In this document: positions 1 through 44,323 of the stretch, piece by piece
Position numbering within the stretch: position 1 is the first letter of the stretch
How the letters are laid out: the number at the start of each line of letters is the position of its first letter
Source of the DNA: Methylophilaceae bacterium
GTDB lineage: Bacteria > Pseudomonadota > Gammaproteobacteria > Burkholderiales > Methylophilaceae
DNA: 44,323 bases
Assembly (NCBI GenBank): GCA_028244835.1
Contig: JAOKBJ010000006.1
Span: 1-44,323 of the forward strand
Direction: 5' to 3'
Made by a program: the position numbers and the translations under genes
The notes under the pieces: model-generated
Told to the model about the DNA's origin: nothing
Database searches by the model: none
Seen by the model: only the letters and a program-made list of their open reading frames with translations

Positions 1-152
1 TCAGATAAATACTTAACAGATTCTGAATAATTTTGGATCTGGGCTAACAAAGTTCCCAGCAACTTGAGTGCGGTAAAATTATCTGGCTCTATACTTAATA
101 TTTGCTCATAAATTATTTGAGCTTCATTAAAATTACCTAGCTCATGGAGCAT
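1..152 (-). CDS. TPR repeat protein, 5' part only (cut by left edge)
   Basis: The minus-strand reading frame encodes tetratricopeptide helices that align closely with residues about 17-76 of the TPR protein at 520-2559; the shared core reads as IYEQILSIEPDNF here and IYEKILSIEPNHF there. It is therefore a neighbouring paralogue, and its C-terminal part lies outside the window. The frame is open back to 209, where a TAG stops it, but the only ATG is at 152-150, with AAGGGA just upstream. Starting there drops about 19 residues that still align with the paralogue, so either another start is used (ATT 203-201, TTG 170-168) or the gene has lost its original 5' end. Function beyond a TPR scaffold cannot be judged. 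Confidence 0.55.
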   Translation of the reverse strand, partial: MLHELGNFNEAQIIYEQILSIEPDNFTALKLLGTLLAQIQNYSESVKYLS

Positions 153-279
153 TGATCCCTTCTGAAACAAAGCAGCTATTCGAGTTAATTTTTTAATTTT
201 AATAAAGACCTAAATAGTTAAACGAAATTATCTAGCTTGGTAATACAAACTTAATATTAGTTTAACAAAAATTAAACTA

Positions 280-285
280 TATAAT
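280..285 (+). promoter_or_regulatory. Possible -10 box for the small ORF at 326
   Basis: A perfect TATAAT lies about 40 bases before the ATG at 326. The hexamer at the expected -35 distance (TTAGTT, 257-262) is poor, and the surrounding sequence is very AT-rich, so a chance match is possible. Confidence 0.35.
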
Positions 286-325
286 TAAATTTACTTGCTA
301 ATGATTTAAATACTTAGGGGATGAT

Positions 326-463
326 ATGGATTGGATATATCTTGGATTAGGAACGGCATTTGGAACAAGTCTTATTGGCTCAAGTTTTTTAACGAATATT
401 TTTTTGGCATGGGCAATATTGGAGTTAAGGAAAATAAGGCGGCAACGAGAAAATAATATTTAA
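326..463 (+). CDS. Small membrane peptide, 45 aa, unrecognised
   Basis: A 45-codon frame starts at ATG 326 with AGGGG five bases upstream (316-320), a good Shine-Dalgarno fit, and ends at TAA 461-463. The peptide starts MDWIYLGLGTAFGTSL, forms one hydrophobic helix of about 27 residues with glycine spacing (GLGTAFG), and ends in a charged tail (ELRKIRRQRENN). By the positive-inside rule the tail would face the cytoplasm. I recognise no family. It sits alone between two minus-strand TPR genes. Supporting signs are the ribosome site, a TATAAT upstream and the clean transmembrane-plus-basic-tail layout. A chance frame cannot be excluded at this length. Confidence 0.5.
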   Translation: MDWIYLGLGTAFGTSLIGSSFLTNIFLAWAILELRKIRRQRENNI

Positions 464-519
464 TATTTGTGCTTAATATTAAGATTGGCCTTATTCAACT
501 ATAGTCCTAAATGAACCCT

Positions 520-2559
520 TTAAGATTTAAATTTATTGGTAGTTGTATTTTCAATATCAGTCTTAAGATTTTCCAATGCGCTATCCCAATCGTTAATTTC
601 CTTTTGCCTATATATTTTTAATGATGGGTACCAAGGACTTTGTTGGAGGTCCAATAACCATCGCCAATCAGCAACATATGGCAATAAAAGAAAGGACTTT
701 TTCCCTAAAGCTGATGATATGTGGATAGTTGAGTTATCAACTGTAACAATAAAATCACAAGCATCAATTAAGCTTGCAAAACCATCTAAATTTAAAAAAT
801 TATCAACAGGCTGATATTGGACAAAATCAATATTTGTACTAGATTTTAAAGCATTAATATCTTGCTTAATATTGTCATACTGTAAATTAATTAAGCTAAT
901 TTTTTCTGGATCAAAAATGGTTGCCAACTTTTCTAAAGGTATTGTTCTTGCAGCCCCTGTTTCTGAATTATTACTTCTCCATGACACCCCGCAAAGTAAT
1001 TTTTTTGTGGTGAATAAATCTTGACGTATTTTTTGAGTTTGAACTTCATCTGAGATTAAAAAATTATTTTTTGTTTTTAAGAAATCACTATTAGAATTTC
1101 TGAAATATTTTCCGAGAGCTCCTATAGGTAAATGAATATCATAATCTGATTCAGGTACATCTTCATCATGAGGGTAAAATTTAATTTTAGGAAAAGATCG
1201 TTTAAAAATTGGAGTAAGTCTATTATCAATTTTCACTAAAAGATTAGGCGTAATTTCTAGCAGTTCCAACAAGAGACTTCCAAAAAAAACTTGATCGCCA
1301 ACCCCTTGCTCTTCCCATATTAAAAGTCTTCTATCTGTTTTCTGATAATCCCAAGCTGGTTTCTTTGTTTTAAGAAGTTTAGACTCAAATGAGCGGTCTA
1401 ACCAGCGCCATTCATAAAGTTGCCAACCAACACTAAAGTTACCCTTCATCAGGTTACAGTGGGCGGAGCTCCAATGAGACTCTATATGATCTGGGTTGAT
1501 TGAAATAGCCTGATTGAACGAATCAATAGCATCATCAATTTGCCCAAGCTCTCTTAAAACAATACCACGATTAGATAATGCATCCACATAATCTGGACTT
1601 ATAGTAATCGCTTGATCAAAGTTAGTTAGGGCTTCATCAAATCGCTTAAGCTTCATCATCACACCACCGCGATTGTAGAAGGCCGAGGCGAAATTTGGGT
1701 TTATAGCAATTGCTTGATCATAAGAAGCTAGAGCTTCCGCAGTCTTCTTGAGAGCTTGTAAAATATTACCTCGATTGTAGAAGGCCGAGGCGAAATTTGG
1801 GTTTATAGCAATTGCTTGATCATAAGAAGCTAGAGCTTCAGCTGGCCTCTTAAGCTCTTTTAATACAATTCCTCGATTACATGATGCCTCTGCATACCCC
1901 TCTTTGCTGAATAAAATCGCTTGATCAAAGGAAGCAAGCGCTTTATCAAATTTTTTAAGTTCGAATAAGATATTACCTCGGTAATAGTAGTTATCGGCAG
2001 AATCTGGGTTAAAGGTAATCGCTTGATCGTAAGAAATAAGGGCTTCATCAAAACGATTTAGGTCTTTTAAAGTATTAGCACGATTCTTATAAGCCATAGC
2101 TAACTTAGGGCTAAGTGCAATCGCTTGATCGTAAGAAATAAGGGCTTCATCGAAAAGATTTAAGGCTCTTAAAGTATTACCACGATTATAATAGGCATCT
2201 ATGTAGTCTGGATCAAGAGCAACCGCTTGATCAAAATTAGCGAGTGCCTCTTCTAAACGCTTAAGCTCTTTTAAAGCGATACCCAAATTATTCAAAGTGC
2301 GTGGATGTTTTGGATTAATTTTTAGTGCTTTAGAAAATAACTCAACTGCTTCTAAATAATTTTTAGTCTGCGCCAACAAAATGGCCAGTAACTGGAGTGC
2401 ATCAAAATGATTGGGCTCTATACTTAATATTTTCTCGTATATTTTTTTTGCTCTTATCAAGTCACCTTGATGATGATGAGCTGTTCCTTCTTGAACTAAA
2501 GTATCTATTTGCCCTATATTTTCTAAAACTTCTTTAGGGATATTTGGCGGATTAGACAT
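520..2559 (-). CDS. TPR protein with C-terminal glycosyltransferase-like domain
   Basis: A 679-residue protein. Residues about 17-390 are ten or more 34-residue TPR units of the type ALASYDQAIAINPNFA..YNRG. The C-terminal part, about 395-679, resembles the GT-B-like domain found after TPRs in bacterial 'TPR/glycosyltransferase family 9-like' proteins: LIWEEQGVGDQVFFGSLL (about 406-423), then CGVSWRSNN, and TVDNSTIHISSALGK near the end, a typical nucleotide-sugar or heptosyl-transferase-like region. No signal peptide is visible, so it is probably cytoplasmic. It may glycosylate a protein or surface component, but the substrate is unknown. The TPR part contains near-identical repeat DNA, so copy number may vary. 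It lies beside a second TPR gene at the left edge. Confidence 0.8.
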   Translation of the reverse strand: MSNPPNIPKEVLENIGQIDTLVQEGTAHHHQGDLIRAKKIYEKILSIEPNHFDALQLLAILLAQTKNYLEAVELFSKALKINPKHPRTLNNLGIALKELKRLEEALANFDQAVALDPDYIDAYYNRGNTLRALNLFDEALISYDQAIALSPKLAMAYKNRANTLKDLNRFDEALISYDQAITFNPDSADNYYYRGNILFELKKFDKALASFDQAILFSKEGYAEASCNRGIVLKELKRPAEALASYDQAIAINPNFASAFYNRGNILQALKKTAEALASYDQAIAINPNFASAFYNRGGVMMKLKRFDEALTNFDQAITISPDYVDALSNRGIVLRELGQIDDAIDSFNQAISINPDHIESHWSSAHCNLMKGNFSVGWQLYEWRWLDRSFESKLLKTKKPAWDYQKTDRRLLIWEEQGVGDQVFFGSLLLELLEITPNLLVKIDNRLTPIFKRSFPKIKFYPHDEDVPESDYDIHLPIGALGKYFRNSNSDFLKTKNNFLISDEVQTQKIRQDLFTTKKLLCGVSWRSNNSETGAARTIPLEKLATIFDPEKISLINLQYDNIKQDINALKSSTNIDFVQYQPVDNFLNLDGFASLIDACDFIVTVDNSTIHISSALGKKSFLLLPYVADWRWLLDLQQSPWYPSLKIYRQKEINDWDSALENLKTDIENTTTNKFKS
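1671..1839 (-). repeat. 102-base TPR-unit duplication with 67 identical bases
   Basis: Positions 1671-1737 and 1773-1839 are identical over 67 bases, offset exactly 102 bases (34 codons, one TPR unit). A second near-copy pair at the same 102-base offset covers about 2021-2049 and 2123-2151. Identity at the DNA level, including synonymous positions, points to recent unit duplication or gene conversion rather than ancient TPR similarity. Confidence 0.85.
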
Positions 2560-2594
2560 AAGTAAATTTTAGCTTAATATAAAAATCTTAGCAC

Positions 2595-3167
2595 TTATAA
2601 ATTAATTAATACTATACCAATAGCAATTAAAGTAAGCATTCCCCATCCAATTATGTTCATATATTTTTTAAGTATAAAATCAACCCTATCCCCAAATAAT
2701 CTAAACAAAAATGCTACTAAATAAAATCTCGACCCCCGGCCAATTATTGAGCCAATAACAAATGGAAGAAAAGCCATGTTTAGAACGCCTGCCGCAATAG
2801 TAAAAACTTTATAAGGGATAGGTGAAAATCCAGCTATAAGTATTGCCCAAAATCCCCAATCGTAAAACCAGTTAACTGCATTTTGATAAGCTATCATATA
2901 ACCAAATTTCTCAATAAAAGGTTCAATATATTCAAATGAAAATTTGCCAATTAGATATCCTAAAATCCCACCTAATACAGAACCTATTGTGGTTATAAAC
3001 GCAAATCTCCATACTTTAGATTGATTTGCTAAGCACATAGGTGCCAACATAACATCAGGCGGTATTGGAAAAAATGATGATTCAGCGATGCTTAATACAA
3101 ATAAGTAATAGCTTGCTTTAGCATGCCCAGCAAGATCCAAAGTTTTTTTGTAAAGTTTCTGGAACAT
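2595..3167 (-). CDS. YqaA-like VTT (SNARE-associated/DedA-type) membrane protein
   Basis: A 190-residue integral membrane protein with the VTT/DedA-like arrangement. There is an early hydrophobic segment with SSFFPIPPDVMLAPM (about 30-45), then a glycine-rich membrane stretch (TIGSVLGGILGYLIGK), then GFSPIPYKVFTIAAG with the re-entrant-loop proline and basic residue, and a final helix. Length and motifs fit the short YqaA subfamily. DedA-type proteins take part in lipid flipping and membrane homeostasis; the exact substrate of this subfamily is not established. It is followed 35 bases later by the TPR gene, both on the minus strand. The ATG start at 3167 is the natural one. Confidence 0.8.
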   Translation of the reverse strand: MFQKLYKKTLDLAGHAKASYYLFVLSIAESSFFPIPPDVMLAPMCLANQSKVWRFAFITTIGSVLGGILGYLIGKFSFEYIEPFIEKFGYMIAYQNAVNWFYDWGFWAILIAGFSPIPYKVFTIAAGVLNMAFLPFVIGSIIGRGSRFYLVAFLFRLFGDRVDFILKKYMNIIGWGMLTLIAIGIVLINL

Positions 3168-3199
3168 ATTTATATAGACAAATTAGCTAGTATCAAATT

Positions 3200-3607
3200 T
3201 TACTTATTGCCTCTTAATAAAAAATATAACCCAATTATTAAAAGAAATATTTGCTCGCTCATAAATAGCTTAGGAGTAATTAGCCAATCCCGATGCGCCA
3301 AACCTAATGCAACAGACATAATAATGACAATTAGTAATGCGCCAAACCTAGTTGTAAGCTCACCTAAGTGACTCTTTATAAAGCCACCTAAAATTAAAAA
3401 TATTCCCGCAGTAAGTTCTGATATGGCAACAAAAGAAGCTAGAGTCTCAGAAAATCCAAAATAATCAATTAATTTTTGTGGGGGTAAAGGAAATTTTCCA
3501 TACCCATGAAAGATGAATGAAATTCCCAAACTTAGCCTTAATAACCATGGCGTTATGAAGGTGGAATTATAAAAAATTTGATTAATTTTATTATTTAGGT
3601 GTTCCAT
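3200..3607 (-). CDS. DoxX family membrane protein
   Basis: A 135-residue, four-helix membrane protein. It shows the DoxX features: WLLRLSLGISFIFHGYGKF in the first helix, a short loop with a conserved Phe/Gly (YFGF), then a helix with ELTAGIFLILGG. DoxX-like proteins are small quinone or redox-associated membrane proteins of mixed function, so no reaction is assigned. The ATG at 3607 has AGAG nearby upstream. It reads in the same direction as the YqaA-like gene, 32 bases away, and divergently from tRNA-Glu. Confidence 0.8.
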   Translation of the reverse strand: MEHLNNKINQIFYNSTFITPWLLRLSLGISFIFHGYGKFPLPPQKLIDYFGFSETLASFVAISELTAGIFLILGGFIKSHLGELTTRFGALLIVIIMSVALGLAHRDWLITPKLFMSEQIFLLIIGLYFLLRGNK

Positions 3608-3695
3608 TTTATCTCTATTTAATTACTTAAAAGACTATTTATACAATACTCTTAATCTTTATCCAACTTTTTTTTAATATTCATACAATCTATAG

Positions 3696-3701
3696 TAAAA
3701 T
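3696..3701 (+). promoter_or_regulatory. Possible -10 box for tRNA-Glu
   Basis: TAAAAT lies 16 bases before the mature 5' end of tRNA-Glu, a sensible distance for a tRNA leader. No good -35 hexamer is seen at 16-18 bases upstream (TTTAAT at 3673-3678), so the call rests on position. Confidence 0.35.
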
Positions 3702-3717
3702 ATCGCTCTTCTAGTAC

Positions 3718-3793
3718 GACCCCATCGTCTAGAGGCCTAGGACACCTGGTTTTCATCCAGGCAACAGGGGTTCGACTCCCCTTGGGGTCGCCA
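3718..3793 (+). tRNA. tRNA-Glu(TTC)
   Basis: A full 76-base cloverleaf with encoded CCA. The acceptor arm GACCCCA (3718-3724) pairs with TGGGGTC (3783-3789), the discriminator is G and CCA follows at 3791-3793. The anticodon stem CCTGG/CCAGG encloses the loop TTTTCAT with anticodon TTC. The T-arm reads CAGGGGTTCGACTCCCCT. No intron or mismatch disturbs the arms. The lipid-modification operon starts 76 bases downstream. Confidence 0.97.
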
Positions 3794-3869
3794 ATTTAAA
3801 TTAAAGATGCAACTTTATCCAAGTTTATTGGCTCCATTAAAGAAATAAGATTAATGCGGATTTACAACA

Positions 3870-4901
3870 ATGATTAGTTTTTTAATAACACTTGCTGAAA
3901 AAAAACTTATTCCTGATTTTTTAATTAGGCAAGGTATTAGAATCCTCCTAAAAAAAAGAATTCAATCTCTCGTATCAAATAATTCTGAAAAAAATATACA
4001 AAATAAAATTCAATTTATTAGAGAAATGAATTTATCATCCATTGCAGAAGTCCCTGAGTTAGCTAATAAACAACATTACGAAATTCCTGCAGAATTTTAT
4101 AACTATTCTTTAGGTAAACACAAAAAATATAGCTCTTGTTACTGGAATGAGAAAACAAAAAATCTAGGTGAAGCAGAGTTATTGTCTCTTAAGCTAACAT
4201 CTGAACATGCAAAGCTAACTAATGGTCTTAATGTCTTGGAGCTTGGCTGTGGATGGGGATCATTAACATTATGGATGGCAAATAAATTTCCTAAAAGTAA
4301 AATTACTGCAGTATCTAACTCAGCTTCACAAAGATTACACATACTAGAGCAGGCTAAAAAAAGAAAATTAAGAAATATTTCTGTGATTACAGAAGATATG
4401 AATAAATTTAACCCGAAAGATAGGTATGACCGAGTTGTTTCTATTGAAATGATAGAGCATATGAGGAATCATGGAAAATTATTTCAAAAAATAGCTTCTT
4501 GGCTTAAACCAGATGGGCTTTTTTTCATGCATATTTTTGCTCACAAAAGCCAACCTTACTTATTTGAAGCTCAAGAAGCTGATGACTGGATGAGTCAATA
4601 CTTTTTCTCTGGTGGCATGATGCCTTCAGAGGATTTACCATTATTCTTCCAAAAAGATTTAAAAATTATTGATCAATGGTCCTGGTCTGGGGTGCATTAT
4701 GAAAAGACAGCAAATGCATGGCTGAAAAATATAGATTTTAATGAAAATAAAGTTATGCCAGTATTAAAAGATATTTATGGAGAAGATGATTCAAAAAAAT
4801 GGTTCCAACGGTGGCGAATTTTCTTTATGTCTTGTGCTGAATTATGGGGTTACGATAATGGTAAAGAATGGAAGGTAGTTCACTACCTGTTCAAAAAATG
4901 A
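3870..4901 (+). CDS. Cfa-like SAM-dependent methyltransferase (short form)
   Basis: A 343-residue class I SAM methyltransferase of the cyclopropane-synthase/coclaurine-methyltransferase-like group (COG2230). Visible landmarks are the entry motif HYEIPAEFYNYSLG (69-82) followed by KYSSCYW, SAM motif I VLELGCGWGS (122-131), ITAVSNS after strand 2, EDMNKF, and VVSIEMIEHM (189-198). Compared with full Cfa enzymes it lacks most of the N-terminal lipid-binding domain. The likely substrate is an unsaturated acyl chain or another lipid-derived molecule; the product cannot be told from sequence. It is the first gene of a nine-gene lipid operon, and its last codon overlaps the next start (ATGA). No clear ribosome site precedes the ATG. 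Confidence 0.8.
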   Translation: MISFLITLAEKKLIPDFLIRQGIRILLKKRIQSLVSNNSEKNIQNKIQFIREMNLSSIAEVPELANKQHYEIPAEFYNYSLGKHKKYSSCYWNEKTKNLGEAELLSLKLTSEHAKLTNGLNVLELGCGWGSLTLWMANKFPKSKITAVSNSASQRLHILEQAKKRKLRNISVITEDMNKFNPKDRYDRVVSIEMIEHMRNHGKLFQKIASWLKPDGLFFMHIFAHKSQPYLFEAQEADDWMSQYFFSGGMMPSEDLPLFFQKDLKIIDQWSWSGVHYEKTANAWLKNIDFNENKVMPVLKDIYGEDDSKKWFQRWRIFFMSCAELWGYDNGKEWKVVHYLFKK

Positions 4902-5410
4902 CTTCCAAAATAATAAATTTTATATTCTTTCAATTAGTTTGGTTTGTTTGCATCATTGGAGCTGCAACCAATAATACTTTTGCTACTGTATTCCTATCAT
5001 TACTCATCATTTTATTTCATCTTTACATAACAAAAGATAAAAAAAGCGAGTTAAAAATTTTGTTATTAGCAAGCATAATTGGTTTCTTATTTGATGGCTT
5101 TCTTTTGAAGAGTGGTTTAGTTCTATATGCCGATCATGGATGGTCTTACTCTATAACTCCCTTATGGATTATCGTGTTATGGATGGGTTTCGCAATCACC
5201 CTTAATTCTAGTCTTAGCTGGTTAAAGAAAAAATTAAATCTATCTATACTTTTGGGTGCTATAGGTGGCCCATTAGCCTATTTAGCTGGAGAAAAACTTG
5301 GAGCAATTACACTTTTAACATCGGATGCATTGCTAGTAATAGCGACTGGGTGGGCACTCATTACTCCACTATTAATTTTCGTCTCTAGCAAAAATTCAAA
5401 AAATGCTTAG
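4898..5410 (+). CDS. DUF2878-like membrane protein
   Basis: A 170-residue protein with about five hydrophobic helices. The ATG at 4898 overlaps the TGA of the upstream gene (ATGA), so this start is chosen over a longer frame from 4868, which would add ten polar residues inside the previous gene. Features include a small loop with GFLFDGFLLKSGL, the aromatic YADHGWSYSITPLWIIVLWMGFA, and a GxxGG element (LGAIGGPLAYLAGEKLGA). These fit DUF2878, a family often found beside Cfa, DUF1365 and COG2907 genes. No biochemical function is known. Placement inside the operon suggests a role in modified-lipid metabolism at the inner membrane. Confidence 0.7.
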   Translation: MTSKIINFIFFQLVWFVCIIGAATNNTFATVFLSLLIILFHLYITKDKKSELKILLLASIIGFLFDGFLLKSGLVLYADHGWSYSITPLWIIVLWMGFAITLNSSLSWLKKKLNLSILLGAIGGPLAYLAGEKLGAITLLTSDALLVIATGWALITPLLIFVSSKNSKNA

Positions 5411-6164
5411 TCTCTATATTTTAATTACTTGCAACTTATTAGCTTTTGCTTTCTTAGGATGGGTAATAAGTCTATTTACTAAAAATGTAAATCTTGTAGA
5501 TTCAATGTGGAGCTTATTTTTCGTAGTCGCCAGTATTACCTGTCTAGTTTCTTTGGATACAAACTCGACCAGACATTTAGCAATAACTACAATGGTTTTA
5601 ATATGGGCTATTAGATTAACAACGCATCTAACTCAAAGGAACTGGGGTAAACCTGAAGATTCTCGCTATCAAGTTATTAGGAATAATAACGATCCTTATT
5701 TTAAGTATAAAAGTATTTATATAATTTTTGGTTTGCAAGCTATTTGGGCGGCTATAATCTCAGCCCCACTGATTGCATCATTTATAGATTTAAGGCCCTA
5801 TTCATTTTTGGATAAAATAGGCTTATTCGTAGTATTATTTGGTATTATTTACGAAACAATTGCAGATAAGCAATTAAAAAAATTCTTATCAAAGAAGTCT
5901 AACAAAGTTATGGATCAAGGCTTATGGCAATACTCTAGGCATCCTAATTATTTTGGTGAGTTTCTTGTTTGGTGGGGTTTTTATTTAATATCAATTGGGA
6001 GTGGGTATTGGTTTACTATAATCTCACCAATACTTATGAGTATATTGCTATTAAAAGTGTCAGGAGCTGAACTACTAGAGTCCACAATAGTCAATAGGAG
6101 GCCTGGTTATAAAAAGTACATTAAAAATACATCTGCTTTTTTTCCATGGCCTTCGAAAAAATAG
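5403..6164 (+). CDS. DUF1295 / steroid 5-alpha-reductase-like membrane protein
   Basis: A 253-residue polytopic protein of the DUF1295 family, related in fold to steroid reductases and isoprenylcysteine methyltransferases. It has VNLVDSMWSLFFVV in an early helix and the hallmark near the C-terminus, QGLWQYSRHPNYFGEFLVWWG, followed by FPWPSKK at the end. Families with this fold use NAD(P)H or SAM at the membrane, so reduction of an acyl-chain double bond is a plausible role but only an inference. It overlaps the upstream gene by 8 bases, which indicates translational coupling. Confidence 0.85.
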   Translation: MLSLYILITCNLLAFAFLGWVISLFTKNVNLVDSMWSLFFVVASITCLVSLDTNSTRHLAITTMVLIWAIRLTTHLTQRNWGKPEDSRYQVIRNNNDPYFKYKSIYIIFGLQAIWAAIISAPLIASFIDLRPYSFLDKIGLFVVLFGIIYETIADKQLKKFLSKKSNKVMDQGLWQYSRHPNYFGEFLVWWGFYLISIGSGYWFTIISPILMSILLLKVSGAELLESTIVNRRPGYKKYIKNTSAFFPWPSKK

Positions 6165-6194
6165 TTATTTATAAAAAAATGGAATTAATAAGAC

Positions 6195-6815
6195 ATGAAA
6201 TATAGCTTTATTCTAACTCTACTGCTCAGCTTTTTTTCTAATAATTTAATCTCTGAAGAATGGGGTTTCGATGTAATTTTAAATGATAAAATTATTGGAA
6301 AACATTCATTTAAGCAAGTGGGTAATGAGTCCCATAGCCTTGCAAAATTTAAATTTAAATTTATGCTAATGAGTTTTTCTTACGAACATGACAGTAAGGA
6401 AACATGGGATAAAGATTGTTTAAAATCAATTGTAAGCAACACTAATGATGATGGTGATCTCTTTGACGTTAGTGGAAGTAAAAGTAATGGTAACTTGAAA
6501 GTATCTTCAAATGGCATAGAAAAAATTCTGCCAGAATGTATTATGACTTTTGCTTATTGGAATCCCAAAATATTAGATCAAAAAAAATTAATGAACTCGC
6601 AGGATGCTGAATGGCTAGATGTTGCAATTGAAGATTTTGGTGTAGAAACAAAAAATGTTCGAGGCCAAGAAATTAATGCTCATCATTATACAATTCAAGC
6701 CAATAAAGATGGAAATGAAGTATTCATAATCGATGTATGGTATGACGACAATATGAGCTTAGTAGGTTTGAAATCACCAACACCTATTGGCAATCTTGTA
6801 TATAAACTTATTTAA
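6195..6815 (+). CDS. Secreted beta-rich protein, DUF6134/DUF3108-like
   Basis: A 206-residue protein with a cleavable signal peptide (MKYSFILTLLLSFFSNNLIS, then EEWGF). The mature part is beta-rich and starts with FDVILNDKIIGKHSFK, the sort of opening seen in DUF6134/DUF3108-type periplasmic proteins, which I suggest only tentatively. It contains two cysteines (in KDCL and PECI) that could pair. The C-terminus reads SPTPIGNLVYKLI. Function is unknown; the position directly before a lipocalin lipoprotein suggests an envelope role for the pathway's lipids. It starts 30 bases after the DUF1295 gene. Confidence 0.6.
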   Translation: MKYSFILTLLLSFFSNNLISEEWGFDVILNDKIIGKHSFKQVGNESHSLAKFKFKFMLMSFSYEHDSKETWDKDCLKSIVSNTNDDGDLFDVSGSKSNGNLKVSSNGIEKILPECIMTFAYWNPKILDQKKLMNSQDAEWLDVAIEDFGVETKNVRGQEINAHHYTIQANKDGNEVFIIDVWYDDNMSLVGLKSPTPIGNLVYKLI

Positions 6816-6828
6816 TAAATGGATATAA

Positions 6829-7344
6829 ATGACTATTATTAAAACATTTTTTTTAATTTTTTTAATTTTTGGATGCACAATGAATACAAACAAAATTGAC
6901 CTAGTTAAATCAGTTGATATTGATAAATTCATGGGTGATTGGTATGTCATTGCCAATATCCCGACATTTATTGAAAAAGATGCATTCAACGCAGTAGAAT
7001 CATACAAGCTGAACAATGATGGGACAATTGCTACGACATTTACATTCAATCAAGGCTCCTTTGATGGTCCATTAAAAACTTACAGGCCAAAAGGGTTTGT
7101 GATTCCTGAGTCAAATAATGCCTTATGGGGTATGCAGTTTATTTGGCCGATCAAAGCTCAATATAAAATTGTATATTTAGATGAAGATTATCAAACAACT
7201 ATTGTCGCAAGGGATGCTCTTGATTATGTGTGGCTGATGTCAAGAAAAAAAACGATTCCAAAACAGGAGTTAGATAGTCTTATCAATATGATTTCACTGA
7301 TGGGTTATGATAAAAATAAACTTCAACTCACTAAACATCGATGA
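6829..7344 (+). CDS. blc: Lipocalin lipoprotein (Blc-like)
   Basis: A 171-residue lipoprotein. The signal sequence ends in a lipobox (IFGC, Cys16). The mature protein begins with the lipocalin signature VDIDKFMGDWYVIANIPTF (G-x-W motif), followed by NNDGTIATTFTF, the PKGFV strand, MQFIWPIKAQYKIVYLD, ARDALDYVWLMSR, and a C-terminal helix, in the order of bacterial Blc. Blc binds fatty acids or lysophospholipids at the outer membrane. In this operon it could carry or scavenge modified acyl chains. The last bases overlap the desaturase start (ATGA). Confidence 0.88.
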   Translation: MTIIKTFFLIFLIFGCTMNTNKIDLVKSVDIDKFMGDWYVIANIPTFIEKDAFNAVESYKLNNDGTIATTFTFNQGSFDGPLKTYRPKGFVIPESNNALWGMQFIWPIKAQYKIVYLDEDYQTTIVARDALDYVWLMSRKKTIPKQELDSLINMISLMGYDKNKLQLTKHR

Positions 7345-8285
7345 ATATATCAATTAAAATACTCAAGTACTTTATTGGTTGGTTTGATAACGCAATCGTT
7401 GAAAAAAGCTATTTATCGAAGTCCTTCCATAACAAACAAATTGATTGGGCAAGAGCAATCCCCTACTTCTTAATTCATATCTCTATAATCTCTGTATTTT
7501 ATGTAGGATTTAGTAGCTTTGCACTATTAGTCTGCTTTTTAATGTTTACTATTCGGATGTTCGCAATAACCGGGTTTTATCATAGATATTTTTCTCATAA
7601 AACATTCAAAACTACCAGAGTTGCTCAATTTATCTTTGCTATTATTGGTGCTTCAGCGGTTCAAAGAGGGCCAATATGGTGGGCTGCTCATCATAGAGGG
7701 CATCATATGCATTCTGATACTGAAAAAGATCAGCACTCACCTAAGGCACATAGTTTTTTATGGAGTCATACAGGTTGGTTTTTAACAAAAGCTAACTTTA
7801 TAACTCATACTAAACTTGTAAAAGAATTATCGAGGTTTCCAGAATTAAGGTTGGTGGATAGATTTGATATTCTGGTCCCTATCTTTAGCTGTATCGGGCT
7901 GTTTTATTTTGGTGAATTTATTAATAATAAATATCCAGAACTTAATACAAACGGTCTTCAACTTCTAAGTTGGGGGTTTATTGTGTCAACGATATTTCTT
8001 TACCATGCTACTTTTCTCGTAAATTCTGTTGCTCATTTATGGGGAAAAAAAAGATACGCTACTAATGATTCAAGTCGAAATAATTTTTTTGTCGCTTTGA
8101 TAACATTTGGAGAGGGCTGGCATAATAATCATCATCATTTTCCCGGATCTGCAAGGCAAGGTTTTTACTGGTGGGAAATTGACTTAACCTACTACCTACT
8201 TAAACTCTTATCTTTGTTTGGGATTATTTGGGATATTAGAACTGTTTCAAACAATATTAGAGAGACTAATAAAATTAAACTCTAA
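7341..8285 (+). CDS. Membrane fatty acyl desaturase
   Basis: A 314-residue di-iron membrane desaturase. All three histidine boxes are present: HRYFSH (81-86), HHRGHH (117-122, box HRGHH) and HNNHH (260-264) in GEGWHNNHHHFPG. Four hydrophobic stretches flank them. The order and spacing match the acyl-CoA delta-9/stearoyl desaturase family (COG1398). It needs O2 and an electron donor, and no ferredoxin or reductase gene is nearby. It would introduce a double bond into an acyl chain, possibly supplying the substrate for the two Cfa-like methyltransferases or desaturating an already methylated chain. It overlaps the lipocalin gene by 4 bases. Confidence 0.92.
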   Translation: MNISIKILKYFIGWFDNAIVEKSYLSKSFHNKQIDWARAIPYFLIHISIISVFYVGFSSFALLVCFLMFTIRMFAITGFYHRYFSHKTFKTTRVAQFIFAIIGASAVQRGPIWWAAHHRGHHMHSDTEKDQHSPKAHSFLWSHTGWFLTKANFITHTKLVKELSRFPELRLVDRFDILVPIFSCIGLFYFGEFINNKYPELNTNGLQLLSWGFIVSTIFLYHATFLVNSVAHLWGKKRYATNDSSRNNFFVALITFGEGWHNNHHHFPGSARQGFYWWEIDLTYYLLKLLSLFGIIWDIRTVSNNIRETNKIKL

Positions 8286-8290
8286 AGTAT

Positions 8291-9532
8291 ATGAAAATTG
8301 CGATTGTGGGTTCAGGAATCTCGGGTAATAGTTTAGCTTATACCCTTTCAAAAGAGCACGATATTACCCTTTTCGAAAAAAATAATCGATTAGGTGGGCA
8401 TTCCCACACACATGAAATTATTAGTCAGGGCAAAAAAATAAATGTAGACACTGGTTTTATTGTGTTCAACAAAAAAACATACCCTCTATTTACAAAACTA
8501 TTAGACGAATTAAATGTTCATTATGAAAAAAGTGACATGAGCTTTAGTGTATTTTCAAAAGATAGAAACTTTGAATATAATGGCACCACACTAAATACCT
8601 TGTTTTCGCAAAGAAAGAATATCTTTAATTATAAATTCATAAAAATGATTTATGAAATTATAAAATTTAATAAAGTGGCGCTAACTTTACTATCGGCTAA
8701 AACTGAAATATCACTTGAAACCTTTTTAAGACAGAATAATTTTTCTGATTATTTTTGTAAAAACTATATCTTACCCATGGGCTCCGCAATCTGGTCATCA
8801 AATATTAATTCGATGCTTAAGTTTCCAGCAGTATTCTTTGTTAAATTTTTTAATAATCATGGCATGTTGAACATTAATGATAGACCACAATGGTTAACGG
8901 TAACTAATGGGTCCAAAGAGTACGTCGAAAAACTAACCGCTTCAATTAAAAAAAATATTAGATTGAGTTGTCCAGTTAAGGCTGTTAAGAGAAATAAGGA
9001 TTCAGTGGAAATAAAGAGCTCAAACGGTACTGAAATATTTGATTACATTTTTTTTGCATGCCATAGTGACGAAGCCCTAAAATTAATTATCGATCCATCA
9101 GCTCAGGAAAAAAAAGTTCTTTCATCAATTCCATACTCTAAAAATGAAGTAACGCTTCATACTGATGAATCAATAATGCCAAATAATAAATTAACTTGGG
9201 CGGCTTGGAATTATAATATTGACTCTACAAATGATATGCCAATTGCACTTACATATAATATGAATATTCTTCAGAATCTCAAAACACAACAAACTATATT
9301 AGTAACATTAAATGATAATGGAAATATAAATCCAAAAAAAGTTTTGAAGAAAATTAATTACGACCATCCTTTATTTTCTTTAAGATCAGTTGAGGCTCAA
9401 AAAAGCTACGGCATTATTTCAGGTGTGAATAGAACAGGATATGCAGGTGCATATTGGGGTAATGGCTTTCATGAAGACGGAATAAGTAGTGCATACAATG
9501 CAATTAAGTTCTTTAAAGAAGCTACCAAGTAA
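8291..9532 (+). CDS. FAD/NAD-binding amine-oxidase-like protein (COG2907)
   Basis: A 413-residue flavoprotein. The N-terminal dinucleotide-binding motif is IAIVGSGISG (GxGxxG, Gly7/9/12), with the acidic strand end ITLFEKNNRLGGHSHTH giving the typical GG-H signature of this family. WLTVTNGSKEYVEKL and the C-terminal GYAGAYWGNGFHEDGISSAYNA complete the FAD-binding features. COG2907 proteins are regularly paired with DUF1365 and Cfa genes, and the same domain is fused to cyclopropane synthase in plants. The exact reaction is unproven, probably an oxidation or reduction on an acyl chain. The TAA is followed directly by the next ATG. Confidence 0.85.
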   Translation: MKIAIVGSGISGNSLAYTLSKEHDITLFEKNNRLGGHSHTHEIISQGKKINVDTGFIVFNKKTYPLFTKLLDELNVHYEKSDMSFSVFSKDRNFEYNGTTLNTLFSQRKNIFNYKFIKMIYEIIKFNKVALTLLSAKTEISLETFLRQNNFSDYFCKNYILPMGSAIWSSNINSMLKFPAVFFVKFFNNHGMLNINDRPQWLTVTNGSKEYVEKLTASIKKNIRLSCPVKAVKRNKDSVEIKSSNGTEIFDYIFFACHSDEALKLIIDPSAQEKKVLSSIPYSKNEVTLHTDESIMPNNKLTWAAWNYNIDSTNDMPIALTYNMNILQNLKTQQTILVTLNDNGNINPKKVLKKINYDHPLFSLRSVEAQKSYGIISGVNRTGYAGAYWGNGFHEDGISSAYNAIKFFKEATK

Positions 9533-10270
9533 ATGCATTCAATATATAAGGGAGTTGTTACACATACTAGGCATCTTCCTAAAAAGCATCACTTTAAATA
9601 TTCAATCACCATGCTGTTTATTGACCTTGATCAGATTACTAACGCGTTTAAAAAAAATTTATTCTGGAGTTATAACAAAAATAATATAGGCTCAATAAAT
9701 AAATTAGATTATTACGCTAGTAAGAAGAAAGAGATAAAAAAATCTATTGTGGACTTAATTAAAAAAAGAATTGGTACTGAGGTTGATGGGAAAATATTTC
9801 TCCTAACAAATGGTAAATATTTTGGGTATTGTTTTAATCCTGTAAGTTTCTATTACTGCTTTAATAAATCACAAAAATTAATTGCTATTGTTTCACATAT
9901 CACAAACACGCCTTGGAATGAGAAGTATGCCTATGTTCATGATTGTAATGATATGAAAAGCGGTACGAAGATTTTTAACTTTGATAAAAAATTTCATGTG
10001 TCTCCATTTATGCCAATGGATATAAAATATAACTGGAAATTTACAGAACCAAAAGACTTTTTATACGTCTCAATGGACAGTTTTGAAAATAATAATTTTA
10101 ATTTTAATGCTACTTTAAGATTAACAAGAAAGGCATGGACGCCCTGGGCTTTAAATAAAATTCTGTTAATGTTTCCTCCAACAACTATTAGGACAATTTT
10201 GGCAATCTATTGGAATGCTTTTTTACTAGGCCTAAAAAGAATTCCTTTTTATCCGCACCCAAAAAAATGA
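9533..10270 (+). CDS. DUF1365 family protein
   Basis: A 245-residue protein with clear DUF1365 (COG3496) landmarks: the opening YKGVVTHTRHLPKKHHFKYS, then MLFIDLDQI, LTNGKYFGYCFNPVSFYYCF (about 88-107), and VSHITNTPWNEKYAY, with a hydrophobic C-terminal segment. The family has no proven activity but is nearly always found between a COG2907 flavoprotein and a Cfa-type enzyme, as here. It starts on the base after the previous stop and its TGA overlaps the next ATG, which suggests equal expression of the three partners. Confidence 0.88.
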   Translation: MHSIYKGVVTHTRHLPKKHHFKYSITMLFIDLDQITNAFKKNLFWSYNKNNIGSINKLDYYASKKKEIKKSIVDLIKKRIGTEVDGKIFLLTNGKYFGYCFNPVSFYYCFNKSQKLIAIVSHITNTPWNEKYAYVHDCNDMKSGTKIFNFDKKFHVSPFMPMDIKYNWKFTEPKDFLYVSMDSFENNNFNFNATLRLTRKAWTPWALNKILLMFPPTTIRTILAIYWNAFLLGLKRIPFYPHPKK

Positions 10271-11475
10271 AGAAACTCTCTAATTCAATATATAAAAGTA
10301 TCTTTTTTAATCAATTAAAAAAAATAAAGCATGGATCGATAACAGTAATTGATGACAAAAAAAAATATGTGTTTGGTCAAGGTGGAAAGCTTTCGAGCAC
10401 TATCTTTGTTAGGAATAATAGTTTTTACTTCGATGTTCTTATCGGTGGCTCTATAGGTGCAGCCGATTCTTTCATCGAAAATGCCTGGGAAACAAATAAC
10501 TTAACCAATGTTATTAGAATTATGGCTATAAATTCTGAACTAACAGAAAGTATTGAAAGCTCATTTAATTTAGTAGTTAGTCCTATTCTAAGATTTCTTC
10601 ATTATTTAAGACGTAATAATAAAAAAAATAGCCTTCAAAATATAGCTAAACATTACGATCTTAGTAATAATTTTTTTAGTGAGTTTTTAGATCCGACTAT
10701 GATGTACTCTTCCGCAATATATGATGGCAAAAATGATACATTAAATAATGCATCGATTAATAAACTTAAAATTATTTGTGAAAAATTAAAACTAAAAAAA
10801 ACAGATCATGTTATTGAAATTGGTACTGGTTGGGGCGGCTTTGCTATTTATGCTGCTACCCATTATGGTTGTAAGGTAACCACGACAACAATCTCAAAGC
10901 AGCAGTTCCTATATACTAAAAACAAAATTAATAAACTAAAACTAAACAAAAAAATTAAAGTTATTTTTAAAGATTATCGCGACCTTAAAGGAAGTTTTAA
11001 TAAGTTAGTTTCTATTGAAATGATTGAAGCTGTTGGGCATAAATATTATGATGAATACTTTGGAAAAGTTAATTCACTGTTAAAGGAAGATGGGATGGCT
11101 CTTATTCAAGCTATAACTATTAGAGATCAAAAATATCATGCTGCGCTAAAGTCTGTCGACTTTATACAAAAATATATCTTTCCCGGAAGTTGTATACCAT
11201 CTTTGAATATACTGCAAAATAGTATAACTAAATCTTCAGATCTGATTATCAAAGATGTTGAGGATATTGGAGACCACTATGCGACAACATTGATGCATTG
11301 GAGAGCAAACTTTATTAAAAATTTAAAACATATTGAAATTTTAGGGTTCGATAAAGAATTTATTCGCATGTGGCTTTATTACTTTGCTTACTGTGAAGGT
11401 GGCTTTAGAGAAAAAGTTATTAACGATGCACATATTTTATTAGCAAAACCAATGAATAGAGATAAAGACAAATAG
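10267..11475 (+). CDS. Cfa-type fatty acyl phospholipid methyltransferase
   Basis: A 402-residue full-length cyclopropane-fatty-acid-synthase family protein. The start at 10267 overlaps the upstream TGA (ATGA); a longer frame from 10210 would lie inside the DUF1365 gene. It has the lipid-binding N-terminal domain, HYDLSNNFF (129-137), motif I VIEIGTGWGG (182-191), VSIEMIEAVG (248-257) and DFIQKYIFPGS. Against E. coli Cfa, the Glu (254) and Tyr (338) of the bicarbonate site are kept, but the Cys is Ser149 and the His is Gln281. This matches the subfamily that travels with COG2907 and DUF1365. It may methylate or cyclopropanate an unsaturated phospholipid chain. Confidence 0.88.
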   Translation: MKKLSNSIYKSIFFNQLKKIKHGSITVIDDKKKYVFGQGGKLSSTIFVRNNSFYFDVLIGGSIGAADSFIENAWETNNLTNVIRIMAINSELTESIESSFNLVVSPILRFLHYLRRNNKKNSLQNIAKHYDLSNNFFSEFLDPTMMYSSAIYDGKNDTLNNASINKLKIICEKLKLKKTDHVIEIGTGWGGFAIYAATHYGCKVTTTTISKQQFLYTKNKINKLKLNKKIKVIFKDYRDLKGSFNKLVSIEMIEAVGHKYYDEYFGKVNSLLKEDGMALIQAITIRDQKYHAALKSVDFIQKYIFPGSCIPSLNILQNSITKSSDLIIKDVEDIGDHYATTLMHWRANFIKNLKHIEILGFDKEFIRMWLYYFAYCEGGFREKVINDAHILLAKPMNRDKDK

Positions 11476-13341
11476 GTGGGCATGGATTCAATTTCGAAAG
11501 CCAAAAAAAAAGAAAGAATGGGCGATATAGAGGGTGCCTTAGTCCTACTAAAAGAGGTATTGGTAAATAACCCAAATGATATTTCCACTCAAATTGAAAT
11601 TGCCAACCTATATGCGGCAAATAATAATTTTTTAGAAGCAGCTACATATTTTAGAAAATTACTTACCATGATGAATGGAAACGAAGACATAAGAGAAGGT
11701 TTATGCTTCTGTCTTAAAGAGATTGGAAATCAATATCAAGCTAGTAGAAAATACAAGTTAGCAAAAGATTGCTTTGAAGAATTACTCACTTACCACCCTA
11801 ACAATCCAGATTATTTATTTAACTATGGAAATGCTTTATTCGCTCTAAATCAATTTGATAAATCTATTGATGCATATCAAAGCTCAATAAAAAACAATTT
11901 AATCCAACCAGATGCAGATACGTTTAATAATTTAGGTAATGCTTATCGTCGCCTTGGTAAAAATGAAGATGCAATCAGATGCTACAAGCAAGCTCTAGAG
12001 ATAAATCCTGAATCAATTCACTCAAAAGTTGAACTAACACATTTAAAGCAACTTATCTGCGAATGGGAAAATATTGACACCTTATTTGATGATATCAAAA
12101 ATAATATTAGCAATAAAAGTAAGGGAAAGGTATCGCCATTTACAGTCCTATCAATGCCTAATTTTAATAGTAAAGATCATTTAAAAGTTGCTACAAATTG
12201 GTCTGAACAGATAAAAATAAAGCCACTTAGTAAGGTAAGTACTCCCATAAAAAATAAACTTACGATTGGCTATCTATCAGCTGACTTTAGAAATCACCCT
12301 CTCTATTACTTAATTTTTGATATATTAAAAAGCCATAATAAAAAGATGTTTAATATTAAGTTATTTTATTCAGGCCCAGATGAAGCCTCAAGTGAGCATG
12401 AAGAATTTAAAAAATTAGATTGCCAATTTATTAATATATCCAACGAAAGTGATTATAAAGGGGCACAACTAATAAGAGATGAAAAAGTTGATATATTGGT
12501 AGACTTATCAGGATTTACTCAAAACAGTAGGTCATTCATAGCTGCTTACAAACCTGCTCGGTATCATATAAATTGGCTTGGGTTTGCTGGAACAATGGGC
12601 TTTCATAATGCAAAACCACTTTTTGATTTTATTTTATCTGATAAATATATCATTCCTGATGACAAAATAAATGACTACGCTGAAAAGGTTTTATATCTTC
12701 CCCATTGCTACCAACCCAACATTGCGGACAGGCCCAAACTCACCTCCAAAACTAAAAGAGATTATGGATTTAACGAACATACTTTTATATACGCATCTTT
12801 TAGTCAGCCAATTAAAATTACTAAAAATCAATTTAATATATGGATAAAACTTCTAAAGAGCAGCCCTTCTGCAAATCTTTGGCTTCTAGATTCAAATAAT
12901 TTGTACAAAGAAAATTTATGGCTACATGCAAAACTTAATGGCATTGAAAAAAATAGAATTAAATTTGCCCCAAAGGTCTCAATTGAGGAGCATATAAATC
13001 GTCATCAAATTATTGATTTATTTTTAGATACATATCCATACAATGCACACACCTCCACAAGCGATGCGATATGGGCTGAGTGCCCTGTCCTGACTTTGTC
13101 AGGGCAAAGCTTTGCTAGTAGAGTTGCAGGAAGTATTTTAAAAGAAATTGATTGTGAAGAATTGATTACAAATGATAATGTCAAATATTATGACAAAGCT
13201 CTTGATTTATATAAAAATCCAAAAAGGCTTTTAAGAATTAAACAAAAAATTATCATAGGCAAAAAAAACTCGGCTCTATTTAAGCCTAATATATTCACTA
13301 CTAACTTAGAAAAAATCTATAGAGATTTATTTGCGAGTTGA
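11476..13341 (+). CDS. TPR / GT41 (SPINDLY, O-GlcNAc-transferase-like) glycosyltransferase
   Basis: A 621-residue protein. Residues about 1-190 carry TPR units (NNLGNAYRRLGKNEDAIRCY, ALEINPES). The rest is a GT41 domain: IGYLSADFRNHPLYYLIFDI with the N-lobe His, VDILVDLSGFTQNSR, PARYHINWLGFAGTMG, the SFSQPIKITK lysine region, and NAHTSTSDAIWAECPVLT, the UDP-sugar site. Such enzymes transfer a sugar to Ser/Thr/Asn of proteins in the cytoplasm. The start is either GTG 11476, right after the previous stop, or ATG 11482; GTG is listed. It follows the lipid genes with no gap, so it is co-transcribed although its job looks different. The 3' end overlaps the convergent EamA gene by 15 bases. Confidence 0.85.
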   Translation: MGMDSISKAKKKERMGDIEGALVLLKEVLVNNPNDISTQIEIANLYAANNNFLEAATYFRKLLTMMNGNEDIREGLCFCLKEIGNQYQASRKYKLAKDCFEELLTYHPNNPDYLFNYGNALFALNQFDKSIDAYQSSIKNNLIQPDADTFNNLGNAYRRLGKNEDAIRCYKQALEINPESIHSKVELTHLKQLICEWENIDTLFDDIKNNISNKSKGKVSPFTVLSMPNFNSKDHLKVATNWSEQIKIKPLSKVSTPIKNKLTIGYLSADFRNHPLYYLIFDILKSHNKKMFNIKLFYSGPDEASSEHEEFKKLDCQFINISNESDYKGAQLIRDEKVDILVDLSGFTQNSRSFIAAYKPARYHINWLGFAGTMGFHNAKPLFDFILSDKYIIPDDKINDYAEKVLYLPHCYQPNIADRPKLTSKTKRDYGFNEHTFIYASFSQPIKITKNQFNIWIKLLKSSPSANLWLLDSNNLYKENLWLHAKLNGIEKNRIKFAPKVSIEEHINRHQIIDLFLDTYPYNAHTSTSDAIWAECPVLTLSGQSFASRVAGSILKEIDCEELITNDNVKYYDKALDLYKNPKRLLRIKQKIIIGKKNSALFKPNIFTTNLEKIYRDLFAS

Positions 13342-14121
13342 GATCAACACCCCTAAAATAATAAATACACCTCCAATGAAATCTTTAGCTAACAATGATT
13401 CATTAGCCAATAAGTAGCCAGATATACCTACAACCACTATTTCGAATAAAAATATTGGGCTAGCTCGAACTGCTTCTACTAAAGTAAGACCAATCTGCAC
13501 AACCATCGTTGCAAGCAGCATTACAAGACCTATTAAAATTAAAATAATAATAGATTTAAAGTCTAAACTAGGAGAATTAAACTCTACGGGAAATAATATA
13601 GCTGATATTAGTGCAATTATTATTACACCAATCCAAACTGCATATGATTTGTCTTTAATGCTTAACTTATTGAAGCGTCTTGCCAAAACATTACTTAAAG
13701 CAAAACCAATACCGCCAATAATTGCATAAATATCACTTACATCTAAGGTAAATAAAGAGAACCCGTCTTGCCAAAGAACTATAAATGCTCCTAATAAACT
13801 CAAAATGGCAGCTACAATATTTTTAAGGAATATCTTTTCTTTTAGAAATAGAAATGAAAATGAAATTGTCCAAACTGGTGATAAGAAAAACAAAAGCATA
13901 ACCCGAACTAACTCACCATCTATAACTGCTAATACAAATGCAATATTAGTGACCCCCTGAACCAATGCATAAATCCAAAAATTTATATGCTTAAAATTTG
14001 AAAGTTTATTGGGTTTGTAGAAAAATAGTCCTAGTAATAGAGTGAAGCTGAAGCCAAGTAAGCTGGAATATACCCCAGAAATACCAACGTCTGCCAAAAG
14101 TCGGTATGGATACCAAATCAA
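13327..14121 (-). CDS. EamA/DMT family transporter, start uncertain
   Basis: A drug/metabolite transporter superfamily protein with about ten hydrophobic helices in two EamA halves: FLFLKEKIFLKNIVAAILSLLGAFIV near the middle and a matching LLANESLLAKDFIGGVFIILGVLIS at the end. The first usable start codon is TTG at 14121, giving 264 residues but cutting off most of helix 1. The frame stays open upstream to about 14196 and encodes TYKGILYLLFGTLVWG, a typical EamA first helix, with AAAGGA at 14163-14158. A rare start (CTG 14154, ATT 14187) or a sequence error is likely. Substrate unknown. It lies just downstream of miaA on the same strand. Confidence 0.8.
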   Translation of the reverse strand: MIWYPYRLLADVGISGVYSSLLGFSFTLLLGLFFYKPNKLSNFKHINFWIYALVQGVTNIAFVLAVIDGELVRVMLLFFLSPVWTISFSFLFLKEKIFLKNIVAAILSLLGAFIVLWQDGFSLFTLDVSDIYAIIGGIGFALSNVLARRFNKLSIKDKSYAVWIGVIIIALISAILFPVEFNSPSLDFKSIIILILIGLVMLLATMVVQIGLTLVEAVRASPIFLFEIVVVGISGYLLANESLLAKDFIGGVFIILGVLISTRK

Positions 14122-14171
14122 ACCCCAGACTAAGGTACCAAAAAGTAAGTACAGTATTCCTTTATAAGTAT

Positions 14172-15113
14172 TTAATTTGCTAAAAATGCTTTTATCCTAT
14201 CTGTAACTTTTGAATTTAGATCACCACTAAATGGATCGAATATTTCTAAGTTTTCCATCTTGCGCATCCAAGTCATCTGTCTTTTTGCTAATTGCCTTGT
14301 TGCAAAAATTATCTTATTTTTTAGTTCACTTTTAGAAATTTGGTTTTTTAAGTAATGGTAGGTTTGCCGATAGCCAACTGCCCTAAAAGAAGGGTATGAG
14401 TCATCTAAACTTGGGTAATTGCTTAAAATTGCCTCAACCTCATCTATCAGGCCACTTTCAAGCATACATTCAACCCTTTCCTCAATTACTAGATGCAAGT
14501 GCTCTCTGCTATCAGGCATTAAAGCAAGCTTTAAAATTTTGTACGGAGTCTCTATCGTCTTTTTATTAATGTAAAAAGAGGATAATGGCTTACCAGTAAT
14601 ATAATAGACCTCTAAAGCTCTTTGAATTCTTTGTGAGTCATTAGCGTTTATTTTTTTTGTTGATACTGGATCAACCTCCTCAAGCTTATTAAATAAAAAC
14701 TCAATACCAAATTTATTTAATTCATCGTTTACTTTTTTTTTTGTTTCTATCGTTGAAACAGGTAATTTATCTAAAGGATTTTCTAGGGAATTAAAATACA
14801 TCATTGTTCCCCCATAAAGAAAGGGAATTTTTTTTTCATTCAGAGATTTGGTTACAATTGAATCAACGTCTTTTTTAAAATCTCCAACCGAATAAGACTC
14901 AATCGGTGATCTAATATCTAGCAAATGATGTGGGGTTTTAATTAGCTCTTTGTGATTTGGTTTTGCAGTACCAATATCCAAATTTTTATAAATTTGAGCT
15001 GAATCAACACTGATTATATCAATAGGAAATAAATCATTAAGGTGCTTAACGAGTTCTGTTTTTCCTGTTGCCGTTGGGCCTAATAAATAAATTCTTTTAT
15101 CTTTAATTACCAT
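14172..15113 (-). CDS. miaA: tRNA dimethylallyltransferase
   Basis: A 313-residue MiaA, normal length. It adds a dimethylallyl group to A37 of tRNAs that read UNN codons. Walker A is LLGPTATGKTELV (residues about 10-22), followed by the catalytic-Asp segment SVDSAQIYKNLDIGTAKP, the FLYGGTMMYFNSL site, INANDSQRIQRALEVYYITG, and the C-terminal ATRQLAKRQMTWMR. The start overlaps the end of amiC by 7 bases, so both are probably one operon with tsaE. In many proteobacteria mutL lies between amiC/amiB and miaA; it is absent here. Confidence 0.96.
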   Translation of the reverse strand: MVIKDKRIYLLGPTATGKTELVKHLNDLFPIDIISVDSAQIYKNLDIGTAKPNHKELIKTPHHLLDIRSPIESYSVGDFKKDVDSIVTKSLNEKKIPFLYGGTMMYFNSLENPLDKLPVSTIETKKKVNDELNKFGIEFLFNKLEEVDPVSTKKINANDSQRIQRALEVYYITGKPLSSFYINKKTIETPYKILKLALMPDSREHLHLVIEERVECMLESGLIDEVEAILSNYPSLDDSYPSFRAVGYRQTYHYLKNQISKSELKNKIIFATRQLAKRQMTWMRKMENLEIFDPFSGDLNSKVTDRIKAFLAN

Positions 15114-16312
15114 TCTTGATTTTCTGTATAAAAAGCAACCTGAGTGGAATTATTTTTCACATACCTCTTAATACCCTTAAGGATACTTCGAGATAGTTTT
15201 TGTTGAAAAGCTACTGATTTTAGATTCTTCTCTTCTTTTCTGTTACTAATGAATGCAGTTTCTATAAGAATTGAGGGTATATCAGGTGCTTTAAGAACAG
15301 CAAATCCTGCCTGTTCAACATGTTTCTTATGAAGCTTGTTCACCATTTTTATTTCTTTTAAAACATGATTACCAAGCTTCAAACTATCATTAATAGTTGT
15401 TGCCTGAGATAAATCCAACAAAGTTCTAGCAAGTATCGGTTCTTTATCATCAATACTAACCCCTCCTATTAAATCAGATTCATTTTCATTATTAGCTAAA
15501 AACTTAGCGAACGCACTGGTTGCCCCCCTTTCTGACAGAGCAAATACAGAAGAACCTCTAACTGCCCTTTTTTTAAATGCATCAGCATGAATTGATATAA
15601 AAATATCAGCTTTTATTTTTCTAGCCATGGAAACCCTCTTCCCAAGTGGAATATAGTAATCACCCGATCTAATTAATACCGCCTTCATATAGGGCTCTTT
15701 ATCAATAATTTTTTTGAGATTTTTTGCAATTTGAAGATTTACAACTTTTTCTTTGGTTCCTTTGGCTCCTATAGCACCAGGATCTTCCCCTCCATGCCCA
15801 GCGTCAATAGCAATGATAGTAGTTTGGCGTTTTATATTTGGAATTACTTGTTTTGGGGGCTTTGGAAGAATATTCCTCTGCTCAAGTTGTTTAAGGAGAT
15901 TGGCAACACTATCATTTTCTTTAGGGTAGACATCAATAACCAGTCTGTGCTTGTACTTTTTAACTGGTTGCAAAGAAAATATCTTCACACTGGCTGATGA
16001 TTTAAGATCAATAACAAGTCTTGTTACTGTTGGGTTAAATTGTCCAACACGAATTTTTTTAATATTCGGATCAAGCCCATCAACCTTAGAGCTTAATTGC
16101 CTAAGTACATCATTTAATTCAATTTCCTTTAGATCAACCACGATTCTTTCAGGATTTTGAAGCATCATTTGGTCATTTGCTATCGCCGATGAAGACTCAA
16201 TTGTTACCCTTGTATAATCAGGCGCTGGCCAAACTCTAGTTGCATTAACTACATTCTCAGCGGCTGCTGAGAAACTAAATAAGAATAAAATATAAAAAAT
16301 AAAATATTTCAT
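15107..16312 (-). CDS. amiC: N-acetylmuramoyl-L-alanine amidase (AMIN + Amidase_3)
   Basis: A 401-residue periplasmic zinc amidase that splits septal peptidoglycan during daughter-cell separation. ATG 16312 overlaps the tsaE stop (TGATG) and gives a clean signal peptide ending FSFSAAAE; a longer frame from 16333 would run into tsaE. An AMIN domain (about 25-130, WPAPDYTRVTIESS start) is followed by Amidase_3 with zinc and catalytic residues in IAIDAGHGGEDPGA, the Glu in KEKVVNLQ, FISIHADAF, and the late Glu in SILIETAFISNRKEE. AMIN domains direct these enzymes to the septum, where EnvC/NlpD-type factors activate them. Confidence 0.93.
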   Translation of the reverse strand: MKYFIFYILFLFSFSAAAENVVNATRVWPAPDYTRVTIESSSAIANDQMMLQNPERIVVDLKEIELNDVLRQLSSKVDGLDPNIKKIRVGQFNPTVTRLVIDLKSSASVKIFSLQPVKKYKHRLVIDVYPKENDSVANLLKQLEQRNILPKPPKQVIPNIKRQTTIIAIDAGHGGEDPGAIGAKGTKEKVVNLQIAKNLKKIIDKEPYMKAVLIRSGDYYIPLGKRVSMARKIKADIFISIHADAFKKRAVRGSSVFALSERGATSAFAKFLANNENESDLIGGVSIDDKEPILARTLLDLSQATTINDSLKLGNHVLKEIKMVNKLHKKHVEQAGFAVLKAPDIPSILIETAFISNRKEEKNLKSVAFQQKLSRSILKGIKRYVKNNSTQVAFYTENQEW

Positions 16313-16770
16313 CAGGATAAGTTTACTAAACATTTATTTCCTTTTTTAGTGAAGGGATTGATAATAACAATTCGGCTTTCATTTTCATATAAAATCTCAA
16401 TTTCTAGATCAGGCTTCGGAAGAAGTTCAGCAGATTTCTCAGGCCATTCAATAAGGGTAACGTCATAACTATTTACATATTCTTGAAAGCCAGACGAAAA
16501 CCACTCATTTGGATTTGCAAATCTATACAGATCAAAATGATTTAAAGTAAATGCATCAAACTCATATTGCTCAAAGAGACTATATGTAGGACTTTTAACG
16601 GAGCCAACGTACCCAAGACCTCTAATTATACCTCTTGCTAAGGTTGTTTTGCCTGCTCCAAGATCTCCTTTAAGAAAAATTAAAAGTCCCTCAAATAAAT
16701 GAGCTGATAAATTTTCACCTAAATCTAAAGTATTTTTTTCATTGGAAAGTAAAATTTTTAATTCTTTCAT
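16312..16770 (-). CDS. tsaE: tRNA threonylcarbamoyladenosine biosynthesis ATPase TsaE
   Basis: A 152-residue TsaE. It works with TsaB/TsaD to make t6A37 in ANN-decoding tRNAs. Walker A is LKGDLGAGKTTLARGI (about 33-48), followed by SVKSPTYSLFEQY and the Walker B-like LNHFDLYRF, then LIEWPEKSAELLP near the end. Length and motif order are normal. It is the first gene of the tsaE-amiC-miaA group, and its start lies only 28 bases from the divergent queG start. Confidence 0.95.
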   Translation of the reverse strand: MKELKILLSNEKNTLDLGENLSAHLFEGLLIFLKGDLGAGKTTLARGIIRGLGYVGSVKSPTYSLFEQYEFDAFTLNHFDLYRFANPNEWFSSGFQEYVNSYDVTLIEWPEKSAELLPKPDLEIEILYENESRIVIINPFTKKGNKCLVNLS

Positions 16771-16798
16771 GATCGTTTTAGTTTATTATTTTCATCTT

Positions 16799-17860
16799 AT
16801 GAATGATAAATTAATTTGGAAATCAATTACAGAAAAAATTAAAGTATGGGGCCATGAATTAGGTTTCGATGAAATTGGTATCTCCGATATTAATCTTAAT
16901 CAAACAAAAAATTTTTATCATGAATGGATTAAAGCCGGCTTTCAAGGGGAAATGCATTATCTAAAAAAGCACCAAGATATAAAATTTGACCCTACCCAAT
17001 TAGTTCCAAAGACTCTAACAGTAATTTCTGTAAGACTCAATTATTTCCCTCAAAAAGAAAATACACTTGAAATACTTCAAGATAAAAATAGAGCTTATAT
17101 TTCAAGATATACCTTAGGAAGGGATTACCATAAGGTCATTCGTGGGAAATTGAAAAGATTAACCCAAAGGTTAAAAGAAGAGGTCAAAGATATCTCATTT
17201 GATTCTAGAGTTTTTACTGATAGTGCACCGGTATTAGAAGTTGAACTTGCTGAAAAAGCTGGTTTAGGATGGAGAGGAAAGCATACTCTACTCTTAAATA
17301 AAGAAAATGGATCTTGGTTCTTCCTAGGTGAGATTTATACTACCCTACCTCTAATGATAGATAAAAAAAAGGCAAACCATTGTGGGACATGCTCTGCATG
17401 TATTGATATATGCCCTACAAAAGCTATTATTGCTCCTTACAAGCTCGATGCTAATAAATGTATATCTTATTTAACGATAGAATTTAAAGGTTCTATTCCT
17501 ATTGAATACAGAAAGCCTATTGGAAATAGAATATATGGCTGTGATGATTGTCAATTAGTCTGCCCATGGAATAAATATGGAAAAATAACAAAAGAAAAAG
17601 ATTTTAATACTCGTCACAACCTTGATAATTTATCACTTATAGATAGCTTCAAAATTTCTGAACAAGAGTTTAAAAAAATTTTTAATGGTAGTGCAATACT
17701 AAGAATTGGCTATAATCAATGGCTTCGAAATATTGCAATAAGCCTGGGAAATGCCCCTAAATCAGATAAAGTTATCAAAGTCCTACAATCTCGACTAAAA
17801 GATACAACCGAGTTAGTAAAGGAACATATTTTATGGGCTATTAATCAACATCAGAAGTAA
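16799..17860 (+). CDS. queG: Epoxyqueuosine reductase
   Basis: A 353-residue cobalamin- and iron-sulfur-dependent enzyme that performs the last step of tRNA queuosine synthesis. ATG 16799 is chosen because the longer frame from 16742 lies inside the divergent tsaE. Two [4Fe-4S] sets are plain: CGTCSACIDICPTKAI and CDDCQLVCPWNKYG, with GWRGKHTLLLNKENGSWFFLGEI upstream and a C-terminal HEAT-like end (LRIGYNQWLRNIAISLGN). Placement next to tsaE is the classical proteobacterial order, without nnr. A second queuosine gene, queD, is at 27245. Confidence 0.95.
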   Translation: MNDKLIWKSITEKIKVWGHELGFDEIGISDINLNQTKNFYHEWIKAGFQGEMHYLKKHQDIKFDPTQLVPKTLTVISVRLNYFPQKENTLEILQDKNRAYISRYTLGRDYHKVIRGKLKRLTQRLKEEVKDISFDSRVFTDSAPVLEVELAEKAGLGWRGKHTLLLNKENGSWFFLGEIYTTLPLMIDKKKANHCGTCSACIDICPTKAIIAPYKLDANKCISYLTIEFKGSIPIEYRKPIGNRIYGCDDCQLVCPWNKYGKITKEKDFNTRHNLDNLSLIDSFKISEQEFKKIFNGSAILRIGYNQWLRNIAISLGNAPKSDKVIKVLQSRLKDTTELVKEHILWAINQHQK

Positions 17861-17887
17861 TTCTATATCTATAATTGCTATAAAATT

Positions 17888-17896
17888 TGCTACAAT
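17888..17896 (+). promoter_or_regulatory. Extended -10 promoter for pgi
   Basis: TGCTACAAT (TG-n-TACAAT) lies 41 bases before the pgi ATG, in the only gap between queG and pgi. Extended -10 elements can work without a good -35, and none is obvious here. Confidence 0.45.
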
Positions 17897-17937
17897 TACA
17901 AACTTAATAATTCAAATACATTAAATCAAAATTTTTT

Positions 17938-19590
17938 ATGTCCACAATTAATAAAAGCTCATCATGGAAAGCGCTTAATAGCCACTTTGAAAAAATAAAG
18001 AAAGTTCAAATGCGTGACTTATTTATTAATGACGGAGATAGATTTAACAAATACCATATTCAGTATGAGGATTTTTTAGTAGACTATTCTAAAAATAGAA
18101 TTACAGATGAAACGCTTAAGCTTCTTGTAAGTCTTGCAAAAGAAGCCAAACTTGAAGACTGGCGTGATCGATTATTCTCTGGTGACAAAATTAACTTTAC
18201 AGAAAATAGATCAGCCCTCCATATAGCCTTAAGAAATAGATCAAACAACCCTATTTTGCTCGATGGTACAGATATTATGCCAAATGTGAACAAAGTATTG
18301 GGTCAAATGAAAAGCTTCTCTAATGACGTAAGAAGTGGAAAAACTAAAGGCTATACTGGAAAAAAAATTAAAAGCGTTGTTAATATTGGTATAGGTGGCT
18401 CAGATCTGGGTCCAGCAATGATTTGTGAAGCATTAAAATCATATGGTACAAAAGATATTACTCCCTATTTTGTTTCAAATATTGATGGGGCTGATATCGC
18501 TCAAACATTAGAGGCTTGTGACCCTGAGACAACTCTATTCATTGTTGCTTCAAAAACTTTTACAACACAAGAAACGATGACAAATGCTTACTCTGCTCGA
18601 GCGTGGTTACTAAACCACTTAAAAGATCAAAAATCTATAAAAAATCATTTTGTAGCAATATCTACCAATGAAGCTGCTGTTGAAAAATTTGGTATTAACA
18701 AAGATAATATGTTTGAATTTTGGGATTGGGTAGGTGGAAGATATTCCTTGTGGTCTGCGATAGGTCTTTCAATAGCGATCTACATAGGAATGGAAAATTT
18801 TGAACAACTTCTAAATGGAGCTCATGATATCGACAACCACTTTAAGGATGCTCCTCTCCACGAAAATATTCCTGTTATGCTTGCATTACTTGGTGTCTGG
18901 TACATAAATTTCTTTCAGTTTAATACTCACGCTGTACTTCCATACGATCAAGGCTTATCTTTATTTCCTTCTTATCTTCAGCAGGCAGATATGGAAAGTA
19001 ATGGTAAGTTTATAGATAGAAATGGTGAAAAAATTCAATACCATAGTGGTCCAATATTATGGGGTGAATCAGGAACTAATGGACAACATGCTTTTTATCA
19101 ACTAATCCATCAGGGTACTGAAGTTGTTCCAAGTGATTTCATAATGCCAATTCACTCACACTATTCAATTGGTAATAATGGAAATGAGCACCATAAAATA
19201 CTTATTGCTAACTTTATTGCACAAACTCAATCATTAATGATGGGAAAGACTGATGCAGAGGCGCGTGCGGAATTAAAAAACCAAAGTCTTGACGAAGATA
19301 CGATAAAAACCTTAACTCCCCACAAGACTTTTGAGGGAAATAGGCCTTCAACTTCAATTCTTTTTGATAAGCTAACTCCAAAATCACTCGGTAGGATAAT
19401 AGCAATATACGAACACAAAATATTTACCCAAGGAGTTATATGGAATATTAATTCATTTGATCAATGGGGTGTTGAATATGGAAAACAAATTGCAAAGCTT
19501 GTCCTGCCAAAACTAATTGAGCCAAATGAAACAAGTGGGTTTGATTCTTCAACCAATAACCTAATAAACTACACTAAAAAAAATATATAA
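17938..19590 (+). CDS. pgi: Glucose-6-phosphate isomerase
   Basis: A 550-residue Pgi, the usual length, interconverting glucose-6-phosphate and fructose-6-phosphate. Visible are the phosphosugar site VVNIGIGGSDLGPAM, FIVASKTFTTQETMTNA, WDWVGGRYSLWSAIG, the catalytic Glu/His region GESGTNGQHAFYQLIHQG, and the C-terminal WGVEYGKQIAK lysine. No Shine-Dalgarno is evident before the ATG, and the preceding bases are T-rich. In methylotrophs of the ribulose monophosphate type Pgi is part of formaldehyde assimilation and oxidation, but nothing here proves that lifestyle. Confidence 0.97.
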   Translation: MSTINKSSSWKALNSHFEKIKKVQMRDLFINDGDRFNKYHIQYEDFLVDYSKNRITDETLKLLVSLAKEAKLEDWRDRLFSGDKINFTENRSALHIALRNRSNNPILLDGTDIMPNVNKVLGQMKSFSNDVRSGKTKGYTGKKIKSVVNIGIGGSDLGPAMICEALKSYGTKDITPYFVSNIDGADIAQTLEACDPETTLFIVASKTFTTQETMTNAYSARAWLLNHLKDQKSIKNHFVAISTNEAAVEKFGINKDNMFEFWDWVGGRYSLWSAIGLSIAIYIGMENFEQLLNGAHDIDNHFKDAPLHENIPVMLALLGVWYINFFQFNTHAVLPYDQGLSLFPSYLQQADMESNGKFIDRNGEKIQYHSGPILWGESGTNGQHAFYQLIHQGTEVVPSDFIMPIHSHYSIGNNGNEHHKILIANFIAQTQSLMMGKTDAEARAELKNQSLDEDTIKTLTPHKTFEGNRPSTSILFDKLTPKSLGRIIAIYEHKIFTQGVIWNINSFDQWGVEYGKQIAKLVLPKLIEPNETSGFDSSTNNLINYTKKNI

Positions 19591-19594
19591 AGTA

Positions 19595-20551
19595 CTAATT
19601 TAATTTAATATTTTTTAAATTATTAGTTAAAATATTGTGATGTAGACTAGAACTAATACTTGCGCCTAGCTTCTTTGCAAACCTATCTGCAAAATTACTT
19701 TGAGTTGTAAAATCAATAACTTTCTCATGACCAACAATCTCTCGTGCTACTAAATCTATATCACCGTAACCATCAGCTAAACCAAGATTAATTGCAGACT
19801 CACCTGCCCAAAAAAGCCCAGAAAAAATCTCTGGATTAGGTGATAATTTATTTCCACGCCCTTTTTTAACGACCTCAATGAATTGATTGTGGACTTCCTT
19901 AAGGAGTTCTTGCATGTATTCTCTCTGTTTGGGTTGAACAGGTAGGAATGGGTCTAAGATTGCCTTATTCTCTCCAGATGTTAGTAGGCGTCTTTCTATA
20001 CCTAGATTCTTAATTGCTTCATCAAAACCAAATCCATTCATAAGAACCCCAATTGAACCAACTATACTTGCCTTATTAACAAAAATTTTATCAGTTGCCA
20101 CAGCTATATAATATCCACCAGAAGCACCAATATCCTCAATAACTGCATAGACTGGTATTTGAGGATAAAGAGACTTATACCTGTTAATCTCATCGTTTAT
20201 TATCCCTGACTGTACAGGACTTCCTCCGGGGCTATTAATCGACAAAATAAGGGCCTTTGTTCCTGGGTTTTCGTAAACTTCCTTCAAGCTACTTTTTACA
20301 TTAATTGCTGATACCTCTGAATCAATGCCGATCTCGCCATTTAATGTTATCAGAGCTGTAAAATCACCTGTTGCTATAGTTGAATTATTTGATGAGGTTA
20401 GTACAAAAAATAATACCCATCCAAGGTAAATAAGCCCAACTAATTTAAAAAATATACCCCACCGCCTAGAGCTTTTTTGCTGAATAAAAGATTCCATAGC
20501 AATTTTTTCAATCGTTTGCTTTTCCCAATTCTTACCTTGTTGTTCTGCCAT
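19595..20551 (-). CDS. sppA: Signal peptide peptidase SppA, S49 family (short form)
   Basis: A 318-residue membrane-anchored serine protease of the short, single-domain S49 type. One transmembrane helix near residue 40 (VGLIYLGWVLFFVL) follows a cytoplasmic N-terminus. The oxyanion region SINSPGGSPVQSG, the catalytic Ser in GASGGYYIAVATDKI, and the catalytic Lys in LTSGENKAILDPF are all present. It degrades leftover signal peptides at the inner membrane. It is followed upstream by the Rieske, HAD and rluC genes on the same strand, a conserved betaproteobacterial order. Its 3' end is 4 bases from the convergent pgi. Confidence 0.93.
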   Translation of the reverse strand: MAEQQGKNWEKQTIEKIAMESFIQQKSSRRWGIFFKLVGLIYLGWVLFFVLTSSNNSTIATGDFTALITLNGEIGIDSEVSAINVKSSLKEVYENPGTKALILSINSPGGSPVQSGIINDEINRYKSLYPQIPVYAVIEDIGASGGYYIAVATDKIFVNKASIVGSIGVLMNGFGFDEAIKNLGIERRLLTSGENKAILDPFLPVQPKQREYMQELLKEVHNQFIEVVKKGRGNKLSPNPEIFSGLFWAGESAINLGLADGYGDIDLVAREIVGHEKVIDFTTQSNFADRFAKKLGASISSSLHHNILTNNLKNIKLN

Positions 20552-20560
20552 ATTTAAGCC

Positions 20561-20899
20561 TTAAATAGTTACAATTAATTTATCTTCTAGCACCTTTAAA
20601 TTTAAAATTTCTAAATTTTTACCTGCGCAAGGCCCCATTAAGCATTTACCTGATGAAGGTTCATAAATAGCTCCGTGTGTTGCGCAAATTATAAACTTTT
20701 CTTCTTCCTCAAAAAAATTATTATTGTCCCAGTCAAGTTCTACAGAAAGATGTTGGCATTTATTTCTATATGCATAATATTTAGCCCCAATAAAAACAAT
20801 AAATCCTGAGTGGTTTTCGCCACCCTCTGAGAAAGTAAATTTAACAGTGCTAGGGTCTTTCGTAAAGCTATCTTTTTGAATAAAAATTTGATTATCCAT
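20561..20899 (-). CDS. Rieske [2Fe-2S] ferredoxin-like protein
   Basis: A 112-residue stand-alone Rieske protein. Cluster ligands are in CQHLSVELDWD (C-x-H) and CATHGAIYEPSSGKC (C-x2-H), with the following GPCAGK loop. There is no signal peptide or membrane anchor, so it is probably a soluble electron carrier or an uncharacterised redox partner. It sits between sppA and the HAD gene; its start overlaps the HAD gene by 8 bases. Confidence 0.92.
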   Translation of the reverse strand: MDNQIFIQKDSFTKDPSTVKFTFSEGGENHSGFIVFIGAKYYAYRNKCQHLSVELDWDNNNFFEEEEKFIICATHGAIYEPSSGKCLMGPCAGKNLEILNLKVLEDKLIVTI

Positions 20900-21380
20900 T
20901 AACCCTTATCCAATCAAAAAGATCGTATGAATTTTTAATTACGTCCAAAGCATCGAATTCTTTTAATTCCACTAAGGACTCAGACCCATAGGCAACTGCT
21001 AAAGATGGGATGCCTGCATTTTTAGCCATTTCTAGATCACAACTACTATCTCCTATCATTAATGCCTTTTTTGCATCAACCATCGTATAATTTAAAATCT
21101 CCAAAATCATCTGTGGGTGAGGCTTTGAAAAACAGTCATCTACTGTCTTTGATATCAAAAAATCATCTTTTAAATTAGTATCTATAAGGTCTTGATTTAA
21201 AGATTTAATCCCCTTACCTGTTGCAATAGATAAAAGATAGCCTTGTCTCTTAAGATTTTTAATACCTAACTCTACCCCATCAAAAAGTTTAGCTCCTTGA
21301 TTCATTTTCAATGAAAGGTGGACATTAGCTAAGGTTCCCTCCCAATCAAAAATTAGCAAATCAAATTTATTATCACTCAT
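20892..21380 (-). CDS. Cap-less HAD family hydrolase with altered motif I
   Basis: A 162-residue HAD protein, about 50-60 residues shorter than the usual phosphoglycolate-phosphatase-like neighbour of rluC. Motif I reads FDWEGT (Asp12-x-Glu14), so the second Asp, normally the general acid/base, is Glu. Motif II Thr is in SIATGKG, motif III Lys in SKPHPQM, motif IV is GDSSCD. The alpha-helical cap normally inserted after motif I is almost gone; only about 20 residues separate LAN from LFDGVE. An open active site suits a macromolecular substrate or a changed reaction. It overlaps both neighbours by 8 bases. Confidence 0.88.
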   Translation of the reverse strand: MSDNKFDLLIFDWEGTLANVHLSLKMNQGAKLFDGVELGIKNLKRQGYLLSIATGKGIKSLNQDLIDTNLKDDFLISKTVDDCFSKPHPQMILEILNYTMVDAKKALMIGDSSCDLEMAKNAGIPSLAVAYGSESLVELKEFDALDVIKNSYDLFDWIRVNG

Positions 21381-22341
21381 TGTTAGATATAAAATTAGAA
21401 ATATAAATAGGCATGGGGGCTTTTATTAAAATATTTTCAAAGGTTGCAGGATGAATAAATCCCAATTCTGCCGAATGAAGAAGCATTCTCTTTAGCCCTA
21501 TCTTTTTTAAGTCTTTATTGAGAGTAAAGTCTCCATATTTATCATCGCCCAAAATTGGAAACCCTAAATGAGATAAGTGAGTTCGTATTTGGTGTGTTCT
21601 TCCAGTAATAAGCTTCACATCAAGTAAACTATAAGAACTAAAATTCTTTTTAAGAAAGAATACAGATCTTGAAGCTTTTGCTAATGGATTACTTTGGGGG
21701 GATTCAACAACCCTTACTTTCTGTTGACCATTATTTGCAGTTGTTTTCAACAAGTCCAAATCAACAATTTTTTGTTTTTCTTTCCAAATACCCTTAACAA
21801 CAGCCTGATATTTCTTATGTATTTTTTTTTCGCGCATTTGCTTATGAATCCCAACTAAAGCGGATCTTTTTTTTGCAATCAGAAGAACTCCAGACGTATT
21901 TTTATCAATTCTATGAGCAAGTTCAAAAAATTTATGATCTGGACGTGCGTTCCGAACTAGCTCAATAACACCAAAACTTAAACCACTCCCTCCATGAACT
22001 GCAGTACCTGAAGGCTTATTAAGTACAATTAAAAAATCATCTTCGAATAAAATATTATCTTGAATAATCTTGAATTGATCTGAATCTATCTTATTTGTGG
22101 CAACACTTTTCTTTTTCAAAAAATCTACAGGTGGAATTCTAACAGAATCATTTAATGATAGTTTGAAAGCCGTTCTAACTCTTTTTTTATTAACTCTAAC
22201 TTGCCCACTTCTTAAGATTTTATATATATGACTTTTGGGTACATTTTTTAAAAATTTTATTAGAAAATTATCTATTTTTTGACCCTCACTAGATTCATCT
22301 ACAATCTCATAAGTGACTTTATTTTTGATATGGCTTACCAT
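21373..22341 (-). CDS. rluC: 23S rRNA pseudouridine synthase RluC-type
   Basis: A 322-residue RluA-family pseudouridine synthase. An S4 RNA-binding domain lies at the N-terminus (IDNFLIKFLKNVPKSHIYKIL, SGQVRVNKKR), then the catalytic motif HRIDKNTSGVLLIAKK with its Asp at about 141, then LITGRTHQIRTHLSHLG. The family member next to rne is normally RluC, which modifies 23S rRNA positions 955, 2504 and 2580 in E. coli numbering. It is divergent from rne across a 362-base spacer, also a conserved arrangement. Confidence 0.93.
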   Translation of the reverse strand: MVSHIKNKVTYEIVDESSEGQKIDNFLIKFLKNVPKSHIYKILRSGQVRVNKKRVRTAFKLSLNDSVRIPPVDFLKKKSVATNKIDSDQFKIIQDNILFEDDFLIVLNKPSGTAVHGGSGLSFGVIELVRNARPDHKFFELAHRIDKNTSGVLLIAKKRSALVGIHKQMREKKIHKKYQAVVKGIWKEKQKIVDLDLLKTTANNGQQKVRVVESPQSNPLAKASRSVFFLKKNFSSYSLLDVKLITGRTHQIRTHLSHLGFPILGDDKYGDFTLNKDLKKIGLKRMLLHSAELGFIHPATFENILIKAPMPIYISNFISNNE

Positions 22342-22703
22342 TTTATTGTTTGCTTTTAATCATTTATCACATATACTCAATAAGTTCAGATATCTTTACA
22401 AGTCTAAAGAGAAAAACAATTCTGAATTATACATGTACAAAGAATTCGAGGTTAGTTCTGCTCACCAAAAAAGATAAGAAGCAGAAATAATATAAAAGAT
22501 TTTTAAAAGAATTGAAATGAAATTAAAAATAAATTTAACTAGATATACAATATTATATTTAAATTGATTTAGTCATATTAAAAGCTTGAGTGTTGATTTA
22601 GAAAGCGACGCATTAGCCTTATGCTTTTATGCGATTATGATTCTAAAATAATTCAAAATTCTTTACAAAAAATCTTCATATAAAATTAAATGGAGAAATT
22701 GTA
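22342..22703 (+). promoter_or_regulatory. 362-base rluC/rne spacer, probable rne leader
   Basis: No coding frame is seen. The spacer must hold promoters for rluC (minus) and rne (plus); TACAAT occurs near 22546. Two possible RNA hairpins: TTCTGCT (22456-22462) with AGCAGAA (22480-22486), a perfect 7-base stem; and CGCAT (22609-22613) with ATGCG (22629-22633), with AGC/GCT inside the loop. GGAG 10 bases before the rne ATG is a good ribosome site. In E. coli a similarly long rne leader lets RNase E repress its own mRNA; the same role here is an inference. Confidence 0.5.
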
Positions 22704-24989
22704 ATGAAACGCATGCTTTTTAATGCTACCCAGTCAGACGAACTTCGTGTTGCAACAATAAATGAAGATAAATTAGAAGATTTAGATTTTGAAAGAGGCA
22801 ACAAAGAACAAAGAAAAAGTAACATATACAAAGCAGTTGTAACTAGGATTGAGCCTTCATTAGAGGCTGCCTTCGTTAACTATGGAGTAGACCGTCACGG
22901 TTTCTTGCCATTTAAAGAAATAGCACCTGAATTTTATTCCAAAAAAACTAGAAAAAAAGATATCTCTATTAAAGATGTGCTATCAGAGGGTCAAGAGCTT
23001 ATTATCCAAGTTAGTAAGGAAGAAAGAGGTAATAAAGGTGCCGCCCTTACATCATACTTATCGCTAGCTGGAAGATACATTGTCTTAATGCCAAATAATA
23101 ATGGTGGTGGTGGTATATCTAGAAGGGTTGAGGGAGAAGAGAGGTTCGAATTTAAAGAAATTCTTTCCAAAGTAAAGGTTAAAAAAGGCATGAGCGTTAT
23201 CGGAAGAACTGCTGGTATCGGTGCTACATTGGAAGAAATCCAGTGGGATTTAGACTATTTAACGCAACTTTATGATGCGATAGCAGGTGCTGCAGATGCA
23301 CAACCAGCTCCATTCCTTATTTATCAAGAGAGTAATTTGGTTGTAAGAGCAATTCGAGATTACTTCCATGAAGATATTGAAGAAATTCTTATTGATAAAA
23401 AAGAAATTTTTGATCAGGCACACCAATTTATTAGCCATGTAATGCCTGCATATGCAGATCGAGTTAAATTCTATGAAGATGAAGTTTCTTTGTTTACTAA
23501 ATATGGTATAGAAAACCAAATTGAATCAGCATTCCTAAGGGAGGTAAGACTTCCATCAGGAGGTGAGCTTGTTATTGACCATACTGAAGCACTTGTTTCA
23601 GTTGATGTTAATTCAAGCCGCTCAACCAAAGGAAAAAGTATTGAGAATACCGCTTTAAGTACCAATCTCGAAGCTGCTGATGAGGTAGCAAAACAATTGA
23701 GATTGAGAGATATTGGCGGACTAATAGTAATTGATTTTATTGACATGGAAAATTTAAAAAATCAAAAAGAAGTTGAAAATAAAATTAGGGATGCTTTAAA
23801 GCTTGATAAAGCAAGAATACAAACAAGCAGAATATCGAGGTTTGGCTTGTTAGAGCTTTCAAGACAAAGACTTAAACCAAGTATAGGCGAAGCAGTTAAT
23901 GGGGTATGTCCAAGATGCCAAGGAACAGGAAGAGTAAGAGATATTCAATCAACATCACTATACATATTAAGGATGATTCAAGAAGAAGCTAGTAAGGATA
24001 CAAACCAAATCATTACAGTTCAAATACCGATTGAAGTAGCAACTCTGCTCTTAAATGAAAAAAGGAAAGATATAGCAGCCATTGAGGACAAAACAAATAA
24101 TGAAATTATTATTATTCCAAATCGATATTATGAAATCCCAAAATACAACCTTGATAAATCTTCGAAAAAAACTAGCAAAGCTAGTTATAAAGCCGTTGAA
24201 CCACCACTTGAGTTAATTCAAAATAATGATGAAGATGACCAAAATCAGAAAGAAAGGCTAGAACCAGTTGTAAAGGCTATTGTTCCTTCTCAAAGAAATA
24301 CAAAATCTAAAAATAATAAAACTATTTTTGGATTCTTTAAAAAATTAATTGGCACCACTGAAGATGCTCCAGAAGAAGGTGAAAAAGGAAAAATTGAAGA
24401 TATTGAAGAAATAAAAAATACTGAAAGACCAAATAATAATAGAAGACCAAATAATAATAGAAGACCAAATAATAATAGAAGAAGAAATAATAATAGACAT
24501 AATTCAAATGTCGAACAAACTACTAATAGTGAAAAAAAGAATGAGAATCATAATAAATCAAATGAACCCTCAAAAATAAAAGAAAATACACCAATAGCTA
24601 AGGAATCTAAAATACATAAAGAAGCCAAGCCAAATCTTTTAAAAGAAACTAAAGCTAAGCCGAAAAGAAAGGTAGAAAAATTAGAGGAAGTGGATCTATC
24701 TAAAGTTGGGCTAAAACTTGTAGAAACTAAAGCAACTTTTAAAAGTGAAGCTACAAAACCAAAACTTCAAGAAGATAAAAAAGCTAAAACTAAAAAACTC
24801 GCTTCTTGGCAGAGTAAACCAAAGAAAGAAACTCTAAATACAAAACTAGTAATGGTTGAAACAAAGAAAGCTGTAAAACCAAAGAAAGCTGTAAAACCAA
24901 AGAAAGCTGTAAAACCAAAGAAAGCTGTAAAACCAAAGAAAGCTGTAAAACCAAAGAAAGCAGCTAAAACTAGTCCAATAAAAAAATAA
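22704..24989 (+). CDS. rne: Ribonuclease E
   Basis: A 761-residue RNase E, the endonuclease that starts mRNA decay and matures rRNA and tRNA. The catalytic part has an S1 domain (about 35-120, YKAVVTRIEPSLEAAFVNYG), 5'-sensor/RNase H-like parts, catalytic Asp residues in VSVDVNSSRSTKG (about 300) and IVIDFIDMEN (about 345), and the Zn-link CPRCQGTGR (about 403). After about residue 480 the sequence becomes low-complexity and highly basic, with RRPNNN and KKAVKP tandem repeats, in place of the ordered degradosome scaffold of E. coli. The tail probably binds RNA. Its 3' end overlaps the convergent crcB by 20 bases. Confidence 0.96.
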   Translation: MKRMLFNATQSDELRVATINEDKLEDLDFERGNKEQRKSNIYKAVVTRIEPSLEAAFVNYGVDRHGFLPFKEIAPEFYSKKTRKKDISIKDVLSEGQELIIQVSKEERGNKGAALTSYLSLAGRYIVLMPNNNGGGGISRRVEGEERFEFKEILSKVKVKKGMSVIGRTAGIGATLEEIQWDLDYLTQLYDAIAGAADAQPAPFLIYQESNLVVRAIRDYFHEDIEEILIDKKEIFDQAHQFISHVMPAYADRVKFYEDEVSLFTKYGIENQIESAFLREVRLPSGGELVIDHTEALVSVDVNSSRSTKGKSIENTALSTNLEAADEVAKQLRLRDIGGLIVIDFIDMENLKNQKEVENKIRDALKLDKARIQTSRISRFGLLELSRQRLKPSIGEAVNGVCPRCQGTGRVRDIQSTSLYILRMIQEEASKDTNQIITVQIPIEVATLLLNEKRKDIAAIEDKTNNEIIIIPNRYYEIPKYNLDKSSKKTSKASYKAVEPPLELIQNNDEDDQNQKERLEPVVKAIVPSQRNTKSKNNKTIFGFFKKLIGTTEDAPEEGEKGKIEDIEEIKNTERPNNNRRPNNNRRPNNNRRRNNNRHNSNVEQTTNSEKKNENHNKSNEPSKIKENTPIAKESKIHKEAKPNLLKETKAKPKRKVEKLEEVDLSKVGLKLVETKATFKSEATKPKLQEDKKAKTKKLASWQSKPKKETLNTKLVMVETKKAVKPKKAVKPKKAVKPKKAVKPKKAVKPKKAAKTSPIKK
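24426..24497 (+). repeat. 18-base tandem repeat in rne tail (RRPNNN units)
   Basis: Three perfect 18-base units (AGACCAAATAATAATAGA) at 24426-24479 plus a degenerate fourth. Each encodes six residues, RPNNNR in this phase. Units are identical at the DNA level and in frame, so gain or loss would change only the tail length. Confidence 0.9.
24863..24970 (+). repeat. 18-base tandem repeat in rne tail (KKAVKP units)
   Basis: Five perfect copies of AAAGAAAGCTGTAAAACC at 24863-24952, then one degenerate copy to 24970. They encode KKAVKP five times and then KKAAKT at the C-terminal end of RNase E. The lysine- and proline-rich composition resembles histone-H1-like tails that bind nucleic acid. Confidence 0.95.
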
Positions 24990-25386
24990 GGATATACCAA
25001 CCAATATAAGCCATTAATAATGCCCCAAATACATGGCTAACTAAAAATAAAAAACTTGTTTGCACCTCTCCTTTTTGTAAAAAAGAAAAGATATCAGAGG
25101 TGTAAGCAGAGAAAGTTGTTAGCCCACCTAAAAAACCAATGTTAATAAATAACTTTAATTCCTCATTTAGTATTGACGCAGATGTCTGAAAGTATGCAAT
25201 AGACATACCTATTAAAAAACCACCTAATAAATTAACAGCAAGGCTGCCGAAAGGAAGTCCTGGATACAAAATATATAAAAAATATCCTATTACCCACCTT
25301 AACCAAGCACCAATTGCTGCAGCAAAGCCAATTATTAGAAAATTTGTAAGATTAAAGATAGCCTTATACCTTAATGAAGTGTTCAC
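24970..25386 (-). CDS. crcB: Fluoride channel CrcB/Fluc
   Basis: A 138-residue four-helix protein of the dual-topology fluoride channel family, which exports F- passively as a dimer. Family features are [13 protein letters not shown] in helix 1, [16 protein letters not shown] in helix 2, and [17 protein letters not shown] in helix 3, with the conserved Phe residues and the Na+-site loop. The start overlaps the end of orn by 23 bases, so it is co-transcribed with orn and no room exists for a fluoride riboswitch. The 3' end overlaps rne by 20 bases. Confidence 0.92.
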
Positions 25387-25909
25387 GATAATACTTTAGC
25401 TCTTCTATAGACTCCAAAATATCGGCTAATGCTTCATGTTTCCCTTTTTTCTTAAATCCATTAATTAATTCTGGCTTCCATCTTTTTGCTAACTCTTTAA
25501 AAACACTAACGTCTAAGTTGCGATAATGAAAGTAAGATTCTAATTCTGGCATATATTTTGCCATAAACCTTCTATCCTGACATATAGAGTTTCCACACAT
25601 AGGAGATTTATTTTTTCCAACATTTACCCTTAAAAATTCTAATAATTGCTGGGTTGCTGATTCTTCATTTGTCTTGGAGTTTTTAACTTTTTCAATCAAC
25701 CCTGATTTTCCATGAGTAGATTGATTCCATGAATCCATTTTTGCCAAAACTTCATCAGATTGATGCAAAACCAAAACTGGACTCTCAGCTATAATTTTCA
25801 AAAAAGGGTCAGTTATAATAACTGCGATCTCAAGAATCTTATCCGTTTCTGAATTTAAACCACTCATCTCCATATCAAGCCATATTAAATTATCATTACT
25901 TTTACTCAT
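25364..25909 (-). CDS. orn: Oligoribonuclease
   Basis: A DEDDh 3'-5' exonuclease (181 residues from ATG 25909) that degrades 2-5 nt RNAs, including pGpG, at the end of RNA turnover. Motifs are [21 protein letters not shown] (first Asp/Glu), [12 protein letters not shown] with its Asp, [13 protein letters not shown], and the His/Asp set [14 protein letters not shown]. Three in-frame ATGs (25921, 25912, 25909) are possible; the last two are best spaced from GGAA at about 25920-25917, and 25909 gives the family's MS-start. It lies next to an M48 peptidase gene, a typical betaproteobacterial pairing. Confidence 0.95.
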
Positions 25910-26005
25910 CATGATTTCCATTAAAATTTTATATTAATTTCATTTTCAACTTACTTTTATCAAGCTTTTACTTCACAATACTCTTTTTAGTTTATATAGA
26001 TCATT

Positions 26006-27244
26006 ATGTCACTTACTTTTTATTATTTGTTTATATTTTTATTAATTACCACAACACTTTTCCAAGTATGGCTTACAAAAAGGCATATAGCTCATATACA
26101 AAAAAATAAAAATACAGTTCCAATCGCCTTCTCTAAAACAATTTCAATATTAGATCATAAAAAAGCAGCAGATTATACTATTGCTAAATCGCATGTTGGG
26201 GTAATTGATTTATTTATTCAAGCTATATTTTTATACCTACTTACCTTGGGTGGTGGAATAAATACAATTACAGACATCTTTAGCAATTCACTCAATAATG
26301 AATTACTAATAGGATCAATGGTTATTATATCAGTCATGCTCATATCTTCATTAGTCGATCTTCCACTTAGCCTATACAAAACGTTTAACATTGATGAGAG
26401 ATTTGGATTTAACAGAATGACTGCTCAAATATTTATAATAGATCTTATTAAACAATCAATCTTAAGTTTACTTATTGGTATTCCAATCCTTTTAATTTCG
26501 CTATGGATCATTTCAAACTTAGGAAATTTTTGGTGGTTATGGTTGTGGCTATTTATTTCTATTTTTAATTTTTCAATGCTTACAATATATCCAACGTATA
26601 TTGCACCATTTTTTAATAAATTCTTACCTCTAAAAGATAAAAAACTAAAAGCTAAAATTGAAAAATTGCTTTCAAAATGTGGCTTTAAATCAGGGGGGCT
26701 TTTTGTAATGAACGGTTCACTTAGAAGTAACCATGGAAATGCATACTTTACTGGGTTTGGAAATTCTAAAAGAATAGTATTTTTTGATACACTTCTTGAA
26801 AAACTTTCTCATAAAGAAATTGAGGCTGTATTGGCACACGAGTTAGGACATTTTCACCACAACCATGTTAAAAAAAGAATTATCTTGATGTTTGTTATCA
26901 GCTTTATAGGACTATATATATTAGGTATTTTAAAAGATAGTTCATGGTTTTACCTGTCATTGGGCGTTACTCAAAGTGACGCAAATGGATTATTGCTATT
27001 TTTGTTAGTGTCCCCTCTTTTTATCTTTTTTATTAAACCTTTAATGGCATATTATTCAAGAAAAAATGAATTTGAAGCTGACGAATATGCATGCAAGCAC
27101 GCAAGCCCTCAAGATCTCAAGATCTCATTAATAAAGTTATATAGAGATAATGCATCAACATTAACACCGGACCCTCTGCATTCAAATTTTTATGACTCTC
27201 ATCCTCCTGCTCTTGAGAGAATAAATACTATAGATAAAATTTAA
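26006..27244 (+). CDS. M48 family zinc metallopeptidase, Ste24-like
   Basis: A 412-residue membrane protease with about six or seven hydrophobic segments. An N-terminal CAAX-prenyl-protease-1-type region (ADYTIAKSHVGVIDLF, FNIDERFGFNRMT) precedes the zinc site AVLAHELGHFHHNH (HExxH at about 276) and the third-ligand motif NEFEADEYAC. The C-terminus has HSNFYDSHPPALERI, conserved in this group. It probably degrades or clips membrane proteins; prenylated substrates are not expected in bacteria. The TAA is followed at once by the queD ATG. Confidence 0.93.
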   Translation: MSLTFYYLFIFLLITTTLFQVWLTKRHIAHIQKNKNTVPIAFSKTISILDHKKAADYTIAKSHVGVIDLFIQAIFLYLLTLGGGINTITDIFSNSLNNELLIGSMVIISVMLISSLVDLPLSLYKTFNIDERFGFNRMTAQIFIIDLIKQSILSLLIGIPILLISLWIISNLGNFWWLWLWLFISIFNFSMLTIYPTYIAPFFNKFLPLKDKKLKAKIEKLLSKCGFKSGGLFVMNGSLRSNHGNAYFTGFGNSKRIVFFDTLLEKLSHKEIEAVLAHELGHFHHNHVKKRIILMFVISFIGLYILGILKDSSWFYLSLGVTQSDANGLLLFLLVSPLFIFFIKPLMAYYSRKNEFEADEYACKHASPQDLKISLIKLYRDNASTLTPDPLHSNFYDSHPPALERINTIDKI

Positions 27245-27682
27245 ATGGAAATTACCACAAAATTAGAATTTGATGCTGGCCATCGAATTCCTCACCATAA
27301 AAGCTCTTGTAAGAATCTGCATGGTCATCGTTATGCTATTGAGGTAACCATTAAAGGCGAGATTGTAGTCGATGAATTAAACTCAGACTTTGGAATGGTT
27401 ATGGACTTTAAGGATGCAAAAGAACTAATAAAAAAAACTATTGTAGAGGTATGGGATCATTCCTTCATCGTTTATAGAGGTGATACTATAGTTCTTAAAT
27501 TTCTTGAATCCCTAGATGGACATAAAACTGTAGTTTTTCCATTGGTTCCAACTGCTGAAAATATGGCTTCAATAGCTATGGAGGAATTAAAAGTTTCTTT
27601 TAGTGATAAATTTGGGACATTGATCAAGCCAATTAAAGTCCGACTCTTTGAAACGCCAAATAACTGGGCTGATGCATATTAA
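27245..27682 (+). CDS. queD: 6-carboxy-5,6,7,8-tetrahydropterin synthase
   Basis: A 145-residue QueD, converting dihydroneopterin triphosphate to 6-carboxytetrahydropterin, an early step to the 7-deazaguanine of queuosine. Zinc ligands are the His in FDAGHRIP and both His in LHGHRY, the catalytic Cys is in SSCKNLHG, the Asp-His pair is in WDHSFIV, and the closing motif is LFETPNNWADAY. It follows the M48 gene with no gap and ends one base from the convergent dnaQ. It could also be called PTPS-like, but the Cys-x3-His pattern fits QueD. Confidence 0.93.
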   Translation: MEITTKLEFDAGHRIPHHKSSCKNLHGHRYAIEVTIKGEIVVDELNSDFGMVMDFKDAKELIKKTIVEVWDHSFIVYRGDTIVLKFLESLDGHKTVVFPLVPTAENMASIAMEELKVSFSDKFGTLIKPIKVRLFETPNNWADAY

Positions 27683-27683
27683 A

Positions 27684-28352
27684 TTATTGTTCGTTATCAG
27701 TCTCTAGATTTGAAATAAATTTATCATGCGCTTGTAATTCTGTACTGCTAGGGTTTACAACAAAAAGCTCATCCTGATTTATATCTGCTAAATTTAAGCT
27801 CTCAGAGTTTTGAATAAAATCAATTGAAAATACTTCTTGTCCTCTTGTCATGCCAATATAAACATCACCAAGCAATTGGGCATCAAGAAGCGCACCATGA
27901 AATGCTCTTGAAGTATTATCAACGTCATAGGCTTTACATAAGGCATCTAAATTATTTCTCTGGCCAGGCCTAATTTCCTTAGCTAGTTTTAGTGTGTCAA
28001 ATATGGAGGTTGAATAACTTTCTAATTTATCTAAATTTATCTTTCCAAGCTCCATATTAAGAAATCCAACATCAAAAGGAGCATTATGAATAATAATCTC
28101 AGATCCTTTAATAAAATTTATAAAATCAGATGCGACATCTTTAAATAAGGGCTTGTCTTGAAGGAATTCTGCAGTTATACCATGCACATCTTGTGCTGCT
28201 TGATCTATATTTCTTTTAGGATTTAGGTAGGTGTGATAGTGATTTTTTGTTAGTTGTCGGTTATTCATTTCAATTGCTGCAATTTCAATAACCCTATGTC
28301 CTTGATTTGGATCAAGGCCAGTAGTCTCAGTATCTAAAAATATTTGCCTCAT
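27684..28352 (-). CDS. dnaQ: DNA polymerase III epsilon subunit (proofreading exonuclease)
   Basis: A 222-residue DEDDh exonuclease, the proofreading partner of the replicative polymerase. Exo I is FLDTETTGLDPNQGHRVIEI, exo II is IIHNAPFDVGFLNMEL, and exo III carries the catalytic pair in HGALLDAQLLGDVYI. A C-terminal stretch (about 180-222) contains short hydrophobic-acidic pieces of the kind that bind the alpha subunit. The start overlaps the rnhA stop by 4 bases, the classical rnhA-dnaQ arrangement. Confidence 0.95.
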   Translation of the reverse strand: MRQIFLDTETTGLDPNQGHRVIEIAAIEMNNRQLTKNHYHTYLNPKRNIDQAAQDVHGITAEFLQDKPLFKDVASDFINFIKGSEIIIHNAPFDVGFLNMELGKINLDKLESYSTSIFDTLKLAKEIRPGQRNNLDALCKAYDVDNTSRAFHGALLDAQLLGDVYIGMTRGQEVFSIDFIQNSESLNLADINQDELFVVNPSSTELQAHDKFISNLETDNEQ

Positions 28353-28786
28353 AATATAGAGCTCTCCATATTGACTCCTTTATTAGCTAAATAATCCGCT
28401 CTTTCATTTCCTGGATGACCTGAATGCCCCTTAACCCACATCCAGCTTATTGTTAATTGTGATGTTAGGCCATCTAACTGAACCCATAAGTCTTTATTCT
28501 TTACATTTTTTTTATTGCTTGTTCTCCAGCCATTAACTTTCCATTTAGCAATCCACTCACTAATACCTTTTTGTACATATGTTGAATCAGTAAAAATTGT
28601 TATCGCACAATCAGTATTTACAGTTTTTAAAGCCATAATTACTGCCAAAATTTCCATTCGGTTATTTGTAGTATCTGCCTCACCGCCAAATATTTCATTT
28701 TTGTTATCGTCTTCAATAATCAAAGCTCCCCATCCGCCAGCGCCAGGATTTCCTTTACATGCTCCATCTGTGTAAATATTAATCAT
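28349..28786 (-). CDS. rnhA: Ribonuclease HI
   Basis: A 145-residue RNase HI, cutting RNA in RNA-DNA hybrids. The four catalytic acids are in IYTDGACKGNPGAGGW (Asp), NNRMEILAVIMAL (Glu), IFTDSTYVQKGI (Asp) and GNERADYLAN (Asp), with the VKGHSGHPG loop and the basic handle region WKVNGWRTSNKK. Length matches the E. coli enzyme type. It lies between the YafS-like methyltransferase and dnaQ. Confidence 0.96.
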   Translation of the reverse strand: MINIYTDGACKGNPGAGGWGALIIEDDNKNEIFGGEADTTNNRMEILAVIMALKTVNTDCAITIFTDSTYVQKGISEWIAKWKVNGWRTSNKKNVKNKDLWVQLDGLTSQLTISWMWVKGHSGHPGNERADYLANKGVNMESSIL

Positions 28787-28793
28787 ATTAAAA

Positions 28794-29456
28794 CTAATCC
28801 TCTTTTAAAACAGTTGTTTTCTTTGTATTTTTCCACTTAGGCTTGATTGGAGTTAGGCTTATAACTTTTTTTTGTGCAGCTATAAAATACAAGTTGCCAA
28901 AGAGAGGTAGCCACCGATTTCCAATATCCTCAAATTTACTACTAAATGAATAATTAATATCAGAGAATATAGGCTGGTAATTTAAAACTTGGGCTTCACA
29001 AATAGAAAACCCTGATTCTTTTAATTCATGCTGAACTGAAGACATGGTAATAAACTTAGAATTCCAAGGAAATTGTGTGCTAAACGAGAAAAAATTTCTA
29101 ATTCCTGCGAAACTGAAAGGATTAAAAGAAAGTATAATTACATGTCCACCAGGAATTATTGTCCTAAAAAATTCATCAAACATAACCTTATTATATGCCT
29201 GCTCGATAAAATGAGGGCAAATAATTAAATCAATTGACTCCTCTGCAAAAGGAATAAAAGAACTATCAAAACAAATATTTTTCAAAATTCCATCATTAAA
29301 AAGATGTTTAGTAATTCGAGAATTCTCAAGAAAATCGTTAAAATTACCACCTAATTGAAGAGCAAAATACCCAAATTTATCTTCAATGAACTTATCAATT
29401 ATTATTTGTTCTTGTGTGATAAGGCTTTTAGCAGTTTTTGATTTAAACCAATGCAT
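28794..29456 (-). CDS. YafS-like SAM-dependent methyltransferase
   Basis: About 221 residues from ATG 29456. A longer frame from 29510 crosses the divergent gloB start and adds a cysteine-rich hydrophobic piece that looks non-coding. The fold is class I-like but motif I is weak (FALQLGGNFNDFL); clearer are ESIDLIICPHFIEQAYN (motif II region) and IIPGGHVIILSFNPFSFAGIRN. The position gloB-yafS-rnhA-dnaQ matches E. coli, which supports a YafS orthologue. The substrate is unknown. Confidence 0.8.
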   Translation of the reverse strand: MHWFKSKTAKSLITQEQIIIDKFIEDKFGYFALQLGGNFNDFLENSRITKHLFNDGILKNICFDSSFIPFAEESIDLIICPHFIEQAYNKVMFDEFFRTIIPGGHVIILSFNPFSFAGIRNFFSFSTQFPWNSKFITMSSVQHELKESGFSICEAQVLNYQPIFSDINYSFSSKFEDIGNRWLPLFGNLYFIAAQKKVISLTPIKPKWKNTKKTTVLKED

Positions 29457-29499
29457 AAACTTAAAAATAACATAAAAACAAGGTAAACTTAAGACATAT

Positions 29500-30228
29500 A
29501 TGCATCCCACATTACCTAAAAATAATAATATAAATATACTCCCAATTAAAGCATTTGAGGATAACTACATTTGGCTAGTTCAAGAAAATCTCAATGGTAT
29601 AATTATTGATCCTGGAGATGCCGAGCCGGTTCTTAAAAAACTAAAAGCTACTAAAATCGATTTAAAAGCAATACTCATCACCCACAAACATCACGATCAC
29701 ATGGGGGGTGTTGAAGAATTAATCAAGAATTATCCTAACGTTCAAATTTATGGACCAGAAAATATTGAATTTAGGTTTAAATATCAAATTGTAAAAGAAG
29801 GTGATGTAATCTCAATACAAGATACGAATGTTAAGTTTTATGTAATTGAGACCCCGGGACACACTCTAGACCATATTGTATATGTGGATAGAGATCATTT
29901 ATTTTGCGGAGACACTCTATTTGCATGTGGTTGTGGGAGGTTGTTTGAAGGAACTTATGATGAAATGTTTAAATCATTATCGAAAATTTCTTCGCTTACG
30001 CCTAATACAAAAGTATACTGTGCACATGAGTACACTAAAGAAAATATTCAATTTGCATTAACTATAGATGCAGAGAATTATCAACTTAATGAGCGAAGTA
30101 AAAAACTCAAAGATGTAGAAATTACTATACCGTCATTACTTCAGGAAGAGCTTGAAACAAATCCCTTCCTTAGAGTGAGAACGAGTGAAGAGTTTAAATT
30201 AATTAGAAAGAGAAAAGATGAATTTTGA
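29500..30228 (+). CDS. gloB: Hydroxyacylglutathione hydrolase (glyoxalase II)
   Basis: A 242-residue metallo-beta-lactamase-fold enzyme that hydrolyses S-lactoylglutathione. The metal site ILITHKHHDHMGGVEEL (HxHxDH), ETPGHTLDHIVYV, the bridging-Asp region FCGDTLFACGCGRLFEG, and YCAHEYT are all typical. The C-terminal substrate domain ends in FLRVRTSEEFKLIRKRKDEF. ATG 29500 adds about nine residues before the usual NILPIKAFEDNYIW opening. It is divergent from the YafS-like gene across only 43 bases and overlaps mltD by 11 bases. Confidence 0.95.
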   Translation: MHPTLPKNNNINILPIKAFEDNYIWLVQENLNGIIIDPGDAEPVLKKLKATKIDLKAILITHKHHDHMGGVEELIKNYPNVQIYGPENIEFRFKYQIVKEGDVISIQDTNVKFYVIETPGHTLDHIVYVDRDHLFCGDTLFACGCGRLFEGTYDEMFKSLSKISSLTPNTKVYCAHEYTKENIQFALTIDAENYQLNERSKKLKDVEITIPSLLQEELETNPFLRVRTSEEFKLIRKRKDEF

Positions 30229-31537
30229 ACGTAGCTCATTGTTAAAAACTTTAGCATTAATCCTATTCTTTTCAATAACAACAAGTACCCAATCTGAAAC
30301 AAATGCTTTGGGACAAAAAATAACAGTTATTGGGCAAGAGAATACTGATATTAAAAGTCAAACTAGTTATAAATATAGTATTTGGCCTAGAATAAATAAT
30401 GGTTATCAGATGAAGCAAAGACCAAGTCGCAGAATTCGAAATTATGAAACATGGTATTCAAAAAGACCGGAATATTTTCAAAGAATGCTTGAAAGAAGTG
30501 AAAAATATTTATTTTATGTTGTTGGCGAAGTGCAAAAAAGAAATATGCCTATGGAAATAGCCCTCTTGCCAATGATTGAAAGTGCTTATAATCCAATAGC
30601 AACTTCAAGAAAAAAAGCTGCAGGTATGTGGCAATTCATTCCCTCTACTGGAAAAATTTACGGATTAAAGCAGAATTGGTGGGTTGATGACAGAAGAACT
30701 GTAATGGAGGCAACGAATGCTGCTTTAAATTATTTAGAAAAGCTACATAAAGAGTTTGGAACATGGGAGTTAGCTCTTGCCTCTTATAATGCAGGCGAAG
30801 GAAGAGTAGGTAGAGCAATCAAAAGAAATAAAAGAAATAAAAAACCAACGGGCTACTACAGCCTCAGATTACCAAGGGAGACAAAAAACTATGTGCCCAA
30901 ACTTTTTGCTATAAAAAATATTATAAGTAATCCTAAAAAATATGGATTAGATTTACCTAAAATTAAAAATGAACCATATTTTGAAGTTGTTGAGGTTGTT
31001 AAAAATATTGATACTCAGCTCATTGCTAGACTTTCGGAAATATCAATCGAAGAATTTCAGTTATTAAATCCCCAATATAAAAGACCTGTGATAAATGTAA
31101 AGAATGTTCCTGAAAAAATAAACTTACCCTATCAGAATATTCATATATTTAACTATAACCTTCATAGCTATAAAAAACCTTTATCTAACTGGAATGCATA
31201 TAAACCAAAAAAGAAGGAAAGTGTTGCTCAGGTTGCTAAAAAATTTGGGATTGATAGAAAAATATTGATTCAAGTCAATCGTTTAGAACGTAGAAAATCG
31301 TTTCGAAAAAATAGTACTATTTTAATACCTAACAAAGATGCAATAACGACCTATTTTCCTACCAATTTAAATGAGCTATATAATTACTCATCAATAATTA
31401 CTCATAAAGTTTCACCTGGTCAAACTCTAAGTCATATTTCTGATAAGTATAATATTTCAGTCAAAGATATTAAAGAATTTAATGAACTACGATCAGATAG
31501 AATAATCATAGGGGATACTTTAGATATTCCTAAATAA
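30218..31537 (+). CDS. mltD: Membrane-bound lytic murein transglycosylase D
   Basis: A 439-residue peptidoglycan transglycosylase. An N-terminal hydrophobic export signal (LLKTLALILFFSITTSTQS) is followed by an SLT domain with the catalytic Glu in ALLPMIESAYNPIA, AAGMWQFIPSTG and ELALASYNAGEGRV. Two C-terminal LysM domains bind peptidoglycan: a degenerate one (KESVAQVAKKFGIDRKILIQ) and a clear one ending DTLDIPK. No lipobox Cys is visible in the signal region, unlike E. coli MltD, so attachment to the membrane is uncertain. Confidence 0.93.
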   Translation: MNFERSSLLKTLALILFFSITTSTQSETNALGQKITVIGQENTDIKSQTSYKYSIWPRINNGYQMKQRPSRRIRNYETWYSKRPEYFQRMLERSEKYLFYVVGEVQKRNMPMEIALLPMIESAYNPIATSRKKAAGMWQFIPSTGKIYGLKQNWWVDDRRTVMEATNAALNYLEKLHKEFGTWELALASYNAGEGRVGRAIKRNKRNKKPTGYYSLRLPRETKNYVPKLFAIKNIISNPKKYGLDLPKIKNEPYFEVVEVVKNIDTQLIARLSEISIEEFQLLNPQYKRPVINVKNVPEKINLPYQNIHIFNYNLHSYKKPLSNWNAYKPKKKESVAQVAKKFGIDRKILIQVNRLERRKSFRKNSTILIPNKDAITTYFPTNLNELYNYSSIITHKVSPGQTLSHISDKYNISVKDIKEFNELRSDRIIIGDTLDIPK

Positions 31538-31554
31538 TTTATTTTTAAATTAAC

Positions 31555-33204
31555 ATGAAAAAAAAATTTCTATTATTAAATCTTACGACTATTTTAATCT
31601 CTTCTTTATTTGTAATAAGTTGCTCTAAAGAATACTCAGAAGTAATTGATTATAATAAAGAATATAAAATTATAAGTGGTGGTAGTCTTATCAATGCAAT
31701 GGCTGGCGAACCAAGTAATCTTATTGCTATGATTGCTGGTGACTCGGCTTCTTCACAAATTGCTGGAAATATATTTAATTCATTAATCAAATATGACGAA
31801 AATCTTAATTATGCTCCAGACTTAGCAGAGAGTTGGGAGATTTCAAAAAATCAAAAAACAATCACATTTAAACTAAAAAAAGGCCTTAAATGGGCAGATG
31901 ATAGGCCACTTACTAGTTCAGATGTACTATTCACATGGAAATTAATAACCAACCCTGACACAAGAACGCCGTATGCTTCTGATTATCAACTTGTGAAAAA
32001 AGCCTCAGCCCCTGATCCTTTAACTTTCAGAATTACTTATGAGAGCAGTTATGCTCCGGCACTTGATACATGGACCTCTTTACATATACTTCCTAAACAT
32101 ATCTTAAAAAATGAAGATATTAACAATACTTTTTTTTCAAGAAAACCCGTTGGATCAAGCTATTATAAACTCAAGGAATGGATTAGTGGGCAGCAAGTTA
32201 CCCTCGAAGCCAATGAAAAGAGCATTTCTGGCGCTCCTTTAATAAAAAAATTGATTTCAAGAATTATTCCTGATACATCATCCCAATTTTTAGAGCTAAC
32301 TGCTGATAATATTGACCTCATGAACATAAACCCAATTCAGTATCAGCGAGTATTTCCAGCAAGAACAGACTTACAAGAAAAAATTGAGCTTTATAAGGAA
32401 TTAGGAAATGGTTATACATACCTCGGCTTTAATCTTAAGAAAGAACCATTTAACGATATTAAAGTCAGGCAAGCCTTAAATTATGCTATCGATAAGGACG
32501 AAGTTATCAAAGGGGTTCTTCTAGGCCTTGGAGAGCCAATTTCTAGCCCCTATAAGCCCGGCACAAGATGGAATAACCCGAATCTTAACCCCTACCCCTA
32601 CAAACCATCAAGAGCTCTCAAGTTGCTTAAAGAAGCTGGCTTCAAAAAAAATGATAATGGGCAGTTAATGAGGGATGGAAAGCCGTTGAAATTTGAAATC
32701 ATTACAAATCAAAACAAACAAAGAGAAATGACAGCAGTTGTAATTCAAAAAAGATTACAAGAAATTGGAGTTGAGGTTTCAATAAGAGTAATTGAGTGGG
32801 CAAGCTTTGTAAATAGATTTATAAAAACTGGTGATTTTGATGTTGTTGTTCTTGGATGGGGTCTATCTCTTGATCCAGATCAATATAATATCTGGCACTC
32901 ATCGCAACAAGGACCAGGCCAATTTAATTTTCTTGGGTATTCTAATAAAAATGTTGATAGATTGCTTGAACTTGGTCGAAAAGAATTAAACATTTCTAAA
33001 CGAGAAAAAATTTATCATAAATTTTCGAAATATCTATTAGAAGATTCTCCAATAGTATACCTATATGCAGGTTATGGGTTAAGTGCAGTTCATAAAAGGG
33101 TTAAAGGAATTAAGAATCCTGCTCCACCGGCAGGGATTTATCATAATAATTACGATTGGTTTATACCAAACCCTCTTCGTAGAAACGAAATTTCGGCAAG
33201 ATAA
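31555..33204 (+). CDS. Peptide ABC transporter substrate-binding lipoprotein
   Basis: A 549-residue SBP_bac_5 (DppA/OppA-type) protein. The signal sequence has a lipobox at FVISC. The mature part shows DLAESWEISKNQKTITFKLK, LKWADDRPLTSSDVLFTWKL, GNGYTYLGFNLKKEPFNDI, VRQALNYAIDKDEVI and FDVVVLGWGLSLDPDQYN, all standard for the family. It captures oligopeptides or another solute in the periplasm; the ligand is unknown. Its TAA overlaps the permease ATG by one base. Confidence 0.93.
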   Translation: MKKKFLLLNLTTILISSLFVISCSKEYSEVIDYNKEYKIISGGSLINAMAGEPSNLIAMIAGDSASSQIAGNIFNSLIKYDENLNYAPDLAESWEISKNQKTITFKLKKGLKWADDRPLTSSDVLFTWKLITNPDTRTPYASDYQLVKKASAPDPLTFRITYESSYAPALDTWTSLHILPKHILKNEDINNTFFSRKPVGSSYYKLKEWISGQQVTLEANEKSISGAPLIKKLISRIIPDTSSQFLELTADNIDLMNINPIQYQRVFPARTDLQEKIELYKELGNGYTYLGFNLKKEPFNDIKVRQALNYAIDKDEVIKGVLLGLGEPISSPYKPGTRWNNPNLNPYPYKPSRALKLLKEAGFKKNDNGQLMRDGKPLKFEIITNQNKQREMTAVVIQKRLQEIGVEVSIRVIEWASFVNRFIKTGDFDVVVLGWGLSLDPDQYNIWHSSQQGPGQFNFLGYSNKNVDRLLELGRKELNISKREKIYHKFSKYLLEDSPIVYLYAGYGLSAVHKRVKGIKNPAPPAGIYHNNYDWFIPNPLRRNEISAR

Positions 33205-34223
33205 TGACCTCATACTTAATAAAAAGAATATTGTGGATGATACCCATGTTAATTGGGATAAGTCTTGTATCATTTTTTATCATGCATCTTGCTCCAGGTG
33301 ACGTTACGTCAACCGAAGCATCATTTAATCCAAGAGCATCTGAAGAGTCTAGACAAAAATTAAGAGAGCTTTATAACCTTGATAAACCCGTAATCATTCA
33401 GTATGGTCTGTGGTTAAAAAGAATTGTTCAACTAGACTTTGGTAACTCTTTTGCGTCGCATCAAAAACCAGTTTTATGGGAACAAAAAGATAAATCTGGC
33501 AACATTACAAAAGGACTTATACAAGAATCACTTCCAATTACTTTAATGATTAACCTTATAGGTATTTGTATTATTTTTTCTATTTCTATTTTTCTAGGCA
33601 CTCTTTCTGCAATTCGTCAAAATTCTTGGGTTGATCGATCAATAACTTTACTTGTTTTTATTGGATTCGCAATTCCAGGTTTTTGGTTGGCGCTTTTACT
33701 GATGTATTGGACTGGGGTCAGCAATCAATGGCTTCCGATTTCAGGGCTCCATAGTTTGGGTTACCAAAATCTTAGTAATTTTGGTCAATTTATAGACCTT
33801 TTAAAACATTTAATCCTACCTGTTTCAATATCTTCTTTGAGTGGTCTTGCTGGTATATCTCTGTACGTAAGAAATGGTATGCTAGATATTCTTCATCAAG
33901 ACTTTATCACCACAGCAAGGTCTAAGGGCCTAAAAGAAACAAAAATTGTATTTATTCATGCACTTAAAAATGCCATTCTTCCACTTATTACGATTGTAGG
34001 GCTATCTATTCCTGGACTTATTGGTGGGTCTGTAATTGCAGAGTCAATTTTCGCGATACCGGGAATGGGTAAACTGTTTTATGATTCAGTTTTAATGAGA
34101 GATTTCCCAGTCATAATGGGAATTTTAACTATTGGATCTTTTCTAACTTTAATAGGAAACTTGCTCGCAGATATTGGATATGCTTGGGCTGATCCACGAG
34201 TGAGAAAAGGCCTGGTTAAATGA
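33204..34223 (+). CDS. Peptide ABC transporter permease, DppB type
   Basis: A 339-residue membrane permease with about six helices. It opens with YLIKRILWMIPMLIGISLVSFFIMHLAPGD, the conserved DppB/OppB N-terminus, and carries the cytoplasmic EAA loop TTARSKGLKETKIVFIHALKNA, which docks on an ABC ATPase, then ESIFAIPGMGKLFYDSV. It overlaps both neighbours by a few bases. It would form the channel with the DppC-type protein. Confidence 0.93.
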   Translation: MTSYLIKRILWMIPMLIGISLVSFFIMHLAPGDVTSTEASFNPRASEESRQKLRELYNLDKPVIIQYGLWLKRIVQLDFGNSFASHQKPVLWEQKDKSGNITKGLIQESLPITLMINLIGICIIFSISIFLGTLSAIRQNSWVDRSITLLVFIGFAIPGFWLALLLMYWTGVSNQWLPISGLHSLGYQNLSNFGQFIDLLKHLILPVSISSLSGLAGISLYVRNGMLDILHQDFITTARSKGLKETKIVFIHALKNAILPLITIVGLSIPGLIGGSVIAESIFAIPGMGKLFYDSVLMRDFPVIMGILTIGSFLTLIGNLLADIGYAWADPRVRKGLVK

Positions 34224-35038
34224 GAATTTTTTTAAAAAATCCTCTCGCCCTTTCTGGCCTAATTATTATTTTAACAATTTTAATTTTAGCTTTAGTTGCT
34301 CCAATTATTGCTCCATATGATCCAAACTTTATTGATATAAACTCTATATTATTTCCACCTTCAATAAATCATCTAATGGGAACAGACGGTCTTGGGAGAG
34401 ATGTTTTTTCAAGAATGCTTTATGGAGCACAAATATCTTTATTAGTTGGTTTTGTAGCAGTAGGCATAGCGACTTTTATTGGTGTTATTTTAGGCTCATT
34501 AGCTGGATTCTATAGAGGTTGGGTTGATTCATTAATTATGAGGTTTGTAGACATAATGCTGTCGATACCAACTTTCTTTTTAATACTAGCTGTAATAGCT
34601 TTTCTTACCCCGTCAATATGGAATATTATGATTGTAATTGGCTTAACATCATGGATGGGGGTTACAAGGCTTGTAAGAGCTGAATTTTTTAGCTTACGTC
34701 AAAGAGAATACGTTCTTGCTTCAGAAACAATGGGCTCTAATCATTTTTCAATAATAACAAAACACCTTCTTCCAAACAGCTTAACGCCTATAATCGTTAG
34801 TTCGGTTCTTGGAATCGCAAGTGCAGTTTTAGTAGAATCTGGTCTTAGTTTTCTGGGTCTAGGTGTTCAAGCCCCAACTGCATCTTGGGGGAACATATTA
34901 ACCGATGGAAAAGAGTATATTCAATTTGCCTGGTGGCTCTCTTTATTTCCTGGTTTAGCAATACTCATTACTGTATTGGGATATAATTTGCTTGGCGAGG
35001 GGCTTAGAGATATATTAGACCCTAAGAATAAAAACTAA
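34220..35038 (+). CDS. Peptide ABC transporter permease, DppC type
   Basis: A 272-residue permease, slightly short for the family. It shows [22 protein letters not shown], the DppC signature, the EAA loop [21 protein letters not shown], and [22 protein letters not shown] at the periplasmic side. The four-base overlap with the DppB-type gene points to coupled translation. No ATPase gene follows; fabI comes next after 17 bases, so the energising subunits must be encoded elsewhere. Confidence 0.93.
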
Positions 35039-35055
35039 TCATAAAAAAGGTAAGT

Positions 35056-35838
35056 ATGAGCTTCTTAAAAAATAAAAAGGTATTAATACTTGGGTTACTA
35101 AGTGATCGATCTATTGCTTATGGTATAGCTTCATCTATGAAAAAACAAGGAGCTGAGCTTGCATTCACTTACCAAATAGAAAAACATAAAGAACGAGTTG
35201 TAAAACTTGCTTCACATTTTGATTCAAATATTGTTTTACCATGTGATGTTTCTAAGGATGAAGATATTGAAAATCTTTTTCCGTTATTAGAAAAAGAATG
35301 GGGTAATTTCGATATTTTAGTTCACTCAATAGCATTTGTGCCAAAAGAAGCATTAAATGGTGATTTCATTGAAGCAACCACGCGTGAAAATTTTACAATT
35401 GCACATAATGTTAGTTCATATAGTTTTACTGCTCTTGCAAAATCTGCAACGCCTTATTTAAATAAAAATTCAAGCCTTTTGACTCTCAGTTACTTGGGTG
35501 CTGAAAGAACAATGCCTAATTATAATGTAATGGGTTTAGCAAAGGCTAGCCTTGAAGCTAACGTAAAGTATATGTCGCACAGTTTAGGTGCAAAAGGAAT
35601 TAGAGTAAATGCAATTTCGGCTGGACCTATCAAAACTCTAGCAGCATCAGGTATTGCTAATTTTGATAAAATGTATGATTTTAATGAACGTCATGCAGCA
35701 TTAAAAAGGAATGTAACTACTGAAGAGGTTGGTAATGTTGCTGCATTTTTATGTAGCGATCTTGCATCAGGAGTCACAGGAGAAATTACTTACGTTGATG
35801 GTGGCATGAATATAACTGCTGCTGGAACTATTGATTAA
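35056..35838 (+). CDS. fabI: Enoyl-[acyl-carrier-protein] reductase (NADH)
   Basis: A 260-residue FabI that reduces the enoyl-ACP double bond in each cycle of fatty acid elongation. The short-chain dehydrogenase start is [15 protein letters not shown] (atypical FabI nucleotide loop), followed by LVHSIAFVP, the catalytic Tyr/Lys pair in [15 protein letters not shown], and [21 protein letters not shown] lies 6-7 bases before the ATG. It follows the transporter genes closely and overlaps the convergent ppiD by 4 bases. It is the expected target of triclosan-type inhibitors. Confidence 0.97.
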
Positions 35839-37730
35839 TTAAGATTGCCAAATAAATTAGGGTTAAAATCGATATCCGCCTTAGCCTTCAAATCTAAAAT
35901 AAAAGCAGAATCAACTTCTTCCTGAATCATAGCTATATATTCATTGTAAAAAGTATCAATTGAATCTTTGTCTTCAACTTTTTCAGCAGACACTTTATTA
36001 AGTTTAACAATAATATATTCCCCTCTGCTATCATAAAGACCATGATAATTAGGAAGTTTGTCAGGGTTGGCATCCATTTTAAATATAGCATCTATTAAAG
36101 GGGCAGATAAACCCTTTCTATCAATTCGATCTATGGTTAATTGATCAATCCAGTCAATTAACTTTGGCTTTAATTTCACATCTTCAATTAGTTTAGTTCC
36201 GGCTGAAATTAAAAGCCTCTGAGATTCAGCTTCAACAAGAAAATCTGTAATTGTGCTCTTAACTTCCTCAAAAGGTCTAGAAGCAGAGAGACGAAAATCC
36301 ACAACTCTAGCAGCCACTAAGTTATTTGGTGATGCCTCGATGGCAGGAATATTTTTCTTTAGGTCAATAGCATCTTTTGCAAAAATAGCTTGAGCGAATG
36401 CTTCATTATTAAAAAACTTTTTTGCATCCTCAAAGCTTAGCCACTCACTATCTTCAATTTTTAAAGAAAATCTATTAGCAGCTTCTTGTAGATTATCAGA
36501 TTGTTCATAAACAATATTGCCAAACTCATCTGCATTAGCTCCGTATTCTGCAACTGCTTTGTTGAAAATTAACTCGCCTTTGATTTGATTTTTAACTGTT
36601 TTAAATTTAACTTCCTGTCCTTTTATATCGGATAACATCACAATATGATAACCAAATTCAGTTTTAATAAGATCAGAAATCTGATTTTTAGACATTGAAA
36701 AAACAGCGTCTTCAAAGGGTTTAGTCATATCCCCTCTAGAAAAGAATCCAAGATCTCCACCATTTTTTGCTGATTCTACATCCTGAGAAAATTTTTCAGC
36801 ATTCTTTTTAAAAGTCTTAGGATCTTTTTTAACTTTCTTTAAAACATTTAAAGCTTTTGTTTTTATTTCTTCAATTTCATCTGCAGACATATCAGCACCA
36901 ATAGTAAATAATATATGCCTTGCTCTTCTTTGTTGGTCTGCTTGATATCTATTTATATTATTAACAAAATAATCTTTTACCTCTTTGTCTGCTACCTTTA
37001 CAGTAGGAACAATTCCAGATGCTGAATAAATAATAAACTTTATTTTAACTTGATCAGGGCGCATAAATGAAGACTTACTTTCTTCATATACTTTTTTTAA
37101 TGCAGAGTCAGAAAGATCAATTTTATCTTTAAAATCATCCTGCTTTAATTCAAAAATGCTTACATCTCTTTTTTGATAAGCTAAGTCAACAAGATTTTGA
37201 ATTTTATCTTTTGGTATATAAAAAAGTTTTCTTAAGCTATCTTTTACTTGCTGAGTTCCTAGATCAATTTTAATTTTATTATCGAATTTTTTTGGGGTTA
37301 AGCCATTTACTTTTAAAACTTGATCGTATTGGTCTTGAGAGAATTTTCCATTTCTTTGAAATTCTGGCATACCAGATATATAAGTTCCGACTTGGCTGTC
37401 ACTAATATAAAATCCTGCATTCTTGATTTCTTGATTAATTAGCTTTGTTATTATCACTTTATCTAATACTGCTTTCTTAAACTCTATTGACTCAAAAGCT
37501 TTAGGATCTGTTGTTTCATCTTGGCTATTTATTTGAGCTATAAATTGGCTTTTGGTTTTTTCTAATTCTGAAGAGTTAATAGATTCATCATTTACTGAAG
37601 CTATATAAATATTACTTCCAACAGAAGATAAATAAGAGTCAATACCAAAAAGTGCAAAAGGAATAATAATTATTGCTAATATTACTTTTGCAAAAGTAGT
37701 TTGAGTTCTATTTCTAATTTGTTCTAACAT
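35835..37730 (-). CDS. ppiD: Periplasmic chaperone/peptidyl-prolyl isomerase PpiD
   Basis: A 631-residue SurA/PpiD-type folding factor, anchored in the inner membrane by one N-terminal helix ([19 protein letters not shown]). A SurA-like chaperone region (about 45-240) precedes a PPIC parvulin domain (about 265-370: [48 protein letters not shown]), then a second chaperone part. PpiD stays near the Sec translocon and helps outer-membrane proteins fold. It lies downstream of the lon-tRNA block, as in many Betaproteobacteria, but a strong hairpin separates it from tRNA-Asp. Confidence 0.93.
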
Positions 37731-37797
37731 ATTTAATTCTCATAATAATGCAATGAATTAATCGTAAATTAAACTAATATTGGTTCTTTAATTTATT

Positions 37798-37829
37798 AAA
37801 TACAAACTAACAAATGTTAGTTTGTATTT
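37798..37829 (-). terminator. Strong hairpin after tRNA-Asp, probable terminator
   Basis: A perfect 14-base stem AAATACAAACTAAC (37798-37811) pairs with GTTAGTTTGTATTT (37816-37829) around a 4-base loop. It starts 7 bases beyond the CCA end of tRNA-Asp on the minus strand. The stem is A/T-rich and the minus-strand tail is AATAAATT, so it is not a classic G/C-U-tract terminator; it could instead be a processing or stability hairpin. Confidence 0.65.
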
Positions 37830-37835
37830 TCTTTA

Positions 37836-37912
37836 TGGCGGAGTGGACGGGACTCGAACCCGCGACCCCCGGCGTGACAGGCCGGTATTCTAACCAACTG
37901 AACTACCACTCC
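37836..37912 (-). tRNA. tRNA-Asp(GTC)
   Basis: 77 bases, CCA encoded. On the minus strand the acceptor GGAGTGG pairs with CCACTCC, G discriminator, CCA at 37838-37836. The anticodon loop reads CTGTCAC with anticodon GTC, and the T-arm is CGGGTTCGAGTCCCG. It follows tRNA-Val by 6 bases, so both are one transcript. Confidence 0.97.
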
Positions 37913-37918
37913 TAAACA

Positions 37919-37994
37919 TGGTGGGTGCTACAGGGGTCGAACCTGTGACATTCGCCTTGTAAGGGCGACGCTCTACCAACTGAGCTAAGCACCC
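37919..37994 (-). tRNA. tRNA-Val(TAC)
   Basis: 76 bases, CCA encoded. On the minus strand the acceptor GGGTGCT pairs with AGCACCC, A discriminator. The anticodon stem encloses the loop CTTACAA with anticodon TAC, and the T-arm is ACAGGTTCGACCCCTGT. It lies 71 bases downstream of lon and just before tRNA-Asp. Confidence 0.97.
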
Positions 37995-38065
37995 GAATTG
38001 TTAAAAATTTCGCACGTAATTTTACAATAATGTTGCAAACAAAGCTAGCTAATAAAAATAAAAAA

Positions 38066-40459
38066 CTAATGTGCTATTGATTTATCAATTTGGATTTGAT
38101 TTTTTGCTTTAGTTGCCACAACTTTGGTTTCTTTTATTAAACTTTTAGGTTCTTTTGTTAAAGCAATTTCAATAACTTGATCAATCCATCTGACTGGAAT
38201 AATATCAACTCCACTCTTAACCTCTTCTGGAATTTCTATTAAGTCTTTTAAATTTTGCTCTGGAATTAAAATCTTCTTAATATTTCCCCTATGTGCTGCT
38301 AGTAATTTTTCCTTAAGGCCACCAATCGGCAACACTTCACCTCTGAGAGTAATTTCACCTGTCATTGCAACATCAGAATAGACTGGTATACCTGTTAAGC
38401 TTGATATAATTGCTGTTGTTATACCAATGCCGGCACTTGGACCATCTTTTGGTGTTGCTCCCTCAGGAAAATGAATATGTATATCCTTTTTTTCGTGAAA
38501 TATATTATTGATACCTAATTTTTCCGCCCGACTTCTTACAACACTCATTGCCGCATGAATAGACTCTTGCATAACATCGCCAAGTTTCCCAGTGATAATT
38601 GTCTTTCCTTTACCTGGTAAGACTACTGCTTCAATTGTTAATAATTCTCCACCGACTTGTGTCCAAGCTAAGCCCGTGACTTGTCCAATTTGATTTTTTT
38701 TGTTTGCGTAACCAACATCATAAATTTTTACTCCCAAATAATCGTGAAGATTTTTGTTGCTAACAGAGACGGAATTAATTTTCTTATTTGTTAAAATTAC
38801 CTTTACAACTTTTCTGCAAATTTTTGATATTTCTTGCTCTAATTTTCTTACTCCAGCTTCCCTAGAGTAAAACTGAATTATGTCTCTAATAGCTCTTGAT
38901 GAAATATTTAACTCACCTCTTTTTAATCCATGGTTTTTTAATTGCTTTGGCAGTAGATGTTTAGTTGCAATATTTAATTTTTCAGATTCTGTGTAACCTG
39001 CTAGCCTAATTATTTCCATTCTGTCTAAAAGTGGTTCTGGAATATTCATTGAGTTTGCAGTTGCAACGAACATTACATCAGATAAATCGTATTCTATTTC
39101 AGCATAATGATCAGTAAATGTATGGTTTTGTTCTGGGTCTAAAACCTCTAATAAAGCTGAAGATGGGTCTCCTCTAAAATCTTGGCCCATTTTATCAACT
39201 TCATCTAATAAAAATAAAGGGTTCTTAACACCAACTTTTGTCATATTTTGTAAAATTTTTCCTGGCATAGATCCAATGTAAGTTCTTCTGTGACCCCTAA
39301 CTTCAGCTTCATCTCTTACTCCACCAAGAGCCATACGTATGAATTTACGATTGATTGACTTAGCAATACTATTTCCAAGTGACGTTTTACCAACTCCAGG
39401 AGGCCCAACTAGACATAAAATAGGTCCTTTAAGTTTACCAACCCTATTTTGTACGGCCAAGTATTCTACTATTCTCTCTTTTACCTTCTCTAATCCAAAA
39501 TGATCATTATCAAGATCTATTTCTGCATTTTTTAAATCTTTATTTATTTCTGTTTTCTCAGTCCATGGCAAATTGACCAATGTTTCAATAAAGGTCCTTA
39601 CTACTGAAGCCTCGGCTGACATTGGGGACATCATTTTTAATTTTTTAAATTCAGCATAACACTTCTCTTTAGCTTCACTTGTCATTCCAACAGTCTTTAT
39701 TTTTTCCTCAAGGTCATCAAGATCGGCACTCTCATCTTGCTCACCTAATTCCTTCTGAATAGCCTTTACTTGTTCATTCAAGTAATATTCTCTTTGCGAC
39801 TTCTCCATCTGCTTCTTAACTCTCCCCCTAATTCTTTTTTCTACTTGTAAAATATCAATTTCTGACTCCATAACTTTAAGTAGAAGCTCTAAACGAGCTT
39901 TTATCTCAAATGTTTCTAATATTTTTTGTTTTTCAGAGATTTTTAAAGTAAGGTTTGCTGCTATAGAATCTGCAAGTCTTCCAGGCTCATCTATAGACAT
40001 AAGAGAGGTTAAAATTTCAGGCGGTATCTTTTTATTTAATTTTACATATTGTTCAAATTGAGAAAAAACTGATCTCATGAATGCCAAAGTATTCTTATCT
40101 TTCTTTTCTTTAATTGTGATTAAATTAATATCTGCTGACCAAAAATCTCCAGTGTCGTCAAATTTTTTAACAGTTGCCCTTTCGTGGCCTTCAACTAAAA
40201 CCTTAACTGTTCCATCTGGTAATTTTAACATTTGTAAAATACTTGCAACAGTTCCAATTTTATATAGATCCTTAATCTCCGGCTCGTCTTTACTTGCAGT
40301 TTTTTGTGCTACTAACAAAATTTTCTTATCGCCATTGTTTGCTTTTTCAATTGCACTGATTGACTTTTCTCTCCCCACAAACAGAGGTATTACGAGCTGA
40401 GGGTATACCACTACATCTCTTAATGGAAGCATTGGGAAATTTTTTTTTGCTGTTGTCAT
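38066..40459 (-). CDS. lon: ATP-dependent protease Lon
   Basis: A 797-residue LonA, usual length. The N-terminal substrate-binding domain opens with FPMLPLRDVVVYPQLVIPLF. The AAA+ module has Walker A in LVGPPGVGKTSLGNSI, Walker B FLLDEVDKM, and sensor residues in VATANSMNIPEPLLDRME. The C-terminal protease has the catalytic Ser in PKDGPSAGIGIT (about 675) and the Lys in IGGLKEKLLAAHRG. Lon removes damaged and regulatory proteins. The heat-shock-type promoter just upstream suggests RpoH control separate from clpX. Confidence 0.97.
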   Translation of the reverse strand: MTTAKKNFPMLPLRDVVVYPQLVIPLFVGREKSISAIEKANNGDKKILLVAQKTASKDEPEIKDLYKIGTVASILQMLKLPDGTVKVLVEGHERATVKKFDDTGDFWSADINLITIKEKKDKNTLAFMRSVFSQFEQYVKLNKKIPPEILTSLMSIDEPGRLADSIAANLTLKISEKQKILETFEIKARLELLLKVMESEIDILQVEKRIRGRVKKQMEKSQREYYLNEQVKAIQKELGEQDESADLDDLEEKIKTVGMTSEAKEKCYAEFKKLKMMSPMSAEASVVRTFIETLVNLPWTEKTEINKDLKNAEIDLDNDHFGLEKVKERIVEYLAVQNRVGKLKGPILCLVGPPGVGKTSLGNSIAKSINRKFIRMALGGVRDEAEVRGHRRTYIGSMPGKILQNMTKVGVKNPLFLLDEVDKMGQDFRGDPSSALLEVLDPEQNHTFTDHYAEIEYDLSDVMFVATANSMNIPEPLLDRMEIIRLAGYTESEKLNIATKHLLPKQLKNHGLKRGELNISSRAIRDIIQFYSREAGVRKLEQEISKICRKVVKVILTNKKINSVSVSNKNLHDYLGVKIYDVGYANKKNQIGQVTGLAWTQVGGELLTIEAVVLPGKGKTIITGKLGDVMQESIHAAMSVVRSRAEKLGINNIFHEKKDIHIHFPEGATPKDGPSAGIGITTAIISSLTGIPVYSDVAMTGEITLRGEVLPIGGLKEKLLAAHRGNIKKILIPEQNLKDLIEIPEEVKSGVDIIPVRWIDQVIEIALTKEPKSLIKETKVVATKAKNQIQIDKSIAH

Positions 40460-40500
40460 TGATATTTTCTTCTTTATAAAAACATTATGAATTAATGTTA

Positions 40501-40525
40501 TTGGGGTTAATTAATGTAATTCAAG
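40501..40525 (-). promoter_or_regulatory. RpoH (sigma-32) type heat-shock promoter for lon
   Basis: On the minus strand CTTGAA (40525-40520) and CCCCAAT (40506-40500) are separated by 13 bases. The known RpoH consensus is CTTGAAA, a spacer of about 11-15, and CCCCATnT, so both boxes match well. The predicted RNA start is near 40492, about 30 bases before the lon ATG. The site lies in the clpX-lon gap, where heat induction of lon is expected. No promoter activity has been shown. Confidence 0.75.
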
Positions 40526-40530
40526 TCAAT

Positions 40531-41820
40531 TTACTTATTAGCTTGCTTTTCAATATTAGAATATATTAGATATGGTTTTTCACCTTTGTTTATTACACCT
40601 TTATCTATAACTACTTTTAGTAAATTATTTATTGTTGGCAATTCAAACATAATCTCTTTTAAACTTGATTCCATAATTGATCGCAATCCACGTGCACCAG
40701 TTTTTCGATCAATTGCCTTAAGAGCAATAGCATCAATAGCTTCATCACGAAATTCTAACTCTACGCCTTCCATATTGAATAATTTTTTATATTGCTTAAT
40801 AAGTGCATTTTTTGGCTCTTTTAATATTTGAATTAAGGCTTCTTTTTCCAGACTTTCCAATGTTGTTATAACTGGGAGCCTTCCTATAAATTCTGGAATT
40901 AAGCCAAACTTAATCAAGTCTTCTGGCTCCACATTCTTTATAATATTAGTAATTGTTCTATGGTCGTCTTTACTTTGAACTTCAGCGCCAAAACCTATAC
41001 TATTTTTTTCAGTCCTCTGTTTAATAATTTTCTCAAGCCCATCGAAAGCGCCCCCACATATAAATAATATATTTGCTGTATCAATTTGAACAAATTCTTG
41101 ATTTGGATGTTTTCTTCCACCTTGAGGAGGAACTGATGCAACTGTTCCCTCAATTAATTTAAGCAAAGCCTGTTGAACCCCCTCTCCTGATACATCCCTT
41201 GTAATTGAGGAATTTTCTGATTTTCTAGATATCTTATCAACCTCGTCAATATAAACGATTCCTTTCTGAGCTTTTTTAACATCATAGTCACATTTTTGAA
41301 GTAACTTTTGCATAATATTTTCAACATCTTCTCCAACGTAACCAGCCTCAGTTAGTGTAGTTGCATCAGCCATTACAAAAGGAACTTGAAGTAAGTCTGC
41401 TAAAGTTTGTGCTAGTAATGTTTTACCAGAACCAGTAGGGCCAATAAATAAAATATTACTTTTAGCAATTTTTACCTCTGCAAAATCATCGCTATCATTA
41501 TTATTATTATTATTATTATTATTTTTGAGCCTTTTGTAATGATTGTAAACTGCAACAGACATACTCTTCTTTGCTTCATTCTGACCAATTACATGGTCGC
41601 CAAGGGATTTAGAGAGCTCTATTGGGCTTAAAAGATCCGATTCAGACTTTTCTAATTCTTCATTAATATCTTTTGATTCTTCTTGGATAATATCATTGCA
41701 TAAATCAACACATTCATCGCAAATAAACACCGAGGGTCCGGCAATAAGCTTCTTCACTTCATTTTGATTTTTTCCACAAAAAGAACAAAGAAGAGTTTTT
41801 TCTTTTTTTTCTTCAGTCAT
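40531..41820 (-). CDS. clpX: ATP-dependent Clp protease ATP-binding subunit ClpX
   Basis: A 429-residue ClpX unfoldase. The N-terminal C4 zinc domain has [11 protein letters not shown] and CDECVDLC. After a linker, the AAA+ core has Walker [18 protein letters not shown], Walker [12 protein letters not shown], the [24 protein letters not shown]-type region in split form, and the ClpP-binding IGF loop (NSIGFGAEV). Unusually, nine consecutive Asn (100-108) lie between the zinc domain and AAA+ core, encoded by nine AAT codons. It is 8 bases from clpP, so the two are co-transcribed. Confidence 0.97.
41497..41523 (-). repeat. (AAT)9 microsatellite inside clpX
   Basis: Nine uninterrupted AAT codons (ATT on the plus strand) encode Asn100-108 of ClpX. 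Pure trinucleotide runs of this length slip easily, and gain or loss would stay in frame, changing only the loop length. Confidence 0.95.
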
Positions 41821-41828
41821 TAAAATCC

Positions 41829-42470
41829 TTACTTAACTTCGTCTCTAGTTGCAAGAACCTGATCAACCAAGCCATATTTAACAGAATCTTCTGCGCTCAT
41901 AAAATTATCCCTATCTGTATCTTCTGCAATCTTTTTTATTGGTTGTTTTGTATGTTTTGCTAAAATTGAATTAAGCTTATTTTTTAAATATAAAATTTCT
42001 TTTGCATGGATTTCAATATCTGAAGCTTGCCCTTGAAATCCACCTAAAGGCTGATGAATCATAACTCTAGAATTCGGAAGACAAAATCTTTTTTTATTAG
42101 CCCCAGCCGTTAAAAGTAAAGCGCCCATACTTGCTGCCTGTCCAATACATAAAGTACTGACATCTGGCTTAATAAATTGCATTGTGTCGTAGATAGCCAT
42201 TCCTGCTGTCACTGAGCCCCCTGGAGAATTTATATATAAAGAGATATCTTTGTCTGGATTTTCTGCTTCTAAGAATAATAATTGAGCAACTACTACGTTT
42301 GCTGTCATATCATCCACAGGACCAACTAAGAAAATAAGTCTTTCTTTGAGTAATCTAGAATATATATCATAAGATCTCTCGCCTCGACCACTTTGTTCAA
42401 CAACCATAGGAATATATCCTAAGTTACTTGGGGAAAAGTGACTGATTGAATCAATATTAGAATTGCTCAT
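41829..42470 (-). CDS. clpP: ATP-dependent Clp protease proteolytic subunit ClpP
   Basis: A 213-residue serine protease that forms the ClpP chamber. The N-terminal [24 protein letters not shown] region, the [16 protein letters not shown] oxyanion strand, the catalytic Ser in [13 protein letters not shown], the His in [11 protein letters not shown], and the Asp in [12 protein letters not shown] are present. Three bases separate it from tig and eight from clpX, the standard tig-clpP-clpX order. Confidence 0.97.
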
Positions 42471-42473
42471 TTT

Positions 42474-43781
42474 TTATACCTGCATTGCCATTAGTTCATC
42501 AAAAGTGACTTTCTTAGTTTCAGTTTTGCATTCTTTCAAAAACCACTCAACAATATTATCCTCAGTCGAAAGTGCAGTTGGCTCATCTAAACGCTTTGGG
42601 TCATCATAAAACCATTTTTCTGCTTTTTCTGTATCATCAAAATTAGCAGAAAATTCAACAACTTTAGATTTAATTTGATCTTCGCTTGCTTCTAGCTTAT
42701 TGTTTTCAACCAGGGTAGCAAGAACAATTCTTAATTTACATGTCTTTGCTGCTGATTCCTCAAACATTTCTCTCTCTAACTTTACTTCCTTCATATCAGT
42801 ACCTTGTTTCTTAAGGTTTTCACTAGCAGCATGCATCATACGGCTCACCTCCATTGAAACTAATGACTTCGGAATTTCTATTTCATGTGAGTCAATAAGT
42901 AATTGGAAGACTTGTTTTTTGAGATCTGCCTTAACTCTTTTCTCCACTTCTTCGGTTAAAGATGCTTTTATCTCTTGATTCATTATTTTAATATCGCCAT
43001 TATCAACTCCCAAACTCTTTGCAAAATTTGAGTCTACTTCAGGTAACTTAGGTTCCTTAACTTCTATCAACTTTATTTTATATTTAACATTTTTATTGGC
43101 CAATTGAGTTGGGTTGTGATCTTTTGGGTATTGAACTTCAAATTCTTTAGTTTCACCTGCTTTAATTCCAATAAGCTGATCATCTACCGCCTTAATTCTC
43201 TTGGAATCACCTAGAACAAACTCTAATGATTGTTCACCCGTTGATTCTATTTGTTCATTATCAATAAATGATTCAAGCTTAACTGTTATTTGATCACCAA
43301 GTTTAGATGCTCGATTAATATTTTCAAATACTGCTCTTTGCTTAATTAAAACATCAATTGTCTTTTTTATATCGCTTTCCGCTAACTCAACGGCTTTCTT
43401 TTCAACTTTTAAAGATTTAAAATTACCTAATTTAAAATCTGGAAAAATTTCAAAAGTTGCAGTAAATTCAAAATCATCATCTATTTTATCTAAAGGAGCA
43501 TGCTTAATATCAGGCATCCCTGCTACGCGAAGGTTATTTGTATTAACTATTTCACCAAATTTCATTTCTATGGCTTGGGCGTACACCTCAGTCCTAATAT
43601 CAGCACCATATTGCTTTTCGATAACACTCATTGGCACTTTTCCTGGCCTGAATCCAGAAACACGGGCTGTTCGCCCAAGCTTTTCATACCTTAGAGATAT
43701 TTCATTCTGAAAGGCTGAAATAGAAACTACACTCTTAACCTTTCTTTCAATACTGCTAATTTTTTCTATTGCATCTGCCAT
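42474..43781 (-). CDS. tig: Trigger factor
   Basis: A 435-residue ribosome-bound chaperone and prolyl isomerase. The ATG at 43781 is used, with AGGA eight bases upstream; the open frame extends to 43883 but that part is the tRNA-Leu sequence read through. The ribosome-docking signature is seen in GRTARVSGFRPGKVPMSVIEKQYG, the PPIase domain in LGDQITVKLESFID and FVLGDSKRI, and the helical arm region in the C-terminal half (LKKQVFQLLIDSHEIEIPKSL). First protein gene of the tig-clpP-clpX group. Confidence 0.95.
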   Translation of the reverse strand: MADAIEKISSIERKVKSVVSISAFQNEISLRYEKLGRTARVSGFRPGKVPMSVIEKQYGADIRTEVYAQAIEMKFGEIVNTNNLRVAGMPDIKHAPLDKIDDDFEFTATFEIFPDFKLGNFKSLKVEKKAVELAESDIKKTIDVLIKQRAVFENINRASKLGDQITVKLESFIDNEQIESTGEQSLEFVLGDSKRIKAVDDQLIGIKAGETKEFEVQYPKDHNPTQLANKNVKYKIKLIEVKEPKLPEVDSNFAKSLGVDNGDIKIMNQEIKASLTEEVEKRVKADLKKQVFQLLIDSHEIEIPKSLVSMEVSRMMHAASENLKKQGTDMKEVKLEREMFEESAAKTCKLRIVLATLVENNKLEASEDQIKSKVVEFSANFDDTEKAEKWFYDDPKRLDEPTALSTEDNIVEWFLKECKTETKKVTFDELMAMQV

Positions 43782-43804
43782 TATTTTATTCCTATCTTTA
43801 AATA

Positions 43805-43889
43805 TGGTGCGAAAGGAGAGACTCGAACTCTCACGCCTTGCGGCGCTGGTACCTAAAACCAGTGCGTCTACCAATTCCGCCACTCTCGC
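43805..43889 (-). tRNA. tRNA-Leu(TAG)
   Basis: 85 bases with a long variable arm and encoded CCA. On the minus strand the acceptor GCGAGAG pairs with CTTTCGC (one G-T pair), A discriminator. The anticodon stem CTGGT/ACCAG encloses TTTAGGT with anticodon TAG. The D-arm shows GGCGGAATTGGTAGACGC, the T-arm GAGAGTTCGAGTCTCTC. It lies 23 bases upstream of tig, so tRNA and protein gene probably share a transcript. Confidence 0.96.
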
Positions 43890-43916
43890 ATAAAGTAACT
43901 AAATTTTAAAAGGCAT

Positions 43917-43925
43917 ATTATATCA
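43917..43925 (-). promoter_or_regulatory. Extended -10 promoter for tRNA-Leu/tig
   Basis: TGATATAAT (TG-n-TATAAT) on the minus strand, 27 bases before the tRNA-Leu 5' end. The bases around the expected start read ATGCC, a G/C-rich discriminator of the kind found at stringently controlled tRNA promoters. No good -35 hexamer is seen at the usual spacing. Confidence 0.6.
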
Positions 43926-44003
43926 GCTTCGACGCGCTGGGAAAGCAATAATTCAATGTCATTTTGATTGTTAAAAAATGTGTATAAAAATCTACTCCTA
44001 GAA

Positions 44004-44009
44004 TATAAT
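44004..44009 (+). promoter_or_regulatory. Possible -10 box for the TolC-like gene
   Basis: A perfect TATAAT lies 54 bases before the ATG at 44064, in the divergent spacer with tRNA-Leu. The -35 region at 17 bases (TGTATA, 43981-43986) is weak. Confidence 0.4.
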
Positions 44010-44063
44010 AGATTAAGTAAAATAGCGTCACCATATATAACCCAATTCAAAAAGATACCGCAT

Positions 44064-44323
44064 ATGTCATTAAGGCCATATTTAATAATAGTAATATTTG
44101 CACTAAGTGGTTGTAGTTATATACCTTTTGACAAAAAAGATATTGACACTCAAAAAGTTATTGAAATAATTAAAGAGTCAGATATCCACAATGAAGATTT
44201 TGCACGATTTTTAACCTCTCAAGATTTTGATAAGACTAAGCTACCATTTAAGACATGGGGTTTAAAAGAGCTCATGTATACTCAGCAATTCTTTAATCCT
44301 CAATTAAAGACAGCTAAAATACA
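44064..44323 (+). CDS. TolC-family outer-membrane efflux lipoprotein (partial, cut by right edge)
   Basis: The first 86 codons of a gene that runs off the window. MSLRPYLIIVIFALSGC is a lipoprotein signal with lipobox LSGC (Cys17). The mature part (FARFLTSQ, then FKTWGLKELMYTQQFFNPQL) resembles the opening of outer-membrane efflux proteins, where W-x-L-x-x-L-x3-A-x3-NP-x-L leads into the first helical hairpin. It probably forms the exit duct of an efflux pump whose other parts would follow to the right. The family call rests on this short stretch only. Confidence 0.65.
   Translation, partial: MSLRPYLIIVIFALSGCSYIPFDKKDIDTQKVIEIIKESDIHNEDFARFLTSQDFDKTKLPFKTWGLKELMYTQQFFNPQLKTAKI

Follow-up and report, generated by a model that had tools for sequence, protein, structure and literature searches.

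A nine-gene operon of Methylophilaceae predicted to produce dimethyl furan fatty acids

A nine-gene operon of a Methylophilaceae bacterium (GCA_028244835.1, contig JAOKBJ010000006.1; the window is the whole stretch of 44,323 nucleotides analysed) probably converts phospholipid acyl chains to dimethyl (tetra-substituted) furan fatty acids, judging from the proteins that it encodes. The combination of a FufM-type first gene (MT1) with UfaD, UfaO, and UfaM makes an operon for dimethyl furan fatty acids (FuFA) the best reading. That the product is a furan is very likely, and that it is the dimethyl form is fairly likely. The operon proposed in the initial annotation is real, as ORF calls and Pfam placement confirmed all nine plus-strand ORFs at 3870-11475 (Table 1); the protein described there as secreted and beta-rich belongs to the DUF6134 family.

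Table 1 Features of the operon and its 5' neighbour, with predicted products
Feature	Position	Strand	Evidence or predicted role
tRNA-Glu(ttc)	3718..3793	+	ARAGORN; directly 5' of the operon, outside the pathway
MT1, fufM-like SAM methyltransferase (CMAS-type by Pfam)	3870..4901	+	Predicted to add the second methyl group, turning a monomethyl into a dimethyl furan chain
DUF2878 small membrane protein	4898..5410 (ORF also open from 4868)	+	Pfam 1.2e-40
DUF1295 membrane protein, putative steroid-reductase/ICMT fold	5403..6164	+	Predicted NADPH-dependent ene-reductase, FufM partner
DUF6134 exported beta-barrel-like protein	6195..6815	+	Pfam; predicted periplasmic lipid carrier
Blc-like lipocalin, probable outer-membrane lipoprotein	6829..7344	+	Lipocalin_2 6.8e-35
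SCD1/DesA-like membrane fatty-acyl desaturase	7341..8285	+	PF00487 (FA_desaturase) 2.5e-17
ufaD, flavoprotein desaturase of methyl-branched acyl chains	8291..9532	+	Amino_oxidase/NAD_binding_8 (Pfam)
ufaO, DUF1365, O2-inserting furan-forming protein	9533..10270	+	PF07103 4e-72
ufaM, SAM methylase of unsaturated phospholipid acyl chains	10267..11475	+	CMAS (Pfam)

The genes are tightly packed, with gaps of 30, 13, 5, and 0 bases and overlaps of 8, 4, and 4 bases. MT1 and the DUF2878 gene overlap by 34 bases from the start at 4868 or by 4 (ATGA) if translation begins at an in-frame ATG at 4898, the likelier of the two. A tenth gene (GT41/TPR) begins at 11476, 0 bases after ufaM. Of 56 regions scanned 5' of MT1, the one in this window counted, nine have a tRNA-Glu gene. 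Bacteria of other families and phyla carry these protein families in matching order, indicating that the arrangement is conserved and not due to chance.

In the predicted route, UfaM would methylate a cis-monounsaturated acyl chain of an existing phospholipid, UfaD (FAD) would desaturate the branched product to a methyl-diene with conjugated double bonds, UfaO (DUF1365) would insert one O2-derived oxygen and close the furan ring, and the FufM-type enzyme would place a second methyl group on the ring. These steps are established in R. sphaeroides and R. palustris, and we infer them for this host by orthology. UfaD, UfaO, and UfaM of the window all matched their counterparts in the UfaD-UfaO-UfaM (D-O-M) operon of a putative Rhodopseudomonas genome, with identities of 38% (413 columns, 1.8e-104), 27% (1.8e-34), and 34% (1.6e-90), respectively, supporting the earlier suggestion of a furan-type modification of membrane acyl chains. 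The His-box desaturase was rejected as the desaturase of the furan pathway: UfaD is a flavoprotein, and the His-box protein is an additional enzyme. In a tree that left out the R. sphaeroides UfaM sequence, UfaM of the window groups with 37 other UfaD/UfaO-linked methylases (38 rows, support 100/99), and five stand-alone Cfa-type rows, E. coli Cfa included and one of them long-branched, fall outside this clade. In E. coli, the methylated intermediate is formed by a UfaM from Halomonas, encoded in a row with ufaD and ufaO.

The SCD1-like desaturase would provide extra unsaturated acyl chains reserved for the furan route, a role as a precursor supplier that we consider evenly balanced. All 26 aligned sequences keep the ten residues of the SCD1-type pattern, nine His and one Asn, the protein matches the SCD1 structure 4ymk at 6.6e-43, and it is the sole PF00487 match in its own genome (81% complete). 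Since FabA scores above cut-off in 19 of 23 genomes of the genus, this one included, the desaturase would be unnecessary for bulk unsaturation, and its products could be dedicated to furan synthesis. An alternative, consistent with its resemblance to standard SCD1/DesA-type enzymes, is that the desaturase serves a cold or fluidity response and hitch-hikes in the operon, unlinked to furan synthesis. Neither a desaturase nor MT1 is present in the cluster at 33 of 80 genome loci, which argues that furan synthesis is independent of the desaturase. However, the desaturase adjoins UfaD in those listed window-type loci that have one, 44 of 45 desaturase loci also carry the lipocalin, and the desaturase-UfaD order recurs in Planctomycetes, Opitutae, and Xanthomonas; together with the presence of FabA, this renders a hitch-hiking desaturase unlikely.

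The methyl count of the predicted furan depends on MT1, which the initial annotation had grouped with UfaM as one of two Cfa-like methyltransferases and which is instead of the FufM type. Aligned over its full length (342 columns), it shares 47% identity with the protein encoded at the FufM locus of a putative Rhodopseudomonas genome, the orthology reference used here rather than the record RPA0924, and only 28% with UfaM of its own operon (261 columns). MT1 and this reference fall into a clade of five rows with support of 100/100. Its best solved relative is the coclaurine N-methyltransferase 6gkv (1.8e-73), with pavine N-methyltransferase also among the best, whereas the best Cfa synthase structure, 6bqc, is far weaker (7e-29). 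On identity, structure matches, and tree, MT1 was rejected as a cyclopropane synthase. Conversion of 9M5-FuFA to dimethyl 9D5-FuFA by FufM has been shown both in vivo and in vitro, and FufM shares 37.9% identity with LIME1, a methyltransferase of plants.

A search of 300 genomes from the order found MT1 in 29. DUF1365 occurs in all 29 of these, compared with 145 of the 300 overall, and DUF1295, found in 32 overall, lies within 1 kb of MT1 in 29 of 29. One of these 29 DUF1295 genes is broken. Among 80 named MT1 loci, DUF1295 is within 1 kb in 62, a DUF2878 profile match is present in 51, and all of UfaD, UfaO, and UfaM are within 9 kb in 52. Five complete genomes of the genus have MT1-DUF2878-DUF1295 separate from lipocalin-desaturase-D-O-M, suggesting that the gene set consists of two modules. 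It is conceivable that the product ends at the monomethyl furan and that MT1 and DUF1295 act on another lipid, a quinone, or an amine, as 18 of the 80 named loci are without UfaD/UfaO/UfaM within 9 kb and the solved relatives of MT1 are N-methyltransferases. We regard this as improbable, however, as FufM is the closest known function and likewise has DUF1295 as its neighbour, and DUF1365 accompanies MT1 without exception in the 300 genomes searched.

At the positions of the E. coli Cfa bicarbonate site (C139, E239, H266, I268, and Y317; PMC3132707), MT1 has S, E, H, F, and Y, and UfaM of the window has S, E, Q, I, and Y, short of the full site. All 38 D-O-M-linked UfaM rows carry Gln at the His266 site, whereas all five stand-alone Cfa-type rows keep His; if the furan assignment is true, this Gln is a clade marker by which annotation could tell UfaM-type enzymes and bacterial Cfa apart. 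Cotton synthases carrying the same Gln produce cyclopropanes, so the residue is still compatible with such a product. That both methyltransferases form cyclopropanes or simple methyl branches, with the flavoprotein, DUF1365, and the desaturase merely tuning unsaturation, would fit the cotton enzymes and the CMAS match of both proteins, but this reading, which the initial annotation had entertained, is highly improbable given the distance of MT1 from Cfa and its closeness to coclaurine N-methyltransferases, the separate clade and residue of UfaM, and the presence of UfaD and UfaO, for which we know of no role in cyclopropane synthesis. In its favour, both counterparts in Stenotrophomonas maltophilia have been labelled CFA synthases (PMC11832516).

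Within the predicted dimethyl furan operon, DUF1295 may be an NADPH-type membrane reductase acting with the dimethyl furan, either intact or oxidised; we see the case for a reductase as equally strong on either side. DUF6134 and the lipocalin would shuttle modified or oxidised lipids between the inner and outer membranes, and a carrier function for the pair has about an even chance of being correct. The lipocalin has a hydrophobic leader followed by Cys and matches the Blc family at 1.5e-19, below that family's cut-off. Oxidation of a furan acyl chain, by singlet oxygen for instance, opens the ring to an ene-dione, and a 1,4-dione can lose water to form a furan again (Paal-Knorr chemistry). 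DUF1295, as a putative member of the steroid-5-alpha-reductase-fold NADPH enzymes that reduce C=C bonds beside a carbonyl, might reduce the ene-dione to the 1,4-dione, and DUF6134 and the lipocalin might move used and new lipid from one membrane to the other. DUF1295 is tightly paired with FufM, yet FufM is active in vitro without it, so repair fits better than synthesis. That DUF1295 closes a redox cycle and renders the furan lipid a renewable antioxidant is nevertheless a long shot.

The named relatives of the operon-bearing genus are Methylophilaceae, and the host genome has two adjacent rhodopsin genes. The operon is also carried by the cultured strains Pseudomethylobacillus aquaticus H-5, Methylophilus sp. 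QUAN, and Hylemonella gracilis ATCC 19624. The host is a tiny bacterium of light-exposed water. The furan lipid may shield the membranes of these rhodopsin-bearing Methylophilaceae against reactive oxygen. ChrR (TIGR02451, E 0.001) was matched in 0 of 23 genomes of the genus, a set with several incomplete assemblies, among them that of the host (81% complete), which extends to the genus an absence first noted for the window. If our reading is true, genome-streamlined pelagic Methylophilaceae are likely to release dimethyl furan acids into the food web of the water, with bearing on the origin of furan acids described in fish and copepods. DUF1295, through its association with all 29 FufM-type carriers among the 300 genomes of the order, would be singled out as an unstudied furan-lipid protein with a putative steroid-reductase fold.

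Among known systems, R. palustris CGA009 has the same four pathway enzymes as the window and the same D-O-M order (RPA2571-2570-2569), with fufM at RPA0924 as given by Lemke 2020 (PMC7380195); unlike in the window, fufM is far from D-O-M. In four putative Rhodopseudomonas genomes DUF1295 adjoins FufM, where RPA0923 would be; an R. palustris strain deleted for RPA0923 is listed by Lemke 2020. The 20-kb stretches around D-O-M and fufM in putative Rhodopseudomonas had no profile matches to the desaturase, lipocalin, DUF2878, or DUF6134. R. sphaeroides shares UfaM, UfaD, and UfaO (RSP2144 for ufaM, and RSP1091-1087, in the RpoE-ChrR regulon), but is reported to make only the monomethyl furan, its ufaM is unlinked, and control is by ChrR. 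Class A clusters, carried by Burkholderiales genomes, Pseudoalteromonas, and Salinivibrio, share the D-O-M core and sometimes DUF2878 and photolyase. They combine the core with SDR, NTF2-like, chalcone isomerase-like, and DUF3833 proteins and, unlike the operon, are without FufM-type, DUF1295, and desaturase genes (32 of 80 genome loci examined). Aeromonas salmonicida has a similar set, in which a gene placed like ufaD bears the COG2907 label (PMC10012899). Plant lipid-droplet homologues of the four enzymes are described as AtUFAMD1 (AT3G23510), in which UfaM and UfaD similarity lies within one protein, unlike in the window, AtUFAO1 (AT1G30130), and LIME1/AtFUFM1 (AT4G33110) (PMC10940516).

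A further relative is the RpoE-ChrR-controlled nine-gene cluster smlt2375-smlt2367 of S. maltophilia, annotated as a periplasmic protein, desaturase, FAD oxidoreductase, cytosolic protein, Cfa, two inner-membrane proteins, Cfa, and lipocalin (PMC11832516, 2025). By this published annotation, five of the nine families agree with the window and the other four are "hypothetical"; the latter were equated with window families because Xanthomonas loci have a matching order (ECF-desaturase-D-O-M-DUF2878-DUF1295-MT1), so the cluster apparently comprises the same nine families. It differs from the window in gene order and in a divergent rpoE-chrR-chrA. The suggestion that the gene set is an undescribed variant is thus weakened by an apparently equivalent published cluster, although the authors propose a cyclopropane-type modification, link the cluster to superoxide tolerance, and leave furans unmentioned in the main text (PMC11832516); if our reading is true, this stress cluster would be re-read as a furan-lipid operon. 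The earlier link to singlet oxygen stays conditional, as activation of the S. maltophilia sigma factor changed superoxide tolerance and left singlet-oxygen tolerance unchanged (PMC11832516). The core chemistry of the operon is already known from photosynthetic bacteria; five helper genes accompany it here.

The initial annotation had described a nine-gene operon at 3870-11475, and this is confirmed by nine contiguous ORFs on the plus strand of the window, each of which (9/9) was placed in a Pfam family. Their order is FufM-type methyltransferase (MT1), DUF2878, DUF1295, DUF6134, lipocalin, desaturase, ufaD, ufaO, and ufaM, with a tRNA-Glu upstream. Across 28 loci with a strong match (window counted), a GT41/TPR gene is found 3' of UfaM and shares its strand, no more than 60 bases away in 9 loci and at 1.2 to 3.1 kb in the other 19. 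Another long TPR protein is encoded on the minus strand (520-2559) on the operon's upstream side.

Junctions within the operon and the adjoining downstream gene
Feature	Coordinates	Spacing
Genes 1/2		overlap 34 bases; 4 if DUF2878 begins at in-frame ATG 4898
Genes 2/3		overlap 8 bases
Genes 3/4		gap 30 bases
Genes 4/5		gap 13 bases
Genes 5/6		overlap 4 bases
Genes 6/7		gap 5 bases
Genes 7/8		gap 0 bases
Genes 8/9		overlap 4 bases
GT41/TPR (O-GlcNAc-transferase-like) gene	11476-13341	0 bases 3' of UfaM

Among the acyl chains proposed earlier as the product, the furan type is well supported by orthology and gene order of the UfaD, UfaO, and UfaM genes (D-O-M). Lemke et al. 2020 (PMC7380195) demonstrated three steps: methylation of phospholipid-bound cis-vaccenate by UfaM, conversion to the conjugated methyl-diene by the NAD/FAD-binding, phytoene-desaturase-like UfaD, and O2-dependent formation of the furan fatty acid 9M5-FuFA by UfaO (DUF1365); in R. 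palustris these proteins are RPA2569, RPA2571, and RPA2570, respectively, encoded in the same D-O-M order as window genes 7, 8, and 9. The window proteins match those of a putative Rhodopseudomonas D-O-M operon with identities of 38% (UfaD, E 1.8e-104), 27% (UfaO, E 1.8e-34), and 34% (UfaM, E 1.6e-90). In a 48-row methylase tree, 38 UfaD/UfaO-linked methylases form a single clade (support 100/99) that excludes five stand-alone enzymes of the Cfa type: E. coli Cfa and four more, of which one has a long branch. Each of the 38 has Gln in the position of His266 of the E. coli enzyme, where all five stand-alone enzymes have His; because cotton cyclopropane synthases share the Gln, it is a clade marker and no proof of product.

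Both methyltransferases had been called Cfa-like, a label to be narrowed, since the second falls in the UfaM clade apart from Cfa and the first matches Cfa only distantly. The first gene is 28% identical to the operon's own UfaM (261 columns); among solved structures its protein comes closest to coclaurine and pavine N-methyltransferases (1.8e-73), with the best Cfa synthase (6bqc, 7e-29) far behind. The five MT1 rows form a separate clade (support 100/100). FufM (RPA0924) has 26% identity to R. sphaeroides UfaM (PMC7380195), and its identity to the plant methyltransferase LIME1 is 37.9%. Four putative Rhodopseudomonas genomes have D-O-M grouped at one locus and DUF1295 adjoining a FufM-type gene elsewhere. 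In one genome of this genus the two loci lie at 1.04 and 2.88 Mb, in keeping with the locus numbers RPA0924 and RPA2569. The first gene shares 47% identity (342 columns) with such a FufM-type protein beside DUF1295; on this basis it is named FufM-like, and the predicted product is likely a dimethyl furan.

Of 80 loci selected from the order, 44 carry only window-type markers (FufM-type, DUF1295, or desaturase), 32 only SDR/NTF2/CHI/DUF3833 markers, three both (the second kind being SDR only), and one neither. In the window's genus, five complete genomes have FufM-type-DUF2878-DUF1295 (with a DUF6134 call) at one site and lipocalin-desaturase-D-O-M at another, so that the operon looks like two modules, joined in some genomes and apart in others. 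The full order occurs, for example, in Hylemonella gracilis ATCC 19624, Pseudomethylobacillus aquaticus H-5, and Methylophilus sp. QUAN; on an Acinetobacter plasmid the arrangement is lipocalin-desaturase-D-O-M-DUF1295-FufM-type. A second UfaD-profile ORF follows UfaM in four Methylophilaceae loci (L237, L239, L240, and L242), and on contig 47 of genome G087 the DUF1295 gene beside the FufM-type gene matched as two pieces with a stop. Rhizobium johnstonii 3841 pRL12 (L038) has UfaD, FufM-type, and DUF1295 genes alongside rpoE-chrR, TspO, FolE, and lipocalin; DUF1365 was neither annotated nor called at this locus, and the UfaM profile call coincides with an annotated short hypothetical protein.

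The host genome, to which the window belongs as contig 13, spans 1.08 Mb (81% complete). Its close relatives are named Methylophilaceae in the one named scan, which may leave out the window's own genome; there the first gene is 69% identical to that of a Methylophilaceae MAG. The host genome has two adjacent rhodopsin genes, as described for 'Ca. Methylopumilus', a name that we infer for the host's genus. ChrR was absent from the matches in 23 genomes of this genus (0/23), suggesting that operon control there probably differs from the ChrR type. Seven loci (L078, L079, L080, L247, L249, L259, and L270) have photolyase or cryptochrome genes on the upstream side of the FufM-type gene, in divergent orientation, which points to a light-stress neighborhood. 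The five genes beside the four pathway genes are regarded as accessory.

A paper of 2025 (PMC11832516) reports a nine-gene cluster of S. maltophilia, smlt2375-2367 (desaturase, FAD oxidoreductase, two "CFA synthases", lipocalin, and four hypothetical proteins), with an induction of 165- to 697-fold upon mutation of chrR. The raised menadione (superoxide) tolerance and ceftazidime susceptibility of the chrR mutant require the cluster; its deletion in the wild type left both unaltered. Xanthomonas loci match its order behind an ECF gene. We take this cluster to be the same system as the window operon. The suggestion of an undescribed variant thus loses novelty as to the gene set, which is already in print, in a paper whose main text nowhere mentions furans (PMC11832516). 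The proposed singlet-oxygen link is likewise weakened, since sigma-factor activation in S. maltophilia altered neither singlet-oxygen nor peroxide tolerance (PMC11832516). For the furan reading, the S. maltophilia cluster offers an immediate test.
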